Below, piece after piece: positions 1 to 64,000 of a DNA stretch of 64,000 nucleotides (position 1 is its first letter; every line of letters begins with the position of its first letter). The notes under the pieces were generated by a model. The model was not told the DNA's origin and made no database searches. It saw only the letters and a list, made by a program, of their open reading frames with translations. The stretch is taken from NCBI GenBank assembly GCA_028706295.1, contig JAQWBQ010000006.1, forward strand, positions 1-64,000, in the 5' to 3' direction. The position numbers and the translations under genes were made by a program. Origin of the DNA: Bacteroidales bacterium. Its GTDB lineage: Bacteria > Bacteroidota > Bacteroidia > Bacteroidales > FEN-979.

Positions 1-25
1 AAGTATCAACCAAAAAAATCACAAT

Positions 26-1039
26 ATGAAAAAACTGCTACTCTTTTTTGTGCTGTTAATGCCCGCGGGCTATCTCTATTCCCAGAACTGCTCCGACATC
101 TTTATTTCGGAGTATGTTGAAGGATGGAATAATAATAAATCGTTGGAACTCTACAATCCGACTAATACTGCAATCACTCTTGATAACTTATACCGGTTAA
201 TACGGTGGTCTAACGGGGCAACTAATTCAGATCAGGATATGCAATATGTCTTACCATTAGTCGGCGCCATTGATCCTTTTAAAGTGATGGTTATCATTCA
301 GGATACGGTACCTGAAGGTCAGGATACCATGGTGTGGCCCGCTTTGAGACAAAAAGCTACCTGGCTTGCCCCATTTGCGTACAATACAACTCCGCCTACT
401 CAGGGAGGAAATGTAGTATTCTGGAATGGCGATGATGCCATTTCTGTTCAAAAGAAGGTTAACGGAACCTGGACAGATATTGATATCTTCGGAGAAATAG
501 GTGTTAAACCCAAGGCCGGCGGTACAGGTAGTTTAGGAGCCTGGACGGATACAAAACCCTATTGGACGGGAGTGGGAAAGTATCTGACATTAAATAAAAC
601 GCTGGTCCGCAAACCTTCCGTTAAACATGGAGTGGATCGTCAAACCATGATTCATTACGGCGACAGCACAACCGGTGGTGATGCAAATAGTTTTAATGCT
701 ATGCTTGAATACGACTCTTTGCCGGCGAACACCTTCGATAGCCTTGGTCAACACCGGTGTGACTGCAAAACTTCACAATCAATACCGGAACATCAGAATT
801 CAAGTTCTATTCTCATTCAACCGAACCCGGTTGTTAATAATCATTTTATTGTTTTATCAGCAATTCCTTTGAACTCCGTTGAGGTTCTGTCAGTTGTCGG
901 GCAATCCGTTGTAAATTTTAAACTCTCTTCTCAAAGAGAGGTAAAAGTTCAACTCAACAACCTGCCCCGGGGAATTTATTTTGTAAAAACGATTAATACC
1001 GAGAACCAAATTGCAATCAAAAAAATCATATTGCAATAA
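26..1039 (+). CDS. Lamin-tail-like surface protein with T9SS sorting domain
   Basis: A 337-residue exported protein. Residues 1-20 form a signal peptide ending YSQ. The mature part opens with DIFISEYVEG followed by SLELYNPT, the usual opening of bacterial lamin-tail (LTD) domains, which are often found on secreted nucleases and cell-surface proteins. Residues from about 263 (IQPNPVVNN) to the end (GIYFVK, then IAIKKIILQ) match a type A T9SS C-terminal sorting domain, so it should be exported across the outer membrane and anchored or released. No catalytic domain is visible in between. It lies upstream of a TonB-dependent receptor and a secreted PLD-fold protein on the same strand, but a hairpin follows it, so it may be a separate transcript. 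The LTD call is by motif only. Confidence 0.8.
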   Translation: MKKLLLFFVLLMPAGYLYSQNCSDIFISEYVEGWNNNKSLELYNPTNTAITLDNLYRLIRWSNGATNSDQDMQYVLPLVGAIDPFKVMVIIQDTVPEGQDTMVWPALRQKATWLAPFAYNTTPPTQGGNVVFWNGDDAISVQKKVNGTWTDIDIFGEIGVKPKAGGTGSLGAWTDTKPYWTGVGKYLTLNKTLVRKPSVKHGVDRQTMIHYGDSTTGGDANSFNAMLEYDSLPANTFDSLGQHRCDCKTSQSIPEHQNSSSILIQPNPVVNNHFIVLSAIPLNSVEVLSVVGQSVVNFKLSSQREVKVQLNNLPRGIYFVKTINTENQIAIKKIILQ

Positions 1040-1065
1040 TAAATTCCTTTTTAATCTTTAACTAT

Positions 1066-1098
1066 CATAGGGGCGGCTGATTATAGTATGCCCCTATG
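1066..1098. terminator. Hairpin between the T9SS protein and the TonB receptor
   Basis: A perfect 9-bp inverted repeat, CATAGGGGC (1066-1074) and GCCCCTATG (1090-1098), lies 27 bases after the stop of the first gene. There is no strong T-run after it, so it may be a weak terminator or an mRNA-stability hairpin. It covers the upstream ATG at 1088, which argues for the downstream ATG at 1127 as the real start of the receptor gene. Confidence 0.45.
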
Positions 1099-1126
1099 TT
1101 GTGTCAAAAAACAAATAATTCCATCA

Positions 1127-4021
1127 ATGACAAATAGATTTACTGTCGTAATACTGGCCATGTTATTTCCGGTATTCATTTATGCGCAGAAAACCATGAT
1201 CAGAGGCGTCGTCACCGATGCCAATACAGGGGAAACACTTATCGGAGCCACAGTTCTGTACGGTGAGAACAAAGGGATGGTAACCGATATGGATGGCCGA
1301 TACTATCTGAAAGTTGAACCGGGAACCTATCGTATTAAAGTTTCATACGTTGGTTATATTCCACAGGAAGTTGACATAAATGTAGGGAAGAGTGAGATCA
1401 CATATGATTTCGCATTAAAAACCCCAACTTTAAGCGAAGTCGAAGTTATCGGGGATATTGCTAAAACACGGGAAACACCCATTGCTTTTTCAACGGTTCA
1501 ACCCATTAAACTTCAGGAAGAACTTGCAGCAAGGGACATACCCTTAATCCTGAATAAAACACCTGGTGTATATGCTACCCAGCAAGGAGGCGGGGACGGA
1601 GATGCCCGTATCAACATCAGGGGATTTAGTCAGCGAAATCTTGCTGTAATGATAGATGGAATTCCAGTAAATGACATGGAAAACGGATGGGTCTACTGGT
1701 CGAACTGGTTTGGGCTTGATGCGGTGACCCGGAGCATTCAGGTGCAACGGGGACTCGGAGCCTCGAAACTGGCATTGCCATCAGTCGGCGGAACCATGAA
1801 CATTATCACCAAAGGAATCGATGCAAAGTTCGGAGCAATGCTCAAGCAGGATGTAGGCAGCGACGGCTATCTTCGCACCTCATTGGGAGTGACCACAGGC
1901 CAACTGAAATATGGTTGGGGAATTACCATTGCGGCCTCATACAAACAGGGGAACGGCTGGGTTGATAACACCTGGACCAAAGGGTGGTTCGGTTACATCA
2001 GGATTGATAAAAAATTAGGCAAACATACCCTGACTTTTTCGGCCATGGGCGCCCCGCAACAACATGCACAGCGGTCTTACCAAAAATCAATCGCAACGTT
2101 TGATAAAAACTATGCGGGAAAACTGGGAATAGATACCTCGAAAACAGGCCCCTCCTGGGGAATCCGATATAATCCAAATTGGGGCTATCTCAACCGCTGG
2201 ACAGGAGCCTCCGATAATCCAATTTATCAGGAAAATCCTGAAAATCTCTCATCTTCAATGAATTTTTATTTTAAGCCGCAGCTCAGCTTAAGAGATTTCT
2301 GGCGGATCAGCGATAAATTTTATCTTTCCAATATCATATATGCTTCTTTCGGACAGGGAGGAGGAACTGGCACTGCAAGAACGGATAAATTTGGCACCCC
2401 TGGAAGCTCAACATTTTTTACTGACCCCAGCAATGGACAAGTCAACTTTCAGGTAGAATATGATAATAACCGGAATCGTTTCGGACTGAATCCGGATAAT
2501 ATCGCTCTTGCCATTTTACGAAGCAGTAATAACAATCATTACTGGTACGGATTATTATCAACCTTTAATTGGGAAATCAACGAGAACCTGACTTTTTCAG
2601 GCGGAATTGATTTAAGAACATACAAAGGAGAGCATTACCGTACCGTCTATGATTTACTGGGCGGAAATTATTTTCTTGATAATTCAAATAAAAACAGGTA
2701 TAAAAAGCAGCATCTTGACGAGGGTGATAAAATCATTTATAACAATGATGCACTTGTTCGATGGGGTGGACTTTTCGGCCAGATAGAATTTAAAAAGGAA
2801 AAATGGTCTGCATTTTTAAACCTGACAGCAGCTTTGACAGGGTATCAGCGTATCGACTATTTTCTGAAAAAGGATCTTGTTATTGATGGAACTACCTATT
2901 CGGAAGCCATTGGGTACGGAGATGTCTTTTTTTCCAACGGATCGCAAAACCTCACGTATCACTCGGATTCCATCGGAGAGTCCTATTATACATCACATGA
3001 TACAACCTATTTGATTAGTCATTCAGGAGCCGATACATCGTATATAACTAATGCAACTCCTTATGACATAAACTCTTCAGAAGCACGATTCACACGAACA
3101 AAATGGAAATGGTTGCCCGGGTTCACAGTTAAAGGTGGTGCAAATTATAATTTGAACGAAAGAAACAATCTCTATTTAAACCTGGGTTATTTGTCTAAAG
3201 CCCCGCGTTTTGCTAATGTTTTTGATAATCAGAATAAAATGTTTCGCGAAATTAAAAATGAGATCATTGAAGCTTTTGAAATCGGATACCATTATAATTC
3301 CAAGACTATTGCTATCAATGTTAATGGATATCTGACTTATTGGCAAAACCGGCCTTTGGACCAGGTGTCAAAGGTTACAATCGATGAGGAACAATATTCT
3401 TATAATATTAATGGGATTGATGCTTTTCATAAAGGAATTGAAATTGAATTCGGATGGAAGCCGATTCCCTCGCTCCAATGGGATCAGGTATTTGCATTTG
3501 GGGATTGGCGTTGGGTTTCTGGCGATTCTGTCTACATTTATGATGATAACAATAAGTTACTTGCAACAAGATATTTCGATGCGCGTGGCGTCCATGTTGG
3601 AGATGCCGCCCAAATTCAGTTGATGGAAAGTATCAGATGGGAGATCATAAAGTATTTATATGTTTCGGGTAGTTTCACCCTGTTTGCAAAAAATTATTCC
3701 GAATTTGACCCCATTTCTCTCGGTCCAGATCCGGATGATCCATCGTATCAATATTTGGATGAAAATGGTAACCCTCGTGATTCGTGGAAATTGCCAGTTT
3801 ATTTCCTCGTTGATTTGAATGCCGGTTATCGGTTTACATTTAAAAACTTTAAACTTGATCTTCGTGCAACTGTGCTGAATCTACTCGACCGAAAATATAT
3901 TTCTGATGCCCAGAATAACGATTCCTATTCTACCTCAACCAGAAATTTCGATGCAGCATCTGCCGGGGTTTTCTTCGGCACCGGAAGAACCTTTAACGCG
4001 TCGATTGCGCTCAGTTTTTAA
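1127..4021 (+). CDS. TonB-dependent outer-membrane receptor
   Basis: An outer-membrane receptor of about 964 residues from the chosen ATG. An upstream ATG at 1088 is in frame, but the signal peptide (MTNRFTVVILAMLFPVFIYAQ) begins at 1127 and the hairpin at 1066-1098 overlaps the earlier start. After the signal comes a carboxypeptidase-regulatory-like domain (MIRGVVTDANTGETLIGATV), then the plug (DARINIRGFSQRNLAVMIDGIPVNDMENG), then a beta-barrel ending in a hydrophobic strand with terminal F (NASIALSF). This is the SusC/FecA-like architecture of Bacteroidota. No SusD partner is adjacent, so a glycan-uptake role is not supported. Its neighbours, a lamin-tail protein and a secreted PLD-fold protein, hint at uptake linked to nucleic acids or phosphate, but this is inference. 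Confidence 0.92.
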   Translation: MTNRFTVVILAMLFPVFIYAQKTMIRGVVTDANTGETLIGATVLYGENKGMVTDMDGRYYLKVEPGTYRIKVSYVGYIPQEVDINVGKSEITYDFALKTPTLSEVEVIGDIAKTRETPIAFSTVQPIKLQEELAARDIPLILNKTPGVYATQQGGGDGDARINIRGFSQRNLAVMIDGIPVNDMENGWVYWSNWFGLDAVTRSIQVQRGLGASKLALPSVGGTMNIITKGIDAKFGAMLKQDVGSDGYLRTSLGVTTGQLKYGWGITIAASYKQGNGWVDNTWTKGWFGYIRIDKKLGKHTLTFSAMGAPQQHAQRSYQKSIATFDKNYAGKLGIDTSKTGPSWGIRYNPNWGYLNRWTGASDNPIYQENPENLSSSMNFYFKPQLSLRDFWRISDKFYLSNIIYASFGQGGGTGTARTDKFGTPGSSTFFTDPSNGQVNFQVEYDNNRNRFGLNPDNIALAILRSSNNNHYWYGLLSTFNWEINENLTFSGGIDLRTYKGEHYRTVYDLLGGNYFLDNSNKNRYKKQHLDEGDKIIYNNDALVRWGGLFGQIEFKKEKWSAFLNLTAALTGYQRIDYFLKKDLVIDGTTYSEAIGYGDVFFSNGSQNLTYHSDSIGESYYTSHDTTYLISHSGADTSYITNATPYDINSSEARFTRTKWKWLPGFTVKGGANYNLNERNNLYLNLGYLSKAPRFANVFDNQNKMFREIKNEIIEAFEIGYHYNSKTIAINVNGYLTYWQNRPLDQVSKVTIDEEQYSYNINGIDAFHKGIEIEFGWKPIPSLQWDQVFAFGDWRWVSGDSVYIYDDNNKLLATRYFDARGVHVGDAAQIQLMESIRWEIIKYLYVSGSFTLFAKNYSEFDPISLGPDPDDPSYQYLDENGNPRDSWKLPVYFLVDLNAGYRFTFKNFKLDLRATVLNLLDRKYISDAQNNDSYSTSTRNFDAASAGVFFGTGRTFNASIALSF

Positions 4022-4073
4022 GTAAAACAGTATTAATAACAAAGTACCCTTTAAATCAGAAAATATCCGACTC

Positions 4074-6518
4074 ATGAAAAAAATTCTCTTTTTGTTTTTT
4101 GTCCTGATTCTCACCGGGAATCACCTTTATTCGCAAATGACCATTGCCGAAGCGAGAGCCTTACCCGAAGGTTCTACCGTGACCATCCGCGGCGTGGTGA
4201 CCAACGGTTCCGAGCTTGGAATCATCCGCTATTTCCAGGATGCCACTGCCGGGATTGCGGCCTATGGGTCTAAAGTGAATGGCATCGAACGCGGCGACTC
4301 CGTCGTGGTGGTGGGTGTCACGAAAAACTACAACTACCTTCTCGAAATTGACCCGGTCACCTCCATAACGGCAATTGCGCCCCGCCCGTTACCGACGCCC
4401 AAAACCATTACGCCCGGACAGATGAGTGAACAATATGAGGGACAACTCGTTACTATGGTCGACGTTACCTTTTCCAATGCCGGCGGAGTCTTTGCAGGGA
4501 ATACCAACTATAATGTAACCGGAAGCGGCCAGAGCTGCCAGGTGCGTGTGAATACCAACTCCAATCTTGTCGGCCAGATCATCCCGGCCAGCCCGGTGAC
4601 TCTGATCGGACTCTGCTCCCAGTTTTCCTACACAAGTCCCACGGGTGGATACCAGCTGCTGCTGCGCGATCGGAACGATGTTATCAGCGAAAGCGCCATT
4701 GCCTTTACCACACCACTTAAAATCAGCAATATCACTGCCTCATGGTTCACCTTATCATGGAATACCAACATCGACGGTACAACGGAGCTTTTTTACGGGA
4801 GAACTCCCTCACTCGAATCAGGCCACCTGAGTGTAATAGGAACGGGTTCGGCCCACACGATAAACCTTTCAGGACTTAATCCCTCCGATCTGATCTATGT
4901 TCAGGCTTTCTCCGTCGCCGGCCAGGATACAGGTTGGTCGGGACTGAAGACTTTCATTACCCAGTCGGTGTCGTCGGGAAGTATCAAAGCCTATTTTACC
5001 CGGCCGGTCGATACTACGGTTGCCACCGGCGAAAAAGCCATCCGGATTTACCGTGCCGTCGATGATACCTGTATCGCTTACATTAACCGTGCAAAACAGT
5101 CTATCGACGTGGCAATCTATAATTTTAATGTTGAAGGACTTTCCAGTATTGCCGGCGCTTTAAATGCTGCCTACAACCGGGGGATTGTGGTTAGGATCGT
5201 GACCGACGAGGGGACTAATAATTCAGCAATTCGTGAACTTGCCGAGGGTATCGGAGTAATTGAGCGACCTGTAACCGTGGGGATCATGCACGACAAATTT
5301 ATGGTCATCGATGCCAATTCTACCAATCCGAACGATCCCATCGTATGGACCGGATCCTGCAACTGGACGGATCAGAATGTCAATACCGATGCCAACAATG
5401 TTCTTTTCATCCAGGATGCCAGTCTTGCCAAGGTTTACACCCTTGAATTCAACGAAATGTTTGGATCGACCACTGCCAATCCCGATATTGCAAATGCAAA
5501 GTTCGGTCCTTCCAAAACCGATAATACCCCGCACGACCTGGTTATCGGAGGGAAAAATGTTGAAGTCTATTTTAGTCCCAGTGACGGCGTTAATCAACAA
5601 ATTGTCAACCATATCGCAACTGCGAACAGCGATCTCGAAATCGGCACCATGCTCATCACCCGGAAAGTCATCAGCGATGCCATTATTGCCCGTAAGAACG
5701 CGGGAGTTAATGCGAAAATGATTATCAGCAACCGTTCAACTTCCGATGCCACGGTGGTTACAGATCTGGGAAATGCACTTGGAACCAGTTTCAAGGAGTA
5801 TCATGAACAGGGACTGCTGCACAGTAAAGCCATGATCGTTGACCAGTCGGATCCGTTGTCAGATCCCTTCGTCTGGACGGGATCGCACAACTGGAGCGAT
5901 GCCGCCAATGTGAGCAACGATGAAAATTCCATCGTCATCTACGACGCCGGATTGTGTAACCTGTTTTACCAGGAGTTCAAGGAGCGTTTCGATCTGGCCA
6001 TCCCCATCAGCGATCATCCGGTGCTTGACCTGGGTCCCGACCAGACCGTCTTTGGCGGTGACACCGTGACCCTGGATGCCGGGCAGTTCTCCACCTATGT
6101 TTGGTCAACCGGCGCACTTACACAAATAATCACGGTGGATTCGGCAGGTGTCGGTTACGGCACCAAAAAAATATATTGCCGCGTCACCGATGCTTATGGT
6201 GTTCAATCCGATACCGTCAGGATTACCTTTAAACCACACGATGGAATTTTAGAACAACCGGGTACGTTATCGGCGCTGTCGCTTTACCCGAATCCGGCCG
6301 ACGGACCATTTACCATCGCCTATAACTCGAAGGGTTCGCAAACTGCGCAAATTGAAATCATCGGGGTAGACGGCAGGTCAATCTGGAGCGCCAATGTAAC
6401 GTCGCAACCCGGGAAAAATCTTGTTACGGTCACGCCAAAACCGCTTGCCGATGGTATTTATTTCGTGCGGTTGCGGTGCGATGACAGTGTTCTGGGAGCC
6501 CGACTGGTCATAAGATAA
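4074..6518 (+). CDS. Secreted OB-fold / FN3 / tandem phospholipase-D-fold protein, T9SS cargo
   Basis: An 814-residue secreted protein. After a signal peptide (to about residue 21) comes an OB-fold-like region (VTIRGVVTNG, YFQDATAGIAAYG, RGDSVVVVGV) of the YhcR type found in extracellular nucleases, then an FN3-like domain (about 210-295), then two phospholipase-D folds. Both HKD motifs are intact: HDKFMVID and HSKAMIVD, each followed by a WTGS.NW segment. A PKD-like stretch (LGPDQTVFGGDTVTLDAG) and a T9SS type A sorting domain (LSLYPNPADGPF to the C-terminus) complete it. Two HKD motifs in one chain form a single PLD active site, so nuclease or phosphodiesterase activity on an extracellular substrate is likely; nuclease is favoured by the OB fold. 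It starts 52 bases after the receptor gene. Confidence 0.85.
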   Translation: MKKILFLFFVLILTGNHLYSQMTIAEARALPEGSTVTIRGVVTNGSELGIIRYFQDATAGIAAYGSKVNGIERGDSVVVVGVTKNYNYLLEIDPVTSITAIAPRPLPTPKTITPGQMSEQYEGQLVTMVDVTFSNAGGVFAGNTNYNVTGSGQSCQVRVNTNSNLVGQIIPASPVTLIGLCSQFSYTSPTGGYQLLLRDRNDVISESAIAFTTPLKISNITASWFTLSWNTNIDGTTELFYGRTPSLESGHLSVIGTGSAHTINLSGLNPSDLIYVQAFSVAGQDTGWSGLKTFITQSVSSGSIKAYFTRPVDTTVATGEKAIRIYRAVDDTCIAYINRAKQSIDVAIYNFNVEGLSSIAGALNAAYNRGIVVRIVTDEGTNNSAIRELAEGIGVIERPVTVGIMHDKFMVIDANSTNPNDPIVWTGSCNWTDQNVNTDANNVLFIQDASLAKVYTLEFNEMFGSTTANPDIANAKFGPSKTDNTPHDLVIGGKNVEVYFSPSDGVNQQIVNHIATANSDLEIGTMLITRKVISDAIIARKNAGVNAKMIISNRSTSDATVVTDLGNALGTSFKEYHEQGLLHSKAMIVDQSDPLSDPFVWTGSHNWSDAANVSNDENSIVIYDAGLCNLFYQEFKERFDLAIPISDHPVLDLGPDQTVFGGDTVTLDAGQFSTYVWSTGALTQIITVDSAGVGYGTKKIYCRVTDAYGVQSDTVRITFKPHDGILEQPGTLSALSLYPNPADGPFTIAYNSKGSQTAQIEIIGVDGRSIWSANVTSQPGKNLVTVTPKPLADGIYFVRLRCDDSVLGARLVIR

Positions 6519-6594
6519 AACACGAAAGCGCCGGTAATACAATACCCTGAGGCAATTTTCGTTTATTGAATAGAAACATTTAAAATAATTGATT

Positions 6595-7344
6595 GTGTCT
6601 GATTGCCTGGTAATCATTCCAACCTTCAACGAAAAAGATAATATCGAGCGAATCATCCGTAAGGTATTTTCCTTATCCCGGAGCATGGATGTGCTGATTG
6701 TCGAGGATAATTCGCCCGACGGAACGGCGGCCATCGTGAAATCGCTGATGGCTGAATTTCCCGACCGGCTTTTTATTGAGGAAAGAAAAGGGAAGTTAGG
6801 ACTTGGCACCGCTTACATTCATGGATTCCGTTGGGCTTTGGAACGGCACTACGATTACATTTTTGAAATGGATGCCGATTTTTCTCATAACCCCGATGAC
6901 CTGCTCCGTTTGTACGATGCCGCCAGGAATCAGGGGGGCGATCTGGTAATCGGGTCCCGTTATATTACCGGGGTCAACGTGGTTAACTGGCCGATGGGAA
7001 GGGTTCTGATGTCTTATTTTGCCTCTACCTACGTCAGGTTTGTTACCCGGATGCATGTCATGGATACAACCGCCGGATTTAAATGTTATACGCGAAAAGT
7101 TCTTGAAACAATTGATCTGGATAAAGTCCGTTTCACCGGTTATGCATTTCAGATCGAGATGAAATACACCGCCTGGAAGCTGGGTTTCCGTATTCTGGAA
7201 GTGCCCATCATCTTTACCGATCGCACACAGGGAGAATCGAAAATGAGCAAAGGGATATTTAAAGAAGCAGTATTGGGTGTGATCAGCCTCAGGTGGAGAA
7301 GTCTCATGGGGAAGATAAAACCCCGGAATGTAAGGTCATCCTGA
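6595..7344 (+). CDS. Polyprenol monophosphomannose synthase-like glycosyltransferase (GT2)
   Basis: A family 2 glycosyltransferase of about 249 residues that transfers a sugar from a nucleotide donor to polyprenyl phosphate, at the inner face of the cytoplasmic membrane. Motifs: VIIPTFNEKDNIERII at the N-terminus, the DXD-type MDADFSHNPDD, and DTTAGFKCY, all typical of dolichol-phosphate-mannose synthase homologues. It lacks the C-terminal membrane helices of longer members. The start is unusual: there is no ATG before the conserved N-terminus, so GTG at 6595 (or TTG at 6589) must be used. Dihydroorotase follows 26 bases downstream and may be co-transcribed. Confidence 0.88.
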   Translation: MSDCLVIIPTFNEKDNIERIIRKVFSLSRSMDVLIVEDNSPDGTAAIVKSLMAEFPDRLFIEERKGKLGLGTAYIHGFRWALERHYDYIFEMDADFSHNPDDLLRLYDAARNQGGDLVIGSRYITGVNVVNWPMGRVLMSYFASTYVRFVTRMHVMDTTAGFKCYTRKVLETIDLDKVRFTGYAFQIEMKYTAWKLGFRILEVPIIFTDRTQGESKMSKGIFKEAVLGVISLRWRSLMGKIKPRNVRSS

Positions 7345-7370
7345 ATATTTGCCCTAAACATTGTTATCGC

Positions 7371-8726
7371 ATGCCGGAGGGTTATTTTATACATAACGCG
7401 CTGATTGTTAATGAAGGAAAACGGTTTCCAGGATCTGTTCTGATTCAGGATGGACGGTTTCAGGAGATCTTTGCAGGATTGCCGCCCACGGATTTCGTCC
7501 TGCCGCCCGGCGTTATATCTGTTGATGCACACAACCGCTATCTGTTTCCGGGGGTGATCGATGCCCATGTGCATTTTCGGGAGCCCGGACTGACCCATAA
7601 GGCCGACATCAATACCGAAAGCCGCGCCGCTGTTGCAGGAGGAGTCACCTCTTATTTTGAGATGCCGAATACCGTTCCGAATGCCACCACCCTCGATATC
7701 CTGGAAGAAAAATTCGAGATTGCCCGAAACAAGTCACTGGCCAATTTCTCATTTTTCTTGGGCGCAACCAACGATAATATCGCGGAAATAGAAAAGGCCG
7801 ACCCGGCCCGGATCTGCGGTTTAAAGGTATTTATGGGCGCCTCAACGGGAAATATGCTGGTTGATGATGTGCAGGCCCTCGAACAGATATTTTCAAGGTC
7901 GCCCCTGATCATCGCCGTGCACACCGAAGAAGAATCCATCATCAGGCATAATCTGGAAAATTACCTTGGAAAGTTTGGAGCGCAGATTCCGGTTTCGGCA
8001 CATCCCCTGATCCGCAGCGAAGAGGCCTGCTTTACTTCATCGGGAAAGGCAGTAGAACTTGCCCGTAAATTTAATGCCCGGCTTCATCTGACACATGTTT
8101 CAACAGCACGGGAGCTGGATTTACTCCGTAACGACATACCTTTGAAGGATAAGAAGATCACCGGAGAGGTTACTGTTCATCATTTGTGGTTCGACGACCG
8201 GGATTATTCCGACCTCGGCTCCCGGATCAAATGGAACCCGGCTATTAAAACCGCTCACGACCGGGAAGCGCTGTTACAGGGAGTGTTGGACGACCGGCTG
8301 GATCTGATCGCCACCGATCATGCCCCGCACCTTCACCATGAGAAAGAACATCCATATACATCTTGTCCTTCGGGGGGGCCAATGATCCAGCATGCCCTGG
8401 TGGCCATGCTCGGATTTCAACAACTGGGAAAGATTTCCGTTGAGAAGATCATTGAAAAAATGTGCCACGCACCTGCTGTACGTTACCGTATACAAAATCG
8501 CGGATTCATACGACAGGGCTACTTTGCCGATTGTATTTTGGTCGACCCGGATGATCCCTGGACGGTTTCGAAGGATAATATTCTGTACAAATGCGGGTGG
8601 TCGCCCATGGAGGGAGTTACCTTCAAATCGCGGGTTACCCACACATGGGTAAATGGAGGACTGGTATTTAACGAAGGTAAATTCAATGAAAACATGAAAG
8701 GTTTTCGGTTGACCTTCGATTATTGA
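7371..8726 (+). CDS. pyrC: Dihydroorotase
   Basis: Catalyses the reversible cyclisation of N-carbamoyl-aspartate to dihydroorotate, the third step of pyrimidine synthesis. Metal-site motifs are complete: DAHVHFREPGLTHK, the carboxylated lysine in GLKVFMGAST, histidines in AVHTEEE and LTHVST, and the catalytic aspartate in ATDHAPH. The length (about 451 residues) fits the class I amidohydrolase type. The frame is open from 7293, overlapping the glycosyltransferase, but ATG 7371 avoids the overlap and begins just before the first beta-strand (IHNALIVNEGKRF). The name pyrC is used in the functional sense. Confidence 0.93.
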   Translation: MPEGYFIHNALIVNEGKRFPGSVLIQDGRFQEIFAGLPPTDFVLPPGVISVDAHNRYLFPGVIDAHVHFREPGLTHKADINTESRAAVAGGVTSYFEMPNTVPNATTLDILEEKFEIARNKSLANFSFFLGATNDNIAEIEKADPARICGLKVFMGASTGNMLVDDVQALEQIFSRSPLIIAVHTEEESIIRHNLENYLGKFGAQIPVSAHPLIRSEEACFTSSGKAVELARKFNARLHLTHVSTARELDLLRNDIPLKDKKITGEVTVHHLWFDDRDYSDLGSRIKWNPAIKTAHDREALLQGVLDDRLDLIATDHAPHLHHEKEHPYTSCPSGGPMIQHALVAMLGFQQLGKISVEKIIEKMCHAPAVRYRIQNRGFIRQGYFADCILVDPDDPWTVSKDNILYKCGWSPMEGVTFKSRVTHTWVNGGLVFNEGKFNENMKGFRLTFDY

Positions 8727-8815
8727 TATTCTGAATCGGAACAGGCTTAAGAATAAAGAAGGGCTGTTTTTTTTAGTAAAACTGCATTTAAAACTATAAC
8801 AATTAACGATTTAAA

Positions 8816-9259
8816 ATGAAACAAAGACTACTTTTTTTTGTCGCATTAGCATTAGTTCTGGCATCCTGCCGGTTCGAACATAAAGTGGTGGAGGAGACAT
8901 ACGCTGACGGTTCTCCCAAAAGGGTATGCATATACAAAGGGAGGGGAGAAGGTCGTGAACTGATCAAGGAGACAACCTATTATCCCAACAAACAGCCACA
9001 AATGGAGGGTACCTATGTCAATGAAAAGCGAAACGGAAAATGGACCTATTGGTACGAAAACGGAAAAGTTTGGAGCGAAGGGATGTTTTTGAATGGCAAA
9101 TCGGATGGGAAACGAGTGACCTATTTTGAGAACGGTAAAATCAGATATGAAGGATTTTATAAAGAAGACAACCGGGTTGGTAAATGGCGCTTTTTTGACG
9201 ATAAAGGTCGTTTATTGCAGGAAGTCGATTACTCAGCCCCACCAAAAGAAACCCGGTAA
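8816..9259 (+). CDS. Lipoprotein with MORN-variant repeats (YwqK-like)
   Basis: A 147-residue lipoprotein with a clear lipobox (VLASC, Cys at about residue 18). The rest is a run of repeats of the form G.Y.N.KRNGKWTYWYENGK and G.FLNGKSDGKRVTYFENGKI, the MORN-repeat variant found in proteins often labelled 'YwqK family antitoxin'. No toxin gene is nearby, so the toxin-antitoxin label should not be taken literally. It is likely attached to the outer or inner membrane and may bind protein or lipid. It is convergent with the EEP-family gene on the opposite strand. Confidence 0.82.
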   Translation: MKQRLLFFVALALVLASCRFEHKVVEETYADGSPKRVCIYKGRGEGRELIKETTYYPNKQPQMEGTYVNEKRNGKWTYWYENGKVWSEGMFLNGKSDGKRVTYFENGKIRYEGFYKEDNRVGKWRFFDDKGRLLQEVDYSAPPKETR

Positions 9260-9287
9260 ACCTGATGCTTGTCCACGAGTCCGCTGG

Positions 9288-10298
9288 TTACTCCACGACT
9301 GTGTAGACCGGCAAATGGTCGCTGAATCCGCCAAAGTATTCCTTCGATCCTGCAGTCCGGTTTGGGATCATCTGACCTGATTTATTTTTATAAAGCATCC
9401 ACTCCTTTTTGAAAATATAAGCATACGGCGGATGGATCACGGGATTGTGGCGTTTACCGGTTAGAAGATTCCCCGATACGATAATCTGGTCAAAGAGGTC
9501 CCAGTCTTTGTAAAACAAGGTTCCTTCGCCCTTCACGTAGTTCTCATAAGTAAGGTTATACAAGGAGGCCGGTTTGATCCGCTTTTCAATCTTCTGAGCT
9601 TTCAGGACTTCGGAGATGCTTTTGTTTACGGGCTCGTCATTGAAATCTCCAATCAGGATGATCCGTGCCTGAGGGTCGGCATGTTGTACGGAATCGATAT
9701 ATTGTTTCAAAAAGGTGGCATTCTCCACTCGTTTCGGCTCCGTCTTTTCAGCCGATCCTTCGCGCGACTTCCAATGGTTGATGAAAATATGGAATGTGTT
9801 GCGCTGCTGATCCAGAACTTTGATATAAAGCACCGAACGGGTCTGGAACGAGGCCGCCGACGGAAGAGATTTGTAACCCGCCATACTTAATTTTCCGGGG
9901 CGGTACAGCGCTGCCACATCGATTCCCCTCGGATCGTTCCCCTCCACGAGAATGGTTTGGTACCCGCCCCGCTGAAGTTCCTGAACCCTGATCAGATCTT
10001 CCAGAACTGTTTTGTTTTCAATTTCAGCAAGTCCGATAAATGCCGGCAGATCGGTGCTGTCGATGGCCGACAGCACTCGGGCGACCTGGTGAAGCTTGCG
10101 GTTGTATCTTTCCGATGTCCAGGCAACTTTGGATCCAGGTAAAAAATCCTCATCATTCCGTTTGGGATCATCGATGGTGTCGAAAATATTCTCCGTATTA
10201 TAAAAAACAATTTTAAAGGGTTTTACATCTTGTTTCTGAGAGTAACCAATAAGACTGCATACGATCAGAAAGATCAGAAATAAGGGGAATGACTTCAT
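9288..10298 (-). CDS. Endonuclease/exonuclease/phosphatase family protein, exported
   Basis: A 336-residue protein with a signal peptide (MKSFPLFLIFLIVCSLIGYSQ) and the EEP fold shared by DNase I, exonuclease III and sphingomyelinases. Key motifs in order: FYNTENIFDT (Asn), GLAEIEN (metal Glu), INHWKSR (catalytic His region), LIGDFNDEP (Asp and Asn), SDHLPVY (final Asp-His pair). The full set is present, so it should be an active metal-dependent phosphodiesterase or nuclease acting in the periplasm or outside the cell. The substrate (DNA, inositol phosphate or lipid headgroup) cannot be told from sequence. Together with the PLD-fold protein at 4.1 kb it gives this region two exported phosphodiesterases. 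Confidence 0.88.
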   Translation of the reverse strand: MKSFPLFLIFLIVCSLIGYSQKQDVKPFKIVFYNTENIFDTIDDPKRNDEDFLPGSKVAWTSERYNRKLHQVARVLSAIDSTDLPAFIGLAEIENKTVLEDLIRVQELQRGGYQTILVEGNDPRGIDVAALYRPGKLSMAGYKSLPSAASFQTRSVLYIKVLDQQRNTFHIFINHWKSREGSAEKTEPKRVENATFLKQYIDSVQHADPQARIILIGDFNDEPVNKSISEVLKAQKIEKRIKPASLYNLTYENYVKGEGTLFYKDWDLFDQIIVSGNLLTGKRHNPVIHPPYAYIFKKEWMLYKNKSGQMIPNRTAGSKEYFGGFSDHLPVYTVVE

Positions 10299-10406
10299 CG
10301 GAGATTATTTAATTTATCAGATTATAAAAAGGGACACCATTGCTGATGTCCCTGTGCTTTATCCGTCATTTTATTTGTCGTCCATAACCGTAGGGCTGAT
10401 CACGGA

Positions 10407-11258
10407 TCAGTCAACCACGATGACCAGGTACTTGGAATTTGCCCAGAAGGCCTTATAATCAAGGATCTGCAACGCCTGAATGACTTTTTTATCACCTGAG
10501 AATTTGTAGGAACTCGAAGGATGGTTCGAAAGGATCTTTGCTTTTTTACTCAGGATGGAGATCTCGGTCACTTTGCGAACGTCAATTTTAGTAAAGAGGT
10601 CCTTGTTAAAATCGGCCAGCAGTTCACCGCTCTTGATGATTCCGCTCTTCTTGAGCTCCTTGTTGGTGCCGATAACGTAATACGCGGTATTCAACGCTTC
10701 ATCCTGGGCAGCAATGGTTTGGTTCTGGCTGCTGATCTGGGACCCTTGTGACCGCACCGTGCGCGACAAAGTATCGATCTTCAGATTGGCTGTTTCAAAT
10801 GCACTGTTCAGCTTGGCAAGTTTACCGCGGAGATCCTCTATTTCGGAAGCTTTTGCAGCAATGTCCTTCTGTAGCCTGTCAACCATTTTGTTGAGCTCAT
10901 CAACTTTCATGTTGGCATTTTTCAGTTTCCTGGTGAGGGCCGACAGCGTCTCTTTATTTTTCTGCATCAAACCGTAGATCGTCTGGATGTCATTCTTGAT
11001 CTGTTCTTTTGCCGACAATTTTAATTCACCCCCGCGATCTGTGGTCAGGTTGATAATGTTCTCTTTTTGTTTGATGGTATCCAGCGTTCCCTGGATCTCG
11101 TTAATGGACCGGATGAATTCATTGATTGCTTCATCCTTTTGCATGGTTTGACTCAGGAGGCTGTCATTTTTAGCCTGCATTTCCTGGGCTTGTTTCTTGG
11201 CTTCACGGCCACAGGCAATGAAAACCGGGATCAATAAAAGTACAAGATACTTTTTCAT
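10407..11258 (-). CDS. Coiled-coil lipoprotein of unknown function
   Basis: A 283-residue lipoprotein: MKKYLVLLLIPVFIAC gives a lipobox with Cys at residue 16. Residues about 22-190 are heptad-rich and predict long coiled coils (KKQAQEMQAKNDSLLSQ, then several LXXLXXK-type runs and QGSQISSQNQTIAAQ). The C-terminal ~90 residues (AYYVIGTNKELKKSGII to LQILDYKAFWANSKYLVIVV) look globular. I recall similar proteins in other Bacteroidota annotated only as hypothetical. The element CAAAATTA at 11281-11288 reads TAATTTTG on the coding strand, a fair -7 box for this gene. Confidence 0.75.
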   Translation of the reverse strand: MKKYLVLLLIPVFIACGREAKKQAQEMQAKNDSLLSQTMQKDEAINEFIRSINEIQGTLDTIKQKENIINLTTDRGGELKLSAKEQIKNDIQTIYGLMQKNKETLSALTRKLKNANMKVDELNKMVDRLQKDIAAKASEIEDLRGKLAKLNSAFETANLKIDTLSRTVRSQGSQISSQNQTIAAQDEALNTAYYVIGTNKELKKSGIIKSGELLADFNKDLFTKIDVRKVTEISILSKKAKILSNHPSSSYKFSGDKKVIQALQILDYKAFWANSKYLVIVVD

Positions 11259-11352
11259 TTTTAAGGTTTTAAAGTTGATGCAAAATTAATCAGAAAATTA
11301 TAATATATAACTCTTCTTGATCGGGAACCCTTAACTTTACGGAAAAAATATC

Positions 11353-12531
11353 GTGCAAAAATCCAAGAATATTTTATTAAAACACGGAAAAGATGCGGCT
11401 GTCCGACGATTTCATCCCTGGATCTTTTCGGGAGCGATCGATCGTATCGAAGGCGCGCCGGGGGTCGGAGATATTGTCAGAATTATAGATTCGGGCAGGA
11501 ACTTTCTTGCATTAGGCCATTACCTGAAAGGTGACATTGCGGTAAAAATCTTTTCCTTTGAAGAGGTTACAGTCGACGATACATACTGGTATGAACGACT
11601 GAGACAATGTTACCGGCGAAGATGCAGCCTTGGAATTGCTGAACAGGAGCGCCAACCGGCTTACAGGTTGGTTTTTTCGGAAGGCGACGGACTGCCGGGT
11701 CTGGTAATCGATTATTACAACGGGGTTGCGGTAATTCAGGCTTCGTCGAAAGGTATGCAGAGTCTGTTGCCGGTTTTTACCGAAGGATTGAAATCCATCT
11801 ACGGTTCGAATTTGCTGGCGGTTTATGATAAAAGTGATGATAAAGAGGGTGGGATTCCTCCCGACCGGAGGTTTCTTTACGGGAAGAGCGAAAGGATTGC
11901 AATTCTGGAAAACGGGAACCAGTTCTTTGTTGACTTTATCAATGGACAAAAAACAGGTTTTTATCTGGATCAGCGCCTGAACCGACTTTTTGCCCATTAC
12001 TATGCAAAAGGACGGGTGGTGCTGAATGCCTTTTGTTATTCCGGGGCATTTTCGGTCTATGCCCTTCGGGGAGGAGCGAAATTGGTACATTCAGTGGATA
12101 TTTCGAAAAAAGCACTGGATTGGACTTCAGAACATGTGGTTCTGAATGGTTTTGATCCCTCCATTCATGAGACGTTTGCTGCCGATGTAAAAGATTACCT
12201 GGTCTCGACCAGGAACACGTACGACCTGATCATCCTCGATCCGCCGGCCTTTGCCAAGACCCATCGTGTTTCAAACAATGCGTTGCATGCCTACATTCAT
12301 ATCAATGCTGCCGCGATGAACAGGATCAATAGGGGAGGCCTACTCTTTACCTTTTCTTGTTCACAGGCCATCTCGAGGGAGATGTTCCGTGCGGCCATCC
12401 AATCGGCCGCAATCGAAACGGGCCGCAGGGTTACAGTTTTGCATCAGCTTGTTCAGGGGCCCGATCATCCGGTGAATGCCTGCCACCCCGAAGGCGATTA
12501 CCTTAAGGGCTTGATTTTGATGGTCGAATAA
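11353..12531 (+). CDS. rlmI: Class I rRNA (cytosine-5) methyltransferase, RlmI family
   Basis: A 392-residue SAM-dependent methyltransferase. The N-terminus is a PUA-like RNA-binding domain (KHGKDAAVRRFHPWIFSGAIDRIEG). The methyltransferase part has the linker QKTGFYLDQRLNR, motif I VLNAFCYSGAFSVYALRGGA, the acidic VHSVDIS, and the catalytic LDPPAFAK and FTFSCSQ typical of the RlmI/YccW family that methylates 23S rRNA. The start is GTG at 11353; no earlier ATG is in frame. TAACTTTA ends about 13 bases upstream, so the transcript leader would be very short. Confidence 0.88.
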   Translation: MQKSKNILLKHGKDAAVRRFHPWIFSGAIDRIEGAPGVGDIVRIIDSGRNFLALGHYLKGDIAVKIFSFEEVTVDDTYWYERLRQCYRRRCSLGIAEQERQPAYRLVFSEGDGLPGLVIDYYNGVAVIQASSKGMQSLLPVFTEGLKSIYGSNLLAVYDKSDDKEGGIPPDRRFLYGKSERIAILENGNQFFVDFINGQKTGFYLDQRLNRLFAHYYAKGRVVLNAFCYSGAFSVYALRGGAKLVHSVDISKKALDWTSEHVVLNGFDPSIHETFAADVKDYLVSTRNTYDLIILDPPAFAKTHRVSNNALHAYIHINAAAMNRINRGGLLFTFSCSQAISREMFRAAIQSAAIETGRRVTVLHQLVQGPDHPVNACHPEGDYLKGLILMVE

Positions 12532-12591
12532 TGAGTGCCATCTTGTCTGAGATCTATGCTAATCCGCTAAATTTACCTTCCCTACCAAATC

Positions 12592-13806
12592 ATGATGATG
12601 GAATTACCAAAACCCGGTGAATTTGCCAATTGCTGGTCGCTCGACTCCAATGTTGTTTTTCTGAACCATGGATCCTTCGGAGCTTGTCCTGCTGTTATCC
12701 AGCAACGACAGGACGCCTACCGCCGGCAACTTGAATCACAACCCGTCAGATTTCTCATCCGGGAGATGGAACAGCAATTCAATACGACACGTGAAAAAAT
12801 CGCTGCTTTTGTCAATGCACCCCTGAAGGATCTGGTCTTTGTTCAGAATGCCACTACCGCGGTGAATACCGTGTTCCGTTCGCTGAAATTCGACCGCGGC
12901 GATGAGATCGTCTATACAAACCATATTTACGCGGCGTGCAAACGGGTTCTCGATTATGTTGCAGAGACAACAGGAGCGGTACTCGTGGAGGCTTCCTTCG
13001 GATTTCCGATCGATCATCCCGGGAAAATCACCGATGCAATCCTCGCGAAAATTTCACCGAAAACGAAAATAGTTCTGATCGACCATATTTCATCGGCTAC
13101 TGCCCTGATCCATCCCGTAGAAGAAATTGTCGGTGCACTCAACGAACGGGGGATCGATACCCTGATCGACGGAGCACACGCCCTTGGGAGCATACCACTT
13201 GATCTGCAGAAAATAAATGCAACCTATTATACCGCTAACTGTCATAAATGGTTGTGTGCACCAAAGAGTTCGGCGATTTTGTATGTGCGATCTGATAAAC
13301 AGGATGGAATCGTACCTGCGGTTATCAGTCACCCCGGTCATAGAGCCTCCTCTTTTACCGAGCGGTTTTACTGGCCCGGAACCTACGATCCCTCTGCAGT
13401 TTTGGCGGTGTCAGATACCCTTGATTTCTTTTCTGAACTGCTTCCCGGAGGTTTTCCCGAAGCCATGCAAAAAAATCATGAACTGTGCCTTGCAGCGCGT
13501 AACCTGCTTTGTGAGCGGCTGAATATCCCGAAACCGTGTCCCGACGACATGATCGCCTCTATGGCAACCATCATATTGCCTGTCCCGTCACCCGCTGTTG
13601 AAGTCGATTATAAAAGTATCGATCCGTTGCAGGAAACGATCTTCCGTAAATACCATCTTGAGGTCCCGGTCTGGAACTGGTCATCCCAGGGCAGACGTTT
13701 AACCCGGATTTCGGCACAACGCTATAATTCACCTGACCAGTACCGTTACCTGGCCGATGTTTTACAGAAAATTATCGAAGAAGAACAAACGGTCTTAAAA
13801 AAATAA
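12592..13806 (+). CDS. Class V aminotransferase-fold PLP enzyme (isopenicillin-N-epimerase-like)
   Basis: A 404-residue PLP enzyme. Recognisable parts are FLNHGSFGACP at the N-terminus, NATTAVNTVFRSL, the cofactor aspartate in LIDGAHALGSIPLDL, and the Schiff-base lysine in TANCHKWLCAPKSSAILYV. This combination is typical of the CefD-like/cysteine-desulfurase-like group of family V. The true substrate is unknown: most proteins labelled isopenicillin N epimerase outside actinomycetes have not been tested, and there is no beta-lactam cluster here. It starts 60 bases after the rRNA methyltransferase gene. Confidence 0.85.
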   Translation: MMMELPKPGEFANCWSLDSNVVFLNHGSFGACPAVIQQRQDAYRRQLESQPVRFLIREMEQQFNTTREKIAAFVNAPLKDLVFVQNATTAVNTVFRSLKFDRGDEIVYTNHIYAACKRVLDYVAETTGAVLVEASFGFPIDHPGKITDAILAKISPKTKIVLIDHISSATALIHPVEEIVGALNERGIDTLIDGAHALGSIPLDLQKINATYYTANCHKWLCAPKSSAILYVRSDKQDGIVPAVISHPGHRASSFTERFYWPGTYDPSAVLAVSDTLDFFSELLPGGFPEAMQKNHELCLAARNLLCERLNIPKPCPDDMIASMATIILPVPSPAVEVDYKSIDPLQETIFRKYHLEVPVWNWSSQGRRLTRISAQRYNSPDQYRYLADVLQKIIEEEQTVLKK

Positions 13807-13872
13807 AGGAGTTTTTTTACTTTCATCCGGGAATTGTTACTTTTACATTGAAAAAAACTAAATCCGATCCAT

Positions 13873-14253
13873 ATGAAAAAAATGTCATTTCTATTGTTGG
13901 CGCTCATCCCGATGATGTTCCTGCCGGTCTCCTGTAAAAAGGACAAAGAGGTCACTTGCACGCTGGTCACCGCGGCCACACAGCCGCCTGTCGATATGAA
14001 TGTGACGTACAAAGCAACCCAGACGGGTGATGGAACAATTTCCACATTAAGTTATGTCACCCCGACAGGGACTGTTACGGTATCAAATCCCCAATTGCCC
14101 TGGGAGATCACCATCGCGGTAACAACAGCCACCAACGTCTCGATTTCAGCAAGCGGGACGGTCAAAAACGGCAGTCTGAATATCTCTTATAATGGAACCA
14201 GCGGCGGAGCAACCATTGCAGGAAGCGATTTCTGCTCACAGGAAACAAACTGA
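13873..14253 (+). CDS. Small lipoprotein of unknown function
   Basis: A 126-residue lipoprotein with lipobox LPVSC (Cys at about residue 20) followed by KKDKE, a common Bacteroidota surface-lipoprotein pattern. The remainder is Thr/Ser/Val rich (VTYKATQTGDGTISTLSYVTPTG) and resembles a single beta-sandwich domain. No family is recognised. Its stop codon lies inside the hairpin at 14225-14264, which probably ends transcription from both sides. Confidence 0.72.
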   Translation: MKKMSFLLLALIPMMFLPVSCKKDKEVTCTLVTAATQPPVDMNVTYKATQTGDGTISTLSYVTPTGTVTVSNPQLPWEITIAVTTATNVSISASGTVKNGSLNISYNGTSGGATIAGSDFCSQETN

Positions 14254-14264
14254 GCAGAAATCGC
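14225..14264. terminator. Hairpin overlapping the stop codon, between convergent genes
   Basis: A perfect 14-bp inverted repeat: GCGATTTCTGCTCA (14225-14238) and TGAGCAGAAATCGC (14251-14264), with a 12-base loop. The TGA at 14251-14253 is the stop of the upstream lipoprotein gene, so the left arm is coding sequence. It lies 14 bases before the end of the convergent FISUMP gene and can serve both directions. No long T-run is present on either side. Confidence 0.6.
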
Positions 14265-14277
14265 CTTGCGGATTATT

Positions 14278-16737
14278 TCAGTCCTTCAGACAGCGGACTG
14301 AATTCCCGTTTTCCATTCCATGTCCGTAACGTAAAATGTTGCTGTGATCATAACCTGCAAGTCGTCTCCAAGCATTGGTCGGATTATTAATAAGCGGTGT
14401 GGAAGCCCACCAGGAAGCATACAGGTGAAGATCACCACACGATCCTGCTCCATGTCTGAATCCTCCTGGTAAACCAGTAAATCCGGAACAATTGGTGGCA
14501 CCGGTGTTCGGTGTAAACCAATGAAGGGTGCCTGTTTCTTTCATTTCTCCGCCTGCATTGGTTCCTGACCAGGTATAGGTGTTACAATCAACGGTGGCAT
14601 CAATAAAAGTTGTCAGCGTACACCACTCTCCGTCAGTAGGAACATGCCAGCCTGTCGGACAGATTCCCTGTCCTCCGGGGGTACTGTTATATTGCATGGT
14701 CTCATTCCATTGATAGAGCCCGCCATAGGTTGAACAATTATTTGGATCGTTATCGTAGCAGTATTTTTCGATGATATTGTTATTGATCTGATCCTGCGAA
14801 ACATTTACCATGGTTCCGACATTCAGGTTTTCCTTTAACCAACATTGGGTCCCGATCTGAACAGTATTGTAGACCTGTCCCTCATAGGTTACTGTCGGGA
14901 TTCCGGGGCATGTTGTGCCACCGCAACCAAATGTTATCAGAACATCATCATAGGAAATACAACCGTCATGGTTGATGGTCCACCTTAAAAGATAGGTTGT
15001 ACCGGTCACACCTGAAAAGGTGGAATTATAGGCCAGGTAATTTCCAAGTGATCCTCCCGTTCCGCTTTGTATGCTCCATTCCCCGGTACCAATAACAGGG
15101 ATATTCCCGGCAAGCGTCGTTGATGTTGAACCAACAACTGTCTGATCCGGACCAGCATCGGCCTGTGTGGGAAGTTCAATCAGATTTATAGTGACATCAT
15201 CGTAGGAGTCGGGACAATTATCTTTTTTTATGGTCCATCGAAGAAGATAGGTGATTCCGGGAGTTCCGGTAAACGTTGCATTCGGATCTGCAGTGTTTGA
15301 AAAGCTATAGCCCGACGCACCGCTTTCTTCACTCCACAACCCGGTTCCTGGAGTCGGATCAATTGCTGACAACGTCGTCGTCGCGCCACAGACGTTCTGA
15401 TCGGGGCCGGCATCCGATGTCAGGCAGTAATCACTGACACACCGTAGCGGGTACCCATAGGGTTTATTACGGTATAAGTCAGGACCCCAGTCAAAGTAGA
15501 GATAACTCGCATGATTATTATCCTCCTGGGTGCTGCTCCAGTAAACACCGGTTGATCCCCTGAAATATAAATTGCCATTACTGACCCCGAGAAATCCCGC
15601 ATGATGCATGTATAATCCTGAAGTCCATGGACTGATCCAGTTATCTGAAACATTCCGCCATTCTGAACCTGTCGGAATTCTCCAGTCGCTCTGAAGCAAT
15701 AACCGGCACGGATCTTCGGTTAAAGTCCAGTCAGAATTTTCGGAAATATAGGTTATCCAGGTGGTATTTGGTGTTCTTGTGAATCCATCGTGTTTATATC
15801 CCTGCTTACGGTTAAATTGCCAGTACCATCCGGCCGATGATTCCGTTGCATCATTAATACCGGAAGCCTGATGATCGGATCCCAGGTTGCTGGTGATCCA
15901 GCATTTTAAAGGTTCACCCGGGATGTTTGTGGCAGTACCATAAACAACATCATTTTTCGTTACCGGGGCTACATTTCCAGCGGTATGGGTGACGGTCATG
16001 GTCGATCCACAGAGCCAGGGCCCTCCTTTTGCTTTGATAGCTGGATTAAAGATGAACGTAATAGTTTTACTGCTTTCAGGAACATCGGTTTGAACCGAAG
16101 TAACTGTTCCCGAATAGGCCGTGAACTTCAGAACCTCACCTGGAGCATAAATCATTTCATTGCTTCGGCTATTCGCGGTCTGATCGGTTTCATCAATGGA
16201 TTCTCCGTTTTTTCCTGAATATTTGAGTGAAACAGCGCACCCGTCGGAGAACTTACTTAAAATTTTTATCGATGACACAGAACCACCCCCACTCATGTTA
16301 ACGAGATACATGCCCTGATCCAGATGTTCGAGCAGAAAAAGATGTGGTCCTGATTCCAGATGCTTTTCAGTCTTTATTACACTGTTTCCATTCATGTTAT
16401 AAACATTCAGGCGAACTAAGCCCGATTCCTTGATATACAAAGATACCTCTGCATTTCCATTCATTGGATTCGGATGAATCCGAAGTGGGGTCACGCCATT
16501 CATATCTTGAACATCAATAATCGAAACCAGGTGTAAAGTCTCAGAGCCATCAAGGGTGACGGAAGTGTTTCGGTCAAGGTTTTCAACCACAATATATTCA
16601 ATTTTGGGTGCAGTCCCTCCCAAGGCTGCAAAGTTCAGGTCATAAGTCTGGGATTTGGATTGGATCGTAAAGCCGACCATTAAAGTGATACCCGATATCA
16701 AAATCGAGTAAAAAAAGAATTTGTTTTTCTGTTTCAT
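14278..16737 (-). CDS. Surface protein with two FISUMP domains and two PKD-like repeats
   Basis: An 819-residue exported protein. Residues 1-30 form a signal peptide or membrane anchor. Residues about 83-163 (LRIHPNPMNGNAEVSLYIKESG, LDQGMYLVNMSGG, VSSIKILSK) look like a T9SS type A sorting domain, but near the N-terminus rather than at the end. Then comes a first FISUMP domain (about 235-440; SDWRIPTGSEWRNVSD, YPLRCVSDY), two PKD/Ig-like repeats of about 95 residues each (both begin DAGPDQ and contain TYLLRWTI), and a second FISUMP domain (about 610-819; TVQIGTQCWLKENLNVGT, CPTGWHVPTDGEWCTL, SVRCLKD). FISUMP domains are common on Bacteroidota and Fibrobacteres surface proteins and have a C-type-lectin-like look; ligands are unknown. 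Confidence 0.83.
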   Translation of the reverse strand: MKQKNKFFFYSILISGITLMVGFTIQSKSQTYDLNFAALGGTAPKIEYIVVENLDRNTSVTLDGSETLHLVSIIDVQDMNGVTPLRIHPNPMNGNAEVSLYIKESGLVRLNVYNMNGNSVIKTEKHLESGPHLFLLEHLDQGMYLVNMSGGGSVSSIKILSKFSDGCAVSLKYSGKNGESIDETDQTANSRSNEMIYAPGEVLKFTAYSGTVTSVQTDVPESSKTITFIFNPAIKAKGGPWLCGSTMTVTHTAGNVAPVTKNDVVYGTATNIPGEPLKCWITSNLGSDHQASGINDATESSAGWYWQFNRKQGYKHDGFTRTPNTTWITYISENSDWTLTEDPCRLLLQSDWRIPTGSEWRNVSDNWISPWTSGLYMHHAGFLGVSNGNLYFRGSTGVYWSSTQEDNNHASYLYFDWGPDLYRNKPYGYPLRCVSDYCLTSDAGPDQNVCGATTTLSAIDPTPGTGLWSEESGASGYSFSNTADPNATFTGTPGITYLLRWTIKKDNCPDSYDDVTINLIELPTQADAGPDQTVVGSTSTTLAGNIPVIGTGEWSIQSGTGGSLGNYLAYNSTFSGVTGTTYLLRWTINHDGCISYDDVLITFGCGGTTCPGIPTVTYEGQVYNTVQIGTQCWLKENLNVGTMVNVSQDQINNNIIEKYCYDNDPNNCSTYGGLYQWNETMQYNSTPGGQGICPTGWHVPTDGEWCTLTTFIDATVDCNTYTWSGTNAGGEMKETGTLHWFTPNTGATNCSGFTGLPGGFRHGAGSCGDLHLYASWWASTPLINNPTNAWRRLAGYDHSNILRYGHGMENGNSVRCLKD

Positions 16738-17149
16738 GTTTTTGGGTTTAAAGGTTATTGCAATAGTGCTGATTTGGCTTGCTAACTGAATATTGTTTTA
16801 TTCTTTTAGAGTCTGAATCCCGCCCTGATGTTGAGTACAGCAAAAGATCCGATGAGAATGGTCGGAATAGGTTATTGTAGTAACAGAGAAGTATTTTAAT
16901 ATAAAATCATAATACATATGTACAAAAAATGTACCGCCGAGTTATATTATTATAAGACAGATATATATGAAAATTTCCAAGTGAAAAAAGTGTAAAGAAT
17001 ATTTACACTTATGTAAAAAGTGTAAAATATTTTTACACTTTTTTGTGGTTTGGATTCGGAATGGAACGGATTTTATGAATGAAGGGCGTGAGTGGGTGTA
17101 CGCAGGGTCGTGATCGCCCGGTTACGAACAACAACGGGAGATTGCAGTT
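16738..17149. other. Intergenic region without a gene
   Basis: A 412-base gap between two minus-strand genes. No convincing reading frame is seen. It must hold the promoter of the FISUMP gene (right of 16737) and the transcription end of the radical SAM gene. Its main structure is the pair of AT-rich palindromes at 16988-17043. The rest (17045-17149) shows nothing that I recognise. Confidence 0.6.
16988..17043. repeat. Two tandem AT-rich palindromes sharing AAGTGTAAA/TTTACACTT
   Basis: The first palindrome has arms AAGTGTAAA (16988-16996) and TTTACACTT (17002-17010). The second has 13-base arms AAAAAGTGTAAAA (17015-17027) and TTTTACACTTTTT (17031-17043). Four copies of the GTGTAAA word therefore alternate in orientation within 56 bases. 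Read on the minus strand, each hairpin is followed by T-rich sequence about 110 bases after the radical SAM stop, so tandem terminators are possible. A repressor binding array is the alternative. Confidence 0.65.
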
Positions 17150-18547
17150 TTATTTATCGATTTTTTTCCACAAGTTGTTTCTGTAAATACGTTTCATGGG
17201 AACGTATATATACCTGAATAATTTATCCGGCAAATATTGTTGCAGCCAACAAGCGAGGTCTTTACCGAAATCGTAGAGAAAGTTTTTTTGGTTTGAATCT
17301 GAGTAATATCCTTCTTCTTCTGCCAGTTTTACCGCCTTTAATCGATCGTTATAAGAAAACTCAGGTGTTTCAAACACGATTCTTGGTTTGGTACGATGAT
17401 ATGCATGAATTTTATTGTTAAACAAGGTTCCGGAAGTTAAAACATAATCCCACTGTTCCGTTGATTTATAGGGAAGAACGGAATAAAACATGACAAAATC
17501 TAGATCAGATTGTTTGGCAAATTCAATGGATTCTTTCACTGATTCAAGGGTATCTCCGGGACTCCCGATTACAAATTGACCAAGAACTTCAATGCCCGCC
17601 TCCTTAAAAATCCGAATACCTCTCTGAGTCGCTTCGATGGTGGTATTTTTTTTCATTGTCCGGAGTATCGCGTTATTGGCTGATTCAACTCCGATCCCGA
17701 CATTATAACACCCCGATCTTTTCATTAATTGAGCTATTTCTTTTGTGATTAGCTCTGCCCGCACCGGAGTCGTCCAAAGAAATCTGAGTTTTTTATCCAG
17801 TATGATCCTGCATAACTTTTCGACCCTGTTTAAGTCGATGTTGAAACTGTTGTCGTTAAAGAAAAAGGTCTTCTTTTTATACTTTTTCATTAAATATTCT
17901 ATCTCTTCAACGATCAGTTCCGGCTCTCTTTTTCTCCAGTTTCCTAACCATATCGAGGAGGAGTTGCAGAAAACACATTTAAACGGGCACCCCCTGCTGG
18001 TTACAATCCTGTGCATGGGATACCGGTTCATTTTGAAAAGATCGTAAGCAGGATAAGGTATTGAATCCAGATCCTTTATCTGTTCCCTTGCCGGGTTGGT
18101 TATGATACGGCCGTCAGATTTGTAGATGAGTCCTTTTATTTTACTTATTTCTGTTTCACCTTTTAAATGACTGATTAACTCTGAAAAGGTAATTTCGCCT
18201 TCACCATAAACCGCGAAATCAGCCGGTGTTTCTTTGAATATTTCCTCCATGATGGTGGTGACATAGGCGCCCCCTAAACAGATTGGTGTGCCGGGCCGAA
18301 CCGAGCGGATCAGGTTGACAACTTGTACCACTTCATAATAAGCGGGCGACAGAACCGTAATCCCGATCAGATCAAAATGTGATTGGTAAAACTGTCTGAT
18401 TTCATTTTTTGTGGAAACCCTGGTATCCAATACAGAAAACTCCGCATCCGGATGGACCATTCGGGCGTAAGATGCAATATATCCCAGTCCGACATGGATG
18501 GTTTTATCCTTTTTGTCTTTGTTTGGAAATATTAACCCGATTTTCAA
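17150..18547 (-). CDS. B12-binding-domain radical SAM protein
   Basis: A 465-residue protein. The N-terminal ~130 residues form a cobalamin-binding-like Rossmann domain (MKIGLIFPNK, VGLGYIASYAR, FDLIGITVLSPAYYEV, PICLGGAYVT, YGEGEITFSEL). The radical SAM domain follows, with the 4Fe-4S motif CPFKCVFC (Cys 187, 191 and 194) and GVESANNAILRTMKK. This is the BchE/P-methylase-like architecture; members methylate unactivated carbon or phosphorus or rearrange rings, but the substrate cannot be assigned. The B12 ligand motif DXHXXG is not obvious, which is common in this group. No biosynthetic partner genes are adjacent, so it stands alone in the window. Confidence 0.87.
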   Translation of the reverse strand: MKIGLIFPNKDKKDKTIHVGLGYIASYARMVHPDAEFSVLDTRVSTKNEIRQFYQSHFDLIGITVLSPAYYEVVQVVNLIRSVRPGTPICLGGAYVTTIMEEIFKETPADFAVYGEGEITFSELISHLKGETEISKIKGLIYKSDGRIITNPAREQIKDLDSIPYPAYDLFKMNRYPMHRIVTSRGCPFKCVFCNSSSIWLGNWRKREPELIVEEIEYLMKKYKKKTFFFNDNSFNIDLNRVEKLCRIILDKKLRFLWTTPVRAELITKEIAQLMKRSGCYNVGIGVESANNAILRTMKKNTTIEATQRGIRIFKEAGIEVLGQFVIGSPGDTLESVKESIEFAKQSDLDFVMFYSVLPYKSTEQWDYVLTSGTLFNNKIHAYHRTKPRIVFETPEFSYNDRLKAVKLAEEEGYYSDSNQKNFLYDFGKDLACWLQQYLPDKLFRYIYVPMKRIYRNNLWKKIDK

Positions 18548-18688
18548 CAGTGTTCCTTTTTTATATGATGCTTAATCCGAACCTGATCAATGTTATAAAA
18601 CACCAAAGACTATTCTGTCCGCACTTGCGTTGACCGTAATGAACAGGATGATCTTGTCATAAGTAATTTAAGTGCACCGTCGATGCGA

Positions 18689-18982
18689 TCACTTTATCAG
18701 TAAGATCTTCTTATTATCTTTCCAGTTCCACCATTTCAGCAGCTCCGGATCACGCTCCTCCGGCCTGGTCTCAACGAAATAGATGGCGCAACGGAATGAA
18801 TACAGCAGACATCGGTCCTGGACTGCGCCTGCAAATTTATTAGAGCGTTCAAACAGATCCTCGGCGTTCCTGCCTTTTAGCATGTCGGCGCTCGTTATAC
18901 CTATATTCCATAAGTCATTGGCAATGGACTTTCCAATACTCGGAATCTGCATTAAATCCTTGATGGAGGCTTCTTTTGACAT
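18689..18982 (-). CDS. Cdd1-like 'pathogenicity locus' helix-hairpin-helix protein
   Basis: A 97-residue cytoplasmic protein. IKDLMQIPSIGKSIANDLWNIGITSADMLKG is a helix-hairpin-helix motif; the C-terminal half (DRCLLYSFRCAIYFVET, then ELLKWWNWKD) matches what I recall of the Cdd1/PF11731 family. The role of that family is unknown despite its name; HhH motifs usually contact DNA or other proteins without sequence specificity. It is monocistronic, with 141 bases to the radical SAM gene downstream. Confidence 0.75.
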   Translation of the reverse strand: MSKEASIKDLMQIPSIGKSIANDLWNIGITSADMLKGRNAEDLFERSNKFAGAVQDRCLLYSFRCAIYFVETRPEERDPELLKWWNWKDNKKILLIK

Positions 18983-19108
18983 TCGTGAATAATTAATACC
19001 AGGGTTTAGGCAGGATCAAATGTAATAAATCAGGTGTATACAATTCATGGAAGTTTGACAGAATTTCTTTATTGAACAAAAGGATTAAATATTCATTAAT
19101 ATGCATTA

Positions 19109-19135
19109 GTTTTATTAAAATAGTGATTATCTTTG
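19109..19135 (+). promoter_or_regulatory. Bacteroidota-type promoter upstream of the 19.2-kb lipoprotein
   Basis: TATCTTTG at 19128-19135 matches the Bacteroidota -7 consensus TAnnTTTG exactly. A T-rich GTTTTA at 19109-19114 stands near the -33 position. The gene starts about 90 bases downstream, leaving a moderate leader. Confidence 0.5.
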
Positions 19136-19225
19136 GAATTATGTTGGTGGTAAAACACGAAAACAAGATGCACCTGGTTACTTTTTAAATCAGCAATTTC
19201 AATAATAACAATAAAAACCAGTTCT

Positions 19226-19636
19226 ATGAAAAATGTATTTGTTCTTTTGTTTGCATTAATGATGGTCTTTAGTGCATGCGAAAAGTCGGACGACTCAGAA
19301 TCAGAATCTGAATTCACAAACAAGATCGAACTTGGCACAGGGGTTAACCAAACCAACCCATTCATCCTGACTGGTATTGGGACCACGTTTTCTGCCAACA
19401 CCACTATTTATTTCCGGCTGGAATCAAAGGATGACATGGGTGGATCGACCGTGAAGATTCAGGTCAATAAATCGGATGGATCGTCTTACGCTTCATGGAA
19501 TTATCCTGCCGCCCAGTCTTATGGACACATAATGGTTTCCTCATTCCGTATTACCGACGCCGGCAGTTATACAGTAACTGGGATTCTGGTTACAGGAAAC
19601 AAAACTGTTGCAAGCATCAATATTGTGATAAATTGA
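19226..19636 (+). CDS. Small lipoprotein with acidic linker, unknown function
   Basis: A 136-residue lipoprotein: VFSAC lipobox with Cys at residue 18, followed by the acidic spacer EKSDDSESESEF. This acidic start of the mature part resembles the signal that sends lipoproteins to the cell surface in Bacteroidota. The remainder forms a likely beta-sandwich (TIYFRLESKDDMGGSTVKIQVNKSDG, GSYTVTGILVTGNKTV). A weak stem followed by eight T residues near 19697-19725 may be its terminator. The integrated element begins about 340 bases further on. Confidence 0.72.
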   Translation: MKNVFVLLFALMMVFSACEKSDDSESESEFTNKIELGTGVNQTNPFILTGIGTTFSANTTIYFRLESKDDMGGSTVKIQVNKSDGSSYASWNYPAAQSYGHIMVSSFRITDAGSYTVTGILVTGNKTVASINIVIN

Positions 19637-19979
19637 GCAAGGCAATAGGAGTTCATAGGGCTTGACGGTTTCCATTAATAAACTGATGCAAATATGACCC
19701 CCATCACCAGGAGGGCATTTTTTTTCGTGTCAGAATTATCAGGGTTTTTTCTGAAATTTGATGTTGTGGTTAACCTGCATTGAGGTAATTATACATGATC
19801 GAATTTCAGTTCTTTAATGACTGTCTTAATGTTGATTCCCTGGTTTGTCGGATAAACCACTAAAGTCTTACGCTCACTTCGTTCGCTCACGGTCTTTTTC
19901 TTTTCCGCTTCAGTTCCGCAAACGAGTTTGCGTCCTTCTCGAAAAAGAAAAATCCCGAATGCTAGCGCATCGGGATTTG
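19637..19979. other. Gene-free flank with stacked hairpins left of the integrated element
   Basis: No gene is supported here. Notable sequence: GCTCACTTCGTTCGCTCAC-type direct repetition at 19872-19890; TTTTTCTTTT (19895-19904) complementary to AAAAGAAAAA (19943-19952); the perfect hairpin CGCAAAC-GA-GTTTGCG (19917-19932) between those arms; then the terminator-like hairpin at 19950-19978. A minus-strand frame through this region encodes the SERSERK pattern that often appears in spurious predicted proteins, so I treat it as non-coding, REP-like sequence. Confidence 0.6.
19950..19978 (-). terminator. Stranded terminator, probably the original one of tRNA-fMet
   Basis: Arms AAATCCCGA (19950-19958) and TCGGGATTT (19970-19978) form a 9-bp stem, with an inner TGC/GCA extension. 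Read on the minus strand the stem is followed by a T-rich tract (TTTTCTTTTT), a classic intrinsic terminator. It begins right after the left 15-bp copy of the tRNA 3' end, exactly where the tRNA's own terminator would lie if the element were removed. Confidence 0.6.
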
Positions 19980-19994
19980 TTGTAGCGGGGGAAG
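19980..19994. repeat. Left attachment-site repeat (attL core)
   Basis: TTGTAGCGGGGGAAG is identical at all 15 positions to 24821-24835, where it overlaps the acceptor stem and 3' end of tRNA-fMet. The match stops abruptly on both sides (G versus T before, C versus G after), as expected for a recombination core. Confidence 0.85.
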
Positions 19995-20090
19995 CTATAC
20001 AACCATAAAATAACATCATGTTAAAGGCAATGTAAATCAATTATTTATCATTTTCTGAGGTCAGTTATTTTCCTTTAAATAGTCTATATT

Positions 20091-20126
20091 TTGTTACTTT
20101 TTGTTACTATATCGTTACCCGGTAAC
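20091..20126 (+). repeat. TTGTTAC iterons at the left end, candidate integrase arm sites
   Basis: TTGTTAC occurs at 20091-20097 and 20101-20107, CGTTACC at 20113-20119, and the inverted GGTAAC at 20121-20126. The 19-base string TTGTTACTATATCGTTACC (20101-20119) matches the right-end string at 24756-24774 at 17 positions. Such paired repeats at both ends of an element are typical of integrase arm-binding or excisionase sites. They abut the integrase promoter, which would allow autoregulation. Confidence 0.6.
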
Positions 20127-20136
20127 AATTATACAG

Positions 20137-20144
20137 TATCTTTG
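20137..20144 (+). promoter_or_regulatory. -7 promoter element of the integrase gene
   Basis: TATCTTTG fits the TAnnTTTG consensus perfectly. It lies 40 bases before the chosen integrase ATG and just downstream of the TTGTTAC repeats, whose last copies fall near the expected -33 position. Confidence 0.55.
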
Positions 20145-20184
20145 TGAAAACAAAGGAAAAGAAAAAACACTCAAAAGAAACAAT

Positions 20185-21261
20185 ATGGCAGTCTATCTCA
20201 GGAAAAAAAAGTTATCTGGAGGCAGGCAAAGTTATTACCTGGATATTTGGCACGGTGATAAAAGGCATTATGAGTTTTTGAAATTATACATTTCAAAGGC
20301 CAGGAACCCGATTGAGAAACAGAGCAATGAAGCAATTAAAGAACTGGCAGAGAGTATAAGAGCAAAAAGAGAGTTAGATTTGGTTGCCTCTGACCATGAT
20401 TACATACCAAAATTCAAAAGAGATACTGATTTTCTGGCATATTTTGAGGCCTTTAAAGATGCTTACAAAAACAAAGATGTTAGACTGGTAAAGGCTTCAT
20501 TGAAATATTTTACCCTGTTTATTGCTGATGAGAAAATAAAGTACCTGCCTATTAAAAATTTGGATGAGAAGTTAACCAGGGATTTTAAAACCTACCTGGA
20601 AACAAAAGTACATGGTGAAACCATAAGTAACTATTTTACAAAATTCAGAGCAGCAATTCAGGCAGCGGTAAAGGACAAATTAATCTCAACCGATGTAACA
20701 AAAAATGTTAAAGTATCAAAAACTGGAGGCCTGAAAAAAGACATTTTGAGCCTGGATGAAATTGTTTCATTGTCAAAGGCCAGGTGTGGCAATGACCAGG
20801 TAAAACGGGCTTTTTTCTTTTCACTAAATACCGGCCTGAGATTTTGTGATGTGAAAGCGTTGCAATGGAAAAACATTGATCATGATAAAATCAGGTTCAC
20901 TCAGGCAAAGACCAAAAACACCTCCTCAGCGGCTAACCTTACCGTTGACCTTAACCAGGCGGCCTTAAACATGATTGGGAAAAGAGGCAAACCAGATGAA
21001 CGGGTATTTAAATTACCAAGCTCCACAGCCTGCAATAAGGATTTAAAGGCATGGGTTAAGGATGCAAAGATTGAAAAACATATTACCTGGCATTGTGCAA
21101 GGCATAGCATAGCAGTAAACCTTTTAGACAATGGAACTGATGTGAAAACGGTTGCCTCTATTTTGGGTCATTCTGGATTGAAACAAATTGATAAATATCT
21201 CAGGGTAATTGATGAGAGAAAAAAACAGGCAGTCAACCGGTTGCCAGAAATAAATATTTGA
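20185..21261 (+). CDS. int: Tyrosine-recombinase integrase
   Basis: A 358-residue site-specific recombinase that should catalyse insertion and excision at the tRNA-fMet site. The N-terminal arm-binding part (MAVYLRKKKLSGGRQSYYLD) and SAM-like core-binding domain precede the catalytic domain: Arg I in LNTGLRFCDVKALQW, the H-X-X-R box in WHCARHSIAVNLLDNG, the GHSG histidine, and the nucleophile in IDKYLRV. The set R-H-R-H-Y is complete. The frame is open from 20101, but that start is TTG inside the repeat array, and ATG 20185 fits the promoter at 20137 and the conserved N-terminus. It sits at the end of the element far from the tRNA and is transcribed inward. Confidence 0.93.
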   Translation: MAVYLRKKKLSGGRQSYYLDIWHGDKRHYEFLKLYISKARNPIEKQSNEAIKELAESIRAKRELDLVASDHDYIPKFKRDTDFLAYFEAFKDAYKNKDVRLVKASLKYFTLFIADEKIKYLPIKNLDEKLTRDFKTYLETKVHGETISNYFTKFRAAIQAAVKDKLISTDVTKNVKVSKTGGLKKDILSLDEIVSLSKARCGNDQVKRAFFFSLNTGLRFCDVKALQWKNIDHDKIRFTQAKTKNTSSAANLTVDLNQAALNMIGKRGKPDERVFKLPSSTACNKDLKAWVKDAKIEKHITWHCARHSIAVNLLDNGTDVKTVASILGHSGLKQIDKYLRVIDERKKQAVNRLPEINI

Positions 21262-21264
21262 AAT

Positions 21265-21549
21265 ATGACACAGGTAGATAGATTAACGGCCAGGGTTAAA
21301 TATTTAACTCTCAGGGTTTCTGAATTGGAAACAGAAATGAATGTACTAAATCATGAAAGAGCTGATTTGCAAAAGCGTTGCCAGATGCAGACTGAAAGAA
21401 TTGCTGACCTGCTATTGTTGAAAGATTTAAATAAAGAGTCGATAAAAGACAAAACCGATAGGATAATGCAGTTAGAGGCTCAGGCAGGTATTATTAGCAC
21501 TCCTCCTCATTCTCATTCTTTTTCCTCATTTTTAAAAGTTGTAAAATGA
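21265..21549 (+). CDS. Small coiled-coil protein of the element
   Basis: A 94-residue protein beginning 3 bases after the integrase stop, so almost certainly co-transcribed. Residues 1-70 are strongly heptad patterned (VDRLTARVKYLTLRVSELETEMNVL, then ERIADLLLLKDLNKESI), predicting one long coiled coil; the tail is His/Ser rich (STPPHSHSFSS). No family is recognised. Its last four bases overlap the next gene (ATGA). It could be a dimerising accessory factor of the recombinase or replication protein; this is inference from position only. Confidence 0.7.
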   Translation: MTQVDRLTARVKYLTLRVSELETEMNVLNHERADLQKRCQMQTERIADLLLLKDLNKESIKDKTDRIMQLEAQAGIISTPPHSHSFSSFLKVVK

Positions 21550-22448
21550 ACAATCAAAATGATGAACCGGCTGGTGAGTATTGCCGCCTTTACACTCCAG
21601 CGGTTGACCCTGAAAACCAAACAGAGCCAGGAAAACCAAAGGTTGACCCTGAGCAGTATTACAAGGATTGTGGGATATTTGATGCTTTTAAAGCCGCTGG
21701 AATAAATATCAGGTTCACTCATTCCCTGGAGGCAATGAAAAGACAGCATGAAACCGGCTGGAATGAATATTTGAAGCATTATAAAGAACAAGCTGAAAAA
21801 TATGGTAACCATGTGGAGGAGGCGGATATTCAACTGGCCAGAAAACAATATGTGGAAAATGAGGTTAATGTGTTTACTGGATTATTAGCCGGGAGCCTGG
21901 TAATAAATGATAGTATTAAAATTGAGAAACAAATATTAGCCGGGCCTTTTGGGGAAAATGATAAAATTGAAATTCAGAAACATTTAATAGACCTCAAAAA
22001 AGAACTTGACTGGCTGGCCGATGGAAAACAAAAAGCCGGTATAAAATCCTTTTCCTGGACTGGCAGCCAGGCTCAGTTAGAGGCATTGTGGCAGGCTCTA
22101 AAAGATGCTGGATATATTGACACGGAAACCACAAAAGAGGTCTTTACAGGGATCTTTGCCGATGAGCTGATAAATTGTAAAGCTGTTCAGTGGACAGGCT
22201 CAAACAGGCTCCTCTCATATCTTTTCAATCAAATGAATAGCGGTAATAAACCACTTATTCTCTCTCAGGAATGGCAAAGTATCATTGAAAAAAACCAGTT
22301 ATTCATTAACAGGAACGGCAAACCATTAAAAGCCGGTGACCTTTCCACAGCATTAAACAGTATCAGTGATCGGTTTAAAGGGTGCAATCCCAAAGGCAGT
22401 GAGAACATAGATGCAATTCTGGAAAACCTTAAGACCTTAAGACCTTAA
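21546..22448 (+). CDS. Element protein with two WTGS modules, RteC-like
   Basis: A 300-residue cytoplasmic protein whose start overlaps the previous stop. The N-terminal 120 residues are not recognised. The C-terminal half contains two successive modules: FSWTGSQAQLEALWQALKDAGYI and, about 50 residues later, VQWTGSNRLLSYLFNQM, then W..II..N.LFINRNGKPLKAGDLSTALN. Such 'W-x-G-s...L..L...L' modules recall the RteC family that controls excision of conjugative transposons in Bacteroides, and similar modules in Bacteroidota mobile elements. A regulatory or excision role is therefore plausible, but the similarity is by pattern only and RteC membership is unproven. Confidence 0.6.
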   Translation: MNNQNDEPAGEYCRLYTPAVDPENQTEPGKPKVDPEQYYKDCGIFDAFKAAGINIRFTHSLEAMKRQHETGWNEYLKHYKEQAEKYGNHVEEADIQLARKQYVENEVNVFTGLLAGSLVINDSIKIEKQILAGPFGENDKIEIQKHLIDLKKELDWLADGKQKAGIKSFSWTGSQAQLEALWQALKDAGYIDTETTKEVFTGIFADELINCKAVQWTGSNRLLSYLFNQMNSGNKPLILSQEWQSIIEKNQLFINRNGKPLKAGDLSTALNSISDRFKGCNPKGSENIDAILENLKTLRP

Positions 22449-22492
22449 CCTTTCTCAATCGGTATCCTTTCCTTTCCTCCTCATCTTTGCTC

Positions 22493-22524
22493 ATGTAATT
22501 ACATTCATTGAGCTTGCAAGCTCA
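22493..22524. promoter_or_regulatory. Two perfect palindromes upstream of the HTH gene, candidate operator
   Basis: ATGTAATTACAT (22493-22504, 12 bp) and TGAGCTTGCAAGCTCA (22509-22524, 16 bp) are both perfectly palindromic and are separated by four bases. They lie 28 bases before the ATG of the excisionase-like protein, in the only larger gap (103 bases) of the left half of the element. Binding by that HTH protein or by the RteC-like protein would be a simple explanation. Confidence 0.5.
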
Positions 22525-22551
22525 TTTTGTTTCACTCAAAATAGAATCAAA

Positions 22552-22857
22552 ATGAGTACAGAAATTGAAACCCTCCAGAGATTGGAGAAGCAGATTACCG
22601 ATTTACAGGCCAATTTATTGAGCCAAAAAGCCGTGCTGACCTTTGAGGAGGCAGCCAGGTACACCGGGTTTTCCCGGTCATATCTTTACAAACTGACCCA
22701 TTTACAGAAAATTCCATGTAGCAAACCGGCTGGAAAAATGCTGTTTTTTGACCGGGCAGAGCTGGAACATTGGCTCCTCACTAACCAGGTAGCTCATGAG
22801 GAAATTGAAAACAAAGCCTCAACATATGTAACTTTAAAGAGAGGAGGCAGGCCATGA
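22552..22857 (+). CDS. Excisionase-like helix-turn-helix protein
   Basis: A 101-residue DNA-binding protein. A short N-terminal coiled coil (IETLQRLEKQITDLQANLLSQ) leads into a winged HTH of the MerR/excisionase (HTH_17) type: LTFEEAARYTGFSRSYLYKLTHLQKIPCSKPAGKMLFFDRAELEHWLLTN. In Bacteroidota mobile elements, proteins of this form act as recombination directionality factors or as regulators of replication and mobilisation genes. The following gene overlaps its stop by four bases (ATGA), pointing to translational coupling. Confidence 0.85.
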   Translation: MSTEIETLQRLEKQITDLQANLLSQKAVLTFEEAARYTGFSRSYLYKLTHLQKIPCSKPAGKMLFFDRAELEHWLLTNQVAHEEIENKASTYVTLKRGGRP

Positions 22858-23288
22858 TCTTAACCGATTATTACCGGGGTGAACATTTACCCGATGCAGC
22901 AAAAACCCGTTTTGATGTGACAGCCTCCACAGGCAGTTATGAACCCTTTGAAACAAAGCTAAGAACCAGACAGGGCGGGTTATCATTCTATTTTGGTGAT
23001 GTTCCTGAAAGGTTCAGGTTTTCAGGAAAAGACCGGCCAGACAAAGCGATTACAAAGGGTGATAATATTTCCAGTGTATTTGTGCCAGATATTACCCTCC
23101 CTTTTGCCTTTGGAGATATACACCATACCACCGATGCAATCATTTTAATTTTCTCAAATGATTGGCAGGTCATTGAAATTTTCATTGCCAGAGGCCAGAG
23201 AAACAATAAGAGAAACCTATACCATTTGCTTTGTGATGGTGAGCTGGATTCTGAAATTGAAATCCTGAGAAACAATGCAAAAAAATGA
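22854..23288 (+). CDS. Orphan protein of the element
   Basis: A 144-residue protein overlapping the HTH gene. It is not recognised. The composition is mixed, with a central hydrophobic strand-rich region (AIILIFSNDWQVIEIFIARGQRNNKRNLYHLL) and no signal peptide. Position between an excisionase-like gene and a replication initiator suggests a role in replication or its control. Its stop is followed at once by the nested inverted repeats at 23290-23397. Confidence 0.6.
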   Translation: MILTDYYRGEHLPDAAKTRFDVTASTGSYEPFETKLRTRQGGLSFYFGDVPERFRFSGKDRPDKAITKGDNISSVFVPDITLPFAFGDIHHTTDAIILIFSNDWQVIEIFIARGQRNNKRNLYHLLCDGELDSEIEILRNNAKK

Positions 23289-23289
23289 A

Positions 23290-23397
23290 AGTTTGCTATT
23301 TGCAAACCGGCCAGAGGAGGGGTGCAGGCTTGCCGGTTTGCACCCTTTTTTACTCAATCTCTATGTTAATATGTTTCTGGTAACCAAATAGCAAACT
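23290..23397. promoter_or_regulatory. Nested inverted repeats before the replication gene: candidate attenuator or double-strand origin
   Basis: Three pairings compete here. An outer perfect 13-bp repeat, AGTTTGCTATTTG (23290-23302) with its complement at 23385-23397, closes the region and ends four bases before the replication gene. Inside, TGCAAACCGGC (23301-23311) pairs perfectly with GCCGGTTTGCA (23332-23342). The latter arm is shared with a terminator hairpin, GGGTGCA (23320-23326) with TGCACCC (23339-23345) followed by six T residues. The two inner stems cannot form together, as in terminator/antiterminator switches. The same geometry also suits a rolling-circle nick site. Confidence 0.6.
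23319..23351 (+). terminator. Intrinsic terminator inside the nested repeats
   Basis: Stem GGGTGCA/TGCACCC extended inward by G-T and C-G pairs to a TGCC loop, then TTTTTT at 23346-23351. It would end the integrase-led transcript or attenuate read-through into the replication gene. Confidence 0.6.
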
Positions 23398-23401
23398 ATT
23401 T

Positions 23402-24337
23402 ATGTTTGATAATGTAGATTTAAATTTGAGTTATGAGGAGGCTCCAGGGGTTGACCTCCTCCACAGTGTACCGGCCAGGTTGACCCGGCAAAGTGAGACA
23501 ACCTTCTCAGATGGAACCGTTTTAATATCCGGTTACCTGAGCAGTATTAAAGTCAGGGTGACCGGCCAGGCGGTTAAAATTCATGATAGCTCTATTTGCA
23601 AATGGTATCTGGGTGACAATTTCCAGGCATTGAGCCGGGGTGATACAAAAAAGGCCATACAGAGGCTCAGTGATGAGTTGAGGCTGCCGATGGACAGGGC
23701 AGCGGTTACCAGGGTTGATGTGGCTCAAAACTTCATCATGAGGCATGAGAAAACAGTTTACTTTGACCACTTAGGCAGTTTGCAATACTTTAACCGGCTC
23801 CAGCAAAACAATGGACTGTATTACACAAATGGAAATAACACCTTGGTATTTTATGAAAAGGTGCATGAGCAAACCATAAAAGGGCAGGCAATTCCTGAGA
23901 TGTACCGGGCAAAAACCTGCCTGAGATATGAGCAAAGATATAAGAGGCGGTTGCTACAAACATTCAACCGACCAGAATTGAGGGCAGCCGATCTATATGA
24001 ACCAGGTTTATATTGTGAGCTGGTGAACCGATGGAAGGGTGAATATCAGAAAATCAAAAAGCTCAATGACATTCAAATAAATTACTCCATGATAAAGACC
24101 AAAAAAGACCAGGCAAACCAGGCTATACTTTGGTATGTGAGCCAGAGAGGAGGAGAGCAGGCAGTTATCAATGAGATAAAAGAGGCATACAAGCGGGGTG
24201 AACTGAAAAAGAGCCAGGCTCATGATCTCAGGCAGCAAGTGGAGGAGGCCTGCAAATGTAAATCATTCACCTCCTCCAGTGATGTGATCCTGGAGCTGGA
24301 TAAAAAGGTAAAAGAGGCGGCCAGGTTCTATTTATGA
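23402..24337 (+). CDS. Phage/plasmid replication initiator, II/X (CRI) type
   Basis: A 311-residue protein. The order of conserved patches fits the gene II/X replication proteins of filamentous phages and related plasmids: MFDNVDLNL at the start, TRVDVAQNF in the centre, TLVFYEKVHEQ, and CLRYEQRYKRR. These proteins nick one strand at a double-strand origin and start rolling-circle replication. The tyrosines in FYEK and in YGL-type contexts are candidates for the nicking residue, but I cannot choose between them. The ATG follows directly on the nested inverted repeats. No Zot-like morphogenesis ATPase or coat protein accompanies it, so the element is not a complete inovirus. Confidence 0.65.
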   Translation: MFDNVDLNLSYEEAPGVDLLHSVPARLTRQSETTFSDGTVLISGYLSSIKVRVTGQAVKIHDSSICKWYLGDNFQALSRGDTKKAIQRLSDELRLPMDRAAVTRVDVAQNFIMRHEKTVYFDHLGSLQYFNRLQQNNGLYYTNGNNTLVFYEKVHEQTIKGQAIPEMYRAKTCLRYEQRYKRRLLQTFNRPELRAADLYEPGLYCELVNRWKGEYQKIKKLNDIQINYSMIKTKKDQANQAILWYVSQRGGEQAVINEIKEAYKRGELKKSQAHDLRQQVEEACKCKSFTSSSDVILELDKKVKEAARFYL

Positions 24338-24380
24338 GCCTCTAAAGTAGATCATTATAGAAAAATCAAATCAGGAAATC

Positions 24381-24665
24381 ATGAAAGGACAAAAGACGGG
24401 AGGCCGGGAGGAGGGAACACCAAACCGGTTAACAAAGGAGTTAAGGGCAGCATTAAAAGAGATAATTTACAAAGAGTTTCAGGGAATTGAGGCCAGGCTG
24501 GAAAAGTTGGAACCAAAAGACCGGCTGGAATTACTTACAAAGTTACTGCCCTATATTATTCCAAAAGTCAAAGAGGAGGAGGAGGATAATAAGAGATCCC
24601 GGATAGAAAAAGTTGAATTTGTGGTAACAAAAGGAGAAGCAAAGGAGAATGAGATCAAATGTTAA
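24381..24665 (+). CDS. Short GTPNR-motif protein of the element
   Basis: A 94-residue basic-then-acidic protein. The N-terminus, KGQKTGGREEGTPNRLTKELRAALKEII, is a motif that I have seen in short hypothetical or terminase-small-subunit-like proteins of Bacteroidota phages and plasmids; LELLTKLLPYIIPKVKEEEED follows the same pattern. GTPNR segments may contact DNA. A packaging or replication accessory role is possible but unproven. It is the last gene before the right end and is followed by an intrinsic terminator. Confidence 0.65.
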   Translation: MKGQKTGGREEGTPNRLTKELRAALKEIIYKEFQGIEARLEKLEPKDRLELLTKLLPYIIPKVKEEEEDNKRSRIEKVEFVVTKGEAKENEIKC

Positions 24666-24727
24666 GAACCATACAAAACCTTACATTTAGAATTTAACAA
24701 AACTTAACCTTTTCATCCAAAAAAAGC

Positions 24728-24757
24728 AGGCCATAAATCAAAAATCTGGCCTTTTTT
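24728..24757 (+). terminator. Intrinsic terminator at the end of the element's gene array
   Basis: AGGCCA (24728-24733) pairs with TGGCCT (24747-24752), followed by a run of T to 24757. It lies about 60 bases after the last gene of the element and just before the right-end repeat. Confidence 0.7.
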
Positions 24758-24774
24758 GTTACCATATTGTTACC
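24756..24774 (+). repeat. Right-end copy of the 19-bp arm-type repeat
   Basis: TTGTTACCATATTGTTACC differs at two positions from TTGTTACTATATCGTTACC at 20101-20119, and is in the same orientation. It sits 47 bases inside the right att core. Confidence 0.6.
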
Positions 24775-24786
24775 AATATAAATGTA

Positions 24787-24818
24787 AAGGCCTCTAAATC
24801 AATTAGATTAGAGGCCTT
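24787..24818. terminator. Element-borne hairpin directly downstream of tRNA-fMet
   Basis: AAGGCCTCTAA (24787-24797) and TTAGAGGCCTT (24808-24818) form a perfect 11-bp stem. On the minus strand it begins five bases after the tRNA 3' end, inside the element, and so can replace the tRNA terminator displaced by the insertion. The T-rich tail is weak (TTTACATTTATA). Confidence 0.55.
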
Positions 24819-24823
24819 CTTTG

Positions 24824-24895
<72 letters not shown>

Positions 24896-24932
24896 GTATA
24901 TTTTTGATTACCTTTGTAGCCCTTTCGCGGTG

Positions 24933-24940
24933 CAAAGATA
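24933..24940 (-). promoter_or_regulatory. -7 element for tRNA-fMet
   Basis: CAAAGATA on the plus strand reads TATCTTTG on the minus strand, a perfect TAnnTTTG. A possible -33 box, CAAA (TTTG on the minus strand), lies at 24963-24966 with a slightly long 22-base spacer. Confidence 0.45.
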
Positions 24941-24978
24941 AGAATTTGTTTTATTGTTCATCCAAAGTCGGAAAAAAT

Positions 24979-25860
24979 ATGTCGCATAAGGCAGGCTTCG
25001 TCTCAATCATCGGGTATCCAAACGTAGGAAAATCAACCCTGATGAATGCATTCGTGGGTGAACAATTGTCAATCATCACCCCGAAAGCACAAACCACCCG
25101 CCACAGGATCATGGGAATTCTGAGCGGAGATGACTATCAGATCGTCTATTCCGATACCCCGGGCGTGATCAAACCCCATTATCGCCTGCACCAGGCTATG
25201 ATGTCGGCCGTTTTTGCGGCCCTGGAGGATGCCGATGTGGTGCTTCTGGTTACCGAACCTGGGAACGAATTCAATGAGGAGACAATACTCCGGAAACTCC
25301 GGGATTCTAAAACTCCGGTGATCGTGGTGATCAATAAAATCGACCTGGGTAATATGGAATCCCTCGAAGCAGAGGTAGAAAAATGGAAAGAGAAGATGAA
25401 CCAGGCTACCATTCTGCCGGTTTCAGCGGTGCACCGGGCGAACCTGGATCAGGTGTTTAAAGCCATTTACCGCCTATTGCCCGATGCTCCACCCTTTTAT
25501 CCCAAGGATGAAATTACTGATCGCAGCCAACGCTTCTTTGTCAGTGAGATCATCCGCGAAAAAATACTCCTGAACTATGGCCAGGAGATTCCCTATTCCA
25601 TTGAAGTATGCGTTGAATCCTTCAAAGAAGAGGACACAATTACCCGGATTGAGGCCACGATTTATGTTGCCCGGGAGACACAGAAAGGGATACTCCTCGG
25701 CCATCAGGGATCTGCCATAAAAAAACTGGGAACCCTTGCGCGAAAAGATATTGAGACCTTTCTGGAACAACATGTTTACCTGGAGTTAAGGATCAAGGTC
25801 GCAAAAAACTGGCGGGAAGATGAACGTGCCCTCAGAAGATTCGGCTACCCGACAGAATAA
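24979..25860 (+). CDS. era: GTPase Era
   Basis: Essential GTPase that binds the 3' end of 16S rRNA in 30S assembly. Walker A GYPNVGKST at about residues 12-20, switch region QTTRHR, DTPG (G3), NKID (G4), and a C-terminal KH domain with the GHQGSAIKKLG loop. The length from ATG 24979 (293 residues) is normal; the open frame runs further upstream from a TTG but the conserved MSHKAGFVSIIG start fits this ATG. The next GTPase gene, der, begins 109 bases downstream after a short tandem repeat. Confidence 0.97.
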   Translation: MSHKAGFVSIIGYPNVGKSTLMNAFVGEQLSIITPKAQTTRHRIMGILSGDDYQIVYSDTPGVIKPHYRLHQAMMSAVFAALEDADVVLLVTEPGNEFNEETILRKLRDSKTPVIVVINKIDLGNMESLEAEVEKWKEKMNQATILPVSAVHRANLDQVFKAIYRLLPDAPPFYPKDEITDRSQRFFVSEIIREKILLNYGQEIPYSIEVCVESFKEEDTITRIEATIYVARETQKGILLGHQGSAIKKLGTLARKDIETFLEQHVYLELRIKVAKNWREDERALRRFGYPTE

Positions 25861-25903
25861 ACCCAATATTTCTAAAAAAAGCCTGCAAACTTTAACGAAA
25901 TAC

Positions 25904-25961
25904 ATTCACTCAATCACTCAATCACTCATTCACTCAATAAATCAGTCAATCAGTCAATCAT
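25904..25961 (+). repeat. Octamer tandem repeat between era and der
   Basis: Units CACTCAAT, CACTCAAT, CACTCATT, CACTCAAT, then four bases, then CAGTCAAT twice and CATT. An array of imperfect 8-base units starting 44 bases after the era stop and ending nine bases before the der ATG. It lies in a frame that is open into der, but the products (IHSITQSLIHS...) look non-functional. Confidence 0.8.
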
Positions 25962-25969
25962 TAAAAGGT

Positions 25970-27349
25970 ATGACCAACATCATCGCAATCGTCGGAAGGC
26001 CCAATGTCGGGAAGTCGACCCTTTTTAACAGGTTATGCGGAGGTCGTGAGGCCATCGTTGATCCGACCAGCGGGGTCACACGCGACCGCCATTATGGTCA
26101 TGGGGACTGGAATGGCAAGGAATATTCGGTGATCGATACCGGAGGATATGTAGATCAGTCGGGCGATATCTTTGAATCGGAGATAAAAAAGCAGGTCAGG
26201 CTGGCTATTGATGAATCAGATGTTATCCTGTTTATGGTCGATGCGAAGGAGGGACTTACGCCGATGGATGAGGATGTGGCAAAACTGTTGCGCCGGTCGA
26301 AGAAAAAGTTGTTTCTGGTGGTCAACAAGGTCGACAGCTATAAACTGGTCAACGAGGTTCATGAGTTTCACCGGCTTGGTCTGGGTGAGATTTTTCCGAT
26401 TGCCGCGGTGAACGGGAGCGGAACCGGCGACCTTCTGGATGCCGTGGTACAAGATTTCGCTGCGCCGCAGTCGTCTGAAACTGCGCAGGCACGAAAAAGT
26501 AAGCGTATTCAACCCGGAGAGCCGGACCAGCCGGATCAACCGGAGGCGGAGGAACCACTGGCCATTCCCAACATCGCGGTAGTAGGAAGGCCCAATGCCG
26601 GTAAATCATCGCTTGTTAACCTGTTGCTGGGAAAGGAAAGGAACATCGTGACACCCGTTCCGGGAACCACCCGCGATTCAATCCATTCGCATTATCAATA
26701 TTTCGGATTGGATTTCAACCTCATAGATACCGCCGGGATCCGGAAGAAATCGAAAGTATCGGAAAATGTTGAATTTTATTCCGTGATGCGCGCCATCCGT
26801 TCCATTGAGAGCAGCGACGTATGTATTCTGATGATCGATGCGGAACGGGGATTTGAAGCCCAGGATCTCAATATTTTCTCACTGATCGAAAAAAATCACA
26901 AAGGGGTCGTAATTCTTGTGAACAAATGGGATCTGGTTGAAAAGGACACCCATACGCATAAGGTTTTTGAACAATATATTCTTGACCAGGTTGCGCCTTT
27001 CAGGAACATTCCTGTTATTTTTACTTCGGTGCTCAATAAGCAGCGGATCTATAAGGCTGTTGAAACTGCGGTCCAGGTATGGAAGAACCGGTTAAAAAAG
27101 ATTAAGACCGCCGAACTGAACGAATACATCCTTCCGGTTATTCAGGAAACTCCTCCGCCGGCTGCAAAAGGAAAATATATCCGCATCAAGTACGCCATGC
27201 AGTTGCCGACGGTTTATCCTTCCTTTGCTTTTTTTTGTAACCATCCGCAATACTTGAAGGAGCCTTATAAGCGTTTTCTTGAAAATAAACTTCGTGAGAA
27301 ATATGATTTTACCGGGGTTCCCGTGGAGATCTATTTCAGACAAAAATAG
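25970..27349 (+). CDS. der: GTPase Der (EngA), tandem G domains
   Basis: Ribosome-assembly GTPase for the 50S subunit. Two complete G domains: GRPNVGKSTLFN with DTGG and NKVD, then GRPNAGKSSLVN with DTAG and NKWD, separated by an acidic linker (PEQPD-type run EPDQPDQPEAEEP), and a C-terminal KH-like domain. The open frame starts at 25820 overlapping era, but the conserved MTNIIAIVGRPNVGK begins at ATG 25970, which I take as the start (459 residues, the usual size). Confidence 0.97.
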   Translation: MTNIIAIVGRPNVGKSTLFNRLCGGREAIVDPTSGVTRDRHYGHGDWNGKEYSVIDTGGYVDQSGDIFESEIKKQVRLAIDESDVILFMVDAKEGLTPMDEDVAKLLRRSKKKLFLVVNKVDSYKLVNEVHEFHRLGLGEIFPIAAVNGSGTGDLLDAVVQDFAAPQSSETAQARKSKRIQPGEPDQPDQPEAEEPLAIPNIAVVGRPNAGKSSLVNLLLGKERNIVTPVPGTTRDSIHSHYQYFGLDFNLIDTAGIRKKSKVSENVEFYSVMRAIRSIESSDVCILMIDAERGFEAQDLNIFSLIEKNHKGVVILVNKWDLVEKDTHTHKVFEQYILDQVAPFRNIPVIFTSVLNKQRIYKAVETAVQVWKNRLKKIKTAELNEYILPVIQETPPPAAKGKYIRIKYAMQLPTVYPSFAFFCNHPQYLKEPYKRFLENKLREKYDFTGVPVEIYFRQK

Positions 27350-27351
27350 TG

Positions 27352-27738
27352 ATGGATCAGGGATTGCGGATCGATAAATGGCTCTGGGCAGTCAGGTTGT
27401 TTAAAACCCGGAGCCTTGCGACAGAGGCTTGCAGGGCCGGTAAAGTCAGGATCAGGGAAATACCTGTTAAACCTGCACATTTCATCCATGAAGGCGACAT
27501 TATTGCTGTTTCGCATCCCCCGATTATTAAAACCGTCAGGGTTACAGGGCTTACCACAGGCCGGATTTCGGCCAAACTGGTGTCCGGTTTCCTGGAAGAC
27601 CTGACACCCGATTCGGAATATGAAAAACTCCGGTCTAAGCATGAAGGTGGATTCGAGCACAGGCCGAGGGGGTTGGGACGCCCGACAAAGCGGGAACGCA
27701 GGGAGATCGAGTATCTGAAATTATATCTGGATCAATGA
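27352..27738 (+). CDS. RNA-binding S4 domain protein, Hsp15 family
   Basis: A 128-residue protein beginning with the S4 RNA-binding domain (GLRIDKWLWAVRLFKTRSLATEACRAGKVRI), ending with a basic tail (RPRGLGRPTKRERREIEYLKLYL). This is the Hsp15/HslR layout; Hsp15 in Escherichia coli binds stalled 50S subunits carrying nascent chains. ATG 27352 is chosen over GTG 27349, which overlaps the der stop. It overlaps the following tonB-like gene by four bases. Confidence 0.9.
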   Translation: MDQGLRIDKWLWAVRLFKTRSLATEACRAGKVRIREIPVKPAHFIHEGDIIAVSHPPIIKTVRVTGLTTGRISAKLVSGFLEDLTPDSEYEKLRSKHEGGFEHRPRGLGRPTKRERREIEYLKLYLDQ

Positions 27739-28508
27739 GACCTTCCCGGATACCGACACTGGATGACCTTGCTTTTATTGGCAGGAATAAAGATTACGGA
27801 GCCTACTACCTGCGTCGCCGTTACCCGCGCATATTATTGTTATCAGTTATCCTGGGTTTGATCATCCTTGCATCACTTTTATCGGGATCGTGGTTGTATT
27901 ACTTCATGGAACCGGCGCCGCTGATCGAAGGCGATCTGATGTATGAGGTGGAATATTACTCCATGAACCCGCCGCCGGATGATGAGCTGAGCAAACTCGC
28001 GCAGGCGCTCACCCGGCCACCTGCTGAACCGGAACAGCCTCCTGTAGTCACCGATACCATACCTCCCGAAGAAAAAAAGGTTGTTGAAAAACTTCAGGAA
28101 GAACCGAAAGAAAATGCCCGCGAGGATTCGGTGGCCCAACCCGGGGGTTCGGGGCTGGGAACCGGAACCGGCGACGATACCGGGCTGGCGACTGCCATGG
28201 ATGTCCGTCCCCGCTACCCCGGCGGGGATGAATCGCGGCTCTATTACCTGCGACAGCATATCCGCTATCCCGAAGCTGCGTTGAAAGGTTTTGTACAGGG
28301 CGTGGTCATGGTTACCTTTATCGTGGAAACCGACGGCTCCCTTTCAAACGTGGAGGTAACCCGGAAGATCGGAGGAGGTTGCGACGAAGAAGCCGTCAGG
28401 GTGACCAAAGCAATGCCCCGGTGGGAACCCGGAAAAAGGAACGGACGCCCCGTCCGCGTCATCGTGCGGATGCCGATCGTATTTAAAATCCCCGGAAGAC
28501 CCTCATAA
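27735..28508 (+). CDS. tonB: TonB family energy-transducing protein
   Basis: A 257-residue inner-membrane protein. After a cytoplasmic N-terminus with the DLAFIGRNKDYGAYYLRRRY segment usual in Bacteroidota TonB proteins, one membrane helix (about 34-56), then a Pro/Glu-rich periplasmic spanner (PPAEPEQPPVVTDTIPPEEKK) and the TonB C-terminal domain (YPEAALKGFVQGVVMVTFIVETDGSLSNVEVTRKIGGGCDEEAVRVTKAMPRWEPGKRNG). It couples the proton gradient to receptors like those at 1.1 and 60.8 kb. ExbB/ExbD are not in the window. The gene starts within the end of the S4 gene (ATGA overlap). Confidence 0.93.
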   Translation: MRPSRIPTLDDLAFIGRNKDYGAYYLRRRYPRILLLSVILGLIILASLLSGSWLYYFMEPAPLIEGDLMYEVEYYSMNPPPDDELSKLAQALTRPPAEPEQPPVVTDTIPPEEKKVVEKLQEEPKENAREDSVAQPGGSGLGTGTGDDTGLATAMDVRPRYPGGDESRLYYLRQHIRYPEAALKGFVQGVVMVTFIVETDGSLSNVEVTRKIGGGCDEEAVRVTKAMPRWEPGKRNGRPVRVIVRMPIVFKIPGRPS

Positions 28509-28537
28509 AAAAAGGCGATTCAAAGAATTGAACCGCC
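28507..28537 (-). terminator. Intrinsic terminator of the small Cys-rich gene
   Basis: Arms 28514-28523 and 28528-28537 pair at nine of ten positions (GGCG, one mismatch, TTCAA) with an AGAA loop. Seven A residues at 28507-28513 give a T-run on the minus strand. It separates two convergent genes. Confidence 0.65.
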
Positions 28538-28565
28538 CTCTTCTGAATATCAGAAATCCGAAATG

Positions 28566-28811
28566 TTACTTCTTTTCGGGAGCTTTGGTATCGGTGCTGG
28601 TTTTTTTCGCATCCTTGGCACAGCAGCTTTTTGCGTCTTTTGAGTGACTGCAAGCAGCTTTGGTCTTTGCGTCACATCCGCTCTTCACCTCTTTGGTGCA
28701 TTCCTTCTTTTCAGCAGGCTTTGCGGGTTTATCCTGTGTTTGTGGAGTCTGTGCAAAGCTGACACTGGCAAAAAAGAGGGCGGCTGAGAATAATACTGCA
28801 ATTTTTTTCAT
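28566..28811 (-). CDS. Small exported Cys- and Lys-rich protein
   Basis: An 81-residue protein with a clean signal peptide (MKKIAVLFSAALFFASVSFAQ). The mature 60 residues are mostly Lys, Ala, Thr and Glu, with five cysteines in the centre: ECTKE, GCDAK, ACSHS and CCAK. No fold is apparent; the cysteines and one His could bind metal or form disulphides in the periplasm. I know similar short proteins in Bacteroidota only as hypothetical. It has its own promoter and terminator, which argues that it is a real gene in spite of its length. Confidence 0.7.
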   Translation of the reverse strand: MKKIAVLFSAALFFASVSFAQTPQTQDKPAKPAEKKECTKEVKSGCDAKTKAACSHSKDAKSCCAKDAKKTSTDTKAPEKK

Positions 28812-28857
28812 GGTTATCAGGTTTTAAGTTTAATTCAGTTTATAATTTAGAATGATG

Positions 28858-28887
28858 CAAAATTACAAGAAGTTTCGGTACCGACAA
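28858..28887 (-). promoter_or_regulatory. Promoter of the small Cys-rich gene
   Basis: On the minus strand TAATTTTG (28865-28858) fits TAnnTTTG, and TTG (28887-28885) is placed 19 bases further upstream, the normal Bacteroidota spacing. The gene starts 47 bases downstream. Confidence 0.55.
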
Positions 28888-28943
28888 GAAAGAATTTGTT
28901 AATTTTTTGTTAATGCCTTTCCTCATTGCGACCTGAAACCCTA

Positions 28944-29396
28944 TCAGACCTTGTTTTTGGTATCAATGATGATGGTCACCGGTCCGTCGTTGATAGATTC
29001 AATTTGCATCATGGCTCCGAAAGTTCCGGTTTCGATCTTTTTCCCGGCCAGGGATCCAAGCCGGCTGATAAACTGTTCGTAGAGCGGAATGGCTGATTCA
29101 GGTTTTGCAGCCTTAATATAGGAAGGACGGTTTCCTTTTTTCGTACTGGCATGAAGGGTGAACTGGCTTACTACCAGAAAATCACCCCGGGTATCAAGTA
29201 CTGAAAGGTTCATGATTCCATGTTCGTCGTTGAAGATCCGGAGTTGTAAAATTTTCTTACAAAGCCAGTCAATGTCGGTCTGATCATCCGACTCCTCAAT
29301 TCCGACTAGGATGAGTAACCCGTTCGCAATCCTGCTGGTAATATGACTGTCGATAGTTACAGATGCCTTACTGACCCTTTGAATTACAGCTTTCAT
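28944..29396 (-). CDS. dtd: D-aminoacyl-tRNA deacylase
   Basis: A 150-residue enzyme that hydrolyses D-aminoacyl-tRNA and glycyl-tRNA-Ala, preventing misincorporation. Full-length with all signature segments: MKAVIQRVSKASVTID at the N-terminus, SQFTLHASTKKGNRPSY (the SQxT motif with the catalytic Thr region) and DGPVTIIIDTKN near the C-terminus, which corresponds to the cross-subunit Gly-Pro motif (here GPVT). Monocistronic, divergent from pdxJ. Confidence 0.96.
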   Translation of the reverse strand: MKAVIQRVSKASVTIDSHITSRIANGLLILVGIEESDDQTDIDWLCKKILQLRIFNDEHGIMNLSVLDTRGDFLVVSQFTLHASTKKGNRPSYIKAAKPESAIPLYEQFISRLGSLAGKKIETGTFGAMMQIESINDGPVTIIIDTKNKV

Positions 29397-29521
29397 TCAG
29401 GTGGTTTTTCAGTAATTCCGGATGATGCCCTGACTGTTTTTTAAATCTTAACGGGATAAAATTAAGAAAATTACACCGGGTGATCTGTGGTCGAAATGTT
29501 TTTCAAGGGTCAATTTTATTG

Positions 29522-29529
29522 TAGATTTG
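29522..29529 (+). promoter_or_regulatory. -7 promoter element of pdxJ
   Basis: TAGATTTG matches TAnnTTTG and lies 17 bases before the chosen pdxJ ATG. A T-rich stretch near 29499-29503 could serve as the -33 region. Confidence 0.5.
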
Positions 29530-29546
29530 CAAAAAATAAAACCGAA

Positions 29547-30260
29547 ATGACCCGGCTGAGCGTTAACATTAATAAAATAGCCACATTGAGAAATGCCCGG
29601 GGAGGCAACCTTCCGGATCTGTTAAAGATGGCGCTCGACTGTGAGCGTTTCGGAGCACAGGGTATCACGGTTCATCCCCGCCCCGATCAACGCCACATAA
29701 GATATCAGGATGTTTATGATCTGAAACCCATTGTCACGACTGAATTAAATATTGAGGGATACCCGTCGTCTGAATTTATTGCCCTGGTTCTTGCGGTGGT
29801 TCCCGGTCAGGTGACCCTTGTACCGGATCCTCCCGGGGTTTTAACTTCAAATGCAGGCTGGAACATTCGGGAAAACAGAATCTTCCTGCAGGATGTCATC
29901 GGCCGGTTCCATGAAAAGGGAATCCGTACCTCCCTGTTCGTTGAACCGGATCCCGAAATGGTCAGGCTGGCCGGGGAAACCGGAACGGAACGGGTTGAAC
30001 TGTACACCGAATCCTATGCCCGTCTTTATTCATCAGGCAGGGAGGATGCCGTAAGACCTTTTACACATGCTGCTCTCGCCGCAAAGGAGTCAGCTATCGG
30101 GTTAAATGCCGGCCATGATCTCAACCTCGATAACCTGAAATACTTCAGGGAATCGGTGCCCGGACTGCTCGAGGTCTCGATTGGGCATGCCCTGATTTGC
30201 GATGCCCTCTATTTTGGACTGGAAAACACGATTCAATTGTACCGCCGACAACTTGTCTGA
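29547..30260 (+). CDS. pdxJ: Pyridoxine 5'-phosphate synthase
   Basis: Condenses 3-amino-2-oxopropyl phosphate with deoxyxylulose 5-phosphate to form pyridoxine 5'-phosphate in the DXP-dependent vitamin B6 pathway. Signatures: [50 protein letters not shown] and [13 protein letters not shown]. The start at ATG 29547 (237 residues) matches the family; the frame is open upstream to 29487, but the promoter element at 29522 lies within that extension. The gene for an exported dipeptidase begins 14 bases after the stop. Confidence 0.96.
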
Positions 30261-30274
30261 TCAACCGATGATCC

Positions 30275-31522
30275 ATGTTAAATCACCTTGTTAAGCTTTT
30301 ACTGATCTTTTCGTTCTCGTTGACGGTTTATTCAGCGCCCGGGGGGAACGATCCGCTTGAGAAGAAGGCATCAGCCATCCACCGGAAAATCATCACCATC
30401 GATTCCCATAACGACACCCCCCTGCGGATGCAACAGGAAGGCTTTGATATGTCGGCAGTTCATGATCCTGTTAAGGATTTTTCGAAAGTTGATTTCCCCC
30501 GAATGAAAGCGGGCGGGCTTGATGGAGCCTTTTTTGCCGTTTTTGTTTCCCAGGGAAAGAGAAATCCCGATGCATACCTGAAAGTGTACCAAAAGGGCGT
30601 GGCCTTGTTCGACACCATCGACCGGATTCTGAACCGATTCCCTGACCTTGCCGTAAAAGCAGTATCCCCCGGAGATGTCAAAAGGATTAAAAAAGAAGGG
30701 AAACGGGCGGTATTCCTGGGAATAGAGAATGGCTACCTGCTGGGAAAGGACCTTTCGCTGATCAGTACCTTTTACCTCCGCGGAGCGCGGTATATTACCT
30801 TGTGCCATACTTCAAACAATGATATTTGTGATTCTTCCACTGATTCGGCTGAATTTCAGGGGCTGAGTCCGTTCGGTTACGAGGTCGTAAAGGAGATGAA
30901 CCACGTGGGAATGATGATCGATATTTCTCATGCATCAGACCAGACCGTGAAGGACGTACTTTCGATCACTAAAGCGCCGGTCATTGCTTCACACTCCTGT
31001 GCCAAAGCGTTGTGCGACAATCCCAGAAACCTGAATGATACGCTTTTGCGTGCCATAGCGCGCAATGGAGGGGTAATTCAGATGTGTATTCTGAGCGATT
31101 ATGTAAAGACACCGCTTCCCAATCCGGCAAGAGATTCTGCAAGGACCGCAGTTCGCAAAAAGTTCAACAATTTTGACGGACTGACCGCTGATGAAATGAA
31201 GCATGCCCGCAGGGAATGGAATGAAATGAACCGGAAGTACCCGCCGGTACTTGCTTCTGTAAGTGATGTTGTCGACCACATCGACCACATCGTTGCAATC
31301 GCCGGAATCGACCACGTTGGAATCGGGACCGACTTTGATGGCGGAGGGGGCGTGAACGGGTGTTTCGATGTGAGTGAAATGGGTAACATCACCCTCGAGC
31401 TGGTAAAAAGGGGATATACCGAACCTCAGATCCGCAAAATATGGGGCGGGAACCTCCTCCGGGTGATGAAACAGGTTGATAAAATAGCGCAACAATATAA
31501 ACAGAGCTGTCGATGCTCCTGA
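30275..31522 (+). CDS. Membrane dipeptidase, peptidase M19 family, exported
   Basis: A 415-residue zinc dipeptidase of the renal-dipeptidase type. A signal peptide (to about residue 20) is followed by the metal ligands IDSHNDTP (His45, Asp47), GIENGYLL (bridging Glu), ISHASD and IASHSCAKAL (His) and IGTDFDGGG (Asp). All are present, so it should hydrolyse dipeptides, including D-amino-acid dipeptides, in the periplasm. The gene follows pdxJ by 14 bases and precedes the prsW-like gene by 13, so these three may form one transcript. Confidence 0.93.
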   Translation: MLNHLVKLLLIFSFSLTVYSAPGGNDPLEKKASAIHRKIITIDSHNDTPLRMQQEGFDMSAVHDPVKDFSKVDFPRMKAGGLDGAFFAVFVSQGKRNPDAYLKVYQKGVALFDTIDRILNRFPDLAVKAVSPGDVKRIKKEGKRAVFLGIENGYLLGKDLSLISTFYLRGARYITLCHTSNNDICDSSTDSAEFQGLSPFGYEVVKEMNHVGMMIDISHASDQTVKDVLSITKAPVIASHSCAKALCDNPRNLNDTLLRAIARNGGVIQMCILSDYVKTPLPNPARDSARTAVRKKFNNFDGLTADEMKHARREWNEMNRKYPPVLASVSDVVDHIDHIVAIAGIDHVGIGTDFDGGGGVNGCFDVSEMGNITLELVKRGYTEPQIRKIWGGNLLRVMKQVDKIAQQYKQSCRCS

Positions 31523-31535
31523 AAAATCCAAAATT

Positions 31536-32537
31536 ATGATCATCAAGATCCTGGTAAGTCTGATCCCCGTCTTTCTTTTCCTGTTTATGCTGATGTATCT
31601 CGACAGCCTGAAGCTGGTCAACAAGCAAAACCTGGTGTTATGCCTGGCATGGGGGATTGTAAGCTCCGGGCTGAGTTTCTGGGTCAACACCTGGATGATG
31701 GCCCATCTGAAAGTAGGTTTTGAGACCTACTCCGGGTTTTTTGCACCGGTTTTTGAAGAAGTTTTGAAGTTTTCACTGCTCTGGTTCCTGGTCGCCCGTA
31801 ACAGGATCGGATTTATGATTGATGGAGCCATTTATGGTTTTTCGATTGGAGCTACCTTTTCCTTCTGCGAGAATATTTTTTACCTGTTTACCTATGCGGG
31901 CGATGAAGCCAATATCATGGTCTGGATCACCCGTGGTTTTGGAACGGCAATCATGCATGGTGGGACAACGGCAATTTTCGGCATTTTGTGTATGAGTGCG
32001 TTGAACAGGGAAACAAGCCTGGCTACGGGCACCCTGCTCGGAGCCCTGGCAGCCATCCTGATCCATGGAATTTACAATCAATTTTTACTTTCTCCCGTTT
32101 TGTCGACCCTCCTCATGGTGGTGCTTGTTCCGGTCTCCATAACATTGATTTTCATGGCCAATGAACGATCCATCCGCGACTGGCTCGAGCTGGAATTTGA
32201 TTCAGAGGTGACCATGTTGCGGATGATCCGGAAGGGGAAATTCTCGGAGACGAAAACCGGTCGATATCTTATTTCCATTAAAACCCATTTCCCCGTCGAC
32301 GTGGTCATGGATCTCTATTGTTTTATCAGCCTGTATCTTGAATTGTCGATGAAAGCAAAGAGCCTGATCATGCTCAAGGAGAATGATCTGACATTACCTC
32401 CCGATCCGGATCTCCCGGATAAGATTGCGGAGCTCAAGGCGCTCCGGAAAAGTATCGGCAGGGCAGGCTACCTGGCCATTGCCCCGGTACTGCGGATGAA
32501 GCGGAAAGATATCTGGAAGCTGTCACTTCTTGGTTAA
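31536..32537 (+). CDS. prsW: PrsW-like intramembrane metalloprotease
   Basis: A 333-residue polytopic membrane protein with about seven helices. PrsW motifs are visible: EEVLK (Glu74, Glu75, Lys78), FSFCE (Glu112), and two membrane histidines, HGGTT (His141) and HGIYN (His177, Asn181). The third family motif is usually HXXXD; here Asn stands at the Asp position if HGIYN is that motif. In Bacillus, PrsW cuts the anti-sigma factor RsiW and releases SigW. An ECF sigma gene starts 56 bases downstream, followed by a membrane-anchored anti-sigma gene, so a like role is probable. The C-terminal ~120 residues are cytoplasmic and helical. Confidence 0.85.
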   Translation: MIIKILVSLIPVFLFLFMLMYLDSLKLVNKQNLVLCLAWGIVSSGLSFWVNTWMMAHLKVGFETYSGFFAPVFEEVLKFSLLWFLVARNRIGFMIDGAIYGFSIGATFSFCENIFYLFTYAGDEANIMVWITRGFGTAIMHGGTTAIFGILCMSALNRETSLATGTLLGALAAILIHGIYNQFLLSPVLSTLLMVVLVPVSITLIFMANERSIRDWLELEFDSEVTMLRMIRKGKFSETKTGRYLISIKTHFPVDVVMDLYCFISLYLELSMKAKSLIMLKENDLTLPPDPDLPDKIAELKALRKSIGRAGYLAIAPVLRMKRKDIWKLSLLG

Positions 32538-32593
32538 AATCTGAAACAATTTTTTATTACCTTTCGCCAACTTTTCACTTTTTTCCCGTATTT

Positions 32594-33139
32594 ATGACCA
32601 GAAAGGACGATAATGAACTGGTTTATGAGGTAATACATGGCAACATTTCTTCTTTCGAAGTATTGATTGACAGGTATCAGAAAACGATCTTTAACATCAT
32701 GCTGAGAATGGTCGGGGATCCGGAAACCGCAAAGGATCTTACCCAGGATGTCTTCGTCAAGGCATTTGAAAAAATGGGAGGATTTAATTTCAGGTACCGG
32801 TTCTTCAGTTGGATTTACCGAATGTCGCTGAATGAAGCCATCAATTTCAACAGAAAACGTTTGAAAACGGTGCCTCTTACAGGGCTTGAGGAAAGACCCG
32901 ACAAGGCTGACGATGCCACCGATCCCGGATCAGTTAGACGGAACCTTCAAAATTCTATCCGTCGTCTGGATGACAATTACCGGATCCCGGTGCTGTTAAA
33001 GTACTATTGCGGACTGTCGTACGAAGAGATTGGCGAAGTTACTGAGCTGCCTGTGAAAAAGGTCCGGTCGAGGCTCTATATTGCCAGGGAACAATTGCGA
33101 AAGGATTTGATTGAAAAAGGATTTTTCGAACATGACTGA
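32594..33139 (+). CDS. ECF-type RNA polymerase sigma factor
   Basis: A 181-residue sigma-70 factor with region 2 (GNISSFEVLIDRYQKTIFNIMLRMVGDPETAKDLTQDVFVKAFEKMGGFNFRYRFFSWIYRMSLNEAINFNR) and region 4 (LDDNYRIPVLLKYYCGLSYEEIGEVTELPVKKVRSRLYIAREQL), and nothing else. It overlaps the anti-sigma gene by eight bases, so the two products are translationally coupled, as is usual for cognate pairs. Confidence 0.94.
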   Translation: MTRKDDNELVYEVIHGNISSFEVLIDRYQKTIFNIMLRMVGDPETAKDLTQDVFVKAFEKMGGFNFRYRFFSWIYRMSLNEAINFNRKRLKTVPLTGLEERPDKADDATDPGSVRRNLQNSIRRLDDNYRIPVLLKYYCGLSYEEIGEVTELPVKKVRSRLYIAREQLRKDLIEKGFFEHD

Positions 33140-33914
33140 GAAAGAGATTATCGAGAACATTCATCGCGGGATTGACGGGGAACTGACCCCGGCCGAACTG
33201 GAAGAATTGGAGCGCAATCTTGCCCGCCACCCCGAATCGGAGCGATTATACAAAGAATTGGTGACTCTCGGGCAGCGCCTCAAACACGAACCGGAACAGA
33301 TGCACGACATCGACCTGAAACAAGAAATCTTAAAACGGATCAACATGGAAGCATATACCCCGAAGGAAAAAAAGCAGGAAATAAAAGTCATCAGAGGTTT
33401 CTGGACAAGACCTGCTGTGAGATTCAGTTTTGTTTTCGTATTCGGAATTTTTGTGGGTATGTTGCTTCTGACACTCCTGAAAGCCGATCTGACCGGCTCC
33501 AGGGTCACTACTTCGGAGGTGAAAGGCACATTTTACGATTCCAGGTCCTTCAGCGATATGAAGCCCGCCGATGTCCTGCAGTATGAAAGTCCGCTTGCAA
33601 AGGCAATTTGCAACGTAAGATACTCGACAAAAGTGGTAGAGATACGGCTGGATTTATCCTCCCTGTACCCGGTCAAAGCGACCATTGATTTTGATTATAA
33701 CAATTTCGAAGTTCTTAATGCTCAGAATGTCAGCGTTAATGATCAAACCACCGCGATCGCTGCAGCCAATTATATCCAGATCAACAACACGGGGGATAAC
33801 AAGTTCATTTTCCAGCTTTATAATAAAAACAGCCTGCCCCATTTTCTGAATTTCAAGATTTTACAGAATGATATGCCCATCTACCAGAATTCGGTTCAGG
33901 TCAATAAGGAATAA
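33132..33914 (+). CDS. Membrane-anchored anti-sigma factor
   Basis: A 260-residue protein starting inside the end of the sigma gene. Residues 1-50 form the cytoplasmic anti-sigma helix set (IIENIHRGIDGELTPAELEELERNLARHPESERLYKEL). The zinc ligands of ZAS-type factors (HXXXCXXC) are absent. One membrane helix lies at about 97-117, and some 145 residues then face the periplasm (VVEIRLDLSSLYPVKATIDFDYNNFE...), which could be a sensor domain. A membrane protein is what PrsW-type site-1 cleavage needs. The earlier TTG at 33111 is not used in this model. Confidence 0.82.
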   Translation: MTEKEIIENIHRGIDGELTPAELEELERNLARHPESERLYKELVTLGQRLKHEPEQMHDIDLKQEILKRINMEAYTPKEKKQEIKVIRGFWTRPAVRFSFVFVFGIFVGMLLLTLLKADLTGSRVTTSEVKGTFYDSRSFSDMKPADVLQYESPLAKAICNVRYSTKVVEIRLDLSSLYPVKATIDFDYNNFEVLNAQNVSVNDQTTAIAAANYIQINNTGDNKFIFQLYNKNSLPHFLNFKILQNDMPIYQNSVQVNKE

Positions 33915-33930
33915 ATAAATAAACTATACC

Positions 33931-35205
33931 ATGAAAAAGCAAGTTAAAGTAATCATCAGTGTGGTTGTAGCCATTGCAGTGATTTTACTCGCGGTGTCAC
34001 TGTTCTTCCCATCGGTTTATACAGGCCTTACATCCGGAACTTTTGGTAAAGCTGAAAAGTACCACAAGGTACAGATGTCGGAAAAGGATGTTCAACTCCG
34101 GAGTGAATTCACCCGGGACACGGCACAACTGAAAAGTATGATCCAGGGCCTGATCTATTTTTCCCTGTTCACCATGGACCTGAGTAAAAAGATCGACTCC
34201 TGTGTGACGGTATTCCAGGACCACGGTATCTGCAGCCAGTCAGGAGGATGTGCCAAGATGAATATCCTGATGGATTATTCCGACTTCATTAAGAACAATA
34301 CCCGGACGCTGGGATCGACTATTTCGATGCTGACCGGATTTTATCTTAAAGATGAATCGGATCAATCGGCCGATATTGAAAAAAACCTTCGTGAATTCGG
34401 CAACTATGTAAACAACCTGAATGAAAAAGATTCGGTGCTTGAAGATGCCCTGATCAGCATGGATAATTTTATGATCAACAATAAGACCCTGCGGGCCCGT
34501 AAGACCGAACTGGCACAGTTAAAGTCGATACGCGACCAGCTTCTGGTTAAGGGTATCCAGTTGTCAGGAGTGCTTCAGGATAAGGAGCTCTCGATGAACC
34601 TCCTCGATTATGCTCTGTCGTCGCAACAGGATTTAAAAATCGTATTTGAGGCAGTGCAATTGGGTAGTGCATCATTAGGCACATCAGCCTTAATGAATAG
34701 TCAAAAGTTTGGCTCTGTTACTTATGAAAGCCAGATCTCGGTTTGTTCTGCCGAACAATTGCAGGAGATCATCCAGGCTCAGCAGGTAAACGCTGTCGCA
34801 TCCCAAAAGGTGGAAAGCCATCAGCTGGAGAGTGCGGCGATCGGGTCGCACCAGGTTGGAAACATGGTTTTTTATAGCAGCCTTACACTTGAATTTGTGG
34901 TTAAAAATGTTTCAACCCTCGACAACCAGCTCTCTTCAGCGCTGTCGGCCTCAATCATCCAAAGGAATCAGGATATCATTGGTATAGCCATCTGTTCTAA
35001 TGAAGGGCTAAACCTGGTCTTATCGAGTTACCCGTTGAGTTCTGTTCTGCAATCACAAAACCTAAGTAGTCACCTGAGTTCAGCCCAGCTTTCCAATATT
35101 TTAAGCTCGCAGCAGGAGCTTTCGTCAATCTGTTTCGGATCGAATTTTGTCGCCATGAGCCAACAGTTGGGTGATGTCATGGGACTCAATCTTTATGAGC
35201 AATAG
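33931..35205 (+). CDS. Membrane-anchored protein with Ser/Gln-rich C-terminus (paralogue of 38,489-39,319)
   Basis: A 424-residue protein starting 16 bases after the anti-sigma stop, so likely part of the sigma operon. An N-terminal membrane helix (about 6-27) precedes GTFGKAEKYHKVQMSEKDVQLRSEFTRDTAQLKSMIQGL, a helical region with high similarity to the protein at 38.5 kb (GTIAKAEKYRKQTMTERDIQLRSEF). The helical domain runs to about residue 220. Beyond it the chain is rich in Ser, Gln and Leu (SSQQ, QAQQ, LSSHLSSAQLSNILSSQQ), which the paralogue lacks. No known family is recognised. The topology puts most of the protein outside the cytoplasmic membrane; an envelope or stress effector under the sigma factor is an inference. 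Confidence 0.75.
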   Translation: MKKQVKVIISVVVAIAVILLAVSLFFPSVYTGLTSGTFGKAEKYHKVQMSEKDVQLRSEFTRDTAQLKSMIQGLIYFSLFTMDLSKKIDSCVTVFQDHGICSQSGGCAKMNILMDYSDFIKNNTRTLGSTISMLTGFYLKDESDQSADIEKNLREFGNYVNNLNEKDSVLEDALISMDNFMINNKTLRARKTELAQLKSIRDQLLVKGIQLSGVLQDKELSMNLLDYALSSQQDLKIVFEAVQLGSASLGTSALMNSQKFGSVTYESQISVCSAEQLQEIIQAQQVNAVASQKVESHQLESAAIGSHQVGNMVFYSSLTLEFVVKNVSTLDNQLSSALSASIIQRNQDIIGIAICSNEGLNLVLSSYPLSSVLQSQNLSSHLSSAQLSNILSSQQELSSICFGSNFVAMSQQLGDVMGLNLYEQ

Positions 35206-35257
35206 AAACGCCATCATCCGGCCTGCATAAGAATAAGAGAATTTGAGAACAGGCAGT

Positions 35258-35308
35258 GGCAGTGATTATTTACGGATTATCCGGAACGTAATCACTGCCT
35301 TTCTTTTT
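35258..35308 (+). terminator. Intrinsic terminator closing the sigma-factor operon
   Basis: GGCAGTGATTA (35258-35268) and TAATCACTGCC (35289-35299) form a perfect 11-bp stem, followed by TTTCTTTTT. The inner loop holds a second small hairpin (CGGATTATCCG). Confidence 0.8.
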
Positions 35309-35365
35309 ACTCCGCTCTGAAGTTGATTTTTTCAAATGAAATAAATGTAAATTAAATGAATTCAG

Positions 35366-35373
35366 TACATTTG
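35366..35373 (+). promoter_or_regulatory. -7 promoter element of the metalloprotease-barrel gene
   Basis: TACATTTG fits TAnnTTTG and lies 26 bases before the ATG. No clear -33 TTTG was found at the usual spacing, so it may be recognised by an alternative sigma factor, perhaps the ECF factor just upstream, or be fortuitous. Confidence 0.4.
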
Positions 35374-35398
35374 AAATACTATTTTCATCTCCTGTTCC

Positions 35399-38356
35399 AT
35401 GAAAAATGTGATACATCGTTTATCCCTGATCCGATCAGGTTCTTTCTTCTTATTGATCAGCCTGATACCCTTCACGCTCGATGCCCAGAGAATCAAAATT
35501 CAGAAATTTGAAACCCCGGATGTTAGGCTGGTCTTCCTGGACAAGAATACTTCATATCTGGTGCCTCATGCGGCACGTTCATTTGAAAACGCGCTGATCT
35601 TTCATAAAGATTTCTGGGATTATGAACCTACCGGTGAAACCAACATTCTTTTCAATGACTTCTCGGATGTCGGGAATGGAGGAACCATGGTCATTCCCTG
35701 GAATTTTTTGAACATCGGCATTTCTCCCTTTGATTATACTTATTCTGTTGTGCCTTCGAATGAACGCATGCAGTGGCTGATGAGTCATGAACTGACCCAT
35801 CAGGTTATGTGCGACAAGACTTCAAAAGGCGACCGGATCCTTCAGAAGATTTTCGGAGGGAAAGTAAGCCCTGATAGCAAAGATCCCTTGTCGCTCATCT
35901 ACAGTTATTTTACGACACCCCGGTGGTATTCGCCCCGGTGGTATCACGAAGGAATTGCCGTATTCATGGAGACCTGGATGAGTGGCGGCGTGGGCAGGGT
36001 CATGGGTGGATATGACGAGATGGTGTTCCGGACCATGGTGCGCGACAGCAGTTTTTTTTACAACGTGATCGGGCTTGAGACCGAAGGAACGGCAATAGAT
36101 TTCCAGGTAGGGGTGAACTCTTACCTTTACGGGACGCGGTTTGTGAGTTACCTTGCCTATCATTACGGAATGGATAAATTGAAGGAATTCTATTCGAGAT
36201 CCGATACCAGCCGGCGGTTTTATGCCAATCAATTCAAAAAGGTTTACGGAATCCCAATCCAGAAAGAGTGGGCGAAATGGATTACCTGGGAACACCGGTT
36301 TCAGCAGGATAACATTGCCCGGATCCGGGAGTTCCCTGAGACCCGGTATCGTAGGATAACGGAAAAGCCGGTTGGATCTGCATCCCGGCCACATTACGAC
36401 AAAGACGCCGGTAAAATTTACATGGCGGTGAACTACCCCGGAAAACTGGCTCATATCGCGGCCATTGATGTAAAAACGGGCGAAATGAAACGCATTGATC
36501 CGGTACCGAGCCCTGCCTTGTATTATGTGACTAGCCTGGCTTATGATGATTCTACTAAAACACTCTTTGTTTCGACCCACAACAATGACTGGCGCGGTCT
36601 TCAGATGGTCGACATCCGGACCGGAAAAACCCAGAAGCTTATTAAATATTCCCGGGCCGGCAACCTCGTCTTCAACCTGAAGGACCGTGCGCTTTACGGG
36701 GTTCAGAATATGAGCGGGCGATCGACGCTGGTTCGGTTTCTGTCACCTTATAAAAAATGGCAGGAACTTTATACCTTGCCGTTCGGGAAGGATTTCTCCG
36801 ACCTGGATGTCTCACCCGACGGAGCCTTCATTTCGGGAACCCTCTCCGACATACAGGGACGCCAAAAAATTGTCCTGTTCCGGATCTCTGAACTCCTGGC
36901 CGGGAAAACCGATTATAAAGAGATTTATGAGTTCGAAGACAACCCGGCTGCAAACTTTGTTTTCTCTCCGGATGGCAGGTATCTTTACGGAACATCTTAT
37001 TATACAGGGGTTTCGAACGTTTTCAGGATATCGCTTGAGACGTTGAAACCCGAAATCCTGACCAATGCCACCAGCGGTTTTTTCAGACCGTTACCGGTAT
37101 CACCTGATTCCATGCTCGTGCTTGAATACACAAAAGACGGCATGGTGCCCGGAATGCTGAAAATTGACACGCTGAGTGATGTAAATGCCATCGAATTTCT
37201 GGGGCAAAAGATATTTCACAAATATCCTGTGGTTGAGTCCTGGATGCTCAAACCCCCTTCCAGGATCAACCTCGATTCCATCGGTGTCACTGAAAAAAGA
37301 TACATTCCTATCAAGGAACTCAAACTTGCCAATGCTTATCCCATTATCCAGGGTTACAAGATGTACCTTACGGCCGGATACCGTATGAATTTTATGGATC
37401 CGATGGGATTGAATTCCCTGACGCTGAAATGGTCCTTTTCGCCTCAACCCAACCTTCCCCTGAAACAGACCATCCATCTTTCGGCTGAATACAATATCTG
37501 GAATTGGTCGTTTGCGGCGCATTACAACTATGCCGATTTCTACGACCTGTTCGGACCCACGAAATTCAGCCGGGCCGGATATTCGGTTTCGGCAAAGTAT
37601 TATAAGCTTTTTAACCGGTTGAGCCCGGAAAAGACCGATTTTTATGTCAAACTGACCGCGTACGGCGATCTTGAGACGTTGCCGTTTTATCAGAACATTG
37701 CATCCGATTACCGCAATCTGTACGTTGGTACGATTAACTTCCACAAGAGTTATTTACGGAAATCACTGGGGGCCATCGAACCTGAACAGGGTTACGACTG
37801 GAGCGTTTATGCCTATTCCAGTTTCGCACGGCAAACATTCTATCCGCAACTGATAAACAACTTCGATGTGGGGTTTCTGCTGCCAATCAGAAATTCATCA
37901 TTGTGGTTTCGCACCTCGGTCGGACAAAGTTTCGGGGAATCGGATAAAACGAACTCTTATTTTTATTTCGGGGGATTCGGAAATAATTATTTAGACTACC
38001 GTTCTGCCCAGCAGTATCGTGAAATGTCGAGTTTCCCGGGCGTTGAGATCGATGAACTGAGTGCCCTCAATTATGGCAAACTGACCACGGAGATCGATTT
38101 CCGGCCCATCCGGTTCAGGAAGCTCGGACTCCTGGGATTTTATTCAACCTATGCACGGTTTTCACTGTTCGGTATGGGACTTTTAACCAATGTAGCCAAC
38201 GATCAGCCACAACGGACGTTCTTTGCCTCCGGTGTACAGCTTGATTTAGAGCTCGTTCTGTTCTCCCTTCTGAAATCGACGTTGTCGTTCGGATTTTCAA
38301 GAGCCTATGGCCCGATGACTCCTTCCGACCAGTTTATGATATCCCTGAAATTGTAA
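35399..38356 (+). CDS. Exported metalloprotease / beta-propeller / outer-membrane barrel fusion
   Basis: A 985-residue protein with a signal peptide (to Ala29-Gln30). Residues about 120-300 hold a gluzincin-type zinc site: SHELTH (His130, Glu131, His134) and the downstream RWYHEGIAVF (Glu184). Residues about 330-620 contain TolB/DPP-IV-like propeller blades (LDVSPDGAFISGTLSD, FVFSPDGRYLYGTSYY). The last ~330 residues are amphipathic beta-strands ending SDQFMISLKL, consistent with an outer-membrane barrel. Such a three-part chain would place a protease and propeller at the outer membrane. Its neighbours on both sides are the Ser/Gln membrane protein and its paralogue, so these three may work together. 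Confidence 0.8.
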   Translation: MKNVIHRLSLIRSGSFFLLISLIPFTLDAQRIKIQKFETPDVRLVFLDKNTSYLVPHAARSFENALIFHKDFWDYEPTGETNILFNDFSDVGNGGTMVIPWNFLNIGISPFDYTYSVVPSNERMQWLMSHELTHQVMCDKTSKGDRILQKIFGGKVSPDSKDPLSLIYSYFTTPRWYSPRWYHEGIAVFMETWMSGGVGRVMGGYDEMVFRTMVRDSSFFYNVIGLETEGTAIDFQVGVNSYLYGTRFVSYLAYHYGMDKLKEFYSRSDTSRRFYANQFKKVYGIPIQKEWAKWITWEHRFQQDNIARIREFPETRYRRITEKPVGSASRPHYDKDAGKIYMAVNYPGKLAHIAAIDVKTGEMKRIDPVPSPALYYVTSLAYDDSTKTLFVSTHNNDWRGLQMVDIRTGKTQKLIKYSRAGNLVFNLKDRALYGVQNMSGRSTLVRFLSPYKKWQELYTLPFGKDFSDLDVSPDGAFISGTLSDIQGRQKIVLFRISELLAGKTDYKEIYEFEDNPAANFVFSPDGRYLYGTSYYTGVSNVFRISLETLKPEILTNATSGFFRPLPVSPDSMLVLEYTKDGMVPGMLKIDTLSDVNAIEFLGQKIFHKYPVVESWMLKPPSRINLDSIGVTEKRYIPIKELKLANAYPIIQGYKMYLTAGYRMNFMDPMGLNSLTLKWSFSPQPNLPLKQTIHLSAEYNIWNWSFAAHYNYADFYDLFGPTKFSRAGYSVSAKYYKLFNRLSPEKTDFYVKLTAYGDLETLPFYQNIASDYRNLYVGTINFHKSYLRKSLGAIEPEQGYDWSVYAYSSFARQTFYPQLINNFDVGFLLPIRNSSLWFRTSVGQSFGESDKTNSYFYFGGFGNNYLDYRSAQQYREMSSFPGVEIDELSALNYGKLTTEIDFRPIRFRKLGLLGFYSTYARFSLFGMGLLTNVANDQPQRTFFASGVQLDLELVLFSLLKSTLSFGFSRAYGPMTPSDQFMISLKL

Positions 38357-38488
38357 TCCATCTGCGAATCTGGTAAAAAATGTTGAAAAACAGAGGTCAT
38401 TAACCAACTTTTTTACACATTTGGCGTACTAACATCGATCCATTCTTATTTAAAGCGGATATAGTATTAAAATCTAACTTCCTGACCT

Positions 38489-39319
38489 ATGAAAAAGAGA
38501 ACAAAACTTATTGCTGCAGTAATTATTGTTGTGGTCATCGGGATTGTCGTGACCGGACTTTTTTACATCAATGTACCGGATTTTCTTGCGCGGGGAACCA
38601 TTGCCAAGGCTGAAAAATACCGGAAGCAAACCATGACCGAACGCGATATTCAACTCCGCAGCGAGTTCGTGAAGGACACCATACAGCTTAGAAAAACCAT
38701 CAAGGGACTGGCCTGTTTTCAACAATTGAATGAGAAGATCGTAGTCAAGATACAATCGGGCATGAATTCCATCAGCAACCACCCGCTGTTAATGGATCCT
38801 GTTTATAGCCGCCCAATGATCACGTTACGGGAGTACGGTAATTTCCTGGTTAACCACGATTCTGACCTCGTTGCAACCATGAAAATGTTAGAGGTGTTTT
38901 ACAGTGATGCCGGGAATGCTGATCAATCGTTGGATGTTGAGAAAAACCTGAGGGATTTCGGGGGATACATGCAACAGATTGTTGACCAGGACTCGGTGTT
39001 CATCAATGCGGCGCTCGATATAGATCGGTACATCGACAAAGAATCGAAAAAGAAGCACCGGAGTGAGGATTTTGCGCCACTGGTCAGTTTCAGGAATGAT
39101 CTGCTGGTTTCCAATGTGATGATGGCTTCGATCCTGGGACAAAAAACCACCATCGGAAAGCTCACCGAGTATGCGAAATCGGTGAATGCCGATGCGCAGA
39201 TCTTTTCGGCCGTCAATCAGCTTAGTTTTGTTTATAAAAGCAATTTTGTTTCCAGCGCCGATTTAGGAAGTTTACTGTGTGTAATGCACGATTTGAATTT
39301 TGTCGATGGAGTTGAGTGA
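38489..39319 (+). CDS. Membrane-anchored helical protein, short paralogue of 33,931-35,205
   Basis: A 276-residue protein with one N-terminal membrane helix (about 6-29) and a helical body. The segment GTIAKAEKYRKQTMTERDIQLRSEFVKDTIQLRKTIKGL aligns without gaps to the protein at 33.9 kb, and later stretches also agree (DQSLDVEKNLRDFGGYMQQIVDQDSV against DQSADIEKNLREFGNYVNNLNEKDSV). It stops before the Ser/Gln-rich tail. The family is not recognised. The duplication flanks the protease-barrel gene. Confidence 0.78.
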   Translation: MKKRTKLIAAVIIVVVIGIVVTGLFYINVPDFLARGTIAKAEKYRKQTMTERDIQLRSEFVKDTIQLRKTIKGLACFQQLNEKIVVKIQSGMNSISNHPLLMDPVYSRPMITLREYGNFLVNHDSDLVATMKMLEVFYSDAGNADQSLDVEKNLRDFGGYMQQIVDQDSVFINAALDIDRYIDKESKKKHRSEDFAPLVSFRNDLLVSNVMMASILGQKTTIGKLTEYAKSVNADAQIFSAVNQLSFVYKSNFVSSADLGSLLCVMHDLNFVDGVE

Positions 39320-39409
39320 TAGGACCTGGAAGCAGCCGGCCCAACCGTTTTTAAATACGCAGTTTGTTTGATATTTTAACCGGATAAATATTTTTTCTTT
39401 CGTGGTTGA

Positions 39410-39438
39410 TTGACTTTTTCAATTAATCGTTATTTTTG
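39410..39438 (+). promoter_or_regulatory. Promoter of the 39.5-kb barrel gene
   Basis: TATTTTTG (39431-39438) fits TAnnTTTG and TTG at 39410-39412 stands 18 bases upstream. The ATG is 26 bases further on. Confidence 0.5.
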
Positions 39439-39463
39439 AAGAAACAGAATAAATTCGTCAACC

Positions 39464-40069
39464 ATGAAAACAAAAATCTTCTTCCCGCTTCTTCTAGCGC
39501 TTTTGATCAGCTTCAACCTGGTGTATTCACAGGAGTACCCTAATGGTAAAAATGAAATCCGGCTTGGTTATGGGATCCTGACCGGTCCTGAAATGGCAAA
39601 TTCACTGATGTCGATCTGGCCAGCCATCGGCATGGAGATCTTTAAAGATACCATTAAGGATTATACTTGTTCTTTTTATGGGACTCCTTTCTTTGAATAT
39701 CACCGGTTTTTAAAACCCTGGGTTAGTGTGGGAGGATCGCTGAGCTTCAATCCGATAAGTACAGCAATAACCTCGACAAACAAACACGAGTTCACGTACA
39801 ATTATTATTTAATCAGCATTATGCCAAAGGTCACCTTTTATTACCTGAATAAAGGGATTGTATCGATGTACTCAGGCCTTGAAGTCGGTGGTTCCCTGAT
39901 CCTTTGGAAAGACCGCCAGGGTTGCACAACCCTGTCAGATCAAGGTTTCACCATGGCTTTTCAGGTTACGGGATTCGGAGTGAGGGTTGGTAAAGATATT
40001 GGCGGTTTCATGGAATGGGGTATTGGCTTCAGGGGCGTTGTCAACTTTGGACTTTCAGCCCGGTTTTAA
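39464..40069 (+). CDS. Exported beta-barrel-like protein of unknown function
   Basis: A 201-residue protein with a signal peptide (MKTKIFFPLLLALLISFNLVYSQ). The mature part alternates glycine and aromatic residues in the manner of a small outer-membrane barrel (EIRLGYGILTG, VSVGGSLSFNPIST, YYLISIMPKVTFYYLNKGIVSMYSGLEVGGSLI) and ends with an aromatic residue (FGLSARF), as expected for BAM recognition. Proteins of this kind are common in Bacteroidota and have no assigned role. An adenosine-deaminase-like gene follows after 38 bases. Confidence 0.75.
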   Translation: MKTKIFFPLLLALLISFNLVYSQEYPNGKNEIRLGYGILTGPEMANSLMSIWPAIGMEIFKDTIKDYTCSFYGTPFFEYHRFLKPWVSVGGSLSFNPISTAITSTNKHEFTYNYYLISIMPKVTFYYLNKGIVSMYSGLEVGGSLILWKDRQGCTTLSDQGFTMAFQVTGFGVRVGKDIGGFMEWGIGFRGVVNFGLSARF

Positions 40070-40107
40070 TCCGGCTGGATCCTTTTCTTTAAGTAATTTC
40101 AATTTTC

Positions 40108-41046
40108 ATGATAACGCTGCCCGGGACAGAAATGGCGATCCCACGATTAAAGGAAATCAGGCAGTTGAAGAAGGCTGATCTGCATAACCACGGGTTGCTG
40201 GGTGGTAAACGATCGGTCGTTGAGAAGTTTTATGGCAGAAGTTTTTCCCGGTTTAAATCGACCGGGAAAGGCATCGTTGATCTGAACAACTGGATTGTTA
40301 AGGAGTACCGGCCGTTTTTCAGCCTTCCCGGGTCTATTGAAAAAGCAATTGAAGCCGCCTTTCTCCAGGCCAGATCTGATGGGGTTGTTTTGCTGGAGAT
40401 GAGCGTTGACGGCTCCTTTCACAGAATTTTCAATGTCCCGCCGGGGAAAATCATTGCTGCCCTGCAATACTATCATAAAACCGTAGCCCCCGGCATTGAT
40501 TTCAGACCGGAAATCGGATTTTCAAAGGGCTTTCCCATCGATGTCCTCCTTTCGGATTTTGAAACCATGAATGAATATGGATATTTCAGGGCTATCGATC
40601 TGTATAATGAAGAAGATATTCAACCCGTAAAAAATTTCAAAAAGTTATTTCAGGCGGCACGAAAATCAGGATTGAAATGTAAGGCACATGCAGGCGAATT
40701 CGGGTCAGCCGAATCGGTAAGAGAAACTGCTGAAGTGTTGGAACTCGATGCCATCCAGCACGGGATCGGGGCGGCCGGGTCTCCATCCGTGATGAGGTGG
40801 CTTTGCGACCATAACATCCAATTAAACATTTGCCCGACCAGCAACATTCGTCTGAAACGGATCCGATCGATCCGCCACCACCCCATCAGGACGCTTTACG
40901 ACCATGGTGTCAGGGTGACCATCAATACTGACGACACGCTGATTTTCGGCGACGGAGTTTCGGAACAATACCTGAAGCTTCTGCGGGCCGGAGTATTCAG
41001 CATTCAAGAAATAGATCAAATCAGAAGAAATGGTTTAGAGGATTGA
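40108..41046 (+). CDS. Adenosine-deaminase-like amidohydrolase
   Basis: A 312-residue cytoplasmic enzyme of the metal-dependent adenosine deaminase family. Motifs: KADLHNHGLLGG (metal His pair), CKAHAGEFGSAESV (His and catalytic Glu), AIQHGIGA (His), NICPTSN, and INTDDTLIF (metal Asp). All catalytic residues are present. It is shorter than typical adenosine deaminases and the region between HNH and HAGE is divergent, so the substrate may be another purine or nucleoside derivative. Confidence 0.85.
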   Translation: MITLPGTEMAIPRLKEIRQLKKADLHNHGLLGGKRSVVEKFYGRSFSRFKSTGKGIVDLNNWIVKEYRPFFSLPGSIEKAIEAAFLQARSDGVVLLEMSVDGSFHRIFNVPPGKIIAALQYYHKTVAPGIDFRPEIGFSKGFPIDVLLSDFETMNEYGYFRAIDLYNEEDIQPVKNFKKLFQAARKSGLKCKAHAGEFGSAESVRETAEVLELDAIQHGIGAAGSPSVMRWLCDHNIQLNICPTSNIRLKRIRSIRHHPIRTLYDHGVRVTINTDDTLIFGDGVSEQYLKLLRAGVFSIQEIDQIRRNGLED

Positions 41047-41107
41047 TTTTTTTTATGAAATTTGAAATTAGAATTTCCAATAACTGCCGAAATAAAACTC
41101 ATAACCT

Positions 41108-41635
41108 ATGAAAAGAGTATTGAACACATTGTTGCTTATTTCTATAATGTTGCCTTTAGTTACCGGAAGTTGTACAAAGGATGAGACCGGGGATCCGGTT
41201 TCTTTTGAAACAGATCTTGCCCACTTTAAAAATACCGCGAAGGCTGTAGTTCATTCATCGGCGGTTGGAATTGGTGAGGTCTTGAAGTCCATTCCCGATT
41301 CAGCCGGTAAAGTCGGGATCATCAGGATCTATATTGATTCCATTCGTTTTTATGATGACCATTCGGGCTATTTCTATGTCTATAACTATCAATGTGTCAA
41401 TATTGCCCATGCGACGCAGAAAAACCTGCAGGGACAGGAGCTTTACAATTACCAGGATTGTAAAGGGAAATATGTGATCCGTGAACTCTCTGCGGCAGCA
41501 GCACAGGGAGGAGGATTTGTTGAATTTTATTGGATCAAGCCGGGTTCGACCGGTGAGAAGTTAAAAATAGGATATGTTGAACCCATTCCGGGTACCAATT
41601 TCTTCATCGGTTCGGGAGTTTATGTTCCTGAATAG
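41108..41635 (+). CDS. Lipoprotein with a single-cache sensor-like domain
   Basis: A 175-residue lipoprotein (lipobox LVTGSC, Cys at about residue 22). Residues about 55-175 resemble the sCache_2 ligand-binding domain of chemoreceptors: YFYVYNYQCVNIAHATQKNLQGQELYNYQDCKGKYVIRELSAAAAQGGGFVEFYW and the closing GSGVYVPE. Here the domain is not joined to a transmembrane kinase or chemoreceptor, so it may be a stand-alone binding protein. The efflux operon begins 88 bases downstream. Confidence 0.82.
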   Translation: MKRVLNTLLLISIMLPLVTGSCTKDETGDPVSFETDLAHFKNTAKAVVHSSAVGIGEVLKSIPDSAGKVGIIRIYIDSIRFYDDHSGYFYVYNYQCVNIAHATQKNLQGQELYNYQDCKGKYVIRELSAAAAQGGGFVEFYWIKPGSTGEKLKIGYVEPIPGTNFFIGSGVYVPE

Positions 41636-41723
41636 TTGAAATCACCATACAGGTTCCGGTGATCCACCCGCCCGGGGCTGCCTTTAAAAATAAGTCGTTT
41701 TCTTTTAACCCGTTGATCCCCGA

Positions 41724-42779
41724 ATGAAAAGAGCCATTATTTTTATAGGAGCAGTTGTCATCCTGGGCATTCTGATCCTGTTGAAGTTCCTGGTTTTCCC
41801 AGGGGTAAAGGAACACAAAAAAGCAGGTGGGGGGGAGCCCGTCATTCCCGTTGAATGCTATGTTGCCCGGGACACTTCGGTGAACTATCAACTGGAAACA
41901 GTCGGGACTTTGCGTGCCAATGAGCAGGTAGAGATCGTAAGTGAAATTTCCCGGAAGGTAACAGGAATCTTTATGAAGGAAGGGTCGCTGGTAACGACCG
42001 GACAAATGCTGTTCAAACTGGATGATTCCGATATAACCTCCCGGATTAAAAAACTGACACTTGAATCCGGACTTGCCGAAGCCAATGAGACACGTGGTAA
42101 AGTGTTGCTATCGAAAGGCGGAATGAGCCAGGAGCGATATGATGAACTGGCCAATATTCACAACACACTGGAAGCAGAAATCGAGATTTTAAAGGTGGAC
42201 CTTTCCAAAACTGAGATCCGTGCACCCTTCCCGGGTCGGATCGGGTTGAGAAATGTGAGTGTCGGAGCCCTGGTCAGCCCCGGCGTTGTTCTGGCAAATC
42301 TCCAGGATATCAGTCGGATCAAAGTTGATTTCGCAGTTCCTGAACGATATTCTCATAACCTGCAGGTCGGAAGCAAAATTGTATTTCGGACCGACTATTA
42401 CCCCGGCGATCTTACGGCCATAGTTGAAGCTGTTGAACCTGCCGTTGATGAACGGACCAGAACCCTGTTGATCCGGGCTCTGTCAGTTAATGAAAAGGGA
42501 ATCCTGGTACCCGGGACTTCAGCCCGGATTTACCTGACCCTTGAAGAGCTGACAAAAAGTATTTTTATTCCCACGCAGGGCCTCATTCCATCGATCAAAG
42601 GGTATTCCGTTTTTTTAAAAAAGGAAGGACAGGCATTCCCTGTACTTGTTAAAACCGGGGTCCGGAACAGTGATTTCGTTCAGATCACCGAAGGAATCGG
42701 TATTGGCGACACCGTGGTGGTCACCAACCTGCTCAGGGTAAGAAAAGGGTCTCCACTGAAAACTGTCAAGATATCCTGA
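41724..42779 (+). CDS. RND efflux periplasmic adaptor (membrane fusion protein)
   Basis: A 351-residue adaptor linking the inner-membrane pump to the outer-membrane channel. One N-terminal membrane anchor (about 5-25), a lipoyl half-motif (VEIVSEISRKVTGIFMKEGSLVTTGQMLFKLDD), a short helical hairpin with GMSQERYDEL, the second lipoyl half (RAPFPGRIGLRNVSVGALVSPG), and the beta-barrel and membrane-proximal domains (LVPGTSARIYL). It is followed by the pump gene after one base, so the three genes form an operon. Confidence 0.94.
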   Translation: MKRAIIFIGAVVILGILILLKFLVFPGVKEHKKAGGGEPVIPVECYVARDTSVNYQLETVGTLRANEQVEIVSEISRKVTGIFMKEGSLVTTGQMLFKLDDSDITSRIKKLTLESGLAEANETRGKVLLSKGGMSQERYDELANIHNTLEAEIEILKVDLSKTEIRAPFPGRIGLRNVSVGALVSPGVVLANLQDISRIKVDFAVPERYSHNLQVGSKIVFRTDYYPGDLTAIVEAVEPAVDERTRTLLIRALSVNEKGILVPGTSARIYLTLEELTKSIFIPTQGLIPSIKGYSVFLKKEGQAFPVLVKTGVRNSDFVQITEGIGIGDTVVVTNLLRVRKGSPLKTVKIS

Positions 42780-42780
42780 T

Positions 42781-45700
42781 ATGAGCCTTTCGTCCCTGAG
42801 CATCAGACGGCCTGTACTGGCAATCGTTTTTACCCTGATGATTATCATCTTCGGAGCGGTAGGTTTTATTTATTTGGGAATCCGCGAATATCCGGAAATG
42901 GACCCGCCTGTGGTGACCGTCAACACAACGTATACAGGCGCTAATCCGGAAATCATCCAGGCTCAGATTACGGAACCACTCGAAGATGCCATCAATGGAA
43001 TTGAAGGCATTCGTGTTTTATCATCCGTTTCGACAGATCAGTCAAGCCTGATCACGGTGGAATTCAACCTGGGCAAAGATATGGAGTCTGCTGCCAACGA
43101 CGTACGCGACAGGGTTTCAAAGTCAATTAAACTCCTGCCCAAGGATGTCGATCCCCCCATCGTTGAAAAACTAAGCGCCAACGCCAATCCGATCATCTTC
43201 ATGATTGTCAGGAGTTATGAACACGACATCATGGAAGTTAATGATGTTGTTGAAAATACCATAAAAGACAGGTTGCAGACGATTCCCGGGGTGGGCGACA
43301 TCCGGGTTTTCGGGGAGAAGAAGTACTCGATGCGGTTGTGGCTGGATCCTTATAAGATGGCGTCGAATGGCATCACGTCGCTCGACATTGAGCGCGCGGT
43401 CAGCCGGGAAAACATAGAGCTTCCTTCGGGCCGGATCGAGGGTGATCTGACGGAGCTCACGATCCGGACCTTCGGGTTGCTACAAACACCGTCAGAATTC
43501 AATAACATCATCATCAAACAGGAACATGGGACTATCGTCCGGCTCAGTGATATCGGCACAGCGGAGCTTTACCCTGAGAATGACCGGTCGACCGTCATCC
43601 TTCATATGCTTCCCGTTGTGGCGATCGGGGTGGTTCCCCAGACCGGAGCCAACAACGTTGCCATCGCCAATGAGTTTTACAACCGGATGGAGCGCCTGAA
43701 AAAGGAGATCCCGGCATCTTATCAGATCATGGTGGGCTATGATTTCACGACTTTTGAACGAAGCGCCGTAAAGGAGGTTGAGCAGACCATCCTCATCTCG
43801 CTGGTACTGGTCGTTCTGATCATTTTCCTGTTTTTGCGCGACTGGAGGTCCACGATCATTCCCGTAGTCGCGATTCCGGTATCCATTATCGGTTCCTTCA
43901 TCCTCATGGCTGTCATGGGACTCTCCATCAATGTCCTTACGCTTCTTGCCCTGGTACTTGCAATTGGTTTGGTATGTGACGATGCCATTGTGGTTCTGGA
44001 AAATATTTATACCAAGATCGATACGGGTATCCATCCGATAGAGGCTTCCCATAAAGGTATGAAGGAGATTTTCTTTGCCGTGATATCCACAACCATAACG
44101 CTGGCAGCAGTGTTTTTACCGGTCATGTTCCTGCAGGGCTTGATTGGCAGGCTTTTCAGAGAGTTTGCCATTGTGGTAGCCGGATCGGTCCTGATTTCGG
44201 CTTTTGTTGCGCTTACCCTTTCTCCGATGATGTGTTCCCGGATCCTGAAGGTCCAACGACACCTGAATACCAACTGGCTGATCAATAAAACCGAACCCTT
44301 CTTTTTATGGCTTAACCGGATTTACCGATACTCACTGAAAGGCTTCATGAATCGAAAATGGCTGGTTTTTCCGGTGTTTGCGGTACTGATTCTCGCAGTG
44401 TTTTTATTGTTCAGATCACTCCATTCGGAATTGGCGCCGTTCGAGGACAGGTCCAACATCAGGATACCGGTGCTGGCGCCTGAGGGGTCATCTTATGAAT
44501 TCATGGAGCAGTATCTTAACCGTATCGACAAGTATGTGACGGATTCTTTTCCGGAGGTATCCGTTTCATTCTCCTGGATATCGCCCAGTTTGGGAACCAT
44601 CGACAATCCGAACAAGGGACAGTACATTGTCTATCTGGTTGAACCCGACCAACGGGTGCGGAGTCAAAAAGAGATGTTTCAGAAAATGACCATGGAACTG
44701 CCTGCATTTACCGGAATCAGGTCCTTCCCGTTTGAGCCTCCGACGATTGGCGACCGGTTTTCGGGCCAGCCGCTTCAGTATGTGCTGCTTGCCCCCGACC
44801 TGAAGACACTCATTGAGGTACTCCCCGTGTTTCTGGAGGAAGCCCGGAAAATAGATTATCTGCAGTTTGTCGACGCCAATTTCAAGGTCAACAAGCCGGA
44901 ATTGCGGATCCGGGTCGACCGGGACAAGGCATCACAAATGGGGGTATCGACACAGGAAGTAGCGCGTACATTACAGTTGTCGATGAGCGGACAGCGTTAC
45001 GGATATTTTATCATGGGGGGCAATCAATACGAGATCATCGGACAGGTAATGCGTTATGATCGCGACCGGCCTGATGATCTGAAATCCTTGTATATCAGAA
45101 ATGCTGAAGGGAAACTGATTTCGCTCGATAACCTGATCCACATGGAAGAATCGATCAACCCTGCTGCCATTTATTCATTTAACCGTTACATTTCCGCCAC
45201 TGTTTCGGCCGGGCTGAAACCGGGCGCCACATTGGGCGATGGGATCAATGCCCTTAACCAGGTATCCAAAAAGGTACTCCCGCCTGTTGTGGGCACAGCC
45301 CTGGCAGGTCAGTCGCGTGATTACGCGGAGAGTTCTTCAAGCCTGATCTTCATTTTCATTCTTGCCATTGTTCTGATCTATTTAACCCTGGCTGCCCAGT
45401 TCGAAAGCTTCATCGATCCCCTGATCATCCTGTTCACTGTGCCCCTTGCTGTTGCAGGAGCCCTCTTTTCATTGTGGTATTTCAATCAAACCCTGAATAT
45501 CTTCAGTGAGATCGGCATTATCATGCTGATCGGCCTGGTTACCAAGAACGGGATTCTGATTGTTGAATTTGCCAACCAGCGGAAAGAGACCGGTCTGGAG
45601 AAGGCTGAAGCAGTGCAGCGTGCAGCAATATCGCGCTTCCGGCCGATTCTTATGACCTCTTCGGCCATGATCCTGGGCATCCTGCCCATTGCGTTGAACC

Positions 45701-45894
45701 TGGGTGCATCTGCCGAAAGCCGACAGTCGCTGGGAATTGCCGTGGTGGGCGGTTTGTTGTTTTCGACATTGCTCACACTCTACCTGATACCGGCATTGTA
45801 CGCCTACCTTTCGCGAAACCCGGGAACCGGAAGAATCGACTACACCGAACTTACTGTCGAACGAAAATCCATCATGACCGAAGATATCAGTTAA
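42781..45894 (+). CDS. RND-family efflux pump, HAE1 type
   Basis: A 1037-residue inner-membrane transporter of the AcrB/MexB class. It opens with LSSLSIRRPVLAIVFTLMIIIFGAVGF and has the two large periplasmic loops and twelve helices. The proton-relay aspartates are present in helix 4: LALVLAIGLVCDDAIVVLENI; the helix-10 lysine is in LIGLVTKNGILIVEFANQ. Conserved motif PIPALYAY-like ends (LTLYLIPALYAYLSR) are also found. It exports hydrophobic compounds or dyes, driven by protons. Its stop overlaps the TolC gene by one base (TAATG). Confidence 0.96.
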   Translation: MSLSSLSIRRPVLAIVFTLMIIIFGAVGFIYLGIREYPEMDPPVVTVNTTYTGANPEIIQAQITEPLEDAINGIEGIRVLSSVSTDQSSLITVEFNLGKDMESAANDVRDRVSKSIKLLPKDVDPPIVEKLSANANPIIFMIVRSYEHDIMEVNDVVENTIKDRLQTIPGVGDIRVFGEKKYSMRLWLDPYKMASNGITSLDIERAVSRENIELPSGRIEGDLTELTIRTFGLLQTPSEFNNIIIKQEHGTIVRLSDIGTAELYPENDRSTVILHMLPVVAIGVVPQTGANNVAIANEFYNRMERLKKEIPASYQIMVGYDFTTFERSAVKEVEQTILISLVLVVLIIFLFLRDWRSTIIPVVAIPVSIIGSFILMAVMGLSINVLTLLALVLAIGLVCDDAIVVLENIYTKIDTGIHPIEASHKGMKEIFFAVISTTITLAAVFLPVMFLQGLIGRLFREFAIVVAGSVLISAFVALTLSPMMCSRILKVQRHLNTNWLINKTEPFFLWLNRIYRYSLKGFMNRKWLVFPVFAVLILAVFLLFRSLHSELAPFEDRSNIRIPVLAPEGSSYEFMEQYLNRIDKYVTDSFPEVSVSFSWISPSLGTIDNPNKGQYIVYLVEPDQRVRSQKEMFQKMTMELPAFTGIRSFPFEPPTIGDRFSGQPLQYVLLAPDLKTLIEVLPVFLEEARKIDYLQFVDANFKVNKPELRIRVDRDKASQMGVSTQEVARTLQLSMSGQRYGYFIMGGNQYEIIGQVMRYDRDRPDDLKSLYIRNAEGKLISLDNLIHMEESINPAAIYSFNRYISATVSAGLKPGATLGDGINALNQVSKKVLPPVVGTALAGQSRDYAESSSSLIFIFILAIVLIYLTLAAQFESFIDPLIILFTVPLAVAGALFSLWYFNQTLNIFSEIGIIMLIGLVTKNGILIVEFANQRKETGLEKAEAVQRAAISRFRPILMTSSAMILGILPIALNLGASAESRQSLGIAVVGGLLFSTLLTLYLIPALYAYLSRNPGTGRIDYTELTVERKSIMTEDIS

Positions 45895-47216
45895 TGAAAA
45901 AGTACCTTGCCATAACCTGTCTCATCCTCCTCCTGTCGTGGAAATTATCCGGTCAGGAGGTGCTAACACTCGGGGATGCCATTTCGATCGGACTGGTGCA
46001 TAATTTTGATATCAACATTTCGAAAAATACCTTCCGGGAAGCGCACAACAATGCAACGCCGGGTGCAGCCGGAATGCTGCCGGTCATCGATATTAACGCG
46101 GGGTATACCAAAAGTCTCACCGACGCAAAAGTCGATGTGGTGACCGGTTCAGAACTGGATAATCCTAAAGCGCAAACCGATGTGCTGTCGGCCGGCCTGG
46201 GGTTGACCTGGACGCTTTTCGACGGACTGAAAATGTTTATTACTTACGATAAATTGAAGAAACTGGAATCATGCAGTGAAATAAGCGCCAGGATCACCAT
46301 CGAGAATACGGTTGCAAGGATCATTGCAGGCTATTACGAAATTATCCGCCAGGGCAGGGTTCTGCAAATAATGAATGAGCAGGTAGAGATATCGAGGTTC
46401 AGGCTTGATTTGGCGCGGATGCAGTATGAGACCGGTACCGGGTCAGAGATGGAATACCTGAAAGCCCGTGTGGAACTCAACGCGGATATTGCAGGGCTTT
46501 CCAATCAGAAAACACTTTTCGAAAACTCGAAAACCACCCTAAATGACCTGTTATCGCGGGATGTCAATACGAAGTTTAATGTCACCGACTCCATCCCGGT
46601 GCGGGAACCGTTGAATTATGATACGCTTCATCTTGCCATGAAGCGGTCGAACCGGAATCTGATCCTGGCAATATTGAATAAACAGGTGGCCGAGACTGAA
46701 GTGAAATCGGCCCGTGCAAGTCAATGGCCAACCCTGGGCCTCAATGCCTCTTATAACTATTACCGGTTGGAGACTGATGCCAATTTTATTCAATACAACC
46801 GGAATTTCGGACCGTTGGTCGGTTTGACCCTGAACATGCGCATTTTCGACGGGCTCAACCTGAAGAGACAGTATAAAAACGCCGCTATTTCGATGGAATC
46901 GATGGAGATTCAAAGGGCACAGGTTGAAAACAGGCTTGACGCTTACCTTACACGGATCTTCAATGAATATCAAAACCAGATGGAAATGATCGGATTCGAG
47001 GAGGTGAACATGGCCCTCGCCGTTCGCAATATGGAAATCGCGAAAACAAGCTACGCGATCGGTTCCATATCTTCGTTGCAGCTCAGAGAGGTACAGGAGG
47101 ATCTGCTGAATGCGAGAACCCGGCTCGTTACAGCGCAGTTCAAAGCAAAGCTTACGGAAACAGAGTTGCTTTTATTAAGTGGGGAGCTGATCGACGAGGA
47201 TAGCGTGAAATTATAG
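45894..47216 (+). CDS. TolC-family outer-membrane efflux protein
   Basis: A 440-residue protein with signal peptide (MKKYLAITCLILLLSWKLSGQ) and the long helical pairs of TolC proteins (LTLGDAISIGLVHNFDINISKN; LDLARMQYETGTGSEMEYLKARVELN; FGPLVGLTLNMRIFDGLNLKRQYKNA; IGSISSLQLREVQEDLLNARTRLV). It forms the exit duct for the adaptor and pump encoded just upstream. Transcription is closed by the start of a convergent gene 106 bases on. Confidence 0.94.
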   Translation: MKKYLAITCLILLLSWKLSGQEVLTLGDAISIGLVHNFDINISKNTFREAHNNATPGAAGMLPVIDINAGYTKSLTDAKVDVVTGSELDNPKAQTDVLSAGLGLTWTLFDGLKMFITYDKLKKLESCSEISARITIENTVARIIAGYYEIIRQGRVLQIMNEQVEISRFRLDLARMQYETGTGSEMEYLKARVELNADIAGLSNQKTLFENSKTTLNDLLSRDVNTKFNVTDSIPVREPLNYDTLHLAMKRSNRNLILAILNKQVAETEVKSARASQWPTLGLNASYNYYRLETDANFIQYNRNFGPLVGLTLNMRIFDGLNLKRQYKNAAISMESMEIQRAQVENRLDAYLTRIFNEYQNQMEMIGFEEVNMALAVRNMEIAKTSYAIGSISSLQLREVQEDLLNARTRLVTAQFKAKLTETELLLLSGELIDEDSVKL

Positions 47217-47322
47217 CGGCGCCCTCTTCGACTTTTTTACATACATCGCATTTCAGCATTCGACCTGTTTACCTGTTCCGGAACCGGCAGGGAATCCGAT
47301 AGAAACCCTGGTTCCTCGTTTT

Positions 47323-50300
47323 CTACGACTTACTTTTTCGTGTCATCATTCGGGGAAGCCTGAAGTGGATTCTGGAAGAATATTCTATGGCTTTCCTTAA
47401 GGTATCGTGGAGCAGGGTCAGGTATAACAGCGCCGACATCAGCCAAATCACGGCAAAGTCGAACCAGAAAGTATTGATTTTCAGGGAGCCAATGATTTTG
47501 ACCGGCGCGTAAAAATGAGCCTGCCCTGATTTGCTTTCAGGTTCCATGAACACGGGGTCTTTCTTCCGGATGAGGAACCCTTTTCCTTCGATGATCTTGT
47601 TTTCAGCGGTTTTATTGAGCAGCAGGTCGGCAAGATTCTCATTATAATATTTTTGTTTAAAGGCATACACACCTTCTTCTCCCATTTTTTTGGCCAGTTT
47701 TTCATAGGCCGCATCCCGTTTCGAAGTAACGACCTGCATCTGCGAAGAGAAGAACAAACTCAGCGAATCCAGATAGGCCTTGGCATTCTGTACAGCCCCA
47801 TCGGTCAGAAGTTTCTCTGTCAGGCTGTCGAAAGCCGGAAAGGCGGAGTATCCCGACTCCTTCAGCAATCCGGGAATTTCGGTTTTCAGTATTTTGAAGT
47901 AGTTCGCGGTTTGTGCCGGATTCTCTTTTTTAATCAGGTTTCGCAAACAGACATCCAGTTCTGATTTTAGCGTGGGAATCTCCAACGCTGTTATGTAGGA
48001 ATACCTTGAGATCTCCTTATCATAGGGATAAAAAATCTTTTCATATTTGTTATTCCTGAATTGTTCAACCGCAAGTGCTTCGAAGGTCCAACGAGAGGTC
48101 ATCATATTTCCCACAAGAGGCACATGTTTCCGCGAAGCGATGGAAGGATTGAGGTAGTCAAATGGGACCACCGTACCGCTCAGGAGCAACTGGGGAACAA
48201 TGATAAAGGGGATCAGGATATAGATGGCTACTACCGAATTCAGCCCGGAGGAGATATTCAGTCCGATAAGATTGGCGCAGCAAGAGGTTGCAAAGAGGAT
48301 GAGCCAATAGGAGAGGGTCATTCCATGGATACCCATAATCCAGTTTCCCACCACGACATACAGGAAGGCCTGGATGGCGGAGAGTGCAAAGAGCAGGATG
48401 ATTTTCGAATTCAGGTAACTGAATCTGCTCAGGTTCAGGAATGCTTCGCGCTTCAGGATCCGGCGGTCGCGGATGATCTCCTCGGCACTGACCATCATTC
48501 CGAGGAAAAGGGAAACGACGACGCTCATGAAGAGGTAGGGAACCAGGTTCCGGTTATCGCCAAATATGTATTGCTCCCCGAAGCTGTAACGGGTGAGGTA
48601 CGCCAGCAAGGCTGCAAGGAAAGGGGCTTCCAGCAGGTTGATGAGCATGTACTGGCGGTTGGTGATTTTTGTCAGAAGGTTCCGGATGCTGAAAATCCTG
48701 AACTGTTTTATTTTTCCAGGGATCTTGAAATGACTTTTCGGAATCTCTTTTTTTTCTTCCTTTAGCTTCAGGGAAGGTTGAATATTTTTCCGAAAGGATT
48801 CGTACCACTCTTTCGGAGTGGTTTTGCGGTTACCCGTAAAACGGCCATATTCATTGACGATCTTTGCTTCCGTAATCTGAAGCAGTTGTTCCGGGTTGAC
48901 ATAGCCACAGCTCTGACATTCACTTTCATCAGGATTTACATGATTGCCGGCCAGCTTGAAATAGGTGAGGGCATCGATGGGGTTCCCGTAGTAGATGGGA
49001 TAACCTCCCTTATCCATGATCAGAAGCTTGTCGAACAATTTATAGATGTCGGAAGAAGGCTGATGGATGTTCACGATGACAAGCCGGCCCTTGAGGGTTT
49101 GTTCTTTAAGCAGCAACATCACCATCTCTGAATCCATTGAGGAGAGGCCGCTGGTTGGTTCATCGGCAAAAAGCACGGCGGGTTCCCGGATCAGTTCCAA
49201 GGCAATGTTGAGCCTTTTTCGTTGCCCCCCGCTGATGAATTTGTTCAAAGGGTCACCGACCGTCAGATTCCGGATGCTGATGAGATCAATGTCCATCAGT
49301 ACCCGCATGACTGCCCGGATTATCTTTTTTTCAGAGAAATCACGGAAACAGAGTTTTGCGTTGTAGTAAAGATTCTGAAAAACGGTCAGTTCATCGATGA
49401 GGAGATCGTCCTGGGGCACAAAACCGATCATCCCCTGCAATGCATCGTGGTCTTTTTCCAGATCAAAACCGTTGATCAGGATTTGACCCTCGTTGAGCTT
49501 CAGGTTTCCGTTCAGAACATTCAGGAGGGTCGATTTCCCGACACCGCTTCCGCCCATCACTCCGATAAGCTCCCCGGAGGTCGCGGTGAGGCTGAAGGGG
49601 TGGATCCCGTTGGTGCTTTTTTTGAACCGGTATGAAATCTCTTTTGCAGTAAAATCGATCTGGATTTTCCTGGATGCGTGGAAAAACCGCGAAGCCACAT
49701 CGGCATAATATACCGGGGCGATTTTCAGGTTTTTCAGGATGGTGCCGTTGGTCAGGACAAAAGAGCGGTAGGGCTGGATTATGTGCCCGTTCAGGTATAA
49801 CTCATCCGAACCAAGGTACCGGCAGATGAGGGTTCTGACTGAAGGGACGAAGAGTACAAGGATCCTGCCATCGAGGCGCTCCCGGTAAATATACTTCCCG
49901 GCGGGCTCCGGACTGGTCATTTCCCCGCGAATGGTAAGTAAATGTTCCGGATTGATTTTTCCCCCGTCAGGGTCGGTGATAAATGCCACCGCATCGTTGA
50001 ATTCCAGTTCAGGGAAGGTGAAGGCAGCCCTGAAAATCGTAAGGTAGGTGTCCAGGTTTTGATCATCGGTAACCGGACGCGGGCTGTTTTCCCGTGTAAG
50101 CGCGGTGAGAAATTCGAGGAATTTAATGAAGACGATGATCCGGTCCTGGGCGGTCAGGTTGTTTTTAATACGGTTGCATATGGCTTTAGTCTTGTCGTAA
50201 ACTTCCGTGGGATCCATTTCCGGTTGCTCGGGCAGATGAAACATCAGTAATTCGTCGAAGAGTTTTAAATATTCCTCTAATTCCTGATTGTTAAGATGTT

Positions 50301-50412
50301 GAGAAAGATATGATTCGAGTATCTTTCGTGAGTTTTCGGAAATCTGTTTGTTAACGGAGGCAGCAACGATGGCAAACAATTGCACCAGTGCCATTAGTAT
50401 GGGTTCCGACAT
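47323..50412 (-). CDS. ABCG-like fused ATPase-permease with N-terminal regulatory region
   Basis: A protein of about 1029 residues. The N-terminal ~200 residues are helical; they are followed by an FHA-like strand region (RILVLFVPSVRTLICRYLGSDELYLNGHIIQPY). The ATPase has Walker A GGSGVGKST, signature FISGGQRKRLN, and Walker B VLFADEPTSGLSS. Six membrane helices follow (about 640-830), then a large C-terminal helical domain with a final membrane pair. This ATPase-first order and the GL.S.DS Walker B extension are typical of ABCG/white half-transporters, several of which carry FHA domains in bacteria. The substrate is unknown. ATG 50412 is preferred to a TTG at 50436. Confidence 0.85.
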   Translation of the reverse strand: MSEPILMALVQLFAIVAASVNKQISENSRKILESYLSQHLNNQELEEYLKLFDELLMFHLPEQPEMDPTEVYDKTKAICNRIKNNLTAQDRIIVFIKFLEFLTALTRENSPRPVTDDQNLDTYLTIFRAAFTFPELEFNDAVAFITDPDGGKINPEHLLTIRGEMTSPEPAGKYIYRERLDGRILVLFVPSVRTLICRYLGSDELYLNGHIIQPYRSFVLTNGTILKNLKIAPVYYADVASRFFHASRKIQIDFTAKEISYRFKKSTNGIHPFSLTATSGELIGVMGGSGVGKSTLLNVLNGNLKLNEGQILINGFDLEKDHDALQGMIGFVPQDDLLIDELTVFQNLYYNAKLCFRDFSEKKIIRAVMRVLMDIDLISIRNLTVGDPLNKFISGGQRKRLNIALELIREPAVLFADEPTSGLSSMDSEMVMLLLKEQTLKGRLVIVNIHQPSSDIYKLFDKLLIMDKGGYPIYYGNPIDALTYFKLAGNHVNPDESECQSCGYVNPEQLLQITEAKIVNEYGRFTGNRKTTPKEWYESFRKNIQPSLKLKEEKKEIPKSHFKIPGKIKQFRIFSIRNLLTKITNRQYMLINLLEAPFLAALLAYLTRYSFGEQYIFGDNRNLVPYLFMSVVVSLFLGMMVSAEEIIRDRRILKREAFLNLSRFSYLNSKIILLFALSAIQAFLYVVVGNWIMGIHGMTLSYWLILFATSCCANLIGLNISSGLNSVVAIYILIPFIIVPQLLLSGTVVPFDYLNPSIASRKHVPLVGNMMTSRWTFEALAVEQFRNNKYEKIFYPYDKEISRYSYITALEIPTLKSELDVCLRNLIKKENPAQTANYFKILKTEIPGLLKESGYSAFPAFDSLTEKLLTDGAVQNAKAYLDSLSLFFSSQMQVVTSKRDAAYEKLAKKMGEEGVYAFKQKYYNENLADLLLNKTAENKIIEGKGFLIRKKDPVFMEPESKSGQAHFYAPVKIIGSLKINTFWFDFAVIWLMSALLYLTLLHDTLRKAIEYSSRIHFRLPRMMTRKSKS

Positions 50413-50457
50413 GGGGTTGGGTTTTTCGGTACCCAAATTTAAGAATTATGGGCAAAA

Positions 50458-50484
50458 AAAAACCGTCCTGCCGGGACGGTTTTT
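50458..50484 (-). terminator. Intrinsic terminator of the 50.5-kb lipoprotein gene
   Basis: CCGTCC (50463-50468) and GGACGG (50474-50479) with flanking A and T runs that extend the stem. On the minus strand the stem is followed by a long T-run (complement of the A-run at 50454-50462). Confidence 0.8.
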
Positions 50485-50504
50485 CAGAATAATGTTTTCA
50501 GGAT

Positions 50505-51356
50505 TTATTTAACGAAGGAAAGTCTTACGCTTTCGGAAAGGTCGCTGATAGAGATCACATTTTGTTGTGAAATCTTCTTACCGGATTCTATTCCGTAGTT
50601 GGTCCAGATCGGAGCCAGTTTTGCGATTTCATCAGCAACGGGCTTCATCTCCGTATCGGATTGATACGCCTGGAGGATGGTAAGGAGTTTGCCATGGTTG
50701 TCTTTTTGGGATGCAATGACGGCCATTATTTTGGTATTATCTTTTGCAACTTCGGCAAGGGTGGCGGCGAGGTATAAACCTTCGGCAAAACCACCGGCAG
50801 CGATCAGTACGGCAACCTGATTCCGGTTATTTTTGGAAAGGAAGTCGTTGGTCTGGCCAAATACCTTGGTAATCATTGCGACCAGTGAGTCTTTATTGTT
50901 GTTGAATTTTTTCACTCTTTCAACCAGGGACTGGTCATAGACCCCGGCAATACCAAGTTCATCGGCAAGTTTGTTGGTGGCCGCAAGGAATTTATTGGTT
51001 TCGTCCGTACGGTTGTAAGTTGCTGAATAACTGAGATCCGCACTGTAGACTCCAAGATTCAGCGCCTTGCTTTTTTCGGTGGTGTATTTATTGGCAGCGG
51101 CAGGAGGGTTGGTAATATCGAAAATAAAGCCTGCCTTGGCTTTTTCAAGCATCATGGTTACCTCAAACGGCGTCGGGAAATTGTACAGGAGGTTTTGTGA
51201 TTCAGGGCTTAGTGCTATCTCTTTTTGAATCGTGTCGGCCGCTGCCTCATTGGCCTGCTGATCCTTGGTTGATGAACCATTGCATCCCGAAAGAACAAGG
51301 AAAAGTGTAAAAGCCGCGAGCGCGAGCCCTGTGTTGATTTTTGTGATTGCTTTCAT
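50505..51356 (-). CDS. Lipoprotein of unknown function
   Basis: A 283-residue lipoprotein with lipobox LVLSGC (Cys at about residue 25) and an Asn/Ala/Gln-rich linker. The remaining ~240 residues are helical and rich in Ala, Asn and Lys (SKALNLGVYSADLSYSATYNRTDETNKFLAATNKLADELGI; GGFAEGLYLAATLAEVAKDN). No family is recognised; I recall similar Bacteroidota proteins only as hypothetical. It has its own terminator. Confidence 0.75.
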   Translation of the reverse strand: MKAITKINTGLALAAFTLFLVLSGCNGSSTKDQQANEAAADTIQKEIALSPESQNLLYNFPTPFEVTMMLEKAKAGFIFDITNPPAAANKYTTEKSKALNLGVYSADLSYSATYNRTDETNKFLAATNKLADELGIAGVYDQSLVERVKKFNNNKDSLVAMITKVFGQTNDFLSKNNRNQVAVLIAAGGFAEGLYLAATLAEVAKDNTKIMAVIASQKDNHGKLLTILQAYQSDTEMKPVADEIAKLAPIWTNYGIESGKKISQQNVISISDLSESVRLSFVK

Positions 51357-51494
51357 AAATGGAGTGAAAATTTGTTGGTGAATCTGAAACCAGTTTTTCT
51401 TGTTTTATATGAACTATGCGAAATTAAGAGAAATTTTTAAAATCCGGTCGTTTTTTTTAACAAAACCCTCCAGATTTTAAAATTCACTGTTTTC

Positions 51495-52442
51495 TCAATG
51501 TTTGATGATTACTTTAATGGTTTCGGGTTTTACAGCGCATTCAAATGCTTTGAGGATCTCTTCGAAGCTGAAAACCTTTGTTATCATTGGTTGTGGGTTG
51601 ACCAGGCGCTGGCCGAGAAGACTCAGGGCGGGCTCGAATAGTCCGCAGCGGGATCCGATGATCTCGAATTCATTGATCACGATCTGATTCAGGTCGATTT
51701 TCTCACATTTTTCGACTGTGGTTTTCAGGATCAGTTTACCACGGGGATAAAGATGTTTCAGGGCGATATCAATTCCGTCGGCATTTCCGGTACATTCCAC
51801 ACAGATCTCGGCCTTATCGGTCTCGGATAGCGTTTGAACCAACGCCGCGTGGATTCCCATAGAACGGGCCTTTTTTACTTTTGACTCACTGATATCAAAG
51901 GTGATGGTTTCACATCCATTTAACCTGAAAACCTGTGAAATGAGCAATCCCAGCTTCCCGGCGCCAAAGATGAAAACATTCTGGGAAGGCCGGATCTGGA
52001 TCTGCTCGAAGATTTCGACTGCTGCTGCAAGGGGTTCGGTGAACACAGCGATCTCAGGATCAATATCCTCGGGAACCAGGTGCAGGTTTGACTCGGGAAG
52101 TACACAGTATTCAGCAAAAACCCCGTCGTGATCCATGATTCCCAGGGTACTCCGATAAGGGCAATGTGTTTTTCTGCCGGTCAGGCAAAGGTAACATTCA
52201 CCGCAGGAACAGTTTATTTCTCCGACAACGCGTTGACCGAAAAATCTGCTTTCGGGGGTAACGACTTCCCCGACAAACTCATGACCGAGAATTCCTTTGA
52301 ATCCCATGTACCCTTTTATGATCTCGATGTCGGTATTGCAAATGGAAGAGTACAGGACCTTGATCAGTACCGACCCATGCTCCGGAACCGGAACAGGGAC
52401 TTCCAGTATTTCAGGGACCTTATTGAACACCAGTGCTTTCAT
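51495..52442 (-). CDS. Zinc-dependent medium-chain alcohol dehydrogenase
   Basis: A 315-residue NAD(P)-dependent dehydrogenase. Catalytic-zinc ligands in SICNTD (Cys) and GHEFVGEV (His-Glu); structural-zinc cysteines in CSCGECYLCLTGRKTHC; glycine-rich Rossmann segment VFIFGAGKLGLLISQVF, with Asp in TFDISES as the adenosine-binding residue favouring NAD. The compact length resembles threonine/sorbitol-dehydrogenase-like members often annotated as MDR/zinc-binding dehydrogenases. The substrate is not predictable. The next gene downstream begins far off; the barrel gene upstream (52.5-53.1 kb) leaves a 24-base gap. Confidence 0.92.
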   Translation of the reverse strand: MKALVFNKVPEILEVPVPVPEHGSVLIKVLYSSICNTDIEIIKGYMGFKGILGHEFVGEVVTPESRFFGQRVVGEINCSCGECYLCLTGRKTHCPYRSTLGIMDHDGVFAEYCVLPESNLHLVPEDIDPEIAVFTEPLAAAVEIFEQIQIRPSQNVFIFGAGKLGLLISQVFRLNGCETITFDISESKVKKARSMGIHAALVQTLSETDKAEICVECTGNADGIDIALKHLYPRGKLILKTTVEKCEKIDLNQIVINEFEIIGSRCGLFEPALSLLGQRLVNPQPMITKVFSFEEILKAFECAVKPETIKVIIKH

Positions 52443-52466
52443 GGTGAATATAATTTGTGTTTTTTG

Positions 52467-53084
52467 TCAGTCATCCAAAGGTTTCTGTTTACCAAATGGA
52501 CCGAAAATTGTGTAAATGCCAAACATTGATGAATATTTACCGTAGGTCCAATCCCACAATGCAGTATAAAAAACAGTAATGGGCTGTTTTTTGAAAAATG
52601 TGAATTCAACTCTTGGACCAGCCGTGTACATCTGATAGAACCTGATGAATTCCGCGCCGAATTTAAAACTTTTCACGGAATAAAATCCCATGCAATCCCA
52701 ACGGTACCTTTTTCCTCCGAATTCGAATGCGCCAAAGAAAGACCATTGATTATACGACAGGATCAACAATGGCGAGATCCGCCATAATTCCGTTTCATTT
52801 GTCTGGTAGCCCCCTAGAAAACCGATGGTAATCCCTTGAATAGGGGTGACCAGAGGGCCGATCAAACCTTCTCCCCAGCTGTTCTTTGCGTAACCGTTTA
52901 CATAGAAATAACTTGCGACCCCAAAGGTCTTATTGATCTGGTAGCTGGCATAGAGTGTTACCACCGGCATGAAATCACCGCTGTAAATAATATCGTACTG
53001 GTTGAACTTGAAAATCGTCTGACCGGGAGCCGGCGCATGGAACAGACAAGACAGTAAAGCCAGTTGTATTATTCTTTTAAGCAT
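52467..53084 (-). CDS. Small exported barrel-like protein of unknown function
   Basis: A 205-residue protein with a signal peptide (MLKRIIQLALLSCLFHAPAPGQ). The rest alternates aromatic and small residues like an outer-membrane barrel (YDIIYSGDFMPVVTLYASYQINKTFGVASYFYVNGYAKNSWG; VEFTFFKKQPITVFYTALWDWTYGKYSSMFGIYTIFG). No family is recognised. It starts 14 bases after the histidine-kinase gene ends, on the same strand, and runs into the dehydrogenase gene, so it may be the tail of the five-gene operon. Confidence 0.7.
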   Translation of the reverse strand: MLKRIIQLALLSCLFHAPAPGQTIFKFNQYDIIYSGDFMPVVTLYASYQINKTFGVASYFYVNGYAKNSWGEGLIGPLVTPIQGITIGFLGGYQTNETELWRISPLLILSYNQWSFFGAFEFGGKRYRWDCMGFYSVKSFKFGAEFIRFYQMYTAGPRVEFTFFKKQPITVFYTALWDWTYGKYSSMFGIYTIFGPFGKQKPLDD

Positions 53085-53098
53085 TGGCGACAGTCGGA

Positions 53099-56000
53099 TT
53101 ACGTTTGTTTTTCAGGAATGGTAATAATGAATTCGGTAAACGCACCCTCCTGTGATTTAACTTCCAATTTCCCTTTGTGAACCTGGTTTACTATGTCAAA
53201 ACTCATTGATAATCCCAATCCGGTACCTTTTCCTGTAGGCTTGGTCGTGAAGAAGGGATTGAAGATTTTTTCCATCACGGCAGGAGGAATCCCGGTTCCG
53301 TTGTCTCTGATCGTTATTTCAATTTTATCCTTGATCCTGCGGGTGCTGATTATAACCTCGGGGGCATAACCCGGTACCTGTTTTTTCGATTTTTCATCAA
53401 CGGCATAACAGGCATTGTTGACAATGTTGAGAATGACCCTGCTAAGGTCCTGAGGAATGATATAAACTTTGCCGACTTCCGGATCAAGCTGTGTCCTGAT
53501 GGCGGTATTGAAACTTTTATCCTTTGCCCTCATTCCATGGTAGGCAAGGTTTGCATATTCCGCAACCATATTGTTGATATCAACCTGTTCAAATTCTCCG
53601 GTTTTACCCCTCGAATGCTGAAGCATCCCCTTGACGATGCTTTCGGCACGCTTGCCATGTTCGTTGATTTTCTTTACGTTGCCTTTAATCATCCCGATAA
53701 TCTCTTCAGCATCGGCATATTTGTCGGGTGAAAGGATATCCTTGATCCCGTTGACGAATTCAAGAAGTTCATCCGAAAGTTCTGCCGAAAGTGCAGAAAA
53801 GTTGTTGACAAAGTTTAAAGGATTCTGGATCTCATGAGCGATCCCGGCAGTCAACTGCCCCAGTGAAGCCAGTTTTTCCGATTGAACCAGCTGATCCTGG
53901 GTGTCTTTAAGATTTTGGAGGGTCTGTTGCAGATCAGCCATGATCCTTGTACGGATAAATGCTGAAACGATGTGCTCTTTCGAGTTTTTAATGAAACTGA
54001 TGTCCTTCGGTTCAAAGGCCTGCTCGCGCGACAGATTTGCAAATAACAGAAAAGCTTCGACACGGTTTTCCACCCTGATAACCATGACAAGCAATGATTT
54101 CGGTGTTTTCAGTTCTTTAAGAACGTCAGATTCATCATAGCCTGAAAAGTCAGTTTTAATGAAAATATCCTCGAAAACCTCTTCTGTGTTTTTCAGGTAC
54201 CTGTTTTCAGCCTGGGCAAAAGTCAACGTGGTCGATGCAAGTTCCTGCAATTCATAACCGATACTTGCCGTGAATTTGTATGCATTGATGTTTTTGTCGA
54301 AAACAAGTGCGGATGAAGTATCGATCGACCTTATGACCCTCATTTTTTCCAACAGCGACTGAATCAGGTTCTCGAAGTTGATTTCGGCATTGATCGACTT
54401 AACAGCAGTGTTGATCTTTTCCAGTTCATCGTTTTTATTGGCAAGTTCCTGCGACTGGCTGATGATCTCTTCTTTCTGCTGAACGACTTCAGCAGTGCGG
54501 TCGGCGATTCTTTGTTCCAGAACTCTTTTTTCCCTTAAAAGTTGCCGGTTCCGGATGATGACGATCAGGTAGATGATGAATGATGCAACAAGAATGTACA
54601 TGATGAATGCCCATACCGTACCGAACCATGGCTTCAGGATCCTGAACGCAATGGTTGTTTCAGGTGTGATATTGCCATACACGTTTTTTGCCCTGACATG
54701 AAAGATGTAATTGCCTCCGGCTAAGTTTGTATATTCCTTGTGCGATTGAGTTCCCCAATCGGACCACGTTTCGTCGAACCCCTCGAGAAAATACTGGTAA
54801 AGGTTTTCACCCCTGGGAGAATAGAAGGGAAGGCTGAATTCAAACCGGAGTGAATTATAGCGGTATTTTATTTCAATTTTGCTTTTCAGGGTTTTTACCT
54901 GGTTCATCAGGCTGCCTGCAAATATTGTAGAATCGGCCTGTATGGCAATTTTCCGAAGGAGCGTTGCTTCAGGGACCATGTAATCATTCGTGACTACAGG
55001 ATTATACCTGATCAGTCCGTCGGGTCCCCCCAGCCAGGTCACACCGTTGTCTTCGGGGTATACTGCCCAGATCACATAGTCGGTGATCGGCAGAAATGGT
55101 TTTTCAAGTGGCTGATATTGGTTTTTATTCCTGACCAGGAGCCGGATATTGGTTTCTTCTCCATCGTTGACCCACAAGTTGCCCTGGGGTGTGGGTATGA
55201 GGATCGAGAACCACTGGTCATCGGCAGGATCAGTGCTTTTATACAGGCTTATCGAGTCGAAAGTTTTAGTTTTTTCGTTGAAGATATAGACACCCTTTCG
55301 CGTTGCAACCGACATATGGTCATTGATCCTGTTGAGCGATAACCCCACATCCTCAGGCAAACCGTCTTCATGATCATAGAAAACAGGAGCTTTGTCGCCG
55401 GGCGTATACTTAAGGATGCCCCGGGATAATGTCGATCCCCAGATATTTCCATAGCCGTCGACCTGAAGGTCGTTGATCTCTTCTTCAGGCCCCTCGAATC
55501 TTTCACAGGTCCACCTTCCTCCGGCATTCTTTAACCTGAAAAATCCTTTCATTTCACCAATGTAGAATGTAGCAGGATCAACCGTCGAACTGGCAATTGA
55601 AAGTGCGAATCCTTCCTGAATAAGTCTGGCTTTTTTATTCTCAACCGAGAAAATACCCTGCGAAGTCGCTGCAAGGAGGCAGTTTTCGTAAGGAACCACG
55701 CACCAGCATGCGGTTATGATTTCATTAACGGGGGAGAAGGTAAATTTTTGTTCGTCATAATAGAATAAACCCTGGTAGGTCGAGACATACAGGGTGTTTT
55801 TAAACCGGATCACATGATTGACTGCACCGTTAAGTCCTGATTTTTCATCAAAGAATGTAAGTTGGGAAGGTATCTGGATCATAGCGATCCCGTTATTCAA
55901 AGCGGCCCATATGATATTGCTGCTTGATGCATAGAGTGCCTGGATTGAATTGTCGCGGAGGCCGGCCCTTTTATCAATCAACTGCAGAATATCACCCTTC

Positions 56001-56833
56001 TGGTCAAGAATCAGGATTCCGTGGGTGGAGGTGCCCAGGGCAAACGTACCATCATTCAGCCTGATGCCGCAGGTTATCAGGCTTTGCTGCAACCGTGAAG
56101 AGCTTGCGGTCCTGAATTCTGTCAACTGATCATGCTGTAAAAGGAAAAGACCCTGTGTTCCTGTTACCACGAGCACGGCATCGTTTGAGTAGGGCATGAT
56201 CGCCTTGATTTCAATTGCACCTGAAAGTCTGTTTCCTCCTTCAAATTTTTTGATCGTTCCGCCGACAAGCGCAACCAAACCCTCTTCTTTAAGTTGAAGG
56301 TAAAGGGTACCGGAGCAATAGAATCCCCCCATGATTTCCAGCGGAGCAACCCATGAGTCAATATTCCCGTCTTTTTTGACAGTAAAGACGGTGTTTTGTG
56401 AAATAAAACGAACTCCTTCACGGGTGGCAAAAAGTTGTTTGACATCAGAAAATGGCTTAAGAACATTTTTTGAACCGGTCTTCAGGTTGCAAAAGTGAAA
56501 TGCGCCGTATTCATCCGGCTTCAGGAAACCGATCTCTCCTCTGGCACCGGCATAAATGGTTCCTGACGAATCGATGGCCAGCGCTGAAACTTTAGTTGTG
56601 TTTGTGGTTGGAATCAGGCGCCAGCTCTCCCCGTCAAATTGCAGAATACCTGCAAAATTTCCGAAATAGAGCATGTCCTGGCGATCACTGACAATTGCAA
56701 AATTCTGTGCATGTGCCCGGTATTCCGATGGAACATAGTTCTTCAGGAAAGGAAATCCCTGTTCGTGGCTTGTCTGCGAAATGAGATACACAGGCAGGAG
56801 CATCAGAAAGAGGGTTGTGACCAATTTATTCAT
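53099..56833 (-). CDS. Two-component-propeller sensor histidine kinase
   Basis: A 1244-residue membrane kinase. After a signal (MNKLVTTLFLMLLPVYLISQ), about 620 residues form two-component-regulator propeller repeats (ILQFDGESWRLI, GLPEDVGLSLNRI), then a Y_Y_Y domain (YRYNSLRFEFSLPFYSPRGENLYQYFLEGFDETWSDWG), one membrane helix (about 765-785), a coiled coil, a GAF-like domain (about 835-960), and the kinase core: AGIAHEIQNPLNF (phospho-acceptor His1000), NIVNNACYAVDEK (N box), DNGTGIPP and GKGTGLGLS (G boxes). There is no receiver or AraC domain, so it is not a one-chain hybrid regulator; its response regulator must be elsewhere. Confidence 0.92.
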   Translation of the reverse strand: MNKLVTTLFLMLLPVYLISQTSHEQGFPFLKNYVPSEYRAHAQNFAIVSDRQDMLYFGNFAGILQFDGESWRLIPTTNTTKVSALAIDSSGTIYAGARGEIGFLKPDEYGAFHFCNLKTGSKNVLKPFSDVKQLFATREGVRFISQNTVFTVKKDGNIDSWVAPLEIMGGFYCSGTLYLQLKEEGLVALVGGTIKKFEGGNRLSGAIEIKAIMPYSNDAVLVVTGTQGLFLLQHDQLTEFRTASSSRLQQSLITCGIRLNDGTFALGTSTHGILILDQKGDILQLIDKRAGLRDNSIQALYASSSNIIWAALNNGIAMIQIPSQLTFFDEKSGLNGAVNHVIRFKNTLYVSTYQGLFYYDEQKFTFSPVNEIITACWCVVPYENCLLAATSQGIFSVENKKARLIQEGFALSIASSTVDPATFYIGEMKGFFRLKNAGGRWTCERFEGPEEEINDLQVDGYGNIWGSTLSRGILKYTPGDKAPVFYDHEDGLPEDVGLSLNRINDHMSVATRKGVYIFNEKTKTFDSISLYKSTDPADDQWFSILIPTPQGNLWVNDGEETNIRLLVRNKNQYQPLEKPFLPITDYVIWAVYPEDNGVTWLGGPDGLIRYNPVVTNDYMVPEATLLRKIAIQADSTIFAGSLMNQVKTLKSKIEIKYRYNSLRFEFSLPFYSPRGENLYQYFLEGFDETWSDWGTQSHKEYTNLAGGNYIFHVRAKNVYGNITPETTIAFRILKPWFGTVWAFIMYILVASFIIYLIVIIRNRQLLREKRVLEQRIADRTAEVVQQKEEIISQSQELANKNDELEKINTAVKSINAEINFENLIQSLLEKMRVIRSIDTSSALVFDKNINAYKFTASIGYELQELASTTLTFAQAENRYLKNTEEVFEDIFIKTDFSGYDESDVLKELKTPKSLLVMVIRVENRVEAFLLFANLSREQAFEPKDISFIKNSKEHIVSAFIRTRIMADLQQTLQNLKDTQDQLVQSEKLASLGQLTAGIAHEIQNPLNFVNNFSALSAELSDELLEFVNGIKDILSPDKYADAEEIIGMIKGNVKKINEHGKRAESIVKGMLQHSRGKTGEFEQVDINNMVAEYANLAYHGMRAKDKSFNTAIRTQLDPEVGKVYIIPQDLSRVILNIVNNACYAVDEKSKKQVPGYAPEVIISTRRIKDKIEITIRDNGTGIPPAVMEKIFNPFFTTKPTGKGTGLGLSMSFDIVNQVHKGKLEVKSQEGAFTEFIITIPEKQT

Positions 56834-56839
56834 AGGCCT

Positions 56840-59800
56840 TCAATTAGCAATGGTTATATTGAGGTACCTGAAAAACTTTTCTGTGAATTCCGGAGCGTCT
56901 TTCAGGAAATCGTCAAACGATGAAGTCGGGATGGTCCAGGTTGCTCCATCATGATCCGTAAAACAAATTTCCTGGAATTTATTGTCGTAACCGGTGATTG
57001 TCGATTTTTGCTGCAGGATCCCGGGATGCCTCATCAGGAACTGAATAATTGCCTGGTCAGGAAGCGCACTGAACAGTTCATGACCTTTCATAAATAACAC
57101 TTTCTCAAACAGCAGTAAAACGTTGTCCTTCTCTCTTCTCTTGATTTTCTCAGCGAGTTCGGGTATAACTGATTCCCATTTCTTCTCAAACCGGACCATG
57201 GTATCTAAATAGTAATTCCGGTTAAGATTGAACAGCATCCAGGCCGAAACCTCACTGAGCAGCGGATCAGGATGCACCAGGTTTGCCGCAAGGATGTTTT
57301 CAGCTTTCCCTGCAGGCAGATCCGTCATCTTGCCCAGTAAAGAAATGGCAAACACTTTTGTCATCCGGTTCGATTTGGCATACCCTTTATTGAGGATATC
57401 GATCAACCGCTCTGATGAAGAAAGGGTTTCCTGAGGGAACCGGACCTGCATCCGTGATAACCGTTCGTGCACTGAAAGGTCTTCGAAAACCGGAAAGAAC
57501 AACTCTTTGATTTCATCGGAAATGATCATATCGCTGATCTCAAGGGCATAAACCTTAGCGGTGGCGTCTTTGCTTTCGATATGTTCCCTGATGTGGCTGA
57601 TCGTTTTTGAATCATAGATCAGTGATAAAAGCAGGAAGACCTGTTCTTTCTTTTCATCGAGCTCAGCCAGGAGCGAAACCTGGAGGTTGCTGCAATCCGC
57701 TACGCCCGCCATATCATTCAATGAGGCCAGGATCCAGGCAATATATTCAACGGTTTCTTCGATACATTCCTGGATCAGTTGTATTTCGGAAGGAATGGCG
57801 TGGTAGTTCAGATTGCTCAATGAGAAAAGTACCCCGTAACGGATATCCCGGTCAGGATGATTCATCTTCCGGCGAAGCAGCTTTATGGTTTTCTGGACCG
57901 GGATCGATTCATAAATACTGATAATCTCCAGTTGCACGGCATGATCGCTGGTCATCTTGTTGAAATGCCTGTCAAGTTCTGATAAAATGGGTTCTCCGAT
58001 GCTCCTGATAGCGATACTGGCGGCTCTTGCGCATTCCGGAACCGAAAGATTTTCAATTATCGCAGGCCACAGTTCAATACGCCTGATTTTTCCTGCTGAG
58101 ATGATTGCTGCATTCCTGATCTTAAGATCAGGATCTTTTATGAGATTCAGCAGGAGTTTGAATGCATTGAAACGGGCGGATGTGCCAAGCATCCTCGCGG
58201 CTCTCAGGCGGTTAACCGGATCGTGTGACCTTGCCATCTCAGTCAGCGTTTCAAAAGTGTCATTTTCAGCCCGGGTCAGTTCTTCGGTTGTCGTCTCAAT
58301 TAGCTTCCGGATTTCGGGATCAGGGATCGAACTGATTCCCTTACCTTTCAAGAATGGTAATGCACTGGTCACTTCCCTGTCAACAAGCGTTTTGAGGAAT
58401 TTCTTCTGTAATACAGGCGGGGCCGCAACGAATGCGGTCTCGATCGCTTTCTCAGCAAGGACAGGCTCGGCCGTTTCCAGAATCTGAAAGACGTTTTCGA
58501 ATTTAACAGCGCCGGCGCCCAGGTATATCTGGCCTATAATATCGGTCATCTTTGCTTTTTCATGATCCGATTTGGTTTTCAACTCGCTTAACTTCGTCTT
58601 CAGCATGTTCCGGTATTCTTCATACATTTTAAAGGCCGCCCAGATCCATCCTCCAAGCACAATACAGAAAATCCAGTTAAATGAAACAAGGCTGAATGAT
58701 GGAAAGCTGGAGAGCAGAAGGATGACAGCGCCGGTGGCAAGAGTTCCAAGCGCCTTGGGAATTCCTTCGATTTGATTTTGGAACGTAAGCCTCAATTCGG
58801 TCGGTACAGGTTGGTAGAGCAACTGGAATGCCGGCTCATAAACGGCACCGCGAACCGATTTTTCGAAAAGCCGGGCAAGGGCAATAAAGGTAAAAAACAA
58901 CCCAACCGTGCCGTAAATCGTTCCAAAAACGGCAGCCATGAAAATGCTGACGAGCAGGATCAGCGGCAAAGAAATCAGACTTGGCTTCAGTCCGTATTTA
59001 TTTAGGAACCTCCCGGATACGAATTTCAGTGATAACTCAATCACGGCGACGAATCCCAGGAAAAGACCCAGAAACCTTGCAAAAGCTTCGGGGTTATTGG
59101 GAAATTCCTTTTTGGTCTGGGCCAGGAAGAGGAAGTCGACGAAAAGGTAACCGAAAATAGGCAAAAGTGCCATAAGCGAGATAAAAACAAAATAGGGCTT
59201 CCTGATCAGGTTCAGATAATTCCATTCTTTGGTGACTGTTTTTTTAACAACAGCTTTCTGAGCGGATGATGCCAGAAGTTGTTCCCTGAATACCTTCAGG
59301 ATGAGGATAACCAGCATCAGGCAGATAAAAAGTGCAGCGGAAGCCACGAAGAGCAGGTCGGGAGCGGTCAGGAACTGAAGTATGAGGGGCACTGAAAAAT
59401 ATCCGATGATCACCGAAACCACTTCACCGATCCCGATAATCCCGAAGATCCTCTTTCCCTGCCGGATGTTGAACAGTTTCCCGGCAACACCCCAAAAATT
59501 AACCAGGAGAATATACACCACGATCCTGACCCAGGTATACATCATGAATATCAGCCATGATGAACCTTTAAAGGACCATACCCCGATACTGACGGCCAGT
59601 ACCGTTATAAAGATGAAGATAAACTTGATCAGTATCTGATATGAAAACGACAGCTTTTTGTCGATCCTTGAAAAACTCCACCAGGCGAGATAGATCAAAA
59701 CGCCCGAAGCCATAAATGAAACCGGGATCATCGATCGCTGGAAATGTTTCAGGAAAATGGCGTTGGAGGCAGTAAAATAAAAGGTCAGGGTCATGCCGGT

Positions 59801-59890
59801 AAAGAAAGAGAAACACATGAGCAGAAAGACCGGTTTGGCTTCCTCCCGGCGAATGTTCATCAGTTTTAATATCCAGGGTTCCTTATTCAT
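56840..59890 (-). CDS. NTT/MFS-like transporter fused to HEAT repeats and a cNMP-type domain
   Basis: A 1016-residue membrane protein. Residues 1-430 form about 11-12 helices with the pattern of Npt1/ATP-ADP translocase relatives (TFYFTASNAIFLKHF; VNFWGVAGKLFNIRQGKRIFGIIGIGEVVSVIIGYF). Residues about 520-880 are HEAT-like helical repeats (DPVNRLRAARMLGTSARFNAFKLLLNLIKDPDLKIRNAAIISAGKI). The last ~110 residues (FEKVLFMKGHELFSALPDQAIIQFL...) resemble a degenerate cyclic-nucleotide-binding domain. Whether it transports nucleotides or acts as a sensor scaffold is unknown. It lies 11 bases after a formyltransferase and 6 before the kinase gene. Confidence 0.78.
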   Translation of the reverse strand: MNKEPWILKLMNIRREEAKPVFLLMCFSFFTGMTLTFYFTASNAIFLKHFQRSMIPVSFMASGVLIYLAWWSFSRIDKKLSFSYQILIKFIFIFITVLAVSIGVWSFKGSSWLIFMMYTWVRIVVYILLVNFWGVAGKLFNIRQGKRIFGIIGIGEVVSVIIGYFSVPLILQFLTAPDLLFVASAALFICLMLVILILKVFREQLLASSAQKAVVKKTVTKEWNYLNLIRKPYFVFISLMALLPIFGYLFVDFLFLAQTKKEFPNNPEAFARFLGLFLGFVAVIELSLKFVSGRFLNKYGLKPSLISLPLILLVSIFMAAVFGTIYGTVGLFFTFIALARLFEKSVRGAVYEPAFQLLYQPVPTELRLTFQNQIEGIPKALGTLATGAVILLLSSFPSFSLVSFNWIFCIVLGGWIWAAFKMYEEYRNMLKTKLSELKTKSDHEKAKMTDIIGQIYLGAGAVKFENVFQILETAEPVLAEKAIETAFVAAPPVLQKKFLKTLVDREVTSALPFLKGKGISSIPDPEIRKLIETTTEELTRAENDTFETLTEMARSHDPVNRLRAARMLGTSARFNAFKLLLNLIKDPDLKIRNAAIISAGKIRRIELWPAIIENLSVPECARAASIAIRSIGEPILSELDRHFNKMTSDHAVQLEIISIYESIPVQKTIKLLRRKMNHPDRDIRYGVLFSLSNLNYHAIPSEIQLIQECIEETVEYIAWILASLNDMAGVADCSNLQVSLLAELDEKKEQVFLLLSLIYDSKTISHIREHIESKDATAKVYALEISDMIISDEIKELFFPVFEDLSVHERLSRMQVRFPQETLSSSERLIDILNKGYAKSNRMTKVFAISLLGKMTDLPAGKAENILAANLVHPDPLLSEVSAWMLFNLNRNYYLDTMVRFEKKWESVIPELAEKIKRREKDNVLLLFEKVLFMKGHELFSALPDQAIIQFLMRHPGILQQKSTITGYDNKFQEICFTDHDGATWTIPTSSFDDFLKDAPEFTEKFFRYLNITIAN

Positions 59891-59901
59891 GCAGGCAATG
59901 A

Positions 59902-60780
59902 TTAACTGATCAGCGGATGCAGGGGAATTTCATATTTTTCATTAAAGTCGTTGACCGCAGGCTGTGCAAGGATCCTCTTCACCGATTCAGGCATGATTTT
60001 CCCGAAATCGATCGGATTGATCAAGCCGCGCTGTTCCATCCCTTTCCTCCGGATAATGGCTTGGATCAGTTCAACTCCCATCCAGCCTCCGACACTGGTA
60101 ATTTTATTAAGCAGGGTCACAAGACTTTCAGGATAACTGCCGTCACGAAGGCAAATATTTACTGCCGGCGATACCCCGATGATCGGACCCATGTCGATGA
60201 TTTCCGTTACACCATGAATGACCATCGGTGAGCTTGTCATCTGGTTCCTGATTGTCTCGTGAAAAGGTTGCGTTCCTGCACCAATCTTTTTCGGCAGATT
60301 GGAGGGGTGAAAGTTATAAGAACCTATCCCAGGGGATGTAAAGAGAAACGAGTCAAGCCATTGTCCGAAACAATTCATGATCAGGACATCAGGATTCCAT
60401 TTACGGTAGAGGTTCCTGAAATAATCGGTTTTCACTGCTCCGGTATAACACGGAATTCCGATTTTCATACTTTCATCAATCACACGCTGCATGATCGTCT
60501 GGTGCTTGTCCGCATCAAACAGGCTCCAGATCCGTTTTTTTATAGAGATCTTTGCTTTCGGATCAACAGGGTCATCAGTGGCAACTCCAACGATATTCAG
60601 CTTATCCGGGAAAAGAGATTCGAAACGGCCAAGGTCTTTCAACGTCAGGTTTCCTGAATCATAACTTACAAACAGCACAACCCGTAAACCCGATTTCTTC
60701 TCTTTTTTCGGATTTATGGGGATATAGAGCGCACCCCATTCTGATTCATTATTTTTGATTATTCGATAGTTTTCGGGCAT
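59902..60780 (-). CDS. Formyltransferase-fold protein (Fmt/ArnA-N-like)
   Basis: A 292-residue cytoplasmic protein. The core matches 10-formyl-tetrahydrofolate-dependent formyltransferases: DVLIMNCFGQWLDSFLF, NFHPSNLPKKIGAGTQPFHETI (catalytic Asn-His) and GVTEIIDMGPII (catalytic Asp). It is not the standard methionyl-tRNA formyltransferase: the N-terminal segment (KNNESEWGALYIPINPKKEKKSGLRVVLFVSYDSG) is unusual and no C-terminal tRNA-binding domain is seen. In other systems such enzymes formylate amino sugars or peptidyl amines. The substrate here is open. It is placed between a TonB-dependent receptor and the NTT-like protein. Confidence 0.85.
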   Translation of the reverse strand: MPENYRIIKNNESEWGALYIPINPKKEKKSGLRVVLFVSYDSGNLTLKDLGRFESLFPDKLNIVGVATDDPVDPKAKISIKKRIWSLFDADKHQTIMQRVIDESMKIGIPCYTGAVKTDYFRNLYRKWNPDVLIMNCFGQWLDSFLFTSPGIGSYNFHPSNLPKKIGAGTQPFHETIRNQMTSSPMVIHGVTEIIDMGPIIGVSPAVNICLRDGSYPESLVTLLNKITSVGGWMGVELIQAIIRRKGMEQRGLINPIDFGKIMPESVKRILAQPAVNDFNEKYEIPLHPLIS

Positions 60781-60794
60781 GACAGATTAAAAAT

Positions 60795-63395
60795 CTAAAA
60801 ATTATAACTCAGGTTGAGGAGAAAATGCCTGCCGCGCTGAAGGATCTCAGTCGGGCTGTTAATGCCATCTGCAGCCTTGGTCCCCGGATCAAAATAACGG
60901 GTGTTTAAAATATTGTTGCAAACAAGCTGAAGCGAAAGTCCGGGTACAATCTTTTTGTTCGAATAGGTGATTGCTCCGTTCAGAATGGCCGTACTTGGAA
61001 AGGTATCAAAGTTCGCAGGTACGGTAGTTCCTTCACCCGTTACCCTGTTGCCCACGAAATTCAATCTGAGGTCGATATTGAGCTGGTCGAAAAAGAGTTT
61101 ATCGGCACCAACGTTGAACTGGAACGAGGAGATATCGCCGACACGGTTATCTACTTCACCGGCTTCTGAAAACGTCTGCCTGGGATCACAATAGGTGAAG
61201 TTGAAATAGGCATTGAATGTTTCATATTGATAATAGGCATTCCCCTGGATCCCGGTGATGGTGAACCGGCCGATATTGTCATTTTTGACTTTTCCCGGAC
61301 TATCCTCAACGCTGACAGTTCCAACGACGTTATCGATATAATCGCGATAGATCGCAATATCCGCGTGAAATGCTTTGTTCAGCCTGAAGCCTGCACTGAC
61401 TTCGATGTTCTGTATGTTCTCAGTTTTCAGGGTTGGATTTGGGATCCTGTTGCCGACTGCCGAGTACTTGGTCCAGTTCGACACATTCATAATACCACGG
61501 GAGTAGATCGCTTTCAGGGTGAATTTTCCGGGGGAGTAAACCACCGCCAGACGCGGGCTTAATGCGCTGCCGAACCCATCGTTGTTTCTTACAACATTAT
61601 AATCATAGCGCAGCCCGAATGTGATTTTCATGTTCCGGATCACCTGCCAGGTTCCCTGACTGTAAACCCCTACATCCCAGATGTTGAATTCATTTCCCCC
61701 TTTGGGTGAAGGGTTGATCACAGCCGAATCCTGCGGCGTCGTGGTCAGGCTTGTGTAATATGCGCCCTGCAACGTGCTGTTACGCACCTCGAGTCCGGAG
61801 ATGATGTCCAACCGGGAAACAGGGCGGTAGATCACCTTTAATTCGTTCCGGAGCTGTTTCGACATTTCAAATAAGTAAAGGGTCGTCCACAGCGGGGGTG
61901 TATCATTGACCAGATCAGTTAGCTTTTTATTTCCGCGGGCATAATTGGATACCGATACCAGGGCGGTCGATTCGGTTACCGCATGGATGCGGTATGTGGT
62001 CAGGTTTGAAATGAAAAGTTTTTCATTCACCTGGTTTTCATACTTCACGAAGAAACATGACAGCTGAGGTCTCCAGTTGGATTTATTATCGGAACCAGCA
62101 ACATAGGTGTCGGTATACTGTGTAAGGCCGCCACGGCTGTATTTCCAGCTCTGAAACCCGACGCTGAAATTTCCGATATTGATTTTGGCATTGATAAGCC
62201 AGCTGTTGGTCTGATTGCTGAAGCCGATCTTATGGTCGTTTACGACCTGGTCGTACCCTGATTTATCAAGATTTCTGGCAGTTTCTGCTCCGAGGTTTGT
62301 AAGGGTGAGCTGGCTCGAGTCGGATGATAAGGTATAATAGGAATGCGTGAAAGGCAGGCTATTCTTGATCAGGTACTCCTTGGCGCCTGAATTGATATTA
62401 AGCAGCTTGTAATAATCCACCCCGTCATAAACCGCAGGATCGTAGTCAAAGTACGACTGGCTGGTAAGATCCGCTTCATCCGAATGATAAAGTCGGCCGG
62501 TAACGGTAAAAGACACATTCCTTTTTTTACCGGAAACACTTAAATCAAGGGTTTGTGTGTTATAGGTTCCATATTTCAGGGAACCGCTGATCCCGATGCT
62601 TTTTCCTGCCCCGATGGCATCGGTAGTGTTCCGGCTGATAACGTTGATGACCCCTGCAAAGGCATTCGGCCCGTACATGGTTGATGCTGGACCGTAAATG
62701 ATTTCAACACGCTCGATGTTTGAAAGCGGGTATTGCCGGTCGATATATGCCCAGTTTGTCCAGAGGTCGTTTTCTTCGATGCCATCGATCAGAAGCAGGG
62801 TTTTCTCGGTATTGTTCTGCCTGAATCCCCGCTGATAGATGTTGGCATATTCCGGCCCGTAAAACATCGAAAGATCAAAACCGGGAACATCTTTCAGCAG
62901 TTCCACGAGATCGTTGTATCCCCTTTTAATAATGTCATCCCGTGTGATCACTGCAATCGTTGCCGGAGTTTCATAGACATTTTCAGCTTTTTTAGAAACA
63001 GATGTTACGGTCAGGATATTCCCGGATGTTTTGAGCAGGCTTACCATATTGATAAATGATGGCGGATCAAAAAGGTTGGCTTCATAAACAGGGTTAATCT
63101 GCAGCAGCGCGCTGACTTCGTAATTGGCCTGTTCCGTCGAATCCATTGCCAGGTAAGACATTGCTATCAACCGGTGCGCTTCGATTTTTTGTTTTTCGTT
63201 AAATCCCTTGTTTATACACTGCTTAAGCCGGGTAGTAACCTCCACGAACTTACCAAGCTCATAGGCTTTCCGGGCATCATTCAATGTTACATCATCGCAA
63301 TTCTGAGCAGAGATCCGGTGGGGTAACATGATCCCTCCCATAATGAACAAGGCAATCAGAAGTGCTGCCACACGGTTGGTTTTACTGGAGATCAT
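60795..63395 (-). CDS. TonB-dependent receptor with N-terminal TPR-like extension
   Basis: An 866-residue outer-membrane receptor. After the signal peptide (to about residue 31) there are about 90 residues of helical, TPR-like sequence (NDARKAYELGKFVEVTTRLKQCINKGFNEKQKIEAHRLIAMSYLAMDSTEQANYEVSALLQINP) in place of the usual carboxypeptidase-like extension. The plug (ETPATIAVITRDDIIKRGYNDLVELLKDVPGFDLSMFYGPEYANIYQRGFRQNNTEKTLLLIDG) and barrel follow, ending HFLLNLSYNF. This is closer to CirA/vitamin-B12-receptor-like architecture than to SusC. It leads the operon with formyltransferase, transporter and kinase. Confidence 0.9.
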   Translation of the reverse strand: MISSKTNRVAALLIALFIMGGIMLPHRISAQNCDDVTLNDARKAYELGKFVEVTTRLKQCINKGFNEKQKIEAHRLIAMSYLAMDSTEQANYEVSALLQINPVYEANLFDPPSFINMVSLLKTSGNILTVTSVSKKAENVYETPATIAVITRDDIIKRGYNDLVELLKDVPGFDLSMFYGPEYANIYQRGFRQNNTEKTLLLIDGIEENDLWTNWAYIDRQYPLSNIERVEIIYGPASTMYGPNAFAGVINVISRNTTDAIGAGKSIGISGSLKYGTYNTQTLDLSVSGKKRNVSFTVTGRLYHSDEADLTSQSYFDYDPAVYDGVDYYKLLNINSGAKEYLIKNSLPFTHSYYTLSSDSSQLTLTNLGAETARNLDKSGYDQVVNDHKIGFSNQTNSWLINAKINIGNFSVGFQSWKYSRGGLTQYTDTYVAGSDNKSNWRPQLSCFFVKYENQVNEKLFISNLTTYRIHAVTESTALVSVSNYARGNKKLTDLVNDTPPLWTTLYLFEMSKQLRNELKVIYRPVSRLDIISGLEVRNSTLQGAYYTSLTTTPQDSAVINPSPKGGNEFNIWDVGVYSQGTWQVIRNMKITFGLRYDYNVVRNNDGFGSALSPRLAVVYSPGKFTLKAIYSRGIMNVSNWTKYSAVGNRIPNPTLKTENIQNIEVSAGFRLNKAFHADIAIYRDYIDNVVGTVSVEDSPGKVKNDNIGRFTITGIQGNAYYQYETFNAYFNFTYCDPRQTFSEAGEVDNRVGDISSFQFNVGADKLFFDQLNIDLRLNFVGNRVTGEGTTVPANFDTFPSTAILNGAITYSNKKIVPGLSLQLVCNNILNTRYFDPGTKAADGINSPTEILQRGRHFLLNLSYNF

Positions 63396-63422
63396 ATGCT
63401 GTCGTTTATCATTTTACATTTT

Positions 63423-64000
63423 TTAAGGCAGATCTGTCCTGGTTTTTTGATAGGGTATATCTTCACCAACCATTTTTTTCCATTCGGCGACTGTCAGGTT
63501 TCTTTTCAGATTATTTCTTAGTTTCTGTGCCATATCCTGGTTTTGTGTCGAAAAAATCCTGATGGTCTTATCAGCACTGCATGAAATGAGATGCTTATTG
63601 TCGGGTGTGTATAAAATATCATAAACCCAAAGTTCATGGCTGTCGATCGAAATAGGTTTGCCTTCCGAAACAGGAAATGCCGCAATCTTGATTGTCTTAT
63701 CAAAACTGGAGGAAGCAATTTCATGGTCGGTCTCACTGAACGAAATTCCGGTCACACCCGAGAGGTGTCGGCCGATGATATGAATGGGATTGCCGGTAAG
63801 GTCGGATGTTGAGGCAACCAGAATGGTTCCATCCTGACATCCCATGGCAATCGATTTGCCATTGTTACTGAAAACAATGCTGATGACAGGACTTTTCGAC
63901 GCAGGCAGTGTAACCGGCCCGGTGCCTGGCTTGCCCAACCCGAGGCATTTCACGATACCGGTCTCGTTTGAAAAAGCAAGCATTTGCCCGTCGGGACTAA
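63423..64000 (-). CDS. WD40/propeller repeat protein, partial (5' end outside the window)
   Basis: The C-terminal part of a larger protein; the frame runs without stop to the window end (the last visible codons read SPDGQMLAFSNETG, typical of a propeller blade, so the internal ATG at 63983 is not the start). Blades are visible: SPVISIVFSNNGKSIAMGCQDGTILV, VTGISFSETDHEIASSSFDKTIKI, VYDILYTPDNKHLISCSADKTIRIF. The tail (KMVGEDIPYQKTRTDLP) follows the last blade. It is 27 bases upstream of the receptor gene on the same strand, so it joins the operon. WD40 proteins of this type often carry N-terminal caspase, kinase or TIR-like domains, but here that part is not visible. Confidence 0.8.
   Translation of the reverse strand, partial: SPDGQMLAFSNETGIVKCLGLGKPGTGPVTLPASKSPVISIVFSNNGKSIAMGCQDGTILVASTSDLTGNPIHIIGRHLSGVTGISFSETDHEIASSSFDKTIKIAAFPVSEGKPISIDSHELWVYDILYTPDNKHLISCSADKTIRIFSTQNQDMAQKLRNNLKRNLTVAEWKKMVGEDIPYQKTRTDLP

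Follow-up and report, generated by a model that had tools for sequence, protein, structure and literature searches.

A conserved lamin-tail, TonB-dependent receptor and nuclease-type gene trio of Bacteroidota as a candidate system for using extracellular DNA

What might three adjacent genes of a Bacteroidales bacterium, encoding a lamin-tail (LTD) protein, a TonB-dependent receptor (TBDR) and a protein of the PLD superfamily, do together? They open the window, as we call the whole stretch of DNA analysed (64,000 nucleotides, contig JAQWBQ010000006.1 of assembly GCA_028706295.1), and the original prediction took them for a possible cluster scavenging extracellular nucleic acid or phosphate. Extracellular nucleases of Bacteroidota and their feeding on DNA have already been published (available parts of PMC8289736 and PMC11495043). 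In the open-licence papers searched we found no description of an LTD-TBDR-nuclease trio, and no named route by which Bacteroidota would import DNA pieces through the outer membrane as food.

Anatomy of the locus

The features of the locus, in window coordinates, are the following.

26..1039, + strand: LTD gene; signal peptide, lamin-tail-like domain, T9SS type A tail; intact open reading frame
1088..4021, + strand: TBDR gene; CarboxypepD_reg-like domain, plug and barrel; intact open reading frame, without a SusD partner
4074..6518, + strand: T9SS-exported PLD-superfamily protein, proposed DNase; intact open reading frame, from domain matches and a model
5289..5312, + strand: first HKD motif of the PLD protein (HxKxxxxD, aa 406-413), invariant in alignment A5
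5820..5843, + strand: second HKD motif of the PLD protein (HxKxxxxD, aa 583-590), invariant in alignment A5
9288..10298, - strand: exported EEP-family protein (Exo_endo_phos_3, PF19580), a possible accessory, weakly linked

The trio lies on one strand, with gaps of 48 bases between the LTD and TBDR genes and 52 bases between the TBDR and PLD genes. Open reading frames, domains and coordinates all agree with the row originally proposed, namely a lamin-tail protein exported by the type IX secretion system (T9SS), a TBDR without SusD and a T9SS protein with two HKD motifs. The TBDR is composed of CarbopepD_reg_2, Plug and TonB barrel domains, and its translation probably starts at the ATG at 1127, with which the signal peptide begins. 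No SusD was found among the ten proteins scanned at positions 26-13803 of the window, and the pairing typical of SusCD loci is thus absent; another of their features, a TBDR and a surface hydrolase in one same-strand cluster, is present.

Looking at the LTD protein, the Pfam domain PF00932 was matched with 31.4 bits, below the gathering cut-off of 34.3, and we assigned the protein to the lamin-tail group on the family-level match (the domain is found at E<=0.001 in 59/59 aligned family members) and on its Ig-like lamin-tail fold. The lamin-tail-like domain spans aa 20-141 by Pfam and aa 20-178 by fold, and the T9SS type A tail covers aa 266-335 (Por_Secre_tail, 35.4 bits). In the structural model (m150d08380e73, pLDDT 88.7), the N-terminal region resembles the tails of human lamin B1 and A/C (3jt0, 3gef; Z 8.0 over 101 and 112 residues) and the DUF4876 protein BT_1938 (4q1z; Z 9.4 over 190 residues), and the C-terminal domain resembles the T9SS C-terminal domains of the RemA, mirolase, RemZ-complex and NucA tails (Z 10-11), all these Z scores being middling. 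The LTD part also matched the ExeM profile NF033680 (E=4.4e-10, 38.3 bits, short of the NCBIfam cut-off of 1300). With its signal peptide, which for all trio proteins was read from sequence, its C-terminal sorting domain and a T9SS in the same genome, where SprA is encoded, the protein, like the PLD protein described next, has the make-up of a T9SS cargo with a type A tail.

The PLD protein consists of a signal peptide, a DUF5689 domain (aa 53-203; 48.4 bits), an Ig/FN3-like segment, two PLD repeats (aa ca. 300-650; PLDc_2, 130.8 bits over two stretches), an Ig-like segment and a T9SS tail (aa 737-805; Por_Secre_tail, 38.7 bits). With its PLD fold and two HxKxxxxD motifs it falls within the PLD superfamily. 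The catalytic residues of the motifs, H406-K408-D413 and H583-K585-D590, are intact and invariant over the 42 rows of the alignment, as the prediction of two intact HKD motifs implied. The OB fold that had been proposed for this protein is plausible for the DUF5689 part, given the strand order of the model and a weak match to the ExeM/NucH profile NF033681 (E=0.0078, 15.1 bits, cut-off of 300 not reached).

Conservation of the trio and its neighbourhood

We used each protein as a query against 149 genomes from the order of the window's organism, and scanned a genome contig collection with the TBDR alignment A1 (17 rows), using the best 80 of 576 confirmed loci. Neighbour genes were called and then scored with profiles built for this analysis. 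This gave 99 distinct loci gathered by TBDR similarity alone, including the window and its second copy, after duplicates had been counted once (L098=L141, L099=L187, L100=L184, L104=L165).

The LTD gene stood directly upstream of the TBDR in 91/94 loci with a gene in view at that place, one of them as a fused reading frame. L105, where the LTD at first seemed missing because of an ORF-calling artefact and was found by coordinates, raises the count to 92; L115 and L118 have no LTD upstream. A nuclease-type gene followed the TBDR directly in 84/86 loci (56 PLD, 28 Endonuclease I) at a median gap of 31.5 bases, the two other cases being L105, which has no nuclease, and L190, which is cut after DUF5689. 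Both HKD motifs were found in 56/59 PLD slots, the remaining three being short reading frames at contig ends. Among the 149 genomes, 19 had an LTD orthologue, in 19/19 beside this TBDR (Fisher p 4e-22 with kinship ignored, at co-occurrence thresholds chosen after the scores were seen). The association of the trio is far beyond chance, and the prediction withstood the check that could have overturned it, since almost every locus with a gene in view keeps these neighbours.

More distant TBDR relatives were considered as members and rejected: none of nine control loci (L124, L128-L135) had an LTD gene upstream or a nuclease directly downstream. Two of these controls carry such an enzyme gene two genes away (Endonuclease I in L129, PLD in L124), and two others, L130 and L132, are truncated where their contigs end. 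These observations bear on the possibility that the enzyme is a surface nuclease that serves in defence, in competition or to break down biofilms, merely co-regulated with a TBDR that imports something else (iron, cobalamin or a peptide). T9SS surface nucleases with a family of their own do exist (NF052644, by name) and the ligands of TBDRs are not predictable from sequence; however, the fixed gene order and short gaps argue for one pathway, as do the bare control loci, and we hold this explanation to be very unlikely.

The best 80 loci of 576 came mostly from Bacteroidales and Flavobacteriales, and also from MAGs labelled Chitinophaga, Saprospirales and Chryseobacterium. One locus labelled Chlorobiota was placed inside the Bacteroidota rows of the TBDR tree. 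Many loci share one chromosomal site, as indicated by Mfd upstream and a GT2-dihydroorotase block downstream; position 1 of the window is also the first base of its contig, so that Mfd, the gene preceding LTD, lies on another contig. In Flavobacteriales loci GT2 and dihydroorotase are often on the other side and strand, and the trio is nevertheless kept. A second copy of the trio is carried by contig C112 of the window's own genome, whose far end was not found exactly in the window; it may be a tandem copy, a strain allele or a misbinned contig. Searching 84 regions upstream of the loci for regulatory motifs revealed nothing besides TAnnTTTG, found in 58/84 regions against 7.1 in shuffles, which we take to be the general Bacteroidota -7 promoter box.

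The exported EEP phosphodiesterase originally counted with the cluster is indeed encoded near the trio (PF19580, 316 bits; it matches positions 235-445 of NF033681 with 47.4 bits, cut-off of 300 not reached), separated from it in the window by three genes of other pathways. Its membership fared less well. Counted over the 99 distinct loci, EEP is present in 23/38 where dihydroorotase is followed by 3 kb or more of sequence and in 2/8 with less room, compared with 1/53 without dihydroorotase (0/20 for those with a locus length of at least 15 kb). EEP presence thus tracks dihydroorotase and mostly follows a syntenic GT2-dihydroorotase-MORN block, and we rejected EEP as a full trio member. Two loci keep membership possible: in L115 EEP lies directly upstream of the TBDR, though dihydroorotase is there too, and in L107 it adjoins LTD. 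The window's genome also encodes a second EEP-family gene and has one 5'-nucleotidase-type match.

Exchange of PLD and Endonuclease I in the enzyme slot

The first seven non-PLD downstream genes scanned all carried Endonuclease_1 and a T9SS tail (7/7), some with DUF5689 or Big_5. Over all non-PLD slots, Endonuclease_1 was found in 28/28, the T9SS tail in 27/28, DUF5689 (E<=0.001) in 10/28 and LTD in 2/28. The 42 PLD-slot sequences, that is the window and 41 from loci of the genome contig collection, had PLDc_2 in 42/42, the T9SS tail in 40/42 and DUF5689 (E<=0.001) in 25/42. Two unrelated nuclease folds therefore swap in the same slot, and on the TBDR tree (FastTree, 84 labelled rows, some forks open) the change between them occurred at least 8 times. 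As the importer keeps its LTD gene while the enzyme alternates with a known DNase family, the simplest explanation is that the PLD protein does the same job, and we regard this exchange as the best evidence that it would cut nucleic acid.

The PLD superfamily includes both nucleases and phospholipases, and the PLD protein could instead be a phospholipase in a locus scavenging phospholipids or other phosphodiesters, with the TBDR importing head groups. The structural model (m9a33c18d2675, pLDDT 87.9) was compatible with either: VIA-align ranked the PLD3/PLD4 exonucleases first (Z 34.7, 332 residues, 2.7 A), with the phospholipase 7e0m at Z 33.5, whereas 7e0m was the top Foldseek match. With nuclease and phospholipase structures so nearly tied, the fold leaves the substrate undecided; we thus discarded the fold search as a judge, and it is the context that decides. 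The solved structures closest in sequence to the PLD repeats are those of Zucchini, Salmonella Nuc and NucT, and a phospholipase ranks lower. In addition, if the two enzymes had differing substrates, the locus would have had to switch substrate at least 8 times. The phospholipid explanation is in our view highly improbable, and the slot exchange together with the nuclease-leading sequence matches supports nucleic acid, not phospholipid, as the likely substrate of the PLD protein, as originally proposed.

A proposed route for extracellular DNA

With the conserved trio, the slot exchange and the sequence matches all pointing the same way, the predicted nucleic-acid scavenging cluster gains support, and we think it probable that the locus is a surface system for using extracellular DNA. 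In such a system, the LTD and nuclease proteins, once exported through the type IX system, would remain on the cell or close to it. DNA would be held by the LTD and by the nuclease's DUF5689 domain, and would be cut by the PLD protein, whose place Endonuclease I takes in relatives. The TBDR would then import the oligonucleotides, driven by TonB, with the LTD occupying the place that SusD has in sugar systems. Periplasmic phosphatases and nucleases, which are not encoded in the locus, would release phosphate and nucleosides. That DNA is what the PLD protein cuts and the TBDR imports, that the LTD plays this role and that phosphate or nucleoside nutrition is the purpose is what we infer from these data.

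How does the trio compare with known systems? ExeM and ExeM-NucH (NF033680, NF033681) share with it the N-terminal profile part, matched by the LTD of gene 1 and the DUF5689 of gene 3; they are single polypeptides, whereas the window has separate genes, PLD motifs, T9SS export and a TBDR. Candidatus Izemoplasmatales, of another phylum, are not known to have an outer membrane. Their DNA-degradation loci resemble the trio in bringing together lamin-tail, nucleic-acid-binding and nuclease domains with DNA as food, and differ in that no TBDR is named in the available part of the source (PMC8289736). Closer in layout are the SusCD-type polysaccharide utilisation loci and the Flavobacterium PusCD phosphate loci, which, as described in the available part of PMC8115612, likewise serve nutrient capture by uniting in a single locus a TonB-dependent transporter, its partner at the surface and a hydrolase that is secreted or periplasmic. 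Unlike these, the window has an LTD protein instead of SusD, and the hydrolase slot holds a T9SS protein of nuclease type, with two unrelated folds among the loci. On sequence grounds the trio is likely to be a variant of such TonB-linked utilisation loci in which DNA takes the place of sugar.

Phosphate is a plausible prize by analogy with the published expression of related Flavobacterium johnsoniae proteins. EndA1 and EndA2 (Fjoh_4721, Fjoh_4723; fn3, LTD and Endonuclease_1) rise at phosphate depletion, the first values in their table rows, given here without the column header, being 4.66 and 4.13 (PMC8115612, available part). These extracellular proteins combine the LTD and Endonuclease I domains found in the loci of relatives, and the induction by phosphate depletion is theirs; each is one protein, listed as an orphan with no TBDR named in that part of the paper, whereas the window has PLD and not Endonuclease I.

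The main rival explanation is DNA uptake for natural transformation, the TBDR being an outer-membrane DNA channel, LTD and DUF5689 binding DNA and the nuclease doing no more than trim or nick it. Riemerella cannot be transformed without a TBDR-like protein that bears a carboxypeptidase-regulatory domain and the DUF5689 protein next to it (PMC8459023), and transformation is poor in tonB mutants (PMC8383284), as far as the available parts of both papers go. By description, to which this comparison is confined, the R. anatipestifer pair RA0C_RS04915/RA0C_RS04920 shares with the trio a carboxypeptidase-regulatory outer-membrane protein beside a DUF5689 surface protein and the link with DNA; it differs in its transformation role, in having DUF5017 and in that the available text of PMC8459023 names no nuclease domain and no nuclease or LTD gene. 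The PLD protein of the window has DUF5689 and no DUF5017 at E<=0.1. Outside the two copies of the trio, the window's genome has DUF5689 in just one large surface protein, so that no separate TBDR and DUF5689 pair was seen there, as would suit a role of the trio itself in transformation; L115, on the other hand, has such a pair beside a TBDR and PLD pair, suggesting two systems. Moreover, the third gene is conserved and encodes one of two kinds of secreted nuclease-type protein, which better fits digestion, and we consider transformation unlikely as the role of the trio.

Coming back to the use of extracellular DNA, we give about even chances to a more specific model, that of a TonB-dependent importer of DNA fragments in which the LTD protein replaces SusD for surface capture and the catalytic slot swaps unrelated nucleases (PLD, Endonuclease I) while the importer stays constant. 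Such a system would be to nucleic acids what polysaccharide utilisation loci are to polysaccharides; it would be widespread among Bacteroidota and partly related, through TBDR and DUF5689, to the DNA channel of transformation. If true, this would provide a concrete candidate route for importing DNA pieces across the Bacteroidota outer membrane. The conserved LTD-TBDR-nuclease locus would account for some "orphan" TBDRs and T9SS lamin-tail proteins, and the link between TBDR and DUF5689 would have a bearing on DNA uptake during transformation in Bacteroidota.

A mosaic second copy of the trio

Looking at the window's own assembly (G000), we found a mosaic second copy of the trio, that is of the genes encoding the lamin-tail-like T9SS protein (LTD), the TonB-dependent receptor (TBDR) and the PLD protein.

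Loci of the second-copy comparison
G000:C112 (L097), compared with window 1-5303
G000:C126 (L137)

The first 127 bases of this copy, the start of the window and the end of the contig bearing the Mfd gene are all identical. Identity to the window is about 53-66% over the LTD gene and most of the TBDR barrel, and it reaches 97-98% over part of the PLD gene. In the TBDR tree, the receptor of the C112 copy clusters with copies from other species. This copy could be a strain allele, a duplicate or a misbinned contig.

Fusions and neighbours of the trio genes

At two loci (L205 and L207), the nuclease slot downstream of the TBDR gene encodes an Endonuclease I protein of 1030 aa with DUF5689 and an extra lamin-tail domain; here nuclease and LTD are joined in a single polypeptide. 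At L181 a single 1318-aa frame spans LTD and TBDR, the TBDR signal peptide being retained internally, and this frame probably reflects a frameshift or a lost stop. At L115 (2257-12764) a separate pair, TBDR plus DUF5689 (424 aa), adjoins the EEP gene, the TBDR of the clade and the PLD gene, and its make-up resembles that of the Riemerella transformation pair (PMC8459023).

Relatives of the LTD and DUF5689 parts

The longest solved match of the modelled LTD part (window 26-1036, residues 1-245) was BT_1938 (4q1z, Z 9.4), a DUF4876 protein of B. thetaiotaomicron; the DUF4876 family possibly represents a related surface partner. Another gene of the window encodes a coiled-coil protein:

10407-11258, - strand, coiled-coil protein, NCBIfam 'Cbp1 family collagen-binding glycoprotein adhesin' (244.9 bits, cut-off 90)

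Outside the trio, a T9SS protein of 2131 aa with Fib_succ_major domains carries a DUF5689 domain (G000:C42:12010-12576, L136) with 67% identity to its counterpart in the window's PLD protein. The domain shared by these two proteins points to recent domain shuffling.
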